Below, one piece after another: positions 1 through 64,000 of a stretch of DNA of 64,000 bases. This stretch comes from Isoetes taiwanensis (Eukaryota; Streptophyta; Lycopodiopsida; Isoetales; Isoetaceae), in assembly GCA_021234155.1 (NCBI GenBank), contig JAJEKV010000054.1, positions 5,317,962-5,381,961 on the forward strand, written 5' to 3'. Position 1 is the stretch's first letter; every line of letters starts with the position of its first letter. The translations under genes were made by a program, and so were the position numbers. Below the pieces are notes generated by a model, which saw only the letters and a list, made by a program, of their open reading frames with translations, made no database searches and was not told the DNA's origin.

Positions 1-400
1 GATGTTGCAAAGCCGCTTCGTCCAACCTTGCAAGACGGATGGATTTTTCCCGAAGTTACAATATGCCATATTTAATATGCAAGGTCGCATGCCGGGCGTA
101 AGCCACATTTGACCGCCGCAGGAGGGATGGGCAGATGCACACTTTTCAAACCTTTCGCGAGATGGAATTGTGGAGGGGGGTGGAGGAGCCGCGTGAAGGA
201 GAGACAGTGCCAGACATTAACCAGTTCTTACCACCACCTCCAGGGCCGCAGGGTGATTATATTGATCCAAATGACCAATGAAAATGAGATATTACATTTT
301 TAGACATGCCAAATTTTGACCTGTATCATTTTGTGAATGGCGGGTATAATGACGTTATTTCAAACAAGGTGTAATGATGTTATCAAAGGATCGAGTAGTG
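1..400. other. No gene recognised
   Basis: No recognisable coding sequence, RNA gene or repeat boundary is visible here. A short open frame at 109-303 has no family features. The stretch leads into the hairpin-rich repeat block that begins near 414. Confidence 0.4.
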
Positions 401-413
401 CTCATAGTAAAAG

Positions 414-1012
414 CATCGAGACTTCCAAATCGCTCTTTCGTTTTCTGTTTGACGAGTAAAGGCATTGAGACTTCCCAATCTCTTTTATCCTGGCTTAGTC
501 TCTTTTGTTTGTCCTAGTGGTCACCCCGCTCACCCCGGCCGAAGTCTCCTTCGTTTTTCGTTTATCGTGATCTAATTTGCCCCTAGGATGACATCGCCAC
601 TCGGTGGCTTAATTAGATACGTTAAGGTGAAACTTCGAAAAGGAGTAAGCCAAGAGCGACCCTCTTGGATGGTCATGGTTGGATGGTGAGTGAGTCAAAA
701 CATCTGCACACGCAACCCTCTTGAATGGTTGTCAGGTCACCAGGCCTTATATTCTCAGTGGCAAACAATATAGACTTCTCGAAATTCTTGTTACCTCCTT
801 TAGAAGGAGCGAGCTTTGCTCTCACTCTCTTTTGCGTGTCTCTGTGTCAATGTATCTTAGATACTTTGCTAGGTTATATTAGATACGCCAAGCAGGAAAC
901 TCGAAAAGGGAGTAAGCCAAGAGCGCAACCCTCTTGAATGGTTGTCAGGTCACCAGGCTTTATATTCTCCATGGCAAACAATATAGACTTCTGTAGAAGG
1001 AGCTTGCGATTC
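414..1012. repeat. Diverged direct repeats upstream of the hairpin array
   Basis: Two related blocks occur at about 620-800 and 880-1000. Both carry the string AGTAAGCCAAGAGCG, then a CCCTCTTG(A/G)ATGGTTGTCAGG-like segment and the words GCAAACAATATAGACTTCT. A further piece of the same unit recurs at about 1591-1620. Half-copies of the arm of the downstream hairpin (CATCGAGACTTCC or CATTGAGACTTCCC) lie near 415 and 462, so this block and the array after it belong to one repeat complex. No protein family is encoded. Confidence 0.65.
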
Positions 1013-1594
1013 TGTGGGTTCATTAGATGTCGTTGATTGATGAGTTCAAGCATCGAGACTTCCCAATCTTTCTTTCCCCTCCTCTTTGGGCAATGTAGCT
1101 TAGTTTACATGCTAAGTTCCATTGTTCAAAGAGGGGTGAAAGCAAGGGTTGGGAAGTCTCGATGCTTGTACTCAGGTCTCTTTCATCCTGGCCTGGAGCG
1201 TGATCCTTCGGGTTAATTGGATGTTAGTGATTGATGAGTTCAAGCATCGAGACTTCCCAATCTTTCTTTCCCCTCCTCTTTGGGCAATGTAGCTTAGTTT
1301 ACATGCTAAGTTCCATTGTTCAAAGAGGGGTGAAAGCAAGGGTTGGGAAGTCTCGATGCTTGTACTCAGGTCTCTTTCATCCTGGCCTGGAGCGTGATCC
1401 TTCGGGTTAATTGGATGTTAGTGATTGATGAGTTCAAGCATCGAGACTTCCCAATCTTTCTTTCCCCTCCTCTTTGGGCAATGTAGCTTAGTTTACATGC
1501 TAAGTTCCATTGTTCAAAGAGGGGTGAAAGCAAGGGTTGGGAAGTCTCGATGCTTGTACTCAGGTCTCTTTCATCCTGGCCTGGAGCGTGATCC
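1012..1594. repeat. Three tandem copies of a 194-bp unit, each with a 122-nt foldback
   Basis: The word CATCGAGACTTCCCAATC recurs at 1051, 1245 and 1439, giving an exact period of 194 bp. The copies are nearly identical, so amplification looks recent. In each unit the segment from CAAGCATCGAGACTTCCCA to its exact reverse complement TGGGAAGTCTCGATGCTTG (1047-1168, 1241-1362, 1435-1556) folds on itself. The arms pair over roughly 55 bp with a few mismatches around a short loop (TTTACATG). It could be a foldback transposon, a MITE, or a tandem array of young miRNA-like precursors. Confidence 0.85.
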
Positions 1595-1632
1595 TCTTGA
1601 ATGGTTGCCAAATCGCCATTTGGATGCCATCT

Positions 1633-1741
1633 GGACCTATAATTTGTACCTCCATTCCTTTGGGTGGCACATGCCATGCAAACCCATTTGGGTATTCAGA
1701 GCATGTGCCACCCAGAGGAATAGAGTACTGATTATAGGTCC
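1633..1741. repeat. Second, unrelated foldback hairpin (109 nt)
   Basis: The left arm GGACCTATAAT (1633) and right arm ATTATAGGTCC (ending 1741) are exact reverse complements. Pairing continues inwards through a second exact block, GGGTGGCACATGC against GCATGTGCCACCC, giving arms of about 50 bp with scattered mismatches. Its sequence differs from the 194-bp array, yet it sits only about 40 bp beyond the end of that array. Confidence 0.8.
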
Positions 1742-1744
1742 GTG

Positions 1745-2310
1745 ATAGCATTCAAAGCCCAATTTGGCATACCGGGTTATTCCCGACTTGGGTACCGGTA
1801 CCTTGTGAACCTTCGATGGATCGATTTCGTCCGGCTGGTCCGAGGTCTGTTTGGCCCCTTCGCATGCGTAGATTACTTCTCATCAGCAAGATTCTGGCGC
1901 ATGCGAAGAGGCAAGCAACAACGGAGGTCGAGACGGGTCTGATCCAACGAAGGTTTTCAGGGCACTGCGGTTACACATGAAAGAAACATAGAAAGAAACA
2001 TAGAAAGAACTATCATACATTAACTAAAACATTTGTGACAAAAAATTATAACCAAAAACTTCTTTTTATTAATAGTGCCGGGGACGGTTACAATAGTATG
2101 AAAATCCTCAAGACCAATTACAAATGATCAAGATACTCATCACATCATTTTTCTAGGGCGCCTTCTTCATCGGGTTTCATCATTTGCAGTTCCATCCTCT
2201 TCTTCTTTGGGAACCTAGGTTCAACCTCCAGATGACCCTTTCCTTTAGTGAAACGCCCTCGAGGACGATGTTTTTCCTAGCCCGTTCTCGTTTGTCAAGG
2301 TAAAGCGCCA
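1745..2310. other. No gene recognised; edge of the hAT-bearing segment
   Basis: GC-richer sequence with a local inverted pair around CGCATGCG (about 1860 and 1900), then an AT-rich stretch with short AGAAAGAAACAT repeats at about 1980-2010. I could not define terminal inverted repeats for the neighbouring hAT element in it. Confidence 0.35.
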
Positions 2311-4650
2311 AAGGTGAGTCCGTTGGATCACGTAAGCCGCCACGCCATCAACCGCATTGCTCGAACCTCGCCTTTTCAGACGGACTCCTCGGTATCCTCG
2401 CCGGCCGGGCTGATCCGTTCGAGAATATGGCTTGGTCTATATCATCTTCGTCATCAACGAAGGGTACGCGTTGAATGTCTTCATCAACATGGCTTGCAAA
2501 GCATTTATTGCAAGCATCTCGCCCTCACCGTCTTCGGCCGTCCTCTTCCACTTCGAATCGTGATCCATGAAAGGAAATCGTAGCTTATCGATTTGCGGAT
2601 GTACCACCGTTACGAGTCAATAGCCGCCAGTTTGAGAAGTTGTATACAAGTTTGTCCGCCTTCTTATGTAGCAAGCGATTGCGGTGACACGCGTGTATGT
2701 ACTTATAGGCACTCCAATTCCTCTCACTTGCACTATTGGAAGATACCAAAGAGAGGATAGTCATTGCAATTGCCCCGCAAGGTATCAAGAACTTGCCCAT
2801 GGGCTTGCCACCATGCATATGATTCCATATTTGGTTCCTTCTTATGACTCTCCGGTCGTCGTGAAGCTCTTCATCCGCCCACCTTCCACTCGGGTTCGGT
2901 ATTCGATTAACTTCGGCAATGAAAAGCTTGTAGTCCATTTTGTTGGGATAGAACATTTTTGCAACCTTCTTCAACGAGCCCATCACTTCTTTATCCGTAT
3001 GCTGGTCCATATCGTGGTTGTGTGGGTCTAAGGCATGCGCGGGCGCCATGAAGATCACCGTATGACTTCTTCCATCGCTCATTGAAGTCTCGAGTAGTGT
3101 GCTTGGCGCTTAGCATTGTCAAATGGCGATTGGGACCATCACGTTCTAGGAAGGATTGAATGGAGTGCCAACACCTCAAGACCTTTCCGCTTGCCTTGAA
3201 GAATCAAGGGTTTTGATGGCATGACAAACAGGTTGCATGCACCTCACAACATTTTTTTACACCTTTCCAAAATGTCTCCGCCCAAGCATTTTCGAAGGGC
3301 GCAGCTTTTTTTCCCGGTGTTTGGCGGCATTTTTCCCTTTCTGCCTTCTTTCCCAATCAAAAAACTCTGTATGATTAAAGGTTGAGATAATCCAATCACG
3401 ACACTTCAGCACTCTTTCAAGACAGATATAATTGGAACCAAACCGAGTTTGCCCAGATTCATGAGTGCTAGGCTCTTCCGACGCAATGACTTGTAAATGG
3501 CATAAATTGCGGCTTCTTTGTGATGAATTTTACAAGCCGACGCTTTCGAATGGGATCTTTGAACCACGCGGTGTCTTTGAGAACCAGTCCTTCAAAGAAT
3601 AGGTTCAGGCAATGGCATTGGCAACTAGTAGCATGCAACCCTGGAAATTCGGCCTCCAGTAATTGACCCGCTAGCTTGCAATTAGACGCGTTATCCATTA
3701 CAACTTGAAATATTCTCTTCGGTCCAAAACTCTCTATCACGGCCTTTGTTTTCTGAAAAATCCAATCTCCGGTCACTTGGTCGGGTTTTGGTTTCTACGG
3801 TTTTCAAAAATACTTCACCCCTCGGATACACGATCATGAAATTAATAAGATGGTCCTTGTTTATATTGCTCCAACCATCGGTCACTAATGAAGCGGGGCT
3901 TCAGGTCACCACACGACACAACTTCATCTCCACCCTCTCAACCATTTTTCCATGTATTTCATCAACCATCTTATTGTTGGCATGCTTGTATGAAGCAGTC
4001 TAAAAGCCGGTCCCCGCTTTGGCAACTTCTTGGAAGGCTTCTTTCATTGCTTTATGCTCCGTAATATGTGGAGATGGCCCAAAGATATAAAATGCCTCTA
4101 CAACCTTTGTTTGTGTCTTCTTCAATTGCTCGATGTTAAGCAATGATCAACCCTCTGTTGTTTCGCCTGTCTTTCCACTATTTCACATTGTCTCTATCAT
4201 TCTCGTTCTCCCGCTTATACCTATTGACCCTAGTCCGCCCCTCGACGGTATGTTTGTCCCCAACAGGGGTGGTATAGTTATCTTCGTCCGCTTCGCCCGC
4301 CCCGCTTTTGAGTATTATTGAACTTCGTCTTTTTTTTCTCATATTATTCTTCGTTTTGCGTGATCCCATCCCGGTCGAGACAAATCTCGATGGCATCCTT
4401 TCGCAAGTCGGCCAGATGCAAAGTACAAGTTATTAACCGACGCCTCGCTCACGTAAGATGTGAGCTCGAATTCTTGTTGCGTAACCATTTACCGATGTGT
4501 ATCCACAAAACACACATTCCCACTCATTTGCGCCAAACTCTTTCACAAACTCCCATTCGGGCCTCTTTTTCCGACCATAACTCCGCATCGCGACCATGTG
4601 CACGAAGTTGTAGGTCCCCGTGGCCCTCGCGACGCACACGCAAATTCCTC
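2310..4650 (-). pseudogene. hAT-family transposase relic (BED zinc finger, DUF659-type core, dimerisation domain)
   Basis: Read on the minus strand from high to low coordinates, the modules of a plant hAT transposase appear in order but in different frames. A BED-type zinc-finger region lies at 4433-4639, with a Cys-x2-Cys (CVFC) followed by an RIRAHIL helix. A DUF659-like core follows at 3468-3885, with TDGWSN, LINFMIVYPRG and VVMDNASNCKLAG, the last around a catalytic-type aspartate. The C-terminal dimerisation motif is at 2585-3082, with SASERNWSAYKYIH and RNRLLHKKADKLVYN. An acidic tail can be read to about 2340. Frameshifts and stops separate the blocks, so it is dead as a protein source. 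The family assignment is firm; the element ends are not seen. Confidence 0.88.
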
Positions 4651-4715
4651 GCGACCTCTAGAGGTAGATGCATGACGCTGCACCGCACCTCCAGAGGTAG
4701 ATGCATGACCGAGAG
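4645..4715. repeat. Short tandem duplication CCTC(T/C)AGAGGTAGATGCATGA
   Basis: About 30 bp are repeated twice in direct orientation, with the shared word AGAGGTAGATGCATGAC at about 4658 and 4690. It lies at the N-terminal (upstream) edge of the hAT relic and probably contributed to its disruption. Confidence 0.7.
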
Positions 4716-5100
4716 CCACCATTGCTCGGACCCTACCGACAATGTCTCTTAATCGACTCCTTGATTACATTTTAACTAAAGGAAGACGATATATGCAAAG
4801 GAGCAAGCTCACAATGCATATGTTACGCCGACGTTCCGCGGCGAGAATCAAGGGGTTTGACGGACCCTATAGGATATTCTATGGAAGCGGATGCCAACCC
4901 AAGGTCGGAAACCACTGGGACGGAGTAAACTCACGTTCCAAAGATCCAACGTCAGCCGTGACTCAAAAACGACACCTCAAAGGCAAACCGTTTCCCAAGG
5001 AGTATTTTGACTAAACCCGGGCGGTCAACGCTCGAGGTGAATTCTAGGGCTAATCACGCTTTTCTTATATATACTATTAAGATTGCCACAAAAACAAAGC
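4716..5100. other. No gene recognised
   Basis: An open frame at 4742-5014 (plus strand, basic, 90 codons) shows no family motif. It may be 5' sequence of the hAT element. I see no regulatory or RNA feature. Confidence 0.3.
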
Positions 5101-5159
5101 CAAACATTGGCGCAAATATTTTTTTTGCTTAGTAAATCGGGCAAAACAAATTTAGAAAA

Positions 5160-5460
5160 TTTTACAGACGCTAAAAAAATGAATCACAGACGCTGAAAAA
5201 ATATTTTCGCAGACGCCGAAGATTATGTTTCGCTGCGACGCCGGTTCAAATTATTTTCACAGACGCCGGAAAAACTCTTAACCGCTGCGACGCGAAAAAA
5301 TTCGCGTGCAGACGGTGGAGCGCCGCTACAGTGAAAAAAAATTGGTTTCGTGACGCTATAAATCAGAATCTTCAGCGACGCTGAAAATATTTTCGCGTAC
5401 GCGGTTTTGTTGCTTTCGCGTACGCGAAAATTTTCTGACGCCGGAATTGTTTTCCGCCGT
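5160..5460. repeat. Degenerate cluster of (C)AGACGCYGAAAA-like words
   Basis: About ten words of the form GACGC(C/T)(G/A), usually preceded by CA or GC and followed by an A- or T-run, occur in 300 bp. They include CAGACGCTAAAAA, CAGACGCTGAAAA, CAGACGCCGAAG, GCGACGCCGG, CAGACGCCGGAAAAA, GCGACGCGAAAAA, GTGACGCTATAA, GCGACGCTGAAAA and CTGACGCCGG. Spacing is irregular, 20-50 bp. The block ends in two TTCGCGTACGCG words. It is not a clean satellite and encodes nothing recognisable. Confidence 0.6.
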
Positions 5461-5504
5461 ATTTTTTGCGTTTTATACGGCAAATTTGTGCCGTATCATT
5501 CAAT

Positions 5505-5770
5505 TCATACGTATTCCGTATAAAACGTACAGCGTATTGAACCTATAAGAGAGCTAAAATCATACTTGTTTACCAAGCGATGCTTACGAAGTACAATGGG
5601 CAGATAAGTAATTTTGTACTTCTGAACTGCTTCCAGAATATCAACAAGAGCAAACTGAGGCAGTATGACTACGGTGGCACCAGATCTCAAGGTTAAACCA
5701 AATTCCGGACCAAGCAGAAGAAAATACCTTGGTAATTGCAACAAACGGTCTTCCGCCTTCTTCCGGTTGA
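5505..5770 (-). pseudogene. 4-coumarate:CoA ligase-like fragment
   Basis: A minus-strand open stretch carries the central part of a plant 4CL/acyl-activating enzyme. LRSGATVVILPQF is followed by a DILEAVQKYKITYLPIV segment and LVNKYDFSSL, the order found in the adenylation domain of 4CL. Intact enzymes of this family are about 540-570 residues; only about 65 recognisable residues remain. The usual segment between the YLPIV-like strand and the LVxKYDLSSL segment is shortened. The AMP-binding signature, the C-terminal catalytic lysine region and introns are all absent. It is a non-functional gene fragment, presumably moved or stranded by transposition. Confidence 0.75.
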
Positions 5771-5929
5771 AGCAAGGCTGTATCCTCTTCAATAAACTAA
5801 TAAAATCTGGACATGCAAAATGCCGTGTTCTGGACCCATGTCCGGAACCGGCTTTAGGACTTACAACATCATAGAGATTGCCTCTGAACTTCAAGGGCCG
5901 GGACGAAAGAGAAGGAAGCATTCGTGCCA

Positions 5930-6290
5930 TCGATCAGCTACATCGCAGGCGAATCCTCACCGTCTAACTGTCACTGGGCCTCACGTAAACCCTAGAAAAA
6001 ACCAACCCATCCCATCCGCTTACGTAGGATATTCCGAGGCATATTTTCATCAAAACGAATCCAAGCCTTCAAACCGTCACTCCACCCTCCAACAAGAGGG
6101 TTGCCCCCTACGGGCAACCCAAAAAAAGATATAGCAGACGGATTTTGGTCGAAGTACTACATGTCTTCATTTTTAAGCAACTCATATGGAGCTAGGGCAA
6201 AAAACAGAGTTTGACAAAGTGCTTTATAGAGCTAAATTTAGTTGCATACCTTACTTTCTTAGAAGAGCAAATAAACCGAAACATTATTCT
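5930..6290. other. No gene; small palindromic terminus near 6090
   Basis: The hairpin GGGTTGCCCCCTACGGGCAACCC-like sequence at about 6097-6120 is followed by an A-run. A related motif in the opposite orientation occurs at about 37615-37645. Otherwise nothing is recognised. Confidence 0.4.
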
Positions 6291-6300
6291 ACAGAAAGAG

Positions 6301-6845
6301 TTGCCCTAGTTTCGCTAGTCTGCAAAATATGGTTCTAGGCTTAGCGCTATCAAGTATCAAACTTTTTATGATCAAAGAAGATTTGTTCTGTGTAATGCCA
6401 TGGCATTCCCATATCTCTGCACCAGCACGTACATTGCCCCATGGTATGTGAAGCTCATCTGATCGATAATGGAGTCAAAACGCTTTGACTAAAGTAATTC
6501 AGTTGTTGTTAATAACATCTGAACCCTTCAAAATAAAATGGTTGTTGCCTTTTGTTGCCCAAGTGAGAAAAGAGTTGCCCTAGTTTCGCTAGTCTGCAAA
6601 ATATGGTTCTAGGCTTAGCGCTATCAAGTATCAAACTTTTTATATCAAAGAAGATTTGTTCTGTGTAATGCCATGGCATTCCCATATCTCTGCACCAGCA
6701 CGTACATTGCCCCATGGTATGTGAAGCTCATCTGATCGATAATGGAGTCAAAACGCTTTGACTAAAGTAATTCAGTTGTTGTTAATAACATCTGAACCCT
6801 TCAAAATAAAATGGTTGTTGCCTTTTGTTGCCCAAGTGAGATAAG
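6301..6845. repeat. Tandem duplication, two copies of 273 bp
   Basis: The segment beginning TTGCCCTAGTTTCGCTAGTC at 6301 recurs at 6574. Near-identity runs to about 6840, with only a small indel (TATGATCAAAG against TATATCAAAG). The copies are almost identical, so the duplication is recent. No coding content is recognised. Confidence 0.9.
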
Positions 6846-6849
6846 TGCT

Positions 6850-8230
6850 ACGATGTTGCATATACATCTGATACATAGGCATTTTCTATCAAGCCAAATA
6901 CGTTAGCAAATATTGCATGCAAGCCCATTTGCATATACACCAAACGTCAAAGTAATGATTTAATTGCCTTTGCTTTAAAATAAGATAAAACACAAGCAGT
7001 ATAAACTTTTAGTGGATCTATATTGTCCAATGGATATGGCACCAGTTGGCAATATAACATCTTTTTGTATACTTGTATGTTGGCTTGAGGAATTAAATAG
7101 GCCATGGGCACTCCTTCATAACATATGCATCTATTGCTTTTGTGGCCATTTGTGCACAATGGTCGAGATGCTAATATGACTGTTCCAGAGGATGGCTTTG
7201 CCATATTCTTAACTGTAGAGTTGAAGCATGGCTCAAGCTAGATGTTGGCTTCTTGCTCTCCATTTCTTCCTTTGTAGTATATACATCTATTGCTTTTGTG
7301 GCCATTTGTGCACAATGGACTTACGTAATTTTTCCTGCTGCATTTTCTGCTAAGAAATCCAAACCATCTACATAGCTTTATGGAGAACGATCTTATCTTT
7401 GAAATACCGAGAAAGCCTACCGGGATTGCAATGCAGAAAATTTGAGTTGCATTTGACATAATCCATGGGCCGCTCAGAACCGGAACTGGACTTGGGATTT
7501 TTTTTTTTTTTTCCAAATTAAATTTACTTCCAAACCCTTAAGATGAATATGTAGCACAATAACAAGGGGTTCCAAGGGGATTTAATATAGATGCATAAAT
7601 CACTATCCTTGAGACCATAGGTCATACCCCCAAAACAATTGAATAGCTTATTATTAAAAAAGAAAAAAAAAATCTAGATTCAAATATTAAAATAATCACG
7701 TTGCATTGGTTTAAGCATTTTTATTAGGATATTGAATAATTTTGGTAGAGGTTCGAGTCTCCATATCTCAAATTATAAAATGTTAGGCAAACTCGTATAG
7801 AGATGAGTCCCGGTATTTTATATTCCAAAACCTTAGGAGAACCTGTATTTCATACTTCAAAATCATTGGTGGCCCCAATAATAAATGACTATAATCGAAA
7901 CAAGAGGCACCCAGAAGCCCCAACATACAGTCTGGGCCATAGGATTGAGGTAGTCTAGGGTGCATCTTATTTAGAATATGTAGTTCCATATTATTAGAAG
8001 ATTATAAATTGCATTAAAGATTAGGGCAAAACCAGTTTCTGATAGATCTCAAAAAAATTTGGCATCCAAAAAGCCAAAAACCTTATTCTCAGCTTTGAAT
8101 GAAAAATACAAAAAAAAAAAAAAAATTTACCACCGAAAAAAAGACCAGTAATTATAGCCGTTGGCTCATTAAATATGCCTTACGATACCTAAACTCACCT
8201 TTTCCCTAATGAATTGCCTCTTAACAGGGG

Positions 8231-8267
<37 letters not shown>

Positions 8268-9360
8268 CATTCCCAAACCTTATTGCCTATTAGCCTTGGT
8301 CTCCGATTGTACCTATCCTTCTGCTATTACCTCAACACCTTGTTGCTATAGTTGTTTTATTAGGTGCATACTTTAGTTTCACTTGTGTCATTTTCATCTT
8401 TGGTTTGGTATCTTTTTAGTTATTTATTTATTTATATATGGCCTTTTGTTTTATTCTTTGGTCCGGTTCCTTGGTTGTGTTTCCTCCAATCATTTATTTG
8501 TTTACGTTCGTTGAGTTGTTTGTTCTACGACTCACGTAATAGATTGGTGTCTTCATCCCATTATTCTGTTGGTTCATTGCTCCATTTCTTTTGTTTGTTT
8601 TATATGCAACTTGACCTTTCTTCAGCTATTGCTTTTTGTTTTTGGTGATTTTTCTTATTATATTATTATTATTGTTATTATTTTCCTACTCGCTTTGGTC
8701 ATGTATATATTCTTTCATTCAGTTCTACGCAGACATTCCTTTTGGCTCCAGCTCCCCTTGTGCTAACTTTTGCCATAAGCTTTTTTTGTTGCTATTTCGC
8801 GTTCTTTCTTCTCATCCCTTGTCCCATCAGTTTATTTTTTAGTTTAGCTTCTTTTTCCTTTCACTTTCTTTAAAAAAAAAAAAAATCTATTCTATTCTAT
8901 TCTATTCTTTGCTGAGTATTTTTGAGATTTTTGAGTACCTTCCTTCCTTCCTTCTATCAGCGAAGAAATAGAGCTGACATTCATTGGCAAGAGACATTGC
9001 CTTTTTTAGGTCAAATTTCCTTTATGTACATGTTCCTTCTGCTTCTTCCTCCGGTACAACATTGAATTGTCGTATGCGAATCTACGGTATACCAGTCTCC
9101 TTATTATTGCTAAGGTTTTTCCCTCGATGTGCCCTTTTCTGATGCCTTTTCATTTGTCATTTTCTCTCGGCATAGCCGAACATCATTGATTGGATGTGTT
9201 CCCTGATCAATCGGTTAGGTATTTTTTATTTTTGTGTATTTTCCTTTGTTTCTCAATGAGGCATTGCAGTCCTCCTTTTTCTTGTGGTCTGTTGTTTATC
9301 TCTGACTTTTGGAGTTTCTTTCTTGTATCTCCCTTGTGGAACTTTAGTTGAACATAAATA
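6850..9360. other. AT-rich intergenic sequence with simple repeats and a possible SINE relic
   Basis: A 35-bp word (CATCTATTGCTTTTGTGGCC and onwards) occurs twice, at about 7128 and 7286. At 7702-7762 a tRNA A-box-like word (TGCATTGGTTTAAGCA) is followed about 50 bp on by a good Pol III B box (GGTTCGAGTCTCC), suggesting an old SINE. A-runs lie at about 8106-8124 and 8236-8264. A TCTAT microsatellite is at about 8889-8910 and a CCTT run at about 8939-8955. The open frames at 8364-8842 are a product of T-richness and are not called as genes. Confidence 0.5.
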
Positions 9361-9365
9361 AAATT

Positions 9366-9575
9366 CACACATGCTCTGTACATGACATTGCAATAGTAAA
9401 GAGACATCATCCAATTGTTTTGTTAAGTTTGTAATACTAGTACTGTCATTTTGGTCATGCTTGATTTGGTATTGTATAACTAGCATTCCACCATTAGAAT
9501 TGCATCGTGATGCTAGGAGGTCCTGTGTTTGGTCATTATATATTTTTAACATAGATGCTCGCATATATGATTCTA
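9366..9575 (-). pseudogene. Kinesin motor-domain fragment (kinesin-14-like)
   Basis: The minus-strand frame contains SMLKIYNDQTQDLLA, then a spacer, then QYQIKHDQ, ITNLT and DDVSLLLQ. This is the order found in the kinesin motor around the IYNExxRDLL helix and the loop before switch I, most like plant kinesin-14 (ATK/KCA type), which has a similar YxIKHD segment. Only about 65 residues are present. The P-loop, switch II and neck are absent, and the frame degenerates on both sides. It is a pseudogene fragment; the subfamily is less sure than the family. Confidence 0.65.
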
Positions 9576-9599
9576 ACCAAATGTTGGGCATATGTCTAA

Positions 9600-11210
9600 T
9601 TTGATAACATACCTTTCCCCCAACGGGGATGCACTTGTGCTATGCGTATAAACCATCTGAGTTTATGCTAAGGGGCTTTTTATTACCTATTTTGTCTTAG
9701 AAAAAGGGATATCGATGGTAGGCGAATGGTTTAGTCGGAAGCAGCTCGGGAAGGTGCCCACCTCCCATTCTTGCTACCCTTCTTCACCGGATTATGTTGC
9801 ACACAACTGCGATTGGGGTGCAAGCAAGGCTTGGATGTGTTCTGCTTTCTCCAAAACAATCATCATATCTGCTAGTTGCGTGTATCCTTCCTTCTTTCTA
9901 GCCACCACAGTCGATTGTTTTAGATAATCCACTAATGTAGCATCTTCCTTTGGTAGTATACAAGCTATGCCATCAAAACATGTTGAAAGGGTATGCCTAG
10001 AATTGGGATGTTGGCCTATAACGCGAAGATAAAAATTCTTTACTAATGTGGATTCTTTCTTTGGTTGTATGCCCAGTATGTTTGTTCAGAGACGCTGAAA
10101 GTATAAGCCCAACAAATTGGGATGCTGGCCTATAAAGCGAAGGGGACATAAACTTTTGATTATGTAAAGTAGGCTTTGGATACGCAAATTCCTGCAGAGA
10201 ATATCATACACATTGTTTTTGGGAAGAAAACTTTCGAGTCCATTTTACTTCTTCCTTGCTAATAGGAAGCATCGGCTATATGGTTGAGTTTGTTCAAAAG
10301 ACAGGTAATTTATTCTTCCTATTGATGTTACACAGTCACTTTTTTCTTGTAAATACCAAGGATGCAAAATATAATCTTGACAATGCGACGTTGATTTCTA
10401 GGTTGCCTGATACACTAGGAGATATGGGACTCTTTGGTTATCATATCAGTTCTCTGCAGTTTATGTAAGCTAGGGATTTAAAATGTTTCAGGTACTGCTA
10501 TGCTTGAACATTTTTATAACGGTAACAAAACCCAATCATATGCTCAAGTACTAATATACTTGGCGCACTTTAGACCAGGTTCTGATATGCCTGTGTCAAA
10601 TTCAAGTATTAATAAGCTTGAGGGCAACTGCGGGACTGCTATACTTTAGCATGCTTTTTGTTATCCTTTGCTTACAAGTCTAAAATGGTTGCACAAGCCT
10701 TCGCGGGAAGGGTTTGCTATTTGGTAGTTGTACTTTCTCATTAGTTGTTGATATAGGTAATCTTGAGCATATTATTTACAAGGCTAATTAACAAGGCTTC
10801 ACTATGCCTACTTTTTCCATCCGATCTTAGAGATAGAATGTTGGGACATCATTAGAAAAACACATTGCCCTCAAGAAAAGTATTTGTTTCTAGGCTACAC
10901 AAGCATGAGCTGCATTATATTTTATGATGAAGTCCATGCCACAATGATGACGACACCCTTTTTTTTTAGTATTGTCTTATGGACTTCATATGCTGTTGGT
11001 GATGTGATGGGACCAACACCATGTTGTAATGCTTCTTTGGTGGCCTCATATTATTTCGTTTGCAAGTGTAAATATATGAAATGTTGTGTGGACCTAGGGC
11101 GTCTTAGGATTCAACAAGCGTGCCAGTTATGGTTTATTTTTCTACCCAATGGTATAGCCTAGGTTTAGCTCATAGAGGATGTGCAACTCTGGAGTATTTT
11201 GTTTTGTTTT
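9600..11210. other. Intergenic; one imperfect duplication
   Basis: At about 9935-10150 there is an imperfect two-copy repeat sharing the word GGCCTATAA(C/A)GCGAAG. The remainder shows no gene family, RNA gene or transposon terminus that I can support. Confidence 0.4.
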
Positions 11211-11213
11211 GTG

Positions 11214-12179
11214 GGTTTAGATTAGGAGCATATTATTATATTATGAGGAAAAAATCTAAAAATGTCCTTGTATTTCTTTATAATTGTCAAAACGCCCCTA
11301 TATTTTTTGTATTTGTTGGAATGTCCATATATGCAATCATCCATCGCTGCAAAGCCACCAAAAGACCGAAAATGGATATGAATTGGGCTAGAACCTCCTC
11401 TTGGCTCTGGCAGTTTATAGATCCACGCCTAAGGATTGATTTAAGCCCACCACGTGATTGGAGAAGTCCGATGAATTGTTAAGCTCCTTGAAGGCATACG
11501 CGTAGACACCCAACCACTATAGCAGATCCAAACAACGATGAGATTTTATGAAGCAAATAATTATTGTAATATTATACTGAGAAGGAAAAGAATTCCAAAA
11601 AATAAATTGATCTAGAGAAGAAGGATCATTGGCTAATGCCCTCGACATATTTCTGCCTATTTCAATCGGATCAAACTACAGACGTCAATGTTTGCTCAGG
11701 CAAGAAATGCAAGGCAGGGCAGAAATGGATGATGGAAGGCAGAAGCCCGAGCGAACACGAGCAAATTATTACTTCTACAACCATAATCCATCAACTCAAA
11801 TGTTCGGGGTCTCAGAAACGATAAGGTCCAACAATGTGGCAAGAGTAAAAAGGCAAATTTTACTGGCCCAAATGGACAAATCCGGCATCAAAATCACACA
11901 TGTAGAAATAAGTAGCGTGTTTAATGTGAAAACGCAAGGCTTGAGCTTCAAGGAGGTCTCTTATGGTGACGAATTCACATACGCCCTTGTTGGGCTTCTT
12001 ATTAATCACAGTGATTAATCCTCCTAATATATGAATTAAGGGCATTTCAACAAATACAAAAAATACACAGGCATTTTCACAATTATAAGAAAATATAGAT
12101 GCATTTTTAGGAATTTCCCTTATTGTTATTTTTGAAATATATATTAATGAAAGGTTTAGGTTGGGAGCATATTATTATA
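11214..12179. mobile_element. Element with about 84-bp terminal inverted repeats and flanking direct repeats
   Basis: The left arm (about 11245-11330) and right arm (about 12035-12120) are imperfect reverse complements, roughly 80 percent identical by eye. They share TTTTTTGTATTTGTTG and TTATAATTGT blocks. Immediately outside lie direct repeats of about 27 bp (11214-11240 and 12153-12179), both reading GGTTTAG(A/G)TT(A/G)GGAGC and then ATATTATTATA. The interior holds an open frame of 129 codons (11629-12018, plus) with no recognised domain. It resembles a non-autonomous DNA element; the long direct repeat is unusual for a target-site duplication. Confidence 0.6.
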
Positions 12180-12680
12180 CGTTCCATACGCTTGTTTTTA
12201 GGTTTGATAGTGCTCCTAGACCATTGATCCCAGAAATATCACAGGTTTTGTTTTTAGGTTTGATCTGGTGGTCCTAGACCATTAATCCCAAATGGGCACC
12301 AGTTGCCGAGATTTAGCCATTGGACACGTATAAGAGTAGGGCATAACACCCGAGTTCTAGAGTGTCATCCGCCTTACCTGAGGCCGAGAGTTTTATGGTA
12401 GTTTTATAGTGGTTTTATGGTGGTTTTCATAACAAGCTAGGTGTTTATGGCCATTTCGCATAACTTTAAATCTACATGTACACTTTAGCTTAGCTAAATA
12501 GGTACAAATTATAGCATGATAAAAGTGAATTGTCCTATGTTCAAAATTCCATTGATATAGTCCTTGTAAGCATGTTAACTTGAAGAAATCAAAATAAATG
12601 GGATGTAAACAATGGCAACTTGCCTTGCAAACTTTGGCCTTAATTGATTAGACTTTGGGTTCTTAATGACCCATTTGACA
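12180..12680. other. Intergenic, downstream flank of the hydrolase gene
   Basis: A short imperfect tandem repeat (TTTTTAGGTTTGAT and TCCTAGACCATT(G/A)ATCCCA words) lies at about 12195-12290. No coding sequence is recognised. Part of this should be the 3' UTR of the minus-strand hydrolase gene. Confidence 0.4.
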
Positions 12681-13939
12681 TTACAATTTTTCATATTGTT
12701 CCTTGAGGAAGGCAATCACGTGATTGTTAAACTCTGTCGCCCTCTCAAGCTGGGGAATATGCCCTGTCTTTGGAATAATCACAAGCCGAGCTTTCCTTGT
12801 TAGATGCCTACATCATGCCGAGATCACAAACCATTAAGAAACCCAAAATAAGAAAAATAAACCTTGTTATCAGAAAGGTACATACATTCGAATTGACTTA
12901 AAAAAAAGAAAAAGGGAACATGAATGAAATATATAAGTATTGCTCACCTTTGTAACTTATAAGCCTCCTCAAGGCCAAAAATTTTGTCCCCCTCACCCCA
13001 TATCAATAAAACATCCTGTATGTAATTTGCCAATTTATCACAGCATCACAACATGTTCAACATATCCATCTTATCAAATGCTAGCTTAACTCTACACATA
13101 ATAGAAACTTAACTCTACACAGAATAGAAGCTTCACCTGAGTAAGGCTGGGAAGATCCGGTGCACCCTTTTTGCCTATCACAAGTCCATTTAATAACTGG
13201 ACCTTCTCTTCCCTGTTTACATTCAACTTCTGTAACAAAGCATTCTACCTTTCTTATCAGAATGTCCATCATAAACATACACTTCCTACAAAAGAAAAAT
13301 AATAACACTTACCTGTTGAAGATCATTGAGTATGAAATCAGGAATAAATTTTAGCTGTTCATATACAAGATTGTTGATGATCCTCTTGAGTAGAGCCTTG
13401 TCTTTTGGCATGAATACATCATGTAAATCACATGCATTCAGTTTGCTCAGCATCTTATCACTTACAGATCTATCCATGCATATGCCAGAGCTAGCAATGA
13501 CAACTTTTTTCACCATATCTGGAGCCAGATGAGCCAAAAAAAATGTGACAAATCCACCATAGCTAGTACCAATGACAGAAACCTCCTTAACATCTTCATG
13601 CTTCAAAACTTCCAGCATGCAAAGGGCTTGAAATATTTCCGACCTCTGCTCACTTAGGGTATACGATTTTCCAAAAAATAACAGATCAGGTATATAAACA
13701 GCATAATCTTTTGTTAGACATGAAACCTGTTTGGACCAGCCAGATGTTCCATCACCTCCAAATCCATGTATTAGCATCACAGTTGGCTTGTGCCCGTGTT
13801 TGGATCTGTCAGGAACCCAACAGAATATAGTGCTGCCATCTTTGAGCTCAAAAATCTTGGGTATTAAACCTAGCCTTCTGTATCTCCAACTGTTAAGAAA
13901 GAGCAAAATATCTGCTAAACTAAACCCTGTGCACTCCAT
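12681..13939 (-). CDS. Alpha/beta-hydrolase fold protein, four exons, apparently intact
   Basis: Exons on the minus strand are 13939-13313, 13229-13137, 13015-12948 and 12807-12681. Every intron has GT-AG borders (donors GTAAGT, GTGAAG, GTGAGC) and the phases join without a stop, giving 304 aa. The start is the first ATG (13939) after an in-frame TAA about 40 bp upstream. The product has an oxyanion-type HGFGGDG (residues 58-64), nucleophile elbow GTSYGG with Ser126, an acid in WGEGDKIF (Asp250) and the catalytic His in KTGHIPQLE (His279). This matches the uncharacterised plant MES/epoxide-hydrolase-like group in length, triad and PDLLFFG motif. The substrate is unknown. There is no signal peptide; the short hydrophobic N-terminal patch may be a membrane contact. 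An ATG-to-stop read without splicing would truncate it after exon 1. Confidence 0.9.
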
Positions 13940-13979
13940 TAATTCCAAGCAATCAATCTCAACATTGAACTCTTATAAT

Positions 13980-16900
13980 TTGTATTCACATACATTGCGG
14001 CCACCCTAATATGGCGGCTGATTTTTGTATCACAAAACTAATCTTTTTATTGTACTTTTCAGGTTTCCTTTTTTGTTTTCTTTTTATTTTTTGAACCAGA
14101 TCGTAAGATACACATATGACGTTGATATTTGAACCTTAGAATTTTGTTGATACAAACAATGGTCTTATGGGATTGTGACAAGCATTTCTTTCTTTTATAA
14201 TGTTGTCTAATGTTGTCTACGGTGAAGCAGTATTCAATTCAATTTCTTACATTTGTTTTATGTAATCGAAGTTTTACACTCAAGTTGTCTAAGAGTTTGA
14301 TTGAGAAAAAAAGACCAGCCAAATTGTCAAAGCTTGATTGAGAGGAAAATACCGGTGTTGGTTCATACCTCGTATCTAGATATTTTTTGAAGTGTCAAGC
14401 TATCTCATTGTCAGAATACCGCATATTTTTCCGAGGGGCTGAATCATTTTTCAACTTATGAAAATATGTTCTTTCAATCATGGGATGTCATTTGCTAATG
14501 TGATGTCATTGCAAATTATCAAACTAGCTCCCCCCTTAATCGTGCATTGATTAGATGGGAAGATGTTGCTTTATGTCATTTCTAGTTCCATTGTTGATCT
14601 AAGACGTTATGATGTATTTTGATGGATGCCATGATCCAGGTGGCTTGGGCGGATGGATTCTTCGCACTTGCACCATAATTGATGGATGCCATGATCCAGG
14701 TGGCTTGGGCGGATGGATTCTTCACACTTGCACCATAATTGCAGTCAACACAAGGCATCTTGAGCTATATCGTTAAACAATTCACCATTTCATAGATTGC
14801 TTACTATAATCTTGTACTAGGTATGTAAAACTACTATATTGACAAATGTTCCCAAGGCATTCTAGGTGTTTTTTTATTTTGTTCTGCAGAAATGGTGCTC
14901 AATAATGCTTTTCTACAACCTCTTTGTTCTCTTGAACTATAGTAAGGTATGCAAACCCCGTAAATCCATTCGGTAATAAATAATCGTGTCTCTTTTTTTA
15001 TTTTATTTTTTTTATTTTTTTGGTGTGTCACATTCATCACACATCTATTATACAGTACATGTATCACAGGAAGCCAATTTAAGTCAGGTCACGATATCTT
15101 ATGGGAGCTGCTCCATGTGATTGTATATTACGTATTGTCAATCTCGAGCCTGTGAACTCTCAAGGTAATAATGGAACTTGAACTCCTCATTAGTAGACTG
15201 ATGTTGGTCAATTCAAACTAATGACCTATGAGTGTGGCGAGTTTAAGGCCATGCCACTAGACCATGCCTCGAAAGCAACGATTGGGAAGAGAAACTAACA
15301 TTTGGAGGTTTGGAACTTATCTTCTAACATTTTTGTACCGCCTCGATCCCCTTCCATTCTTATACCTCTTAATTATGATCATCTTTATTTACTACCTCTA
15401 GAGGTTCTAAAACCATCCCAAAAAGTATTTCCAAATTCTTGATAAATGCATGCTCATCAAGTCAATTGTGCAATGGCCCTAATTTGACAAGGACAAGTTT
15501 TCAACTTCACCTCATTCATTTTGTATCTCAACATTTGTCTCGCATTGGAAGCTTCAATTGTTCTAGTTCTCATTTATAGACAAAATCCCCCTGTAAGGAA
15601 CTTGTGCCCTTCAATCTTATGTTATGTATGAATATCTTTCTATCCTCCCCAGTCTTATGTTATGTATGAATACTTTTCTATCATCATGTCCATTAAACAT
15701 TGCTTTATATTTCTTCAAATCAGTGCTTAAAATATGTAAAGTTTCTCATATTGTAACACGCAAACTGATGCTACTGATACTTTTCATTCTTGTGGGTCTA
15801 AATGATGTTTTCTGATTCTCCCTTTTCAACCCACCACAGACATATGCTCCTCTCTGAGCCCAGAAGTACGCCTCTGTTTGATAAAACAGCATAAGCTCGC
15901 CCTCTGAAACCCAAACATCGAGTGGAGACAACCAGCACATGGTTATGCAAGGTAGACACAAGGAAACAATATGATGAACATCTCTCTCATTCATGTATTA
16001 TTATGAGAAAATGATTATATACACATGTTCACAAGGTATTGCCTGGCAACCATTGATACGCAATGATAATGAAAAAGTTCTTATACTATAAACATTGACA
16101 TTAAGTTTTCACGACTTTCAAACAGAAATACTATCTCATTCTGTTCTCAGGAGATTCCATGGTACTGGTTTTGATAATTATTTAAAAAGTCACCAAAACA
16201 GATGTTCTTGCTTTCAAACTCAAAGAGAGAGCTCAGATGCCGTGCCAGTTCTATTCACTGTTTATCTAGAAAGTACAGAATTGGAATATAAATGAAGGAA
16301 TTAATTCCTGCAGCGAATCTTTGGGCATAGAAGCCGCGGATACACACTCCTTATGGCTACTCACAATCTGGAGAATGAATGGATATGAATAAGAAAAAGA
16401 AGATGCTTCGGAAAAAGAAAGAGGCAAGGAGTTTTAACACGTTAGAAAGATGATCGTATGGAAGGGAAGATGAAAAATGAAAATCAGGGGCAAACAGAAG
16501 GAATGGACATTCCCAGCAATGCACAAAACCGCAAAGTTTTCACCTAGGTCTTCTGAAAAGAATTCAGCTCCATTCTTTGTGAGTTCAGAACCTCTCCAAG
16601 AAAAACCTTTTTCATAGCCGGTTACAAATGTAGTACGAGAGACAAAAGGATGGGTCTGCCATAACCATCATGGCATTTAGTGGCATCCACACAGTACTAC
16701 ATTCCTTGACTTGGATGCTCTGCCCCTTAATGACTGCCTGGAAGTGGGAAAGAACAGATGAGAACAAAGAGAATTGACATTGGATACAGCATCTCTTACC
16801 AGGGTGCAAGTGGACTATAATATGCGATCTGAGTGTCTGCCTTCTTCCAGAGACCTGGTAATAAAAAGATAAAAGAAGCCAGCTTTAGATACAACTCATA

Positions 16901-17100
16901 CCTTGCTTGGAAGTAACGGGGCATTACCTTTGATACTTGACGTTGGCCACTTTCATGTCTAGAGCTTGAGACTTCTATCGAGAACGCACTTATCAACATG
17001 TATGGGCAATCTTTGAAGTATTCAAGCATTTTCTCCCATCTGAATAGTGCCAAAAAAGCGCAGAGTCATCTTCTTCAAATCTTCAATAATATCACAAAAC
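13980..17100. other. Intergenic between hydrolase and PPR genes
   Basis: A 60-bp tandem duplication lies at 14621-14740 (GATGGATGCCATGATCCAGG and onwards, two copies differing at one base). A 41-bp imperfect duplication lies at about 15617-15690. A SINE-like relic is listed separately. No exon of either neighbouring gene is recognised, though the downstream part should include the PPR gene 3' UTR. Confidence 0.5.
15090..15270 (-). mobile_element. tRNA-derived SINE-like relic
   Basis: On the minus strand a Pol III A box (TGGTCTAGTGGCATGG, 15264-15249) is followed about 65 bp later by a B-box-like GAGTTCAAGTTCC (15185-15173). The box sequences, order and spacing fit plant tRNA-derived SINEs. 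The 3' end and target duplication were not identified. A genuine tRNA gene is excluded because no cloverleaf or anticodon arm fits between the boxes. Confidence 0.55.
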
Positions 17101-17115
17101 TATACATACAATTTA

Positions 17116-20100
17116 TCAGTCAAAGTCACCACAAGAACATGCTCCATCCTTAAAACGATGAATGCGATATGCATCCTTTACTATGATCTCCCGTTGTTCA
17201 ACTTTGGAAATTATTTTAGTCATGCTATGGCAATCCTTGCACGTGCGAAGGTTCTTTGTAGCTCGAATAGTTGTCCCTCCTGGTGTACTGATAAGACCAA
17301 ATGCTATAGCCAGTTTCTCACAATGTCCACATAGGGCATCTTCTTTTTCCTCATTTGTCATTTCTCTCAAAACTAGATTAGTTTGTGGTGCATATCCTTG
17401 TTCCTTCATTTCTTTATTTAGCCGCTTCAATGTGGCGTAAATCTCTTCAATTCTGGGGTGGTTTCTGGCACCAACAATAAACTCATGCACCTTATTTCCA
17501 ATCTCAATCCATGCTCTTGCAGGTTTTTTCTGTGCTCCTGCAGACATTCTCAACTCCTCCACTCTGACAGCCTCTTTTTCCATGTTAGCATGACTAAATA
17601 TGTTTGACATTAGCACATATGCGCTAGCATCATGTGGATCTACCTGGGCAACATGGTCAAAACACCGTTTACCAATCTCCACATTGCCATATGTTCTGCA
17701 GGCACTGAGCAGAGACGTCCAACCCACAAGACTAGTTTCGCAGGTTTTAAGAAAACTGTCTGCCTCATTTAAACGTCCCGCACGGCTAAGAAGATCAACC
17801 ATGCAAGCAAAATGCCTGGGGCTTGCTGGGATGCCATGGTCTTCCATCATAGAGATGAAGTACTGGGAACCTGCCTCCAAAAGTCCTGCATGACTGCAAG
17901 CAGCAAGAATACTAGTAAATGTTATATTGTCTGGCTTGATATTTTTCTTTTGCATATTATCTAGGCACTCTCCAGCCAGTTTAGCATCACCACTTCGAGC
18001 ATATCCAGCAATAATTGCACCCCATGAGACTGCATCTTGTTTTGGCAATGCATGGAATACCTTACATGCTTCCTTCATATTCCCGCATCTTGCGTACATG
18101 TCAATAAGGGCGCCTCCAAGGGCATTGCCTTCAAGCCCACTTCTGATAATTTTATTCTCTATTAGCCTGCCTTGCTCTAAGGCTCCAATACTTCCACACG
18201 CCTTCAAAGCGCTTAAAAATATAACTTCATTTGGTTGAATACCTTCATATTGCATCTTCTCGAACAGTTCAAGAGCAGAAACCCCATGTCCATGACAAAC
18301 ATATCCAGCAATCATCGTTCCCCATGTAACCAAATCACGACCTTGCAAGCTGTCAAATAGCTGTTGTGCTTCCTGTAGATTTGCACATTTGGCATACATG
18401 TCAATAAGGGCACTGCCAAGAAGGGCATCTAACCCTGATCTTGTTGTAATTATATGCTCATGAATAATCCTTCCTTGTTGCACATTTTGAGTGAGGCCGC
18501 ATGCCTTTAAAGCACTTAAAACTGCTACTTTCTCTGGCTTTTGACCCTCTTCCTCCATCCTTTGGAAAAGCTCAAGGGAGGCAATGCCAAGCCCATGCTG
18601 AGCATATCCCATAATCATTGCACTCCATGATATTGCATCTCTTTTTTGTAGTTCATCAAAGACTTTCAGTGCTTCATTTAATTGTCCACATTTGGCATAC
18701 ATATCAATGAGGGTGTTTCCGAGTATAAGCTCATGCTGAAGATCCTCTTTAATTATTTTCTCATGTATCACCTTTCCTTCTTCTAGTGCACCCAGACAGC
18801 TGCATGCTTTTAGAATGCTGGAATAAATGATTTTATTTGGCTGTATGCCTTTATCTTCCATGCATTTGAAAAGTTCTAAAGCACAACTACCATTTCCATG
18901 CTGGATATAGCCTACAATCATAGCCCCAAATGACACCACAGTTTGATTTTGCAGCTTATTAAAAGAAATATATGCTTCTTCTAAACTTCCACATTTACTG
19001 TACATGTCAACTAGATTATTGCCAAGAACAACATCCTCCCCAAGGCCCTGATCAACAATCTGCTCATGTAGAGCCCTACCCTGCTTTAAGGCTCCTGCTC
19101 CTAAGCAACCACATGCTTTTAAGGTGCTTAAAAATATCACTTTGTCTGGGTCTATTCCCTCGTCCAGCATCTTCTCAAAAAATTCTAAAGCTGCAGTGCC
19201 ATGACCTTGTCGAGCGTATGCTTCAATCATAATACTCCACGAAACCAAATTCCTATTATGTAATTTGCTAAACACTCTATCTGTCTCCCCGAGCATCCCA
19301 CATTTGCCATACATGTCAAGAAGAGTATTTCCAAGAACAGCATCTGACTCAAACTCGCTCCCGATGATCTGATCATGCAACATTCTTCCCTGTCCAATGG
19401 CTCCGCTATTCCCGCAAATTTTTAATAAGCTTGAAAACGTAAGTGTATCTGGCTTTATGCCCTTCAGATCCATCGTCTCGAAAAGCTCAATGGCATGATC
19501 AAGCTGCCTATGCTGAGAATATGCTGATATCATTGATCCCCACAATACACTATCACCATTCTGTGACCTTTCAAATGCTTCACGTGCTTCTTGAAGGCTT
19601 CCACATCTATCGTATGCACATACAAGGGATCTTTCAATAACAGCATCTGATTCTAATCCGCTTTTGATAATCTGGCTATGTAAAAGTCTGCTCTCTGTAA
19701 GAACTTCCTTCATTGCACATGCTATGAGAATGGCAATACAAACGTACCTGTCAAATTTTGCTTGTGAAGGAGGGAGCTTGTGGTACAAATCTAGGGCCTT
19801 CTCATATTGCCCAAGTTTGACATGTGAAGAAATAATTGCACTCCATGTATGAACAGAGGGCGTGAAAACTTTATCAAATGCAACATTTGCTTCATAAAGA
19901 TTTCTACAAGAGGCAAATAAACGTATGATGTGGTCACCTAAAACAGAAAAGGCATTGAGTCCATTCCGGATGATAAGGGACTGAACACGCCTACCACCTA
20001 TTAAGTCTTTTTTCTTTACACAATCCTCTACAATGATGTAAGCAGTATTGCGAGATATATGAATACCTTGGTGCTCCATCACCTCCGCGGCCTTAAGTGC

Positions 20101-20154
20101 CATTTCTCCCTGTTCGAAGCTCGTAACATGAAGGACTTCTTCCGACAAGTTCAT
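17116..20154 (-). CDS. PLS-class pentatricopeptide-repeat protein with DYW deaminase domain
   Basis: A single uninterrupted frame of 1012 aa. The ATG at 20154 follows an in-frame TAA about 35 bp upstream. From about residue 85 to 790 there are some twenty PPR motifs in P-L-S order (recurring DMYAKCG, VSWSAMI and GYAQHG signatures), followed by E1/E2 motifs (WTSLLSACRTYGN) and a DYW domain over the last 130 residues. The deaminase signature is complete: HxE as HCE (944-946), CxxCH as CKDCH (972-976) and terminal CxC as CSC (1006-1008). Family members bind organelle RNA and edit C to U. Two oddities: the protein ends DFD, not DYW, and no obvious transit peptide precedes the first PPR motif, so an unseen 5' exon is possible. 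It is intronless, as is common for plant PPR genes. The target site cannot be read from the sequence. Confidence 0.95.
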   Translation of the reverse strand: MNLSEEVLHVTSFEQGEMALKAAEVMEHQGIHISRNTAYIIVEDCVKKKDLIGGRRVQSLIIRNGLNAFSVLGDHIIRLFASCRNLYEANVAFDKVFTPSVHTWSAIISSHVKLGQYEKALDLYHKLPPSQAKFDRYVCIAILIACAMKEVLTESRLLHSQIIKSGLESDAVIERSLVCAYDRCGSLQEAREAFERSQNGDSVLWGSMISAYSQHRQLDHAIELFETMDLKGIKPDTLTFSSLLKICGNSGAIGQGRMLHDQIIGSEFESDAVLGNTLLDMYGKCGMLGETDRVFSKLHNRNLVSWSIMIEAYARQGHGTAALEFFEKMLDEGIDPDKVIFLSTLKACGCLGAGALKQGRALHEQIVDQGLGEDVVLGNNLVDMYSKCGSLEEAYISFNKLQNQTVVSFGAMIVGYIQHGNGSCALELFKCMEDKGIQPNKIIYSSILKACSCLGALEEGKVIHEKIIKEDLQHELILGNTLIDMYAKCGQLNEALKVFDELQKRDAISWSAMIMGYAQHGLGIASLELFQRMEEEGQKPEKVAVLSALKACGLTQNVQQGRIIHEHIITTRSGLDALLGSALIDMYAKCANLQEAQQLFDSLQGRDLVTWGTMIAGYVCHGHGVSALELFEKMQYEGIQPNEVIFLSALKACGSIGALEQGRLIENKIIRSGLEGNALGGALIDMYARCGNMKEACKVFHALPKQDAVSWGAIIAGYARSGDAKLAGECLDNMQKKNIKPDNITFTSILAACSHAGLLEAGSQYFISMMEDHGIPASPRHFACMVDLLSRAGRLNEADSFLKTCETSLVGWTSLLSACRTYGNVEIGKRCFDHVAQVDPHDASAYVLMSNIFSHANMEKEAVRVEELRMSAGAQKKPARAWIEIGNKVHEFIVGARNHPRIEEIYATLKRLNKEMKEQGYAPQTNLVLREMTNEEKEDALCGHCEKLAIAFGLISTPGGTTIRATKNLRTCKDCHSMTKIISKVEQREIIVKDAYRIHRFKDGACSCGDFD

Positions 20155-20204
20155 AGTAGTCTGTCGATCTCTAGTTCTATTTTTTTATTTTTTTAGCAGA
20201 CCAG

Positions 20205-20475
20205 CCTAGCCAAGCCTACAGGCTTTTCTGCAATTGTAGCCTATCCACGCGTCACCTCCACCTCAGCAGAATCTCACGTGGCATTATAAAAAACCGTTAG
20301 ATCTTCATTTTCAAAATCTAACCAAGCCTACAAGCTTTTCTGCAATTAATCAAGCCTACAGGCTTTTCTGCAATTGTAGCCTATCCATGCGTCACCTCCA
20401 CCTCATCAAAATCGCAAAATCTCACGTGGCATTATAAAAAACCATTAGATCTTCATTTTCAAAATCTAAGGCCAT
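20205..20475. repeat. Two-copy tandem repeat in the PPR upstream region
   Basis: The unit beginning CAAGCCTACAGGCTTTTCTG is present at about 20213 and again at about 20351 (period about 138 bp). Both copies share GTAGCCTATCCA, CGTCACCTCCACCTCA and CTCACGTGGCATTATAAAAA. A third partial copy of the first 30 bp lies between them. It is within 50-320 bp of the PPR start codon, so it may overlap the promoter or 5' leader. Confidence 0.8.
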
Positions 20476-21030
20476 AGAAATTAGAAAAGCGCCATAAAAA
20501 TTAGATAAGCTTGGAAAATTGGCACACAAATGGCATCCGACGCCGGCGTTTGATGAAGCTCTATGCCATGGTGAAGTACGAATCAACGCAAATATGCTTC
20601 TAACCTAGTTTTTTTTTCTGTTTCTATTGATTTGGAGGTCGTTTTCCAACAGTCTGAGGAATGCTCTTGTTTTATACGGAATTGGCCAAATCATCGATAT
20701 ACTATCTCCGAAATATCTTTTGTTCTATGCCTAACTACGGACGTTTTGGGCCTCTAAATAACTGGTTCTATGACCTAGTGGGCCTTCTTGTTTAGTGATT
20801 TGATTTGTTCAGAAATTGAGTTCCACGAAGATATAGTGCTTTATGATTATTGGTTACTCTTTCATTAACCTTGTCCTTGCACTGCCCGCATTGTGTTTCC
20901 TCCTTTCCCCTTCTTTGATACTCGAAATTCCAACTTAACTTTCTCATCGATATAAGCTTGCCTTTTCCTTGTCCATTATAGTTGTTCTATATTTTATAGA
21001 TTCAAAAGCATTTGAAAGGAAAGATAAGCA
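20476..21030. other. Intergenic, nothing recognised
   Basis: AT-rich sequence without a recognised coding, RNA or transposon feature. Confidence 0.4.
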
Positions 21031-21862
21031 CATCTTTGTTGAAGATCACATGCTTAGATTTATGAATATTTGCATTTTTGCAGTTTTATCTAGGGATCCA
21101 AAAGCTTTGTTACTTCTTATTCCCCTTATTGAAGGTTTAGAACAGCATTTATTTTAGTAATTCAGTTTGCCAACACCAATACGGGGGGAACCATTTGGCT
21201 AAATCCTATCCATCAGAGTTCAAATTAGATTAGAGAGTGCAAGTTTTTGCAGAATATAGCCTTTCTTATTAAAATCATACATTTCCATATTCTAAGTGAC
21301 TGCTTCCAGTATTTGTTGTCCCGTTTGATGGGCAGTGAGCTTAACAAACACATTGTTATGTCCAAAATATGGATCCCTTGTACCAAATCACCTGGCATTA
21401 GGAGTTTGCCATGTTGGAGACATCCTTGACATTGAAACTATGCTGATATACTAATACAATTGGGATCTAAGCCAGCATTAGGAGTTTACCATATTGGAGA
21501 CATACCTGATATGCTGATAAACTAATACAATTGCAATTTAAGCCAGAATAGGCCGAGAGGTAGACTTGAATGATAAAATTGTTAGAATGCAAGATGTGGG
21601 ACAGTAACGATGCATTGATAATAATGCTTGCATTACAAGCTGCCGAGCATGTAGCTTATTTTTGTTCTCTCTGTGCCAGTATACCAGCAAGTGCTTCGCA
21701 TTAAAAGGCTTCTAGATGCAATAATCAATGGACTGCCTTCTATCAGTATCTTATGAGACATGGTTACGGTTTGCCAAATATCAAATTTTGAGTACTTGTT
21801 ATATGTTTATATGTAATATGCATGGATTGTAATCTGGCCACTAATACATGGTACTAACCTGC
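21030..21862. repeat. First copy of an 830-bp tandem duplication
   Basis: The sequence starting GCACATCTTTGTTGAAGATC and running to about 21860 is repeated directly after itself. The second copy is split: 21863-21960 matches the first 100 bp, and 23757-24470 matches the rest (AGCAGCATTTATTTTAG onwards). The two copies differ by scattered substitutions and small indels. No gene family is recognised inside. Confidence 0.85.
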
Positions 21863-21960
21863 ACATCTTTGTTGAAGATCGCATGCTTAGATTTATGAAT
21901 ATTTGCATTTTTGCAGTTTTATCTAGGGATCCAAAAGCTTTGTTACTCCTTATTCCCCTT

Positions 21961-23756
21961 TGGTCTCCGTGGACGATAAAAACAATTCTATTATATTCTA
22001 TTCTTATTGAAGGTTTAGATAAGAATGAGAATGAGAATGAGAATGATTTTTTATCGTCCACTGAGGCCGTGCCTCGGGGAAAACTATGGGCAAGACTGCA
22101 ACAGCTGGGGGTTCCTGTAGATTTGCAGAATGCAGTGTACAGGCTATATGAAAGATGCTCGGGTCGGTTGCAGCAGACAAGCCAACCATTTGATAGTAGT
22201 ATCGGGGTTCGTCAGGGATGCCCTCTCTCCCCAACATTGTTTGGGCTTTACATTGATCAATTGGAGAGCTGGCTTGCTGATAATGGGGGCGATGGAGCTC
22301 ACCTTCTCTCTATCGATCATCGACGGTTCATATATGCCGATGATGTGGACCTCCTAGCTTACACACCAGCGGACATGCAACGACATCTCGATGCCCCGGA
22401 CACATTCTCGCCAAGCGACCGATATGCTTGGCGTCAATCCGCCAAGACTAAGGTGGTTTTCATATCATCTTCACGTCACCGAGGGTCCCCTCCTTCCAGT
22501 TACCAAGGCGAATGTGGAAGTTGCATCCAGATACAAGTATTTGGGAGTGGAGTTTCCTTCTACTATGCTTTGGGACACATCCATACTGACCACGAAAGTG
22601 ACGGCATTTGGAAGGCACTATATGCAATGCAAAACAATAGTCATAGAGCGGAGTTGTATGATTGGGCCCATCAGTCACACATGTTCAAGGTCTTAGTAGA
22701 GCCTGTCCTTTTATATGGGGTGGAAGTATGGGGCCCAATAGTATCACTTGCTACCGGAATGACTTGGAGCAGTCCGTAAAGCCTTCTTAGTAACGAGCAC
22801 TAGGGGTGAAGTCCACAGTCCCATATCAAATTCTATTGCAGGAGACAGGATTCTTGCCTCTTCAGAGGGCGGCCCTTGATCGCCACATTGTCTATTTTCA
22901 GAAGGTGGTCAATATGGACGATGCTCGTCTCCCTAAACTAGCTTATATCATGGCATTGGGGCCGCTCAAGGCCTGCTGGAGGGAAAAGAGAGCTCAATGG
23001 TTGGCTAGATGGAATGTGCAGGAGCACAGGTGCATACATATGCAAACAGAGGCAGATCGCCATAGCTTGAGGCAATATCTTGACGCTTGCTTCCTCAGCA
23101 AGCTTTGGGATGCCAATGCCCTTGAACATGTCAAGACAACACACTATCAGCGCCACATAAATCCCACATTGGAACGAGGCCCGCAATGCTACCTGCGTAC
23201 CCACTTGCCCATGAAAAGGCGCAGACTCATTGCCTCCATTCGCACAGGGGCACATCATCTTCGAATTGAGACGGGCAGATGGATTGGTGAGCCACGCCAG
23301 GACAGGCTCTGTCAATGCTGCCAAATGGGAGTCATTGAGGATGAATCTCATACCCTTCAAAGTTGCCCAGCATATGATCAAATTCGGACGCGCTATGCTG
23401 AGTTGGTCAGGCCTGGCCAGCCATTACATGTGACATTGAGCACAGCATCCGTATGGGTGCTGGGAAAGATAAGATAAGATGAATTTTTACGTCCACTGGA
23501 ACCCAACGGGTTATGGGACGGCATATGCAAGGGCAACAGCCCATCTAAAACCTGGGGACGAGGCCCCGTCACCAAACACAAGAACCAAATATTAAAAGAC
23601 TACCAAGAAGAAGATAATGCTAATGCTAGAGGTAATTTTGTGCTTCTAAAATTATCTAGACATAGCCTGTCCAAGGATTGGAAGGCCATTGATCTAGAAT
23701 AATTGCTGCGCCTCCTCTGTACACTGCCCATTTCTTTTGCAAGCATTTAGAAGAGA
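21961..23756 (+). mobile_element. LINE insertion block splitting the second copy of the tandem duplication
   Basis: The block starts with a short sense 3' terminus (GGTCTCCGTGGACGATAAA plus an ATTCT-type tail, to about 22005) followed by 13 bp of host sequence. Next comes an antisense 3' terminus with a GAATGA-repeat tail (22018-22058), then a sense LINE body (22060-23475), then another antisense 3' terminus with an AAGAT-repeat tail (23468-23500 onwards). At least two insertions, or one with inversion, are needed to explain this order. Confidence 0.75.
22060..23477 (+). pseudogene. LINE (non-LTR) reverse transcriptase, 5'-truncated
   Basis: Two consecutive frames carry the C-terminal two thirds of a LINE ORF2. 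The first has VPRGKLWARLQQLGVP, then GVRQGCPLSPTLFGLYID (RT palm) and the catalytic YADD box near 22335. The second has a long connector and the C-terminal zinc-binding segment, with CQCCQMGV, EDESH and CPAYDQIRTRY near 23310-23390. The endonuclease domain and the N-terminal RT motifs are missing. At least one frameshift lies near 22400 and a stop near 22779. The body aligns with the second LINE at 28.3-30.6 kb, so both belong to one family. Confidence 0.85.
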
Positions 23757-24470
23757 AGCAGCATTTATTTTAGTAATTCAGTTTGCCAACACCAATACGG
23801 GGAGAACCATTTGGCTAAATCCTATCCATCGGAGTTCAAATTAGATTAGAGAGATATAGCCTTTCTTATTAAAATCATGCATTTCCATGTTCTAAGTGAC
23901 TGCTTCCAGTATTTATTGTCCCGTTTGATGGGCAGTGAGCTTAACAAACACATTGTTATGTCCGAAATATGGATCCTTTGTACTAAATCACCTGGCATTA
24001 GGAGTTTGCCATATTGGAGACATCCTTGACAGTGAAACTATGCTGATATACTAATACAATTGGGATCTAAGCCAGCATTAGGAGTTTACCATATTGGATA
24101 CATACCTGATACGCTGATAAACTATTACAATTGCAATTTAAGCCAGAACAGGCCGAGAGGTAGACTTGGATGATAAAAATGTTAGAATGCAAGATGTGGG
24201 ACAGACATGTTTAACGATGCATTGATAATAATGCTTGCATTACAAGCTGTCGAGCATGTAGCTTGTTTTTGTTCTCTCTGTGCCAATATACCAGCAAGTG
24301 CTTAGCATTAAAAGGCTTCTAGATGCAATCATCAATGGACTGCCTTCTGTCAGTATCTTATGAGATATAGTTACAGTTTGCCAAATATCAAATTTGGAGT
24401 ACTTGTTACATGTTTATAAGTAATATGCATGGATTGTAATCTGACCCACCAATACACGGTACTAACACGT
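23757..24470. repeat. Remainder of the second copy of the tandem duplication
   Basis: Direct match to about 21147-21850, beginning AGCAGCATTTATTTTAGTAA and ending near CATGGATTGTAATCTG. It was displaced from the first 100 bp of its copy by the LINE block. Confidence 0.85.
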
Positions 24471-27020
24471 TATGGGCTGCATCTATAGTTGTTTTTCATC
24501 TATTTACGTGTTTATTGAGCAATTTTTTATTTACATTGAATACGTATCACCCAGGACTTGAGGCTTCGCTGTTCCTTGTATCAAGTTCACAAGACATACA
24601 GGTACATGTTTGCTATAGTTCAATCAGGAGTATTTGCCTCAATTAGAAAATTTGTTAATGTCCTGCACGTTTTTCCATCTGTAATTTATTATGAACGCGG
24701 AAGGATAGGATCCTAATTGAATCCCTAATCTGATATGTGGCTGCTCTTAGTCATATGAGGTGATTTTTAAGACATCAAGTACAATCTACCATAGTTCAGT
24801 TAATAGTATATGTCTCCATTAGAGAATTTGTTAATGCAGACTGTTTTTATAACTCGGTTTGGACCAGGTTTCTCTAGTTTGTTATGCATGCAGAAGATTG
24901 TTGCAGAAAAGGATCCTAATTGAGTCTTGGACTGTTGGATAGGTTTGGTCCTAGTTATGGTATTTTCCTCTATTGGAACAGATTCATTTTCAGATTATTA
25001 TGTAGTTAGTTATCATGCTTCAGGATAAATAATTGATATAAAGTGTTCAATTTCGCCAAAATATGTTCAATACGGGGTCTAGCTGTGTATTCTAGCCAAA
25101 ATAATGTGATAGATTCTATTGGAAATACCAGAGTGCAATGTTAGGCAATTTGGCACGTCACCATATCCCCATATTTGTTCGCTAATAAAGAAATCTTTGC
25201 AGATGCGTCTATGTGGTATAAGGGTAGTTGGTTGACTTCAGGATAAATCAAAAGGTGATAATATTTAAGCACATTGCTATTTTATGATTCCTCTATTTTC
25301 ATGCTGTGACAAGTGCAGCACACTTGTTTTATAGCATAAAAATTCATAGGCGCCTTGCCCTACTTATTTGGTTTCTGTACTTTTAAGTCTCCAAGTATAT
25401 ATTGGTGCCTTGCTAGCTTAGTTTTACCTTTAGTATAACATGGTTGGTGCAAATTGCAGCTATGCCCTCGAACAGGGTCTCAACATGTACTATAACATTT
25501 CATGGTGTATTTTTATACAGTTTGTCAGCATTCTTATTATTACGACGATTTTTTTTTTCTGAAAACCCTTCAGGACAGAGTAATCCTGGCAATAATATGT
25601 CTGCTGCGTTCTTTTTTCTTATCTCGTAGGCCAATTGGTCTCCGTGGATGACAAAAATCATTCAATTCAATTCATTTTAATTCAAAACAATGGATGTTCA
25701 TCTAAAACAAAACTTTAAAATAGGAGGGGCATCAGAGTTAGAGAAGCGAAGCTATCCGTGAGGATGAAAGACATTGCAGGGAGAAAAATGGTTTCAAAAA
25801 GCCTTTACTCAACATTAACTCTAATATATGACATTGAAAAGCATGTTGTTGCTACTTAATGTTGCCAGATGATGGGATTAGAGACAAAAAAATTGACTAA
25901 TGCAGTGCGTTGACACGTGCAAACACAAAGATTCATATATGGATGGTATATATGTAGGCATTGAGATACGTTGATTAGGGATTAGTTCCTCTAATATTTG
26001 CATTCCTCTAATATTTGAAAAAGAGTGCGTGAAAGGAAAAAGAAGCCATCAATGGACGATTGCATAGGCTTGGATCATTATAGCGGTTTATTGAAATGCT
26101 ATGGTATGTTTTCATCCTAGATAGGGTAATAACCTGCATGGCAAGACTTAAAGGCATTTGAAGTGACATAGATGTGTTATATCAGATATTGAATGCAAGT
26201 GCTTATGTGCCTGTTACACATGCTCCGTAGAATTCTGGTCGAGATAATATTATTGCCCTGTCTTGCTGCTAATTTTCTATGCTAATCCGGTGTTTTCTCT
26301 TGTTCTTTGTTTTCATTTCTATTGATCTGCTTCTTCTTTTCTCATTCTTTTTAACCCATTTGAGCCGGATCTAGAGCATTTTCCTTTGTGAATATTTGGC
26401 TTACGGAGTGATTTGCCCTTTTTTTCTGAATTGGCAACAGGGGTATCAAGCGTTTTTATCATACTTGTTGCCGCTATTTTTTTTTTTTTACTATGCTTAT
26501 AAGGGCAAGCTCTAAAGCTTTTTGGCGATGTAATGGGCTGTACAGAAGGAGATAGAGATCCCCTGTTTCTACTTTTCCATTCTTTCTAGGTATTCCTTTC
26601 CCATTATTTCCATGCTCTACCAAAATCGTCTACACTGACACATTTATTTGACAGAGATTTTCAGAGGGACAAAATGCTTTACTGCACCAATGAAGCCAGA
26701 GTTTCTTTGTTGAAGCTCTCTGTAGAGGTATTCTAGCCATTTTTAAACTTCAATCCTCCTGGAATAGCCATGCCGGTAGGCTTCAAAGAATACTTCAAAG
26801 GTATGCCGGTAGGCTTCAAAGAATACTTCAAAGGTATTCCTGGCCATCTGTTAAGGGAGGTTTGCAATGTCTACAAAATTCAAGCAACGTTGCTGCATTG
26901 ACCCATATTCCTGCGGCCATCCAACACGATTAGGAACAGAGGACAGCATTTCATGGGGTACATAACTGGACCTGCCAGAATGTGGATATACTCTGAAGAT
27001 TAGGTTTAAGTAATGCACAC
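24471..27020. other. Intergenic; LINE 3' end fragment and small duplications
   Basis: At about 25630-25690 there is a stand-alone LINE 3' terminus (TTGGTCTCCGTGGATGACAA with an ATTCA-type tail). At 26774-26835 a 43-bp unit with ATGCCGGTAGGCTTCAAAG is tandemly duplicated. The rest is AT-rich with no family recognised. Confidence 0.5.
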
Positions 27021-27525
27021 TCAAATCGCACTTATACTATTATAGTTCCATTTCACCTTCACTTGCATGTTCGTTGGGGATTCAGCTCCCGACTTCGCTG
27101 CTTCTGTAGCTGCTACAAATGCTTCAACTGTATCCTCCCTTGAATCCGCTTTCTGCAGAATAGATAGAACACACAGAAGAAATATCAAAGTTTGTGAAAA
27201 GTTGCCTTACTGCAAGATTTATGAATTGCATCTCTCTTAGAATTGCCTGGGCTGAAAGGAGATTGATTGATAGCCAGCCCTCCGTATTTGATCATTGCAA
27301 CTATCCTAGCAAAGCCTTGTAGCCCTACATGCAAAAATATGTCGTAACTAACAAGAGGGAAGCTCCTAGATGAGATGGTTATTAAATTAGAAAAAAGAGT
27401 AGGTATAAGTTACATCTGCTGATAGAGATAGTGCTTCAAGATTTTAAAATGAAACATAGGCAGCCCTACAAAATATATCATACCTGCAGTGGTACAGAAC
27501 ATAGGACATATTGTCGAGTAGCAAT
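27021..27525 (-). pseudogene. Possible dihydroxyacetone kinase (DhaL-domain) exon fragments
   Basis: Three minus-strand exon-like pieces lie in order. Piece 27525-27484 is bounded by an AG acceptor and a GTATGA donor. Piece 27324-27211 has AG and GTAAGG borders. Piece 27152-27021 follows an AG and ends in a stop. The first two splice in frame and give FCTTAG, then VAMIKYGG. The third encodes DTVEAFVAATEAAKSGAES and TNMQ, which resembles the DhaL C-terminal AAxxGAEATKxMQ segment. The last junction is one base out of phase, and the following GRASY-type exon is missing. Family assignment is tentative; it could be a different kinase or a chance set. Confidence 0.38.
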
Positions 27526-28298
27526 CTGCAATAAAATTCCAAATAAGAGTTGAGAGTCCTTTATAACCTTTTTATTAGAAAATGCAATCATTTGCAAAAT
27601 CTTTTTTCGATAGAAATCATTATTGAACTACCTTGTAAGGTAGACTATCATTTGGCAAGCACCTCATTTTAGTTGGCATGAGCTTCTGTTTAAATGACAT
27701 AAAAACTACACTTTCCACCTCCATATGCGAATAAAACATGTATTGCCATATAGATAGTTCATTCTAAGCCCTCGAATGGTAGGATATCCTGCCATTGCAT
27801 TTTTAATTATATTGGAATGCTTGTTTTTATCCCAGGGATTTCATCTAGGCATATGGGGATACCTCATCTGCGTGCAAGGGGTCACCAGAAAACCCATGTA
27901 TACGACTTTTTGGAGGTGGAAAACCCCTACATACGTTGGGAAAAAGCCAGTTTCGAAGCCCCCTTCCATAGATGTACTTATGGATTATCTTCATTTTTAC
28001 ATACCCCTACCCGATCTTGTACTGACGTTTGCATACCCAAGGCTTATTTAAAGGAAAAATGGTGTTTAGAGAAATTTCATAATGTTTTTCATGCACATTG
28101 CTTACAAAGAATGGTTGGAAATGGTTGGATTGTTGGGAATACATATGGCATATTAGAATATGGCATGGGATATGGCATATTGGAATATTTAGAAATACTT
28201 AATGGGTAGGAAATACGTTAATGAATACGTATGGTATACTCAATGGTATATTGGTTGGGGGTATATTGGGCATAATACCCCCATAATATGGCATATAA
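27526..28298. other. Intergenic; dispersed repeat at 27830-28045
   Basis: The segment starting CCCAGGGATTTCATCTAGGC at about 27830 recurs at about 53695-53915 with high similarity (shared words CGTGCAAGGGGTCACCAGAA and GTGGAAAACCCCTACATACG). After it comes a local run of ATATGGCATATT(A/G)GAATA words at about 28140-28190. No coding family is recognised. Confidence 0.55.
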
Positions 28299-30600
28299 GG
28301 AAGGAAGGAAGGAAGGAAGTTACTTTTATCGTCCACGGAGACCAATCGGTCTATGGGACCCAATACAAAAAAAACAAGCGGATTTCGCCCCGGATTAAAA
28401 ACCCCCGCCCAAGGGTTTTCGAGGGAAAACCGTGGCGGCAAAGAATCACTTCACGACAAACCGCGGCTAATCATATAAAATGCAGAAACATCCCAATATA
28501 TACAGTCATGCACCACCCCCGTAGTGCCTAGTCAGCGGACAGCCAGGCGGGGGCAAAGGTGACCTCGCAGGTCCAATTACCTCCTGGATGTATGACCCGT
28601 GGCGCGTCCGGCGGTGTGTTGTTCGGCAAATGCAAGGGCACGCCCAAATTACTAAGGGGAGCCGATCCGCCCGAATCGGATCAACGCCGGGCAACTCGAA
28701 AGTGTGAGACTCATCCTCAAGCGGCACCCGCTTGGTAAAGACCGACAGAGCCCGGCTCCCGGCGGGGCTCCCCAATCCACCCGCCCGCCTCGGGACGCGA
28801 AGATGGTGGGCACTGTATGCGAATGGAGGCAATGAGCCTGCGCTTTTTGGGCAATTTGGGAACGCAGGTAGATTTGTGGGCCCGGGCTAACACGGGTTGA
28901 TGTGCTCCTTGTAATGGGCCATTTTGACCTCGCTTCTAGAGCAATGGGGTCCCGTGAGCTTGCCAAGGAAACAAGCATCTAGGTACTCCCGCAGTCATCA
29001 CGACGGGTCACGCTCACCAGATTGCGCGCATCAGGTTCTCACGCAAGACGTTCCATCCGGGCGAACCAGCGATCTCTCTTACCCCTCCAATAAGGCCTAA
29101 GCCGCCGCGGACTCATGGCCACAAGTAAGCCAGTCGCGGGAGCCGAGCATCACCCATAGTAACCACTTTTTCGAAAATAGGCGATGTGTCTATCAAGGGC
29201 TGCCCGTGGCGGCAAGAATCCGTTTCTGCAGATAATCCGATAGGGGACTGAAGGTTTCACCCCAAGTGCCCGCGCCTAAAAATGCCTACGCACTGCTCCA
29301 AGTCATTCCAGTCGTCAAAGAGACGCCAGGGCCCTAAACCTCGACCCCGTCTGAAGGGACGGGCTCGACCAAAGGTAATCGAACAGATGTGACCGATGGC
29401 CCCAATCATATAGCTTATAGCGGTGGTATTTGTTGTTACGCATTGCATAAAAGCGCTTTCGGCCTCTTTGTCACATAAGCCGGATAGGCGCCTCACAGAG
29501 GCGAGGAGGGGAACTCCACCCCTAGGTACTTGTAGGTGGGCGTGACGCCTACTGGCCGCCCCCGATATGTGAGTGCAGGAGGCATGGGGTGACGTGAAGA
29601 GGATATGAGAACCACCCCGGTCTTGGCCGATTGACGCCAAGCATGTCCAGAAATCGTAGCGACAAAATGTGTCTAGGGCATCCGTGTGAGATCGCATATC
29701 TTCGGGGGCCAAAAGAAAGCCAACATCGTCGATAGATGAGTGGCGGATGACACAGTGCAAAAGATGTATGCCATCCCCCATGCTCGCGAAGCCGTGGCTC
29801 TAACCGATCAATGTAGAGGGCAAAAAGTGTCTCATGAGGGGCAACCCCTTGGGACCGATACTCATCGGGTAAATGCTTGGCCTGGCCGACCGCAGAGATC
29901 CCGCCAAAACAACTCTCATACAACCTCAGATATGGCATTCTCGCAATGCGGTGGGAGCCCCATTGACGCTGATCTAGCCCACAACTTTTTTCAGGGGACC
30001 AGATCAAAAGCCTTTTTAAGTCCACAAAGCAGACAATACAAGTCCAAAGGTGATTAAACCGGCATCTTCAATCAAGGCCCGCCAGTAAAGATATGGTCAA
30101 TCGTTGAGTGGCGGGGTCGAAGCCCGCCGTGAGGGCTCGACATCCATTTGCCTCGCGCCGCTGGTCAATCTGCCGCTTTCGAGAATGCCACCAACGGTTT
30201 GGCAAATACCGAATCGACCATGATCGTCCGGTGAATTGGCCGGACGGTGTGGATCGCCCGCGCTTTGTGAATGGGAACAACCCCGCGCTTGTGGTCCATT
30301 GTCGGGAAACCCTCCCGCAATGCTCGTTGAACAGGGTAGTGAGGACCGGCACAAGCGGCTGCCCTGCCCACTTGAGTAACTCGGCCTGCATACCATCGAG
30401 GTCAGCTGCCTTTCCATTAGCTAGCCGTTGCAGGCCCTCCTCAACATCCTCATCCACGAGAACCAATGGGGGGCCATCCTGTGGGGGTATGGGCGTACGC
30501 GTCCCTGGCGGGTCATAGAGCCTGGCTGCAAGTATCATTCCCACCGCCCGGGTGTGATGTCCCCTGTAGGCTGGGCTGGCCTTCGAAGCATAAGAGGGGA
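28299..30600 (-). pseudogene. Second LINE copy, degenerate, with GGAAG-repeat 3' tail
   Basis: Minus strand, read from about 30.6 kb down. RT N-terminal segment at 30068-30544 (LQRLANGKAADLDGMQAELL, then LVPVLTTLFNEH). VVPIHKA-type motif in another frame at 30165-30371. Palm region at 29549-30025 (ETLFALYIDRLEPRL). A decayed catalytic box at about 29740 reads SIDDVGFLL where the sister copy has YADDVDLL. C-terminal zinc region at 28506-28978 (GPQIYLR, EDESHTF). The 3' UTR ends in the family terminus (antisense TCGTCCACGGAGACC near 28330) followed by a GGAAG microsatellite tail (28299-28319). At least four frameshifts make it non-functional. Confidence 0.85.
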
Positions 30601-31110
30601 GAGGCCTATTAGCAGTTAAAAAAAAAAAAAAAAACTATTATTGCATGGCTAGGGTTTCGAGCCCCAATTCTGCATGCAGCATTATGGACATAATGGCCTT
30701 CATAAACCCTTGATTGGACGCTGCCGCCTTCTCCTATAAGAGAAGATTCTTCATCTTCTCTTCTCGCCAGATTCTTCATCCCTTCTTCATTTTCTCTGCC
30801 ATATTGTTTGATCTTCTTTTCTTCATCCGCTTCTTTATGGCGAGGCTCAAGTATACTGCCGGGAGCCCAAGAAAAAGGACGAGTCCTCTTCTTCCAGCCA
30901 TCTGGGCATGCAAACGACCTTTGTGGCAAAATTCTCAGCCTTGGAGGTGGAGCGATTGCAGAAACAAGGAGCTTCAGTTTCGGATAAAGTGCAGCAGTGG
31001 GTTGATCATGTTGATCCTGAAGATAAGCGTCTTTTGCAGATGAGCATGGAAGCTGATGGGATTTACCTTCCTGTGGCTCTGAAGATGCCCCCTCCCGATT
31101 ACTTTTAGTG
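30601..31110 (+). other. Unidentified open frame beside an A-tract
   Basis: A 17-A tract at about 30617-30634 is followed by a C/T-rich, leader-like stretch. A plus-strand frame can then be read from about 30800 to a TAG at 31106-31108. Its first internal ATG is at 30908 (66 codons). The peptide is serine-rich then amphipathic, with EVERLQKQGASVSDKVQQW and VDPEDKRLLQMSMEADG. I do not recognise it. It could be the terminal exon or a fragment of a small gene. A histone-like MARLKYTA start in another frame at 30837 is not continued. Confidence 0.3.
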
Positions 31111-31650
31111 ATGAAATCTTCGGAATACTAAGTGTTTTTTTTGCTGTACAGTTCAAAGTAGTTATTAAATCGGATATAAAGGATGTAGAGTGTGCAAATC
31201 CCATGCAAATGTGTAATGTGGTTCGAGTATGTGGACTGTACCGGGGTTGTATCCCTCTATTTGGTCTCCTTCTGGGTTTCTAAAAAATGTTCAAGCTTTT
31301 TTCGTAAAAAGGCCGAAGTCGGGCTTCAAATCTACAGGCTTTTTGTTAAAAACAAGCTTAAGTACTAATATAACATGGTTTTTGAATCTGACAGTCTTCT
31401 GAATCTGGAATACAATTTTTCTAATAGTATAATTTGTTAAAATAGAAATTCAGTGACAAAGATAACAATGTTTATCACTGGAATTCATTGTTAACATTTC
31501 TTTGTCTGCTTGGGTTTCTGGGTTTCTTATATCAGAATGTTTTGTACTTTCTGTTATGTACTTTCTATCTATCTACTACAAGCAAATCCCAAGCAGATAT
31601 ACATTCAGATACATTTAAGAATGATGGAACATAGAAACCATTTCACATAA
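31111..31650. other. Intergenic, nothing recognised
   Basis: AT-rich sequence without identifiable features. Confidence 0.4.
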
Positions 31651-31975
31651 ACTGAATTAGAAAGCAAAGAAAGGAACAAAGCCAACAAAGCAAGCATACT
31701 TATACACCTCAATGTAAACAAAGGAATAAATGATGGACTGTATATTGGGGTTAGAATCTAATTGCTGAAACTGAATTATAAAGCAAACAAAGGAACAAAG
31801 CACACATACTAATACACCTTAATGCAAACAAATGAATAGATGCTGGAGTTTGTATTGGGGTTAGCATTTAAAAGGTGAAACTGAATTACAAAGCAAACAA
31901 AGGAACAAAACATACATATTTATACACCTTAATACAAACAAAGGAATAAATGTTGGACTATGTACAAGATTGCAA
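31651..31975. repeat. Three imperfect tandem copies of about 110-119 bp
   Basis: The word ACTGAATTA(G/T/C)AAAGCAAA occurs at 31651, 31770 and 31880. Each is followed by AGGAACAAA, TATACACCT(C/T)AAT and GGAATAAATG-like words in the same order. Copies are diverged by roughly 10-15 percent by eye. No gene is present. Confidence 0.8.
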
Positions 31976-32445
31976 CATTTTTACATTAGGAGCTGCCATT
32001 TTTTACCATTTCTCCTCAGATATTCTCTAGCCTTCTCTAGCACCAAATAGCAGATGTTCATATACAGCGCTTCTTACATTTCATTTTTCAAGACTTTCTT
32101 ATAAGCTTTGCCAAAGCAAATTTTGAAGCAAGTTCAAATGGCTGGAGATGAATCCAAAACTTGGAGGATATGTCTGTAGAAAGAAGTCTCCATTCCTCCA
32201 TTCTCCAATAATACAAAATAGGGGAAGCTAAAGAAACCTGCTTATGAATCAAATGTTCTTATTCTGAGCACGCCTTCTCCTTGTTCATGTCCCTTCATGT
32301 TGGAAGCAAACTGTAAACATAGCAAATCCAACAATTAGAAACCAGATGTCTCAACATAAACTGTACCACAGATTCAGTTTTAACACAAGTTGCATTTTAG
32401 TTTGAAGTGAACATGTCTAGAATTCGTGAAGAGGCCTTGAACCAA
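31976..32445. other. Intergenic, nothing recognised
   Basis: AT-rich; probably the 3' flank of the minus-strand transposase-like pseudogene. Confidence 0.35.
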
Positions 32446-32448
32446 ACT

Positions 32449-35400
32449 TCAAAGAAGCTTTGCCTTGCCTTTATTTCCTGCCACAAACATTTTTTCATCA
32501 GACAAAAATTCAGGAATACAACTAAGCCAACATACACTTTTTTTCTGATTAGCCAAAAACTTATTAAATTGCAACATATCATGATCATCAAGCTGGTATC
32601 TACCATTGTCTGGGTTATACGTTAAAGAAGCTAGTGCTATCACGGAATCTAATGAGATTGATCGACTATCTGATAGATCAAAACTGTACCACAACCTTCT
32701 ACCTGCTTTATGCTCAATATACCAAGCCAAATTAAGCTTTATAGGTTATGATGGTCTGTCAACCAAATATACTGGCTCTCTAGTTTCTTTCCATGCTCTT
32801 CCAAGTTTCCTGCGCATATTAAACACTCTTCCCAAATACCATGGTTGCATCATGTCTTTCTTATTTCTGTTTCTTAGCTCTTTCTCAATCCTAACACCCA
32901 TCTCAAAGTAGATTGCACAATCTGACCCGATACCAAGAGAGGTTGCTGCATTCATGCAGTTGCCCTTAGGGCTTATAAGAGACTGTAGCTTCACCTTAGT
33001 CAATCTATCTTTGGACAGCTATAAATTACCATTTAGTTGGCTAACCAAAGTGCCTTTACAAATAAGTTTATTATCAAGCATGACATTTCTTTCTATCTTT
33101 TTGAAAGATGGTGCATCTATCTCGTCTACCATGGAATCAAAACTATGCCTTCGCTCTAATTCTGCTGTAATCTCACTAGGCAGGTCATTATTGATTGTTG
33201 GAATACAATCATTTCCTTGTTCTAAACTCACATCATTTGACTCATCTCCAAGCATGGTCGTGTCTAGTTCTTTGAAGTAGTCCTTGTTGAAGAAATCTTC
33301 ATGCTTCCAAGGTTTGCTCCACCAAGTATCTTCTCCACTTTTCTCACAAGTGATTTCTACACGTGCACATAATTCTGATGCATGTTTGAGTCCTGCCTCT
33401 AATGCTTCTACTATCATCTCATCCGTGGCTACAAAGGTGTAATCACTTAAGTCACACCTCAATTCCTTGCCATCCCCATCCAACTTCTTCTCCACGACTT
33501 GCCAAATGTTCTCCTGCTTGGCATGAGCTGCTGGAAATATCAATTCTCCAATTGACTGAAATTCTGCCACTCTATTAAGAGCACTCGCACTCTCAAATAC
33601 ATCTACACCTGTGTAGGATCTTTCGTTCCTTACCATTCCACCTATCTTCAAAATTCTCACATGCATCTGACCCTGTGGCATCCAATGGGACAACAAGCTC
33701 TTTACAAAAATCTCTAAAAAACCTTATAAGTAACACAACAAAATGGCAAGAAAGTTGAATGTCCAGAAATGTCTCACAACTAATGAAATTTGATTTCAAA
33801 CAATGTGTCTCATGTCTTGAAATCCAAAGTCTCCATAACCTGTAATATTCCAAGTTCAATAAGATAGTAAGAAATAGGTACCATAATTATGAACAGAAAT
33901 AGATACGAACATGCTTACCTGAAGAAGAAAGATACGGTTGAGGTAGCTTTTATCCGGTTCCATAGATCCATGTGAGAAGATAGGAATATGTCAATGTAGA
34001 GGGAAACCACATAGAGATAAGTTTCGGTCCCCAATGTTCGCATTGGATTACAAGACTTTGGATCACGTAATTTCTCCAAGCACACTTGAACTCTTCGAGA
34101 GGAGATCCTCTGGGCAGCTCGCCAATTTTGCCTGTCTCTTCTTTCCACATCACCTATTCGAAGACCATGCTCACCTTGATAGTTGTGGAAAATATGCCAC
34201 ACGTCATTTAGAGTGATGAGTTCATCACCCAAGTAAAGCCTCCGAGATGCATTGTCAAGAGGATTGATGAGATTCTTCCCATTATGGATGAAATCTTGAT
34301 CATGTAGACCGTGTATATTGCTATCTTTCTTCAGGGCAGCACTAAAAACCCATCCTTCCCATGGAATGGCAAACTTCCTTCCTCTTTCTTTCAAAGAAGT
34401 GTAATCTTCTAACATACAAGCCCTCCGACGTGCATCTCCATCGCAAGAGTGTCCAATTAGTGGACCTAACACGCTTCTTAAGCGTAAATTCCAGAAATGC
34501 GCTATTTGTTCCCATTGAGATCTCATGGCCTCATGGTCAAACCTGTTGCATGTTAGCTGTATGGACAAAACCAGTTTGGGCAAACTTGCATGTAATGGAT
34601 TCACAATAATCACACGCGCATAATGTGCAACCACATTCATCTCAAATGCATCAACAATATTTCTGAACATGAACTACAAAATTAGTGATACAATGATGAT
34701 CCTCTTTGGACCCACAAAAACCTATCAAACTATCATCTCTTGCACACCATTGCACTGCCTTCTTGATTACGGTCTCATCCTCGGCCACGATAGTTGGCGC
34801 ATTTCCATGGATCAAGCCATTTTTCAAGACATGATTGGAATATATCTTAGCCAAGTATGCAAATGTCTCCTCATTTATTCCAGCCTTGTAGCAAAGTGCC
34901 TTACCTATAGACCGCCTTGTTGTTGACAAACTTAGACCTCCAAAGTTCATGGATAGAAAGTTATGCATCCTCTTCCCTCCCCAAATTTTGATTGTTTCAG
35001 ACAACTCCTTTGTTGTTTTCTTGTACCGCTTCTTATGGCCGGGCCTTGATATATTCTGCGCAATGTCAGTTAAAAAATTCCACAATGCAGGCTTGCCTTC
35101 AAACTTACCACGAGAATATGCCTCTTTAACATCCATACAAAACTTATTCACATCACCATGTTTCATAGATTCACACAAGGTGTCTCGGAGAGATCTTATC
35201 TTTACTGACAATGCAAGTTTCCTTATTCTGCATAATCTCAATTCCATTCTCAAGCTTCTATTTTGAATCCTTGTTTCCTTGGCAAGGGTGCGCAGCACGA
35301 ATTTGCCAAATAGTCTACTCTCAAATGGAATTTAGTATTCCTCAAGCCTCGGTCCACTTTCTCCTCACTTTGTCTATAAACTCTCATGCGAAAGTCTCTT

Positions 35401-35597
35401 TCCTTTGGGACAACAGTGCAGTAAGAACATTGAAAGTTTGGAAACATGGCAGCTTTTGCGCTCACTCTAGCACATTTGACATGCCTAAATGTTCCTTGGA
35501 TCTTAACTACCCTGCCATCTACCATGAACTCTTCATGCAAATCTGGTTCACAATACCAATTTAGGCCTGCCTTAGAATCATCTAAGAATGGCCTCAA
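32449..35597 (-). pseudogene. Large transposase-like pseudogene with P-element/THAP9-like motif order
   Basis: Minus-strand blocks line up over about 3.1 kb. In order: a Cys-rich N-terminal block (35597-35250: WYCEPD, HVKC, FQCSYC); a basic segment and an acidic VAEDETVIKK motif (Asp near 34779), then SLIGFCGSKEDHHC; IGHSCDGDARRR (Asp near 34442); HDQDFIHNGKNLINPL (near 34300); LRIGDVERRDRQNWRAAQRI; TYLYVVSLYIDIFLS; and, after a clean 79-bp GT-AG intron (33918-33840) that splices in frame, RLWRLWISRH, then QLSCHFVVLL, GSDACENF and GGMVRNERSY. A long C-terminal region runs to 32449. The order (acidic DE motif, second Asp, DxxHxxKNxxN, helical insertion, ENFF-like tail) is that of P-element/THAP9 transposases. 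About three frameshifts and two in-frame stops show it is dead. Membership in a named family is inference; it may be an undescribed relative. Confidence 0.6.
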
Positions 35598-35599
35598 AT

Positions 35600-36235
35600 C
35601 CCTTGTCTTAGATGCATATCTTTATGTTAGTTGCCAAAAACCCCAACATAGATATGCCAGATGCAAATTTCCTGTCTATTATTTTTTTCCGAAAATTTCA
35701 ATGAGAACAAGAACCAAATACAATGAACTATAAACAAACAAACAACTAAGGGTATATGTACCCTTTACATACTTGAATTCTGGCTTGAATGGCTCTTCAC
35801 TTTAAATTTTGGATGAGGAATAGAATATCAATCATGCAATATAAGTGGAGGCTAGTCGATAAGTTGTGGATGCATATGCAAGGAATCGAAATGTAGAAAA
35901 GGGGGCCTACAGTTGAAGTTCTTATTCCTAGGGGGGAGCCAAAACCACTTCCTCCTTTCAAGATCCTTAAAGACTCTAGCCAACTAATGAACGACATCCA
36001 AGATTACATAACACACTGTGAGGATGTTCGAAAGGGAAAGCACACCTCGTCTCTGAAGAAAAATCACATGGACTTCCTAATCAATTACTGCGAGAAAGTT
36101 ATGCATGATTAGAAACAGAACAACCATGTGGGGGGAAGCTGAGAGACGGTTTCTTGCCAGAGTCTAGGTGGGAGGGTTCTCATGGAGCAAGCACATCACA
36201 TCAAAGAAAGTTGGTTTGGATCCCAACAATGGCTC
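35600..36235. other. Intergenic, nothing recognised
   Basis: No gene or repeat boundary identified, apart from the start of the dispersed repeat at about 36238. Confidence 0.4.
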
Positions 36236-36237
36236 CA

Positions 36238-37280
36238 GGCCATTGCTCGACAGAAGGAAAAAACACTGGCTCAAGGAGACATTAATTTGTTTTCTGGATT
36301 AGGATCTTCATTTTTGGCATTTTGGTGTTGTTTGTACTTCTGCTGCTTCGATGGCAGCCATCTGTCTATGATCAGTTTTGAAAGTGATATCATAGTTATT
36401 CAATGATCTTTGTTGAAGTTTATTGATTTTTTGTTCAATCCTTATGTTTTCTTTAACTTTGCAAGTGGAAACGGTGTTCTTTATAGATCTTTTGGTCCGG
36501 CGATGACTCCAAGTTTAGATAAGGTAATTTTTGTTTGTCTTTTGTTTGCTTTCTTTCTAATTTTCATACATGCAGGTCGGAATGCAGTGGAAACATCAAA
36601 TGTTAATGGAAGTGCCATGGATTCGAGTTATCTTTATGTAATTTTTTGTCCTTTGTCTTCTGCCATGGATTGAACTCTGGTATAATCATTTCTTGATGCT
36701 TTCTTTCTAAATGTTTATGCATGGAAGTCGGAATGCAATGCAAATAGCAAATGTAGGCTCAATTAGCATGGATTTGAGCTTAACTTCAGGTTATTTCTTT
36801 GCTTTTCAAACTTTAGCTGTTTGCAGATGTTAATCGTCCTTGCATGCAGATGCAGATGCAGTTTCTATAAGCAAACAAGCCACAAATTTGGTTGTTATAA
36901 CATGTATGTCCGGTTTATATGTCAGGTTTTGTGTTTTCAGGTTACGTATTAATCAAGTTCTTTCTTGTAGGAAATGTTCGCGGAAAAAAGACTCGTATGG
37001 AAGATCATCCCTCGTTCAGCTTTGTAACTGAAACTTTGATTGAATGTAACTTAAACTTTCAATGTTCTACAATGCTATAACTGAAAATTTGAATGTAATT
37101 TTGTTTCTAAATAATAATAAACTAATTGTGACCCGCTAATAGCCTGTCAAATATGATATGCACGGAAAGAATCCTTACCTTCAATTTTGCTGCCCCGTCC
37201 AACAGTGTTCTGACACGTATCTGAAACACAGATTGTGCATCTCGCGTGCCGCTCGAATTTTTACCTTGAGTTCTGTTGTT
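36238..37280 (+). repeat. Dispersed repeat R, copy 1 (about 1.04 kb)
   Basis: Near-identical to 61311-62356, from GACAGAA(G/T)GGAAAAA(A)CACTGG through CAATCC(T/G)TATGTTTTCTTTAAC to CTCGCGTGCCGCTC(G/A)AATTTTT. A 150-bp part is also present at 51001-51160. It contains small open frames but no recognisable protein family. It may be the non-coding body of a non-autonomous element. Copies 1 and 2 share both ends, so the repeat has defined limits. Confidence 0.85.
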
Positions 37281-37371
37281 TCTTACCCTGCATTCAGCCA
37301 TTTCTACCCCGCATTCCACTAATTTTACTTCGCATTCTGACAACAGAATTGAAGATAAGGATTCTTTCTGG
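37164..37371. mobile_element. MITE-like inverted-repeat pair at the end of repeat R
   Basis: GGAAAGAATCCTTACCTTCA (37164) and its near reverse complement GAAGATAAGGATTCTTTC (to 37371) bracket about 210 bp. The left half alone recurs at about 62230-62356. The right half alone recurs at about 46290-46392, where CCGCATTCCACT(A/G)ATTTTAC and the terminal inverted repeat are conserved. This suggests a small element that has recombined with repeat R. Confidence 0.6.
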
Positions 37372-37960
37372 TAGGGCAAAGGCCCCCCTGGGCTTCTTTT
37401 CGGAAGGACAAGCAGGCCTCCGTGCTTCGCGCATCGGCCAGCTTTCCATTCCGGAAAGAAGGCCAGGGGGCCTTTCCATTATTCGGAATGCGCTTCCCTC
37501 TTTCCATTCCGGATTGTAGGGAGGTGCCATGTGTCAGCACAATATTCAATCCTACATGGGTTTTGCGACCCTGTTTCCATGTTGGGTATTTGTAGGCACT
37601 TTCCATAAGTTTTTTGGGTTGCCCCTAAGGGGGCAAGCCCTCGTTGAGGTGGGTTTGTGGCATATGCTAGGTATATGCCAATATATACCCAGAATATGCC
37701 AATGACTGCTAAAAACCCATCATAGGCTGTAAATGCTCGGTTGCCCCTGTTGCTGGAGAGGAACTGTGGAAACTGGGAAACCGGACGGGCAATACAGACG
37801 GAAGCTTCGATGTTGCATTCCTTATTTCTGTGTGCGGCCTGTGCAAACTGGGTAACTGGAAGAAGGAAGAATGACTGGAGGCCATCAACAAGGTAGGCCG
37901 CTTTCTTCCCATTGGAAGCTTAAGGAAGAATGACTGGGCAATCTCTTGCTTCTGTATTTC
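37372..37960. other. GC-richer stretch upstream of the receptor-kinase fragment
   Basis: Contains repeated CTTTCCATTCCGGA and CATTCGGAATG-like words (37440-37515). A GGGTTGCCCCTAAGGGGGCA palindrome lies at about 37618-37640 and is the likely counterpart of the terminus at 6090. Short CATATGC/ATATGCCA repeats follow at about 37660-37700. No gene is recognised until the LRR region. Confidence 0.45.
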
Positions 37961-37964
37961 CTCA

Positions 37965-39455
37965 TCTCATCAGCCCGGCATTTGAGATACTCTTTGAGAA
38001 TACGAGATTTTTATTGGAGGAGGACAGCGGATCCCTGTACTTGGAGAGGTGTAGACTGTGAGAATGGTCACATTGTTGGAATTCTTCTATATGGGTTGAA
38101 ACGCAATGCCAAAGGAATGGCGAACCCAACCTTTCAGGTGGATCAATTAACAGGTCTGCCATATCTGCGCTCTTTCAATGCAACCAGGTTTGTCCTTTTG
38201 GGTAGCATACCTGAATTGTTTGGTAGCCTTTCTTCTCTGCAGATCCTGGATCTAACTTCCTGTTCAATCAATGGTTCCATCCCTCACTCGCTTGGAAATT
38301 TGACCACTTTAAATTTTCTTTCTCTTAGCACAAATAACCTTCTTTGGTGCCATTCCGGCCCGCTTTTGGGAACTTTACCAATCGACATCCATAGACATCT
38401 CGGATAATCAGCTCTCGGGCAATATTCCTCAAGAGATTGGAAAATCTCAAAAGTTAAGCACCACGAAACTAAAAATAACAGTCTCAATGGATCAATCCAC
38501 GAAAATGTTTTGTCCATCTTAGGGTTGCAAAGCAGGCTTGACCTCTCAACAAATAATCTTACGGGGCTTTACCTTCAAGCTTTTATAATCTTACAAATCT
38601 ACAGACAAACAAACTTCTCCAACAATCGGGTTGTATGGTCTCTTACCGTAAGGGCTTTCTCGGTCTGCGAAAATATTACCGCATTTGATCTCTCCAAAGA
38701 ACTATTTCAATGGTACGGTGCCAAGTGTTAGTGGTTCAAAACTGATCGAATCGCTTTTACAAATCTTGTAAACACCGCAAAGAAGGAAACATGCACATCT
38801 TTCTATGCCCGGTTGGGCCTTCAATTCTTGGGTTTTCGGTGCTCCAGCTCCAAGTCCTTCAGTACCAGCAGAGGGTAGTAAAAGTTCAAAACATTTAGGA
38901 GCCATACTTGGTGGAGTGTTTGGTGGACTAGGATTGGTTCTTGCAAGCTACCCAGCCTGGAGCAACAACTCAACCCAATCCTGTAGTAGGAGTGACAGTA
39001 AATCTCTCAAGTATTGGAGAGGCATTTTCCTTCTCTCAGTTAGAGAATGCCACTCAATTATTCAGTTCCTCAAACTTGATTAAGTCCGGACACTCGGGAG
39101 ACATTTCTGGGGGCCTTTTGGATGGTAGTGTGCCTATTATAGTGAAACGAGTAGTAGTGTCAAAAGTTAAAAAAGAGTTGCTTATAGCTGAGCTTGAAAT
39201 TGTGAGCAAAGCTTCTCATACTAGGTTGATTCCACTTTTGGGTCACTGCTTAGAACGTGAAGATGAAAAGCTCTTGGTTTATAAGTATATGCCTTATGGA
39301 GATTTAGCACAGGATTTACACAAAAGGATCATATCCAGTCCACCTGAGGATATTTTACAATCCCTGGATTGGATAACACGGTTGAAAATTGCGATTGGAG
39401 TGGCTGAAGGCCTTACATATCTGCATCATGAGTGCACACCTCCTCTTGTACATAG
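37965..39455 (+). pseudogene. LRR receptor-like kinase fragment (At2g16250-like), kinase domain truncated at the HRD position
   Basis: An LRR N-terminal cap (DPCTWRGVDCENGHIVGI) is followed by several LRR units (LQILDLTSCSINGSIPHSLG, LSGNIPQEIG) spread over at least three frames. A glycine-rich transmembrane segment lies near 38900-38950 (LGAILGGVFGGLGLVLA). The N-lobe of a kinase follows (38941-39455: FSFSQLENATQLF, LIKSGHSGD, IIVKR, LLGHCLE, LVYKYMPYGDLA, LDWITRLKIA, LTYLHHECTPPLVHR). The frame ends at an exon border AG|GTATTG exactly where the plant homologues have an intron, before the HRD aspartate. No downstream kinase exon follows. The non-canonical glycine loop (SGHSGD) is typical of this atypical RLK group. 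It is a truncated pseudogene: frameshifts in the LRRs and no C-lobe. Confidence 0.85.
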
Positions 39456-39898
39456 GTATTGTCTAGGATTAAAGATAATCTAATATATGTTTATGCTCGA
39501 GGCTGCAGCATTGATGGATGTCGCTCGAATGTTGGTCCGATTCTTGCATTTCCGGCCCTTATAATTGGAGCTTCTGCAGTTAATGAAAGATTTGGAGCTT
39601 CCCAACTCCGGCACTTCCCTTATTTTTATTTATCTTCGGGATTGGCATTGCGTTTTCTTCTCTAAATCCTTTGTTTCATTCATATTATCCCAAAGAAGCG
39701 TAATCAGGTATATTCACTTATCCTGGCTGTTTTGCAATTTACTGTGATAGATAATATCTTAGAGCTAATGGCCTGTGACTATCCTCTGCAGGTTGAGGTT
39801 TTAGTGCAGAAGTCCATGGTCTTTGAGAAGATCAGGTGGCTTGTCTTTCAGAACATATACCTGCTTCAAACTGCAGCATTGATGCGGTAAAATCACAG
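39456..39898. other. Junction between two unrelated gene fragments
   Basis: About 440 bp separate the receptor-kinase donor site from the first recognisable NAD+ synthetase exon. I recognise no exon of either gene here. Confidence 0.45.
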
Positions 39899-40974
39899 AT
39901 GAAGCTGCTGCACCAACTGCTGAACTAGAACCAATAAGGGAGAACTATACCCAAGTAATCCTGTTTGTCTTTTACATATTTATTATCCATTATTATTACA
40001 GTTGTCTGAACCTTGTTTATGAATATTTATTTATGTAAACCTATCTGGTTTTAATCAGACTGATGAGGAAGACATGGGCATGACTTACCAAGAACTTTCC
40101 ATGTATGGACGTTTGCGAAAGATCTTCCATTGTGGGCCAGTTTCCATGTTCCAGGTGCCACATGTACTTGTGATCAGGTATAATAGTGAAGGCAAAACCA
40201 TACTAACATATGTAACTGCTTTCAGCATCTATGCCACCATTGGAATGGAAAATTAAAGCCTTCTGAAGTTGCTACTAAGGTCAAAGATTTCTTCCGCTAT
40301 TATTCCATCAATCGGCACAAAATGACAACTCTCACGCCCTCTTACCATGCAGAAGTATGTAAACTATATCTTTTGTTTTGTAAACTTTGGCTTTTCAGAC
40401 ATGCTAGGTGGTCAGTGTGTTGTCTTTGCCGACATGCCATCAGGTGCCTCTTTAGGGATGCTGTTAGTAGAACATTTTTATCGAATGTTACTCTTGCATG
40501 ATCCGACAATTGCTAGAGCGTCTCTCATACACCGAATTAGCATGTGTTCTTGTAAGGACCTGGCATAATGGCCTATTCAAGGCTAAAAGGCATGAGGTGG
40601 ATTTTTTATCTGAGAATCTTATGAAGGGAGTGAAACACTAAAACCTGTCTACACTATGTGTTTGATCTATGGGGGTGTGGCTCTCTTCAGTTAATAGACG
40701 CCTTTCAAGATGACGTTACTCTTGACACGTTATCTATGATTTCTTACAGAATTATTCTCCAGAGAACAACCGCTTTGATTTACGTCAATTTCTTTATAAT
40801 AGTCAATGGCCTTGGCAGTTTAGAAAGATTGATGAAATGGTCAAGTTCAATGGTGAACAAGGAGATCAAGAACCAACGACATATCAAGCCAGTAATGTAG
40901 AAGTTGCAGGTGCACACGCATTTGGTTTGGGTGTTCCATCTGCTGCCTCAGCAAATCCTCACGATGGGAACTAA
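39899..40974 (+). pseudogene. Glutamine-dependent NAD+ synthetase, C-terminal exons only
   Basis: Four exons with intact splice borders: 39899-39954 (ends GTAATC), 40059-40154, 40226-40354 and 40750-40974 with a TAA stop. Joined in frame they give about 168 residues matching the C-terminus of eukaryotic NAD+ synthetase: TAELEPIRENY, then [60 protein letters not shown] and [10 protein letters not shown]. The enzyme amidates nicotinic acid adenine dinucleotide and is normally about 700 residues. Its glutaminase domain and the ATP-binding P-loop half of the synthetase domain are missing upstream, where a receptor-kinase fragment sits instead. The exons carry no stops or frameshifts, so truncation appears recent. 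Confidence 0.88.
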
Positions 40975-42586
40975 GAGAACAGTGTCTGAAACGCCTGCTA
41001 TCCATCCTCGCTTGCATAGATAACTCTCAAACCTGTCAAATCTAGTAATGAAGGCCTCTGGATATTTTTCCATGCCTCAATTCAATTCAAATGTAGTGGA
41101 GGCCTCTATATTAGTCCATGCCTCAATTCAATTCATGTGTTATTCTTTCTGCATAGATAATTTTTTATATTGCAATCTTATAGTAGATTTCTAGTAGCAT
41201 CTGGGAATTGATGAGGAGAAGAGCTTTTCGTGGAAAAAATTAGTGGCTATATATAGCCAAATGGCGATTTTATAGGGGGTCTAGGCAAATTTTGCGGCGA
41301 ATTTTATGAAGAGAGCTTTCTTTTAAAAAAATAAAAAATAGCCATAGTTAATACAAGTACTCCATTATTTTTTTAGGATTAGCCAAACTATTTTCCCCCT
41401 TTTCCTTAAAGAAAAAGGGATTAGCCTTTCTTTATATTATAATATTTATATATTAAATCGTTAATAGCCAAACAAAAATGAATTCTTATTATAGACTTTT
41501 ACACATCCCCATCTACCATCATCAGTGATAGTAGTTTTTCAAACTATGAATTTCTATTATATATACTACACATGCATCTTCAAAAATAAACTGTAAGAGA
41601 TGGCCAATATCCCTCTAAATGCCCTAGTTTGTTGCATAACATCTTCCTTCAAGGATTAGAGATAAGTGCAATTTGATCACCATATCTACAAAGTGTCGTT
41701 GCATTGAATATGGATGTTATAAGCTATGTTGTGAGCTTCTGTTAAAAGTTTTTCAATATTATTGTATGTTCCTTGATTGTTAATTATTATTTGTAATTGT
41801 GATACAATTATCTAAAGCTACAGAATTTAATTTACATTTTTGCTTTTTCCAGTTAAAAAAAATAGCCAAGTGAAAGTTTATAGTACATAATTCAAAAGTT
41901 TCGCCAAGTCCAAATATATATAAATGTAATAATAATAATAACTTTAGCCAGATTTATATCATAAAATACTGTAAAATTCTGAAAAAAATAGCCAAACCAT
42001 TTTTTATGAAAAAATATATAGTATGCTTAATTTTTTCCCTGGAGCTTTTGTGTAAGAGTCTCATTAAAATTTGTATTTAAAAGCATTAGAATTTGTAGAA
42101 TTTCTATTTAAGCATCATTATGAAACTGTTTTTATGCAAACCAACCTACTAATCATGATTCCCAGATTCAAGATTGGCTTTGCAAACACCAGCCTACCAA
42201 GAATTTAGGTCTCCAGTTGAACAATCAGTTTTAAGCCCATCAAAATAACTTGTGCTCGTAAAAGCACCCCTTCAAGAAATACCTTACGGATTTGAAAGGG
42301 CAAAAATGGTCTTTGAGAATTGATGATGTTTGCTATCATACATTAATTACCCCTATAACAACCCCTACAAGTGTGACAGTTGCAGTGAATATTCCTTTGG
42401 TTCTAAATATGTAGAGTGGGGTTGCACTCACTATACGTTTGATAATGCTAGTAATGTATTTGTGTCCGCATTCTTTGACATGCGGGATTTGAGCCCATTT
42501 TTTACCTTGTGTTCTGCTATGTTTCTGGTACTCGTAGGATAGATATTTTTACGTCATACCACGTGGCAGCATCTAATAGGCACATA
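40975..42586. other. AT-rich intergenic sequence with recurring TAGCCAAA words
   Basis: About eight TAGCCA(A)-type words occur between 41245 and 41995 (for example AAATAGCCAAG and AAAATAGCCAAACC). A 40-bp imperfect duplication (GCCTCTGGATATTTTTCCATGCCTC-like) lies at about 41050-41130. No coding family is recognised. Confidence 0.45.
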
Positions 42587-42629
42587 TGACGATAGATAGA
42601 TAGAGGGAGGGAGGGAGGGAGGGAGGGAT
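42587..42629. repeat. GATA/GGGA microsatellite
   Basis: GATAGATAGATAGA runs into GGGAGGGAGGGA. It directly abuts the putative LTR start at 42631. Confidence 0.95.
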
Positions 42630-42630
42630 G

Positions 42631-42768
42631 TGTTATAAGTGATCATTACTTGACTAGATTTTGCGACAACATGTCCAATAATATCCACGGAGATCCTGTG
42701 TGATTTCTTGAGGGATATGACTGTGATTAGGCTATTTACTGAGAACTAACAGTGGTATCAAAGCAAGT
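42631..42768 (+). mobile_element. Short LTR and tRNA-iMet-type primer-binding site (TRIM-like)
   Basis: A segment beginning TGTTATAAG and ending CTAACA (TG...CA with TGTTA/TAACA ends, 121 bp) is followed one base later by TGGTATCAAAGCAAG. That is one mismatch from the plant initiator-methionine PBS TGGTATCAGAGC. A very short LTR plus PBS fits a TRIM or small Copia-type element. I did not find a second LTR or polypurine tract within the window, so the element may be truncated or very diverged. Confidence 0.5.
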
Positions 42769-44380
42769 AGATATGCTCAGTAAGGTGTTGATGGAATTTA
42801 AACTAGTGTAAAGCACAAGTAGGTACAGGCTGAGGAGGAGTTGTAAGGATAAGGATGCAGCCTGTACATAAGATTATTAGATGATAATGTGGCATTGGGG
42901 CTGCCAAAGGCTGCAGGCATTTGAGTTATTGATCAGAGAAACAAGGAGCAGTTCAATCTGCAAGAGGTAAATTGCGTAGGCTTGAATTGGCCCTTTCCAG
43001 ATCTAGAATAATATTTTAGGGATCAAGGGTCAAATTCTTGTTGAAAATAAGAATCAAGTATCAAGTATCAAGTATTGTATTGTTTTAAAGTAGCATTTTT
43101 GATTGATTGTGAATCATGACTTTGAAGTATGATTTAAGCCACTTCACCCTCGAGTCACGGAGGGCAACCCTCCGTGCGCAGCACCTTGTTTGGTGTAGAA
43201 TGCTTTCAGCACCAAAAAGATTTTTTTTCCCTTAGAATGGTTTGTGCACCAACATTTAAAAGTAAAATATGATTTGTCCATAGGGAAGAGAGGTAAGGTC
43301 TATTTGGTTTGCAGAGATGTGTGGTGGGGTATGTTTTGAAGGAAGAGACGCAATGAGATATTTGCATTTTGTCGTTGCTGGGCCCGTTGCTGTCAATGGT
43401 TATGTTGCAATCTTACCCTTGCTGTAACGAGCTGTTTATTACCACCGTCATCTGTGGGCTAATCATAGCAGACTTACAAGGATTGAAAATCATAAGCTTC
43501 CAATTTTTTTGTTTTGTATTTGTTTGCGCCTAGATTTGATGCCTGTATTGTAGTGGAAATCGTATGTGGAAGGTATTTCTGCAATGGATTGAGCTGCTTG
43601 TTGGCGGCTGAAGGTTCAGGTCCGGAGGTTGCAGTATGCGTTTAATCTGATTTGTGTTTGCATGGTTTCAATTTAGAAGGAGATGGCCGTGAATTGCCAA
43701 GGGACAAGTCACAATTGCATGCCGCCCTTGTCGACTCCTGGAGTTCATGCTTGGAGAGACTGAAGGGCTGCGAGATGGAGGCTTTTTGTTCTGTGTAATT
43801 CAGCAGGAAAGATGTATTTGCATCGGGCAGCCAGGCTCCAAGTTATAGCTTATCACCTGCCGATTCCAAGGGTGTTGCTTGAAACATCCTGTTGTCGTCG
43901 GTTCATATTGAGGTCGGATCCAAGCGAGGTTCCGGGGCATTCAGGTCGAGTTTAAGGCTTGTGAATGATCTGTGAATGTTCAAATTGGATTGAGGTCGGA
44001 TTTAGGGCTCCGTGGGCGTGTTGAGATGAGGGCGCATGCAAACTGGACTAAGGCTGCAAAGGGCACAGATACTCGAGGTATCCAGATTCGAAGAGCTGAG
44101 CAGGAAGAGAGCAAGGCATGTTCACTTCTTTAATCGTTTGTATGGTGGGGGATCCTTCCTGCAAATCATTCCGTCACCCAGATGCTTCCTGCGCAGTTTG
44201 GATGCACATCATTAGCCTGTTCTTCCTGCCGTTAATTTTTTTTTTGCAATGGCCCAGTTTGAAACCATGGGTTAGTCTGTGCATATTTTGTGAGTATTAA
44301 TGAAAATGCCTTTTTGGACCTTAGGATTTGGCTTTCGTTTTATGTGGCAAAAAAACACAGGCCATCTGTGGGGCATAATG
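42769..44380. other. No gene recognised; possible interior of the LTR element
   Basis: No gag or pol motifs are seen. A short AAGTATC triplication lies at about 43050-43070 and a small CGGAGGGCAACCCTCCG palindrome at about 43157. GC-richer sequence at 43.6-44.1 kb has no recognised domain. Confidence 0.4.
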
Positions 44381-44460
44381 TATGGAATATACTGACAATC
44401 CAGGACCTGGAGCAAACAATATTCAAAATTACCATAAGGAAATAATAATAATCAATAAGA

Positions 44461-44860
44461 TGGGTTTTAAGTGCATGACAAAGGATGTCGATATTGCGCC
44501 AGACATGGGCGCAGTAACAAACCATGTTAATGATGCAGTTGGTGCTTTGAGGGCAGGCCATGTTATAGCAGTGCCAACAGACACACTTTATGGGGTATGG
44601 TATGGTGATTAGTGCGACATGGGTTTGTATCTCAAAGGGAAACGATATATAAGCTCAAATTATTTCTAACTCTTTACTTTCTTTTACGCATCTTTAGTTC
44701 TGCAGTTGCCATTCAGAAGATGTACGAGATCAAAGGAAGATCTTTGACAACTCCTTTAGCAGTATGTGTCCTTCTACCTGCTGGACATTTTGGCCCCACT
44801 ATCAAAGACCTCACTACACCAGGTTACTATAAAATTTTACGGCCTGGAAGGTGAGTCCAT
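44461..44860 (+). pseudogene. YrdC/Sua5-domain (threonylcarbamoyl-AMP synthase) fragment
   Basis: A first exon-like piece (to 44594, ending at a GTATGG donor after TDTLYG) encodes DAVGALRAGHVIAVPTDTLYG. This is the YrdC N-terminal motif that binds threonine and bicarbonate/ATP. A second piece at about 44698-44790 encodes AIQKMYEIKGR and TTPLAVCV, the next YrdC motif. About six residues are missing between them, and the frame is lost after AVCV. Intact plant homologues run about 250-280 residues. Family identification is good; the copy is clearly broken. Confidence 0.75.
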
Positions 44861-44869
44861 ATAGTTTGT

Positions 44870-45973
44870 TTCATCAACTGGTCCCATTCTAATTGCCACC
44901 TTAACTACATCTGTGCTCTCAAAGTTTGGACTTAAGCTATCTTTGTAGGCCAACCTGAAGTGTGCTTCATAAGCTACTATTTTTCAGGTACCAGTTCTGG
45001 CTGAGACAGTTTAGATTGATTGAAGATTTGGCAAAATGACTTTAACCTACTTTTTACATCATATGCTATTTTTACTGATCTCTTCTTGCGTGGAAGCTTT
45101 TGGGCTCATGATCTCTCTTTGTTTGACGTTAAAGAAAGTTCATTACAAAATACAGCTGCGCATTTCTGGTTCATGAGCTGCAGTCTAAAGCTGCAATTAT
45201 ATCCTCCTCTTATTATGTAGTCGGGAAGGCAAATGCTTCTCAGACTGAACCATGCGCTAGATCACGTGGTGGTCCTCATGATTAATAGACAGTGCTGACC
45301 AATATATACATCTTCAATGTTAACTTCCTGGCCTGACTAATTTCCAGTTAGTGAGACGAGCGTCTTATTTAACAACCATGGTCATGTTTGAACCAGCATG
45401 AGATGAAAAAAAACTCCATGTAGATTTTCCCTCCACATCCATGTGGCTTTAACATGACACTTGCGAAAAGATTTGTTAAGCCCACAAAAACCCCGTGTAT
45501 TTTTTTGGTTTAAACATAACCGTGGTTGATAAATAAGACAATCGTGAGACGAGAAAGGAAGAAAGATCCAAAAATATCTGCTGGTACCATTAGCATTGCT
45601 ACATTATAGTCAAGCTTTCAAGGCTCATCCCAATTATTACATCTTCAATGTTATTATGCTGGCCTGCCTAATCTCCACTTAGTGAAAAAGAAAGAAAGAC
45701 CCATTAACATCTGCTTCTACCATTGGTAGCGGGTGTTAAGCTTTGGACATTATGGTACCTGGACATGGTACAAGCAGGTGTACCAGGTCAAGGCTCATCC
45801 CACATGTAACCTTTAGATGGACTATTTCATTTGTGGTACAGGGAAGAAAGAGATCATGGTTATAAAAGAAAGAAAGGCCAACTGCTTTTCTAATTATAGC
45901 TTGATCTTGCTCAACCACAGCCCCTGGATTCTTCCCATAGCTTGATCAGTCTGTTTATCCCTTTTGACTGACC
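44870..45973. other. Intergenic with a diverged duplication
   Basis: Segments near 45300-45370 and 45635-45700 share TACATCTTCAATGTTA and CTGGCCTG(A/C)CTAAT(T/C)TCCA. Nothing coding is recognised. This would be the expected interior of the minus-strand LTR element below, but no gag/pol motif is visible. Confidence 0.4.
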
Positions 45974-45974
45974 T

Positions 45975-46163
45975 GCTCTGATACCATAATGAATACAAGC
46001 GTAATTCACAAGGTAGAAGAACATATTATATCAGAATGATCTCGCTGAACTTATACATGCAATGGTGAGACAGGCCCTCATCGCCATCCAGGAGCTAATA
46101 AGGCATCTGCCTATTAAAAGGAACAACATAAATTAAATAACCAAACAACAAATGAATGTAACA
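45975..46163 (-). mobile_element. Second short LTR with exact TGGTATCAGAGC primer-binding site
   Basis: On the minus strand the segment TGTTACATTCATTTG (from 46163) to GCTTGTATTCA (45990) is a 174-bp TG...CA LTR candidate. It is followed, after TTA, by the exact initiator-tRNA primer-binding site TGGTATCAGAGC (45986-45975). A matching second LTR was not found by eye. It is probably a TRIM or a truncated Copia-type element unrelated to that at 42.6 kb. Confidence 0.6.
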
Positions 46164-46269
46164 CCCTGATAGATTATGATCTTTCTGTAATTTTAATTGG
46201 TTCTTCAAAAAATACCGTTCCGTTCCATACTAAGACCTAGCCGTACTCCTTTCAAGGTCATCGTTCATA

Positions 46270-46500
46270 AAAACCTTCCGTTCTATCCCAAGTATGGTTT
46301 CTACCCTGCATTCAGTCGTTTCTATCCCGCATTCCACTGATTTTACCTCGCATTCTGACAGCAGAATTGAAGATAAGGATTCTTTCCGATAGCCCCTGGC
46401 GTGCATATAGATCTTTTTGTCATCATATAGATCTTTCATATAGATCTTCTTGTATTTTTTTGCCATCATATAGATCTTTCCGATAGCCCCTGGCATGCTT
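46270..46500. repeat. Partial MITE right end plus CATATAGATCTT repeats
   Basis: 46290-46392 repeats the right half of the element at 37164-37371. It is followed by four CATATAGATCTT words (46404-46480) bracketed by two copies of CCGATAGCCCCTGGC. Confidence 0.7.
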
Positions 46501-46752
46501 CTGTGTGCCTTTTACCATGCCCTTTTGCCCTTTTTACAGCCTTCCTTTTCTTCAGTATACTTATTGCTCGTCTCGTTGCCATTTATTCTATTTATTCCGG
46601 AGTTGCCTGGTCGGGTTGAATTGCATGCTGCTGCGATTTAGGGATTGACCCAAAAAATTTTAGGGCTGTCGGAGTGTTACGGCTCAATGCCGGCTCGGGG
46701 GAGCGGCTTAGACATAACACACTTTTATGCTAGTTAAATTTTAAACGTATAA

Positions 46753-47319
46753 GGGCCGCTTCACACTGGCCGTTAAAGTGCCGTTAGGTTAAGAAAATTA
46801 ACTTAATTGTCCTTCACATTGGCTTCCGTTAAAAAATTCCGTTAAGATTATGGGGTTAAAAATTAACGGCACAATTAAGGTAACGGTGCAAGATAACTGG
46901 GGTTCACACTATATTCCGTTAGGTTAAATTTTAACGGAGGACTTAATGGGCCATAATTTTTCCCTTCAAATTTAAGGGTAGGGGGACCCCATCCCTTAAG
47001 CTCCATTATCAATTCAATTTTTAACTTAACGGCGTGACAGTCAGTGTGAAGCAATATTTAACTGTTTCCGTTATGTTAACTCTTAACATAACGGCGTAAA
47101 AATCAGTGTGAAGTAATATTTAACGATTTTCGTTATGTTAATTTTTAACCTAACGGCGTGACCAGCAGTGTGAAGCAAGATTTAACGGTTTTTGTTATGT
47201 TAAATTTTAATCTAACGGCAAATGTGAAGTGAAACCTTTATGTTATGTTACCCTAACGTAAAGGGCATCCCGTTATGTTAGCAATTTAACCTAACATAAC
47301 GGCCAGTGTGTAATGACCC
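46753..47319. mobile_element. Harbinger/Tourist-type MITE, 567 bp, TAA target duplication
   Basis: The element is flanked by TAA on both sides (46750-46752 and 47320-47322). The ends are inverted: GGGCCGCTTCACACTGGCC at the left and, as reverse complement, GGGTCATTACACACTGGCC at the right, continuing into CCGTTA. Inside, a unit of about 65 bp is repeated three times (CAGTGTGAAG, TATTTAAC, CGTTATGTTAA, TAACGGCGT), and each unit is itself palindromic (TTAACATAACGG/CCGTTATGTTAA). TIRs beginning GGG and a 3-bp TAA/TTA duplication are diagnostic of the PIF/Harbinger superfamily. It lies about 570 bp upstream of the SRP54 start. Confidence 0.8.
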
Positions 47320-47322
47320 TAA

Positions 47323-47887
47323 GAACATTTTATAAAGGTTGCTAGTATGCATCATAGTGGGTGTTAAAAAAGGTCGACCTCTGTCCACCTTTATTTGCGT
47401 TCAGGAAAAGGGCGTGTCTTAAAAAGGCTGATTCCCGTCTATAAAAGAAAGCTCTGTTCTGATTGAAGGGACACAGTCCCCGCCTGATCTATTTCCTCTG
47501 GAATAATCTGGAAGCTTTGCCTCTTTGGTTAATACCAGTTCTAGTTTAATTGTTGAACTTTTGTGTCAAGGAAACGATTTCTTGATAAGTCTGAGCTCGG
47601 TTGGGTGGATACATTCTCCTAAAGATTGGAGTATTGATTTTCTTTAGCTTTAACAGTTTACTTTGATAGTCTTCCTATATCATATCACGGAGACTTCGTT
47701 TTAGGGATTCTGCTGGGAGGGATATCGGAATCTGGGTGCCTTTAATAATAAAGGTCTACTGCCTTTCTTTCATTTTAGGGTTGTCGGAGACTTCTTTTTT
47801 CCATCAAGATCAACTTGATCGATTATTTTTTGTGCCCAATTGACCATATACTGTTTTTCACCTTTGCGTTGATTGAAGCAGGGCAGG
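47323..47887 (+). promoter_or_regulatory. SRP54 upstream region with probable 5'-leader intron acceptor
   Basis: The pyrimidine-rich stretch before 47880 ends TTGAAGCAG directly before GGCAGGATGG. This looks like a splice acceptor 7 bp before the start codon, suggesting a 5' UTR intron. No TATA box can be assigned with confidence because the leader exon is not identified. Confidence 0.4.
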
Positions 47888-49351
47888 ATGGTTCTAGCAG
47901 AGCTTGGAGGGCGCATCTCAAATGCGCTCAAACAGATGAAAAATGCTACCGTCATTGATGAGAAGGTATTGACGGAGTGTTTGAATGAGATTTCCAGAGC
48001 TTTGTTCCAGTCCGATGTGCAGTTCAAAATAGTACAGTCGATGCAGAATAACATTAAGAAAATCGTTAACCTGGACGAATTGTCTGCTGGACACAACAAG
48101 AGAGGTATGATTGAGAAGGCTGTGTTCAATGAATTGTGTAATATGCTTGATCCTGGAAAGCCTTCTTATACCCCCAAGAAAGGAAAATCAAATGTTATAA
48201 TGTTTGTTGGTCTCCAAGGCTCTGGAAAAACCACAACATGTACAAAGTATGCGTATCACTATCAGCATAAGGGCTTTAAGCCAGCTTTGGTTTGTGCCGA
48301 TACATTTCGAGCTGGTGCATTCGATCAGCTTAAACAGAATGCCACAAAAGTGAAAATTCCTTTCTATGGCAGTTACACAGAAACAGACCCTGCCAAAATT
48401 GCTCTACAGGGACTTGAGAAGTTCAAGAAAGAAAATTGTGATTTAATCATTATAGATACTAGTGGAAGGCATAAACAAGAAGCAGCACTTTTTGAAGAGA
48501 TGTGTCAAGTTGCAGAAGTTACAAAACCCGACCTTATCATCTTTGTTATGGACAGCAGCATCGGGCAAGCAGCTTATGATCAGGCTCAGGCTTTCAAACA
48601 GAGTGTTGCAGTTGGTGCAATAATCTGCACAAAGATGGATGGACATGCGAAAGGTGGCGGTGCGCTTAGCGCAGTGGCAGCCACAAAGAGTCCAATTACA
48701 TTTCTAGGAACAGGAGAGCATTATGATGAGTTTGAACCTTTTGACACAAAGCCATTCGTTAGCCGTTTGCTTGGAATGGGAGATTGGAGTGGCTTCATGG
48801 GCAAAATCAATGAAGTCATTCCTATGCATGAACAACCAGAACTCCTGCAAAAGCTAAGTGATGGGAACTTTACCTTGCGAATAATGCATGATCAGTTCCA
48901 AACTATCCTTGGCATGGGACCACTTAGCCAGCTTATGTCTATGATTCCTGGATTCAGTGAAGAAGTAATGCCTAAGGGAAGGGAGAATGAGAGCAAAAGT
49001 AAAATCAAGAGATTCATGACAATAATGGACTCCATGACTAATACAGAATTGGACACTACAAATGTTAAGACATTTGAGCCTTCAAGGATAATAAGAATAG
49101 CAAGAGGAAGTGGAAGGACCATCTCAGACGTAGTTGGCATGTTAGATGAGTACAAAAGGTTAGCCAAGATATGGAGCAGGATGAAGGGCTTGAAGCTACC
49201 AAAGAAAGGAAACATGAACTTGAATACACATAATATGAATGCCCAACTTATGAGCAAGGTTTTGCCATCAAAAATGCTTAAGGAGATAGGTGGTGTTGGA
49301 GGTCTACAAGGTTTGATGAAGGAAATGACTAGAAAAGATTTTGCTTGTTGA
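47888..49351 (+). CDS. SRP54: Signal recognition particle 54 kDa protein (cytosolic SRP54), uninterrupted frame
   Basis: A 487-aa frame starting at ATG 47888 ([11 protein letters not shown], the conserved SRP54 N-terminus). N domain with a helical bundle (1-90). GTPase G domain with G1 GLQGSGKTT (108-116), G2 DTFRAGA (138-144), G3 DTSGR (190-194), G4 TKMD (248-251) and G5 GTGEH (274-278). Methionine-rich M domain (about 300-487) with [16 protein letters not shown] and [15 protein letters not shown]54 binds signal peptides and 7S RNA and, with the SRP receptor, targets ribosomes to the ER. Its length matches plant SRP54 (about 495). Flowering-plant SRP54 genes are split by several introns, so an uninterrupted frame plus an A-tract at about 49664 suggests a retrogene. 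The C-terminus is slightly altered by a 35-bp tandem duplication at the stop. All key residues are intact, so it may be functional. Confidence 0.93.
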
Positions 49352-51000
49352 TGAAGGAAATAGCTTAGAGAAGATTTTGCTGGCGTGTTTGGTGACGGTA
49401 AATGAAGTATTTTGCCTTTATTTTCCCACAACCGAAAGCAATAAGGATCTCCTTCAATTTAAATTTGGATTGATCAAAGAGTATTTGTGAGCGGAATACT
49501 TTGACCAATTGTTCAAAGCATACAATGTCTTTATCTACAAAGTGTCCTAATCTACAGAATATTTAAAACTCGCAGCAACAAAGCTCAAATTGATGATTTA
49601 TTCGGTGGTCATTCTCAACAAATGTGATAGTAAGGAAAATTGTAAAATCGTTCTGTGCTTGACCAAAAAAAAAAAAAAAGGTGTTAAAGAACAAAAAAAT
49701 TGTGTTAAAAAACCTAGCAGGATTCTCTTACCCTATAGCTTGTATGACTTCCATGGAATGTACACCAACTTCCTTTAAGCTTTTGAATGTCCAGTCTACA
49801 ATATGCACTTAAATGAAATTTGTTATTCAAAAAAACAGTCAAATAATAGTATTCCAGAATTGGCCCAAGCAATTGATATGTGCTAAGATAAAATCTCTAA
49901 ACTATCTATCTTTAGGAGATGATGGTGGATAATGGCGTTACATTAAATTAAATTAAGAACTAGATTATTTTGACTGGAGAAATACATGATGGGATCAAAA
50001 TTGTACTATTTATAGGCAGACAAACAAAATGCAACATGGTATTTACTATGAAAATAAAGAGTAAGATGCATTAAATATCCACATTTGTCAAATATAATAG
50101 CATTTTGCTTATTGAGCCCAATATTGATTTAAGTTGAAAGCATAGCAAGTATAAAACCCCCAAATGTTTAACGACATGATGCAAAAGATAATGGATGTTT
50201 TGATATTGATTTGGACAAAGTTCCCTTGTTTTTATTCGCTAGAAGTTTTTAGGAATCACAGTTTGACCTTCTTCTAGAACCTATAGCCATTTTATTTTCT
50301 CGGATCCAGATGAGAATCTCTCAAGCTTGTATTCAAAGTCTTAAAAATAGGTCCAACACTACAAAATTTTACTAGTAGGAATCTGCAACGCCAATACATG
50401 CCCATGGGGTTTCATTTGCATGATGGAGATGTGCAATCCAGGTAGTAACGCTGGTTCAAATTGGTAAAGGGCACACAATAGAGACAATTATATTGCCCTT
50501 CAAAACAATCCAGCAGTTGCAATCTTCAACAAAAGAATATGGCAACATTCATTGCACTAATTTGACAACATACATTATGGAATTTCTGTTCAAATATCTA
50601 CATTTCATATTACATTTTGTATCTCTAATTCTTCCTGCCATCCTCTGATTTAGAATTTGTCATTAAAAACGAGAGCCAAACACTCCTGATGACAAAAGAA
50701 GATTAATCATATGATTACATGCACACCACAATCTGATAAGGATACTAAACAACAAGTACGGCTTATGCTATACCTCTTCATCTATGTGCATAAAATTCAT
50801 AAACCCCTCATGATGGTTATTATAATGGGCACAACTTTAGTGCATTGTCTGGAAAATTTTGTCATATGTATAGTAGATACCAGGAACAATCACCCAGGAC
50901 AGAAAGCCAGCTGCTTATTCTCATTAAAGAAATTGTTTATGTTCTTGTTCAGTACCATTCTCCCAATAGGCTGCATCACAAGACCAAACGTTAGCTTCCG
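49352..51000. repeat. SRP54 3' flank, first copy of a duplicated segment
   Basis: From 49229 (inside SRP54) to 51000 the sequence is present a second time between 51162 and 55062, in pieces. It holds the 3' UTR, an A-run of about 14 at 49664-49677 and AT-rich DNA with no further gene. About 300 bp (50457-50757) are missing from the second copy, with ACG microhomology at the junction. Confidence 0.85.
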
Positions 51001-51161
51001 CTTCGATGGCAGCCATCTGTCTATGATCGGTTTTGAAAGTGGTATCATAGTTATTCAATGATCTTTGTTGAAGTTTATTGATTTTTTGTTCAATCCTTAT
51101 GTTTTCTTTAACTTTGCAGGTGGAAACGGTGTTCTTCACGGATCTTCTGGCCCAGAGACGA
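51001..51161 (+). repeat. Dispersed repeat R, partial copy
   Basis: Matches 36350-36500 and 61415-61560 (GCTTCGATGGCAGCCATCTG to TCTTCTGGCCCAGAGACGAC). It is fused on its right directly to the duplicated SRP54 3' end. Confidence 0.9.
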
Positions 51162-51575
51162 CAATATGAATGCCCAGCTTATGAGCAAGGTTTTGCCACC
51201 AAAAATGCTTAAGGAGATAGGTGGTGTTGGAGGTCTACAAGGTTTGATGAAGGAAATGACTAGAAAAGATTTTGCTTGTTGATGAAGGAAATAGCTTAGA
51301 GAAGATTTTGCTGGCGTGTTTGGTGATGGTAAATGAAGTATTTTGCCTTTATTTTCCCACAACCGAAAGCAATAAGGATCTCCTTCAATTTAAATTTGGA
51401 TTGATCAAAGAGTATTTGTGAGCGGAATACTTTGACCAATTGTTCAAAGCATACAATGTCTTTATCTACAAAGTGTCCTAATCTACAGAATATTTAAATC
51501 TCGCAGCAACAAAGCTCAAATTGATGATTTATTCTCTCGGTGATCATTCTCAACGAATGTGATAGTAAGGAAAAT
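51162..51575 (+). pseudogene. Duplicated 3' end of SRP54
   Basis: Nearly identical to 49229-49640. It includes the last about 40 codons ([27 protein letters not shown]), the stop and about 290 bp of 3' flank. It breaks off just before the A-tract of the parent. The G domain and the rest of the protein are absent, so this is a non-functional tail copy. Confidence 0.92.
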
Positions 51576-51872
51576 CTCCTTTTTATTATGAGGCAAGCCC
51601 TTAAAAAAGCACAACTCAATAATGTAAATGTTTATTTAATTAAGGCCTGTTATCCTTTGTACCTTTTATCCAAGCACAGCTTAAATTCAACATAAATATA
51701 GAAAGAAAAATAACAGTAGTAAGGGAAGAGTGTGACTGTTGGATCTCTCAAACCTGTGAAGGAGGCTGTAGCCCGTATTCAAAAAGAATGGTTACATTCC
51801 TCACGTACATCATTTTTGTGAATTTTCATGAGTATTGAGGCTGTAAAATGGTCACAGTAACTACTATATTAC
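51576..51872. other. Insertion in the duplicated segment, nothing recognised
   Basis: Start of about 1.27 kb that is present in the second copy of the SRP54 flank but not in the first. No terminal repeats were found. Confidence 0.4.
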
Positions 51873-52206
51873 CTGTATTTCGTCTTGATCAGACACCAAC
51901 TCCTCATCTGGCTGAGTTTCTGGAACATATCCATCCTGTCCACCACTGGGACTGTAGTTACTATTTTTTGGCATTTTGGTATTCCCATTGAACTGCTTGT
52001 TGCCTGCATGAGCTTCCCCCTTTCCCCTTTTCTGTGCCTAACAGAGTCTGCTGCAAACTGGTAATGGCGCTCACTAATATCCCAACTGTTTAAGTAGTTT
52101 ACACATTCTTCCTCAATGAGTCTGTCTCGCTCATCTTCAGACTCAGAGCTGTAAAATTTTCCATCTGTATCATAATCCATGTTTCTATTTACACCAGCAT
52201 CTGACC
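51873..52206 (-). pseudogene. Unidentified exon with splice borders and one frameshift
   Basis: On the minus strand, 334 bp lie between an acceptor (GGCTTTAG, exon from 52206) and a donor (CAG|GTAATA, exon to 51873). The first half reads DYDTDGKFYSSESEDERDR, then EEECVNYLNSWDISERHY. A frameshift in a G-run then moves the likely frame to one reading GNTKMPKNSNYSPSGGQDGY and PDEELVSDQDEIQ. The composition (acidic, serine-rich, regulated-protein-like) looks like a real exon, but I do not recognise the family. Confidence 0.4.
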
Positions 52207-52847
52207 CTAAAGCCAAAAGCCCGAAAAACAAGAAGAACTTAAGAGCTCTTACAGTACACCACTGTTGCAGCATGTGGAGGATTACTTGGTAAATCCGGCC
52301 GGCCCACTTCAAACCATCTGTTTACTCTATATTTGTCTAGTTAAAAGTCATTGTTACACAATCCCATGCAAACTGCACTTACTTAGTATAGCCGGATCCA
52401 TTTGAGAGGCCCATCCAAATGTGGCAGTTATCTGTAGAATCCGGAAGAAGGACAAGCGCCGGTATGATTAGGAACGTCCAGGTTCGTGCGAGCCGAATAC
52501 CCTTCTGTGTGTTAGGTAGGAAAATCTGATATGTGTAAATTATGCTACTGGAACGTATCTTCTCCAAACTAGGTTTGTACAATACCTAGTTTGTAGATTT
52601 TAGAAACCTAAGCATTAACTATTAACACTCCTGATTTTTCTTTTCACTTTAACAATTACGCAAGTTCAACCATCCTATTATATGCCTTTTTTAAAAACAA
52701 CCTTCTCAAACGAACAACCTACCATTGTAGGAATATCCTCAGTCCGCCCATCTAGGTCACAACTAAATAAATGTGAAATGAGCCCCACCAGATCAACTGC
52801 TCTGGAACTTATTTGCAATAGAGTATGTTATTAGAAAAATAGTGTAA
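52207..52847. other. Rest of the insertion, nothing recognised
   Basis: No gene family or terminal repeat seen. It ends at an A-rich junction at about 52845-52875. Confidence 0.35.
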
Positions 52848-55062
52848 AAAAAAAGGTGTTAAAAAAAACAAAAAAAGTTGTGTTAAAAAACCTAGCAGGA
52901 TTCTCTTACCCTATAGCTTGTATGACTTCCATGGAATGTACACCAACTTCCTTTAAGCTTTTGAATGTCCAGTCTACAATATGCACTTAAATGAAATTTG
53001 TTATTCAAAAAAAACAGTCAAATAGTAGTATTCCAGAATTGGCCCAAGCAATTGATATGTGCTAAGATAAAATCTTGCAAGGACTGGTTTGAATTTCTGA
53101 ATATAACCAAAGGCAAATGTAAGCTACAAAAAAAGGGGCATCTAAATGTAGGGATAGAGCCAAATATACATGTGGAATATCTCAGTTCGAATAGTATGCA
53201 TAGAGTGAGACTTGAGCATTTAAGGGCAGATCCTAAACCACCTAAAGCATCAACTTCAGAATCAACTTACCATCAATTTCAGCCTTGCATTACCTTAGTT
53301 TTTTGTCGTGCCACCTAGCCACTTCCTATTAGAATTGATGAGCTCAAAGAAGATATCAGCACAAGAAGCAAAAACGTCAAAGGGGGCAACAGGACAAAAC
53401 TTAGATTAAACTGAAGTGACCTGATTACATTTCTAAGAGATCCCATTAACACTTCTACGCTGACACATACATGTCTCTACTAAGATGACATGTGTCCTAA
53501 ATAGTCATATGTTTCATACATTCTAACACACCCTCTGAAACAAATGACTATGATTGGTTAAAACAGAAAACAAGATAAAATGACGGGAGTGGTTTGTTTT
53601 ATTTGTCTCTGATGAAGATCACACGCTAAGATTTTGATCCTAATGCTTCTCTCCCTTCAATTGATTCTTCATCATACTCAGAGCCTCCTTAAACCCCAGG
53701 GATTTCACCTAGGCATATGGATATACCTCATCTGCGTGCAAGGGGTCACCAGAAAACCCCTGTATACGACTTTTTAGAGGTGGAAAACCCCTACATACGT
53801 AAATAGAAAAAGCCAGTTTCCATGCCCCCTTCCGTAGATGTACTTACGGACTATCTTAATTTTTACATGCCCCTACCCGATCTTGTACTCGGTTTGTGCA
53901 CCCTAGCCTTATTTAGAGAGTCACTTTCATATTCAATCGCATCACCCGGACTGGGTGATGCCGCAGGCTTCTTAGCCTTGGCACCCATACGAAAATGCAA
54001 GGCGCCAAAAGGTCTGCCTTACGAGTACTTCCGCCTTATCCAAGAGGATCCTAGCATTCTAGCATACCTAAACAATAAGCCACTCTTGTGGAAACATGAA
54101 AAAAGAAACATACGTTATGCTTTCAGTTTTTGACAACAAAAGTTATTTGAAGAGGTCCACAATTTGTTGTATCTCTAAACTATCTACTTTTGGGAGATGA
54201 TGGTGGATAATGGTGTTACATTATCCATCATCATCTCCCAAAAGTTATTTGAAGAGGTCCACAATTTGTTGTATCTCTAAACTATCTACCGTTGGGAGAT
54301 GATGGTGGATAATGGCGTTACATTAAATTAAGAACTAGATTATTTTGACTGGAGGAATACATGATGGGATCAAAATTGTACTATTTATAGGCAGACAAAC
54401 AAAATGCAACATGGTATTTACTATGAACATAAAGAGTAAGATGCATTAATTATCCACATTTGTTAAATATAATAGCAAAATTGCTTATTGAGCCCAATAT
54501 TGATTTAAGTTGAAAGCATAGCAAGTATAAAACCCCCAAATGTTTAACGACATGATGCAAAAGATAATGGATGTTTTGATATTGATTTGGACAAAGTTCC
54601 CTTGTTTTTATTCGCTAGAAGTTTTTAGGAATCACAGTTTGACCACCTTCTAGAACCTATAGCCATTTTATTTTCTCGGATCCAGATGAGAATCTCTGAA
54701 GCTTGTATTCAAAGTCTTAAAAATAGGTCCAACACTACAAAATTTTACTAGTAGGAATCTGCAACGCCAATACATGCCCATGGGGTTGCATTTGCATGAT
54801 GGAGATGTGCAATCCAGGTAGTAACGGTTTATGCTATACCTCTTCATCTATGTGCATAAAATTTAGAAACCCCTCATGCTGGTTATTATAATGGGCACAC
54901 TTTAGTGCATTGTCTGGAAAATTTTGTCATCTGTATAGTAAATACCAGGAACAATCACCCAAGGACAGAAAGCCAGCTGCTCATTCTCATTAAAGAAATT
55001 GTTTATGTTCTTGTCCAGTACCATTCTCCCAATAGGCTGCATCACAAGACCAAACGTTAGCT
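52848..55062. repeat. SRP54 3' flank, second copy, interrupted
   Basis: 52850-53075 matches 49678-49900, and 54166-55062 matches 49899-51000 minus about 300 bp. Between them lie about 1.09 kb of other DNA, including a copy of the 27830-28045 repeat at about 53695-53915. A small hairpin with flanking direct repeats at 54136-54290 marks the right junction. Confidence 0.85.
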
Positions 55063-56480
55063 TCTACCCTTTCATGAGGTTGACTCCGGTAACATATTTT
55101 ACTTGATAGCATGTATATAACATAGAAATGAGAGCCCAAAGAAAAGGAACAATTTGACTGCGCTCATGTAGTGTATCATGAAAAATGAGAGCCCAAAGAA
55201 AAACGATTATTAACAGAATATAACTATCATTAATACCATTTTGGTGAATTTGACTACTAAGAGTTGTGCTTAAATTAGATACAGCTAGTCGTCGCAAGTC
55301 TATAAGTCCAAATTCAACCCTAGACAAAATCAAACCAAGCTACATGCTACTAGATTCCAATGGAACTTACAGTGTCTCTTTTCCTCCCTTGTTTATAAGC
55401 TGTAAAAGCACGAATCTATGGTCAGAATAATATAAATGTCAAAGCTCAGACGAACTGCCACAAATATGGCTAGAATAATACGATGTGCCTGGCTTGCAAA
55501 TCAAATCCACATTACACCTTGCATTTTGTTGCTATTATTTCAAGCTTCTTCAATACCATGTTTATATTCCATATATGCAAATACATGAAGAAATACTTCA
55601 CTCTTATAAGATGAAAGTTATGTAGTCATATAAATCCTAAATCAGAAATAAATATCAATCTATACATGCATTCTTATTAACCCATTGCTTATTTTCTGAA
55701 TCATAATATTTTAGACCTGGGATTAAGCAACATAAGTTTCCCACAAAACAAAACTATATAAAACAAAGACACTCAAGTTTAAATCTAAGTATAATCTCTC
55801 TTTTATGTATTTTTTCGGCCATTATTATCCATTCTTATCCCTAAGGACAAATATTAAGGAAATATACGAAATCTTTAACCTGATATGCATTGCTCCTAGC
55901 ACCAGCATTCTGCCTTTGATCTGGTTGTCAGATAGTTTTTCATCGAAGTCGAATCTTTGCTTTTAACTTAGCATGGTCTTTGCACAAGAGCATCGGGCAA
56001 AAATTATACCATTACTATTCTAGCCAGGACATTGCCCAGCAAATACAGTCATCTCCAAGGAACAAGCTTAAATGGCAACAGCATCATCATCAACCAGAAT
56101 CACCACAGAAAATAATGTATGCCAAACTTGCTTACTGCAAATAACTCTTCAAGCTGCAAAAATTGAGAGATAAGGAATGTAATACGCTTCTTCAGCTATG
56201 GAGCGGGAGGGGAAAAAAATAAACCTGCTTGTGGCATTCGTACCTGGATGTTTTTTCAGCCTAAACTTCCAGGCTAAACTTCCATGCTAATACAAGCTTG
56301 GCATACAAACTTGGCATATCTATGGCGTCTTGGATGCTTAATGTATGATACAGGAATGGAGGTTCCCACCCATCTCCCCTTGTCGACTAGCTACGGCTCC
56401 AAGGCGGAAAGCTCGTATTTTGCCTCGTCCGTATACGGGCGGTTTGGGAAAAAAAAACCCATAACTAGTCACGCACTTGC
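55063..56480. other. Intergenic, nothing recognised
   Basis: AT-rich sequence with a short local duplication (GAGAGCCCAAAGAAAA at about 55130 and 55187). It probably includes the 3' end and LTR region of the Copia relic, but I could not delimit an LTR. Confidence 0.4.
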
Positions 56481-56750
56481 TTTATACGGGTATAATATAG
56501 TGAAACCCCTGGGCCTTAAACCTTATGAATTTCTTACCCACAAGTGCTTTTGTAAAGCCATCTGCAACTTGGTTCTTAGAGAAACAACGAAGTAAAATAT
56601 TTATCTTTATCTTTATACGGGTATAATGTAGTGAAACTCCTGGGCCTTAAACCTTATGAATTTCTTACCCACAAGTGCTTTTGTAAAGCCATCTGCAACT
56701 TGGTTCTTAGAGAAACAACGAAGTAAAGAGCATGTCACGCCAAATTGAAC
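56481..56750. repeat. Tandem duplication (141-bp period) of the Copia pol C-terminus
   Basis: TTTATACGGGTATAAT(A/G)TAGTG occurs at 56481 and 56622, and each copy continues for over 110 bp. In the minus-strand frame both encode NQVADGFTKALVGKKF, the end of the Copia RNase H/pol region. Confidence 0.9.
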
Positions 56751-58950
56751 CTGTTCACGAACAAGGCAAAACAAAATGTCTAAATGCTTTGTTTTAGGAT
56801 GATACCTGAAGTCTTTTGTCAGCTCAATACCAGTTTGGTTGTCACAATACAGTACAACATGAGAGGAGGATACCTACAAATCAGCTAATAAGTTCTTGAG
56901 CCAAAGCATTTCCTGTACCCCTGTGCTTATAGCTTTGATTTCAGCTTCAGTGGTACTCTTAGATATGGTGGACTGTTTCTTGCTGAGCCAAATGATCACA
57001 TTGAACCCAAGTTTAGCGATCATCCCTGTTGTAGACTTTCAGGATGCTAAACAATTACCATAATCTGCATCAGATAGATGGTGAATTGTGTGTTGGATGA
57101 TTGAGCATAAAAAAGACCTTCATACGAAGTGCCTTTCAAATATGCCAAAACTTGCTTAGCAGCTTGCCAATGAGATGTTCTAGGCTGCGACATAAATCTG
57201 CTAAGAATTGCAGTAGCAAAAGAAATATCTGGTCTAATGACAGCAAGATAAATGAGTGCACGTACAAAACTTCAATGCAGTGAAGAATCACAATCATCGG
57301 CATCAAAATCCAAATCATTGAAGGTCTGGTTCAAAAGGGCAAGACGCTCTCCAAAGGGAATTGCTGCAACAATTCCTTAATGTATTTTTGCTGTGAAATA
57401 AAAATTCCATCTTTGTGCTGCCATATTTCAAGGCCTAGATAATAGTCCATAAGCCCTAAATCTATCATCTGAAAACTCTCCACAAGAGCATGCTTCAAAT
57501 CTGCTATCAATTTAGATGCATCCCCTATGAAAACTAAATCATCAACGTACAAGGCAACAATAGCCAATCTTTGCTCTATTGTCTTAACATAAAGGTTTGG
57601 ATCAGCATTGCTTCGACGATATCCATGTGCTAAAGGGAATTAATTTACTTTGGAATGCTAACATCTGGCGCCTGCTTCAAACCATAAAGACTCTTTTTCA
57701 GCTTACAAACAAGAGACTCTTTACCTTTGATCTTAAACCCCAAAAGTTGAATTATATAAACTTTTTCTTGAAGATCACCATTTGAAAAAGCAGATTTGAA
57801 GTCCATGTGAAATAATGGCCATCCTTTCATTACTGCTAATATTACTCTTTTTCATTACAGCTCTTACAGTAGCTATGCGAGCTATAAGAGCAAACAACTT
57901 CCTCATAATCTGTTCCTTTCTGTTGGGAATAACCCTTCGCCACTAAGCGAGCCTTATACTTGGAAATAGATCCATCAGAATGAAATTTGGTGCAGAAAAT
58001 TTATTTCCAATAACTATTTTGTGAACAGGTAAAGGAACAAGATCCGAAGTGTTTTCCTGGACGAGCATCTCGTATTCTTCAGCCATGGCAGCTTGCCATT
58101 TTTGATCTGTAACAGCTTCTTGAAAAGAAGTTGGACCATGATGATCCACAATTTTAGCAAGCAGAGCCAAATTGCAAGGTTCAGCTCTCTGCAATTCTTC
58201 AGCAAGGCTTCTATTATATGCAAAAGCTTCTCTTGCAGCAAACTCAGGTGTTAAAAACGAATCAAAATCATTTATATCATGTTGATACAGAAAAAGATCA
58301 CCATGAGCAGAAGAGGAAGGCACAAACGTGGGAATAGCAGTAGATGCATCCAAAGGCTTTGCTACATCTATGAGTTCTCCAACTAACTCCAGTCTATCAA
58401 ATTGAGTTGCAGGTATACTAGTCTAAACATATGCATCATAAATGGCATCTTCCACGAACACAACACTTCTAGAGACCAAGGATCATAAAGTTTATGACCG
58501 TTTTGTTCAAGGGGGTAACCAATGAAAATAGTCTTAACAGCCCTGCTATGCAGTTTATCCAATGCCTTTAACTTCTCTATGTGAAGAGAAGCATATGCGA
58601 GACACCTAAAAACTCGCAAATTAGATACATCAGGTTTTTCATCATAAAAAAACCTCAAATGGCCTCTTACCCTTGCACAACTATGGTAGGCGATCTATTT
58701 GCCAAGTAACATGCCATAAGACTGCTTCATCCCAATTTTTATTTGGCAACATAGCATGTGTAAGCATTGACCGAGTAAGGTCCAATAAATAAGGAATGTT
58801 CTCTTGAGGATGGTCTTGGGGCCTGGTGCCTGTACTCGACCATCGTTCATTTGATGTATATATGCTGGAGGGAGTTTGTCGATGTGGACCATGATGCCTT
58901 TTTCGTCTCCCGTTTGCTCGTCGGTCTCTATGTATATGACTGTTCATGTA
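56490..58950 (-). pseudogene. Ty1/Copia retrotransposon pol relic (integrase, RT, RNase H)
   Basis: Minus strand, in Copia order. Integrase C-terminal half at 58950-58383 (TRSMLTHAMLPNKNWDEAV, NLRVFRCLAYASLH, FIGYPLEQNGHKLYDP). RT start at 58353-57943 (WQAAMAEEYEMLVQENTS). RT core at 57830-57645 (FHMDFKSAFSNGDL, LKKSLYGLKQAP). Catalytic YVDDLVF in 57567-57331 with LGLEIW. RNase H near 57240-57120 (RPDISFATAILSRFM, HWQAAKQVLAYLKGT). C-terminal VADGFTKAL at 56.5-56.7 kb. Integrase before RT is diagnostic for Copia. Several frameshifts and stops inactivate it. Gag, protease and LTRs were not identified. Confidence 0.9.
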
Positions 58951-58989
58951 GTTCCGTTGACTATTTCTCCTGGTATGTCCATGTTGGTA

Positions 58990-59259
58990 TGTCCATGTTC
59001 TTCATATGTTGGTATAAAACATCATATGAAGAACCCAAATAGGAAAATGCCTAAAAATGATGAGAGGTATGGAGGCGTTAAGAATATGTTTCAGTTTGAG
59101 ATATTAGGGCATGCTGCCAATCGTCACGAGGTAAACATATTGGAGAAGGAATTTATCCGACAACATAATACTATTAAGAATGGCTATAACAATTTGCGTA
59201 GTAATCCTACGAGTTCCAAGAAGTTTTGGTACTTGAGGCATTTTATGACATTAGAGTAA
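58990..59259 (+). pseudogene. GIY-YIG endonuclease-like fragment
   Basis: The plus-strand frame holds SYVGIKHHMKNPNRKM (from 59002), followed by ERYGGVKNMFQFEILG, an EVNILEKEFIRQHN helix and IKNGYNNL. In GIY-YIG nucleases the second strand (YIG/YVG), an Arg-containing helix, the KYGxxNFxxEIL strand, a catalytic Glu (here in LEKEFI) and an Asn (here in NGYNN) come in this order. The first GIY strand is not clearly readable upstream, where the frame runs into antisense Copia integrase. It may derive from a mobile element nuclease. The domain call rests on pattern only. Confidence 0.5.
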
Positions 59260-59704
59260 AGAGTTTATATAGTGCATTCCATTAGACTCTCTATGTATGT
59301 GGTGATAAAAGGAGAGCATGGAATTTGGAGTTTACGACGGACCAAAATTCAAGGACGGATACATAATTGATAAGAAACCATTGATTTGGATCTCTTATAA
59401 TTTAAATTGCTTTGGATTTTTTTTCTACTTTCACAATTTTGAATCGTTTTAGCAAGCTCCAAATGTCTCTTTGGATTCTAATGCAAGCATTAACTTTCCT
59501 TTCTCATATTCATGACTGGGAAGACCTGCAAGACATCATAAATCTAGCATTGACAACATGTGTGAATAATTTTTTATGCAGAATTAACACTCATGTGGCT
59601 GGCTATAAAGGCCCTCCAAACTGTATGCCTTAAGGGTGTGCTGAAAATGTTACAACCAAGAAGCACAATGAAAAGCACAAGATATTATAAATGCAATGCA
59701 ATGC
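59260..59704. other. Intergenic, nothing recognised
   Basis: No gene family identified. It ends at the start of the tandem array. Confidence 0.4.
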
Positions 59705-61003
59705 AAAAAAAGTCATACGTGGCAGGCGGCACTAGGCTGGTGACGTTGGGTTCAACGATGCCCCTAGAGTTGCCCTTAGGATCCGAAAACTTCCTCAAGG
59801 TGGGATTGTATCCTGCCTACAAAGTGTGCATGTATGGCCAAAGTTTTGCCCAACGGATGTGTGGTGAGTTGGTATAGGCCTAGTAATGCCAAAAATAAGT
59901 GTTCATTTGGTCATGGGTTCAAACCTTGTCAATGTCACTTATATTTGGAAGTTGGTTACTAGGGGTATACGACGATGATTCCCGACGTGGTAGAACTTAA
60001 AAGCCTATACATGTCCTCCACTTTGGCTGCTCGTTGGCAGTGGGACAAAAACTAGTTTACTGGTCAATGTAAAAAGCCCTCTGGTCCTAGGATGCCCAAA
60101 AAGTCATACGTGGCAGGCGGCACTAGGCTGGTGATGTTGGGTTCAACGATGCCCCTAGAGTTGCCCCTAGGATCCGAAAACTTCCTCAAGGTGGGATTGT
60201 ATCCTGCCTACAAAGTGTGCATGTATGGCCAAAGTTTTGCCCAATGGATGTGTGGTGAGTTGGTATAGGTCTAGTAATGCCAAAAATAAGTGTTCATTTG
60301 GTCATGGGTTCAAACCTTGTCAATGTCACTTATATTTGGAAGTTGGTTACTAGGGGTATACGATGATGATCCCCGACGTGGTAGAACTTAAAAGCCTATA
60401 CATGTCCTCCACTTTGGTCGCTTTCGTTAGACTAGTCTGGGACAAAAAACTAGCTAGTTTGTAAAAGACTAGTCTAGACCGGTAAAAGTTGGTTTCTGAC
60501 ACCGTCATTTGGTTTCTTGGTTAATGTAAAAAGCCCTCTGGTCCTAGGATGCCCAAAAAGTCATATGTGGTAGGCGGCACTAGGCTGGTGACGTTGGGTT
60601 CAACAATGCCCCTAGAGTTTCCCCTAGGATCCAAGAACTTCCTCAAGGTGAAAAGCCCTCTGGTCCTAGGATGCCCAAAAAGTCATATGTGGCAGGCGGC
60701 ACTAGGCTGGTGACGTTGGGTTCAACGATGCCCCTAGAGTTGCCCCTAGGATCCAAAAACTTCCTCAAGGTGAGATTGTATCCTGCCTACAAAGTGTGCA
60801 TGTATAGCCAAAGTTTTGCCCAACGGATGTGTGGTGAGTTGGTATAGACCTAGTAATGCCAAAAATAAGTGTTCATCTGGTCATGGGTTCAAACCTTGCC
60901 AATGTCACTTATATTTGGAAGTTGGTTACTAGGGGTATACGATGATGATCCCCGACGTGGTAGAACTTAAAAGCCTATACATGTCTTCCACTTTGGCTGC
61001 TTG
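59705..61003. repeat. Tandem array of four copies with Pol III A/B-box words (SINE-like)
   Basis: The word GTCATA(C/T)GTGG recurs at 59712, 60103, 60560 and 60682. Copies 1, 2 and 4 are about 330-390 bp; copy 3 is cut to about 110 bp. Each long copy contains GTGGTGAGTTGGTATAG (A-box-like, 59861 in copy 1) and, about 55 bp on, GGGTTCAAACCTTG (B-box-like, 59915). This spacing is typical of tRNA-derived SINEs. Copies are over 95 percent alike by eye. Confidence 0.75.
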
Positions 61004-61310
61004 CCACAGAGGATGCAATGCAAGATGTTTCAAATGTCCTTGTTAACATGGTGCGAGGCAGTACTTGATGTATGAGGGCATAGACATTCTGGTGTGGACC
61101 AGTGGGGCTCCGCGACTGGCGGAGCTGGGAGCGGGTCATCGGCTGCACCGGAATGTGTGACCAATGACCATGCCTCCACAACATAGAAATTGGGAGCAAA
61201 ATTATCCCCCGCTTTTTTTTTGCTCCCCTGTTTTCAACGAGGTAGAGCTCCAACTATGGCGCCGACGGAATGGCATCCTCCTAGGCCCCCATTTTGTCTT
61301 CGTAGGGCGA
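61004..61310. other. No gene recognised
   Basis: GC-richer stretch linking the tandem array to repeat R; no family identified. Confidence 0.4.
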
Positions 61311-62356
61311 AGGCTATTGTTCGACAGAATGGAAAAACACTGGCGCAAGAGGCATTAATTTGTTTTCTGGATTAGGATCTTCATTTTTGGCATTTTGGTA
61401 TTGTTTGTACTTTTGCTGCTTCGATGGCAACCACCTGTCTATGATCAGTTTTGAAAGTGGTATCATAGTTATTCAATACTTGATTTTTTGTTCAATCCGT
61501 ATGTTTTCTTTAACTTTGCAGGTGGAAACGGTGTTCTTCACGGATCTTCTGGCCCAGAGACGACTCCAAGTTTAGATAAGGTAGTTTTTGTTTGTCTTTT
61601 GTTTGATTTCTTTCTAATTTTCATATATGTAGGTCGGGATGCAGTGGAAACATCAAATGTTAACAGAAGTGCCATGGATTCGAGTTATCTTTATGTAATT
61701 TTTTGTCCTTTGTCTTCTGCCATGGATTGGACTCTGGTATAATCATTTCTTGATGCTTTCTTTCTAAATGTTTATGCATGGAAGTCGAAATGCAGTGCAA
61801 ACAGCATATGTAGGCTCAACTAGCATGGATTCGAGCTTAACTTCAGGTTATTTCTTTGCTTTTCAAACTTTAGCTGTTTGCAGATGCTAACCGTCCTTGC
61901 ATGCAGATGCAGATGCAGAATGCAGTTTCTATAAGCAAGCAAGCCACAAATTCGGTTGTTATAACATGTATGTCCAGTTTATATATCAGGTTTTATGTTT
62001 TCAGGTCACGTATTAATCAAGTTCTTTTTTGTAGGAAATGTTAGCGGAAAAAAGACTCTTATGGAAGATCATCCCTCGTTCAGCTTTGTAATGGAAACTT
62101 TGAGTGAATGTAACTAAAACTTTCAATGTTCTACAATGCTGTAACTGAAACTTTGAATGTAATTTTGTTTCTAAATAATAATAAACTAATTGTGACCTGC
62201 TATAGCCTGTCAAATATGATATGCACGGAAAGAATCCTTACCTTCAATTTTGTTGCCTCGTCCAACAGTGTTTTGACACGTATCTGTGTTTCTTTTCTTG
62301 AAAACAATTGTGCATCTCGCGTGCCGCTCAAATTTTTACCTTGAGTTCTGCTGTTT
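61311..62356 (+). repeat. Dispersed repeat R, copy 2
   Basis: Near-identical to 36238-37280 throughout, with small indels (for example about 30 bp lost after GTTATTCAAT, and an extra GTTTCTTTTCTTGAAAAC-like insertion at about 62287). It stops at CTGCTGTTTG, shortly before the small MITE at 62375. Confidence 0.85.
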
Positions 62357-62374
62357 GTACTAGACTTGGCATAG

Positions 62375-62553
62375 AACGGCCGTTCTATCAAAATCATAGG
62401 AAGAACACGTTCTATTCTACCAAGCATTCTCAACTTGAATGCTGAACACACGAACTACAGAAATTCACTATGTTGGCAAGAATGACTGTTTGGAACGACG
62501 TTCTGCCCCAATTTTGCCGTTCAAAACGGTGTTCTGTGCCAAGCTCCACCAAA
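62375..62553. mobile_element. Small MITE with CTTGGCAYAGAAC terminal inverted repeats
   Basis: The left end CTTGGCATAGAACGG (62375) and the right end, whose reverse complement is CTTGGCACAGAACACCG (ending 62553), form an inverted pair around 179 bp. The interior is rich in GAACG/CGTTC(T) words that also pair. No clear target-site duplication was seen, so the superfamily is not assigned. Confidence 0.6.
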
Positions 62554-62763
62554 ATATATAAACAATTAGAATCAGAATGGAAGAAAAGGGAGGGAAATCC
62601 TCCGCCATTAGATTTCTGGTCAAAAGCCCAAAAGCACCATAGACATCAGATATAGAGCTTTTTGGCATTTCGTTGACTGATTTGGATGAGCTAAAACAAC
62701 CGAAAACTTGAAATTGGAATAGCTGCTCTTTTCTTTATGGATTGCTCTGTACTTTGGAGCTCC

Positions 62764-64000
62764 AACTGCAAATGAGGTGGTTGTCTTAATGCCTATTGAT
62801 GATAAGCCTGAAGATGGTCAGAGGGACATTATTATACATTCTAAGAATGGTGGCTTGAAGTTTATAGATGCATATCACTCAGCATATAATCCATTGCACT
62901 TTGTGTTACTTCTTCCCTATGGTACAGATGGATGGCATCTTAAAATACCTCATGGACGGAGTGGTGCAAAGGAAGTAACTATTATGGAGTATTATAGATA
63001 TCATCTTTCACGCGTCATGGACATGCATCTCCCTTTCACATGGCTGGCCGGTTATTTCAAGAATATATTTGTGATATGTTTGCAAAGATACAAGAAAGGC
63101 TACAATTCGTTGTGTTAAATCAACACACCATTCGAAAAGGCATGTTGCAGGGTATTATGGACTTTGAAGGAGATGATGCTGAGTGATCCATTGCACTTTG
63201 TGTTACTTATTCCCTATGGTACAGATGGATGACATCTTAAAATACCTCATGGACGGAGTGGTGCAAAGAAAGTAACTATTATGGAGTATTATAGATATCA
63301 TCTATTCGCGCGTCATGGACAGGCATCTCCCTTTCACATGGCTAGCCGGTTGTTTCAAGAATATATTTGTGATATGTTTGCAAAGATGGAACAAGAAAGG
63401 CTACAATTCGTTGTGTTAAATCAACACACCATTCGAAAAGACATGTTGAGGGTATTATGGACTTTGAAGGAGATGATGCAGGTGCTATTGACTGAAAAGT
63501 TGTATTACCATCCTCACATGTGGGAGGTCCAAGATACATGACCCAACGATATCAGGATGCCATGTCCATCGTTCGCGGAACTTGGCAAGCCGGACCTTTT
63601 TATAACCATGATTGCCAATGCGAACTGGGAAGAGATTAGGAGGGAGTTGTTATATGACCAATCGCCAAGTGATCGACCGGAGTTAGTGGCTAGAGTATTC
63701 CACATGAAAGTAAAGGAGCTGATAGTTTTTATAACTAATTATGGTATATTCGGGCGTATAATTGCAAAAGTCTATGTTATTGAGTTCCAAAAGAGAGGAT
63801 TGCCACATGTACATTTGTTGACTATGTTGGATCAGGCCGACAAGCCCTTCACAGCCGAAGAGATTGATCAAATTATTTGTGCTGAAATACCCGATAAGAT
63901 GCATACCCTGAATTATATGAGGTGGTCACCCGTAATATGATGCATGGGCCATGTGGTGCTGGATATCCGAATGCTCCGTGAATGCAGGATGGTAAGTGTA
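62764..64000 (+). pseudogene. Helitron Rep/helicase N-terminal region, partial, runs off the window
   Basis: Plus-strand frames carry the conserved Helitron N-terminal region. It reads EDGQRDIIIHSKNGGLK, NPLHFVLLLPYGTDGWH and MEYYRYHL at 62780-63020, then GKPDLFITMIANANW, DRPELVARVFHMK and VIEFQKRGLPHVHLL at 63580-63820. The HVH pair near 63806-63814 is the HUH metal-binding motif of the rolling-circle nuclease. A MMHGPCGAGYPNAP segment follows to the window end. A 297-bp internal tandem duplication (62888-63184 and 63185-63487), frameshifts and a TGA in the last segment make this copy defective. The catalytic tyrosines and helicase domain, if present, lie beyond the window. Confidence 0.88.
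62888..63487. repeat. Tandem duplication inside the Helitron Rep
   Basis: ATCCATTGCACTTTGTGTTA occurs at about 62890 and 63187. The copies match for nearly 300 bp. The second copy keeps a longer correct frame (FAKMEQERLQFVVLNQHTIR). Confidence 0.9.

Follow-up and report, generated by a model that had tools for sequence, protein, structure and literature searches.

A stretch of 64,000 nucleotides from the genome of Isoetes taiwanensis, hereafter the window, contains a series of protein motifs that a preliminary description, covering positions 32,449 to 35,597, likened to the RNase-H-fold transposases of the P element and THAP9. The locus raises the question of whether a transposon family of the P type resides in this genome, or one that is built on a similar plan and belongs elsewhere among the DDE transposases. 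The host had been taken for a fern, whereas Isoetes taiwanensis is a lycophyte. The table of land-plant TIR superfamilies in a 2022 review lists Tc1-Mariner, hAT, Sola, MULE, PIF-Harbinger, and CACTA, and P is absent from it (PMC9033089); in the titles and opening abstracts that we searched, a partial sample of the literature, no report of P elements in land plants appeared, and none of the passages at hand from the Isoetes genome papers names a DNA-transposon superfamily. The family described below may already be entered in Repbase or Dfam.

The window also carries an open frame of 1022 aa that combines a DYW deaminase domain with PPR repeats and E motifs (17116-20184, minus strand), an uninterrupted open frame of 492 aa with all three SRP54 domains (47873-49351, plus strand), and a reverse-transcriptase-like frame (21817-22779, plus strand; Pfam RVT_1, E 7e-9). 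The presence of the PPR-DYW gene and the SRP54-type gene is consistent with a plant host.

A Decayed Transposase Gene and Its Element

The decayed transposase gene spans about 35,621-32,524 on the minus strand, and every one of the ordered motifs of the preliminary description was recovered in it: AEDET in the frame at 34651-35331; GHSCDGDARRR, DQDFIHNGKNLIN, and RQNWRAAQRI together in the frame at 33915-34673; GSDACENF in that at 33593-33886; and GGMVRNERSY in that at 33019-33723, all on the minus strand. The exon 2 remnant (33919-35621, minus strand) consists of three frame pieces and contains a Cys/His-rich segment, a helical region, AEDET, GHSCDGDARRR, DQDFIHNGK, and RQNWRAAQRI. The exon 3 remnant (32524-33839, minus strand) contains GSDACENF...GGMVRNERSY and a C-terminal extension, in which the frame shifts once and two in-frame stops divide the pieces at 33019-33723, 32746-33018, and 32449-32745. 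Between them lies the proposed intron (33840-33918, minus strand; 79 nt), which has GT...AG borders and would be spliced out; in 14 other copies an intron of 63-91 nt with GT...AG borders occupies the same position. Compared with the full-length copy L007, exon 2 of the window is 81-84% identical over its three frame pieces and exon 3 is 73-78% identical over two. A tblastn search for the N-terminal exons of the transposase found none in the window.

The element extends well past the interval first described, as far as a 3' terminus at 27,831. It is a 5'-truncated transposon remnant (27831-35794, minus strand), delimited by this terminus and by DNA similarity to the copies L015, L016, and L007; the similarity to L015 and L016 ends at 35,794, and the 5' end of the window element was not found. 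Its terminal inverted repeat, CCCAGGGATTTCATCT, is the 3' end read inwards (27831-27846, plus strand). Relative to L015, the 3' part contains an additional 2.2 kb or so that is partly GC-rich (28031-30836), and several overlapping frames in this extra sequence gave no Pfam match. The 3' part also includes 110-bp direct repeats, three in tandem, at 31670-31999.

Family Size, Termini, and Target-Site Duplications

A search with a 252-aa piece of exon 2, with scoring limited to 150 of 797 candidates, revealed at least 151 matches in the 1.66-Gb Isoetes taiwanensis genome, counting the piece itself, and because of these matches the motif set does not reflect chance. Among the matches listed, the others are 56-92% identical to the piece, many of them in long open frames. 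Two other members used as queries gave 133 and 135 matches, with much overlap between the lists, and long unbroken frames were again common; stops are present in many family copies. One form of the 3' terminus, a 26-mer, occurs 258 times with at most two mismatches, against 0 occurrences of the reversed control.

Target-site duplications were sought at 12 loci of 9.0-9.5 kb, with the terminal sequence not preset, as an exact direct repeat beside an inverted repeat of 14 nt in which up to three mismatches were allowed. An exact 8-bp repeat is present in 7 of the 12 loci (L006, L007, L008, L009, L011, L012, and L016) and absent in the other five (L005, L010, L013, L014, and L015), while repeats of 7, 9, 10, 11, or 12 bp were found in none of the 12; at 4-6 bp the test gives no discrimination. 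The seven 8-bp duplications differ from one another, and none has TTAA as its repeat unit. In a cross-locus control that joined halves of different loci, 7, 10, 6, and 3 of 132 pairings matched at 7, 8, 10, and 12 bp, respectively, and we suspect that these matches stem from repeats common to related loci.

The full-length elements at the seven loci with 8-bp repeats measure 6,857-8,784 bp. Their termini are of a CCCGGGG..TTCACC-like form: they start with CCC, continue in a G-rich run, and in the majority of ends go on to TTCACC; L011 and L012 have CAA instead of CCC at one end. In their longest alignments, three copies (L007, L008, and L009) share 96-98% identity, and movement has therefore been fairly recent. 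The preliminary description proposed to search fern genomes for intact copies with TIRs and 8-bp target duplications; here, in a lycophyte genome, full-length elements of 6.9-8.8 kb have inverted ends and such duplications, and 8-bp duplications recur at two shorter elements. It is close to certain that the gene encodes the transposase of a TIR DNA transposon family.

The first of these shorter elements lies in the window itself (53695-56513, minus strand; 2,819 bp) and has no detectable transposase; it resembles full-length copies over about 225 bp at their 3' end and 65 bp at their 5' end. It is flanked by the 8-bp target-site duplication CCTTAAAC at 53687-53694 and 56514-56521. Its right end is located inside a 131-bp tandem duplication (56480-56569 and 56611-56700; 98% identical), so that the terminus and CCTTAAAC are present twice and either copy could be the original end. 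A promoter/terminator scan of 53690-53800 returned nothing. The second, a gene-less element of 471 bp with ATGATGAT as its 8-bp repeats, is nested in a transposase copy (L004, 2304-2774), and a similar insert starts at the same site in L003.

Coding Constraint and Putative Catalytic Residues

To characterize coding constraint, we computed dN/dS among 41 exon 2 core sequences, which form 820 pairs, 626 of them saturated and without a value. The median falls with rising divergence, from 0.34 (36 closest pairs) through 0.30 (11), 0.23 (18), 0.15 (15), and 0.11 (3) to 0.09 (111). Purifying selection acts on the transposase; the values of close pairs are raised because some copies have decayed.

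At the N-terminus, two BED-like C-x2-C...H...H patterns can be read by eye, and the top Pfam matches of this region are both weak (zf-C17orf113, E 0.022; zf-BED, E 0.44). The motifs then follow in the order HxxC...CxxC, helical region, AEDET, C-x5-H-x-C, SDGDxRRR, HDQDFIH, GDVxRxDRQNW, D, and CENFF, and about 376 residues extend beyond the Glu in the L011 frame. The acidic residues are strongly conserved: D54 in 38 of 38 sequences, D173 and D219, together with H222, in 40-41 of 41, D320 in 38 of 40, and E428 in all 25. Their spacing is D-119-D-46to49-D-101-D-85-E in most rows examined; L024, L031, L050, and L056 differ from 101, and L024 also from 85, exceptions that are probably due to small deletions.

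Passages of PMC8230255 place the corresponding residues of the Drosophila P transposase at D230, D303, D339, D444, and E531 (intervals of 73, 36, 105, and 87) and those of human THAP9 at D374, D414, D519, and E613 (40, 105, and 94). The last three intervals of the Isoetes family agree well with these values, and the first D-D interval is 46 longer than in P. Like the P superfamily, the family combines putative catalytic D, D, and E residues with a [C/D](2)H motif that follows the second Asp.

Profile Searches and Predicted Structure

The comparison with Pfam P-element families that had been suggested for this locus yielded no match, either for 35 A2 members (E<=1) or for six window pieces (E<=10). 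Genome scans with PF21787, PF21788, PF21789, and PF12017 matched at no family place and show little, as the controls gave a signal in 0, 0, 1, and 1 of 14 genomes, respectively; a PF12017 match at C1025 (E 0.168, above the cut-off only with its neighbors) lies outside the family places and was rejected. Five N-terminal pieces contain no THAP domain at E<=10, and a genome scan with PF05485 (THAP) found none, which shows little because its control rang nowhere. No hAT transposase or hATC profile was matched by the 35 A2 members (E<=1) or by eight C-terminal pieces (E<=10). Pfam, NCBIfam, and the PDB sequences gave no convincing match for the transposase, and the PDB search did not recover the P transposase. 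A WWE match on the C-terminus in the window (E 0.063) was attributed to chance, being absent from the eight C-terminal pieces, and other weak Pfam matches were scattered and likewise taken as chance. None of 55 pattern matches in IMG/VR or 38 in GTDB contigs proved to be a relative.

Structure prediction gave low-confidence models. The A2 model, a 1034-aa read-through of exons 2 and 3, has a mean pLDDT of 40.6, and its re-alignment produced no row at Z 5 or more. The A4 core model (495 aa, from 54 family sequences) has a mean pLDDT of 46.0 and is weak evidence for that reason. In its better part, residues ~16-170, strands and helices are predicted in an order consistent with an RNase H core; the first strand carries D1, and D2 comes just after a later one. 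A Foldseek search with the core model gave 305 matches at E<=10, of which not one passed E<=0.001; RAG1 complexes occupy the first four places, and Hermes is among the non-significant rows. On re-alignment to 998 chains, 13 reached Z 5 or more. The Drosophila P transposase (6p5a_A) is the top-ranked transposase, with Z 6.0 and an rmsd of 3.7 over 124 residues, where model residues 15-220 align to chain residues 200-339, a range that takes in D230, D303, and D339 and covers only the part before the helical insertion. In the P superfamily this insertion splits the RNase H fold between strand 5 and helix 4, and GTP serves as a cofactor. Among the matches listed, sugar kinases reach up to Z 6.5, level with the P transposase, and the ISCth4 transposase scores 5.2 and 5.1, a ROK regulator 5.1, and RAG1 4.2 or less; according to the tool's own warning, a Z under 8 may reflect only a common arrangement.

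Placement among DDE Transposases

The P superfamily, to which the Drosophila P element, zebrafish Pdre2, and human THAP9 belong, shares with the Isoetes family the 8-bp duplications, the D..D..D(2)H..D..E order, similar values for the last three intervals, and the weak fold match of the core model to 6p5a; gene-less derivatives alongside full-length copies, as seen here, are also described for P in a passage of PMC7776569. The family is unlike P in its lack of detectable profile similarity, in its BED-like patterns where no THAP domain was found, in a D1-D2 interval of 119 versus 73 with C-x5-H-x-C inside it, in the ~376 residues after the Glu (L011), in its terminal sequence, and in its lycophyte host. 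The proposed P/THAP9 plan is therefore upheld in motif order, similar spacing, 8-bp duplications, and a weak structural match, while identification as a plain P/THAP9 element is not, given the missing Pfam P-element profile, the absence of THAP from the five N-terminal pieces, and the low confidence of the structures. It is likely that the catalytic part is built on the P plan, and deep, divergent kinship with the P superfamily is therefore the most likely descent of the family. Taken as a whole, the reading of the locus as the decayed transposase gene of an Isoetes taiwanensis TIR transposon family that moves by cut-and-paste, with a catalytic part on the P/THAP9 plan and such a descent, has in our estimate a probability of roughly 0.65. 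Because neither the profile nor the THAP searches placed it there, we term the family P-like and do not assign it formally to the P superfamily.

Other placements fit parts of these data. More tentatively, the family might represent an undescribed DDE superfamily in lycophytes, perhaps more widespread, that is sister to P and distinguished by BED-type instead of THAP fingers, the extra C-x5-H-x-C in the RNase H domain, and the long C-terminal extension; the P plan would then have been arrived at, or kept, in plants. Similar GHxSDGD proteins occur in invertebrates. A separate superfamily that is not especially close to P, having in common with it the 8-bp stagger and the general plan of a split RNase H but branching elsewhere, is also rather unlikely: it would account for the missing profile match to any named family, the longer D1-D2 interval with its conserved C-x5-H-x-C, the BED-like fingers, and the RAG1 complexes at the top of the Foldseek rows, but the spacing of D(2)H, the next Asp, and the Glu is close to that of P/THAP9, and P is the best-ranked transposase on re-alignment. 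RAG1/Transib, for all its leading (non-significant) Foldseek rows, differs in target duplication, which is 5 bp in Transib and 8 bp here. The C/DxxH motif between the second Asp and the Glu is described for Kolobok as well (PMC9587614), but Kolobok duplicates TTAA, not the varied 8 bp of the Isoetes family.

The 8-bp duplications, together with a split RNase H plan, are also characteristic of hAT elements such as Ac/Ds and Hermes, and Hermes appears in the Foldseek rows. A divergent hAT element is nonetheless improbable to us, since no hAT profile is among the Pfam matches, the D2-E distance is about 232-235 residues versus ~324 in Hermes, with hAT spacing in general unlike that of the family, and hAT termini do not resemble CCCGGGG. 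hAT elements are listed for land plants in the review table cited above (PMC9033089). The rival reading of a family of host genes, or of a repeat that does not move, has in its favor the purifying selection, which would also fit a host gene family; against it stand the similar inverted termini with differing 8-bp repeats at 7 of 12 loci, the 258 termini, the gene-less copies with 8-bp repeats, and the stops in many copies. These observations contradict that reading for the family as a whole and leave it scarcely credible, although single copies may have been domesticated.

Proposed Mechanism and Implications

For the P-like transposon, we propose that the N-terminal zinc fingers would bind the transposon ends, and that a split RNase-H-fold domain with an Asp-Asp-Glu triad, broken by a helical insertion, would cut both ends and join them to the target at positions staggered by 8 bp. 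The short gene-less copies may be mobilized in trans.

The presence in a lycophyte of a P-like family that is large and was recently mobile would extend the P plan to a wider set of hosts, and it would offer an independent lineage in which to test which parts of P, such as the THAP domain and the GTP-binding insertion, are essential. The family would also provide a missing model for the annotation of lycophyte repeats.
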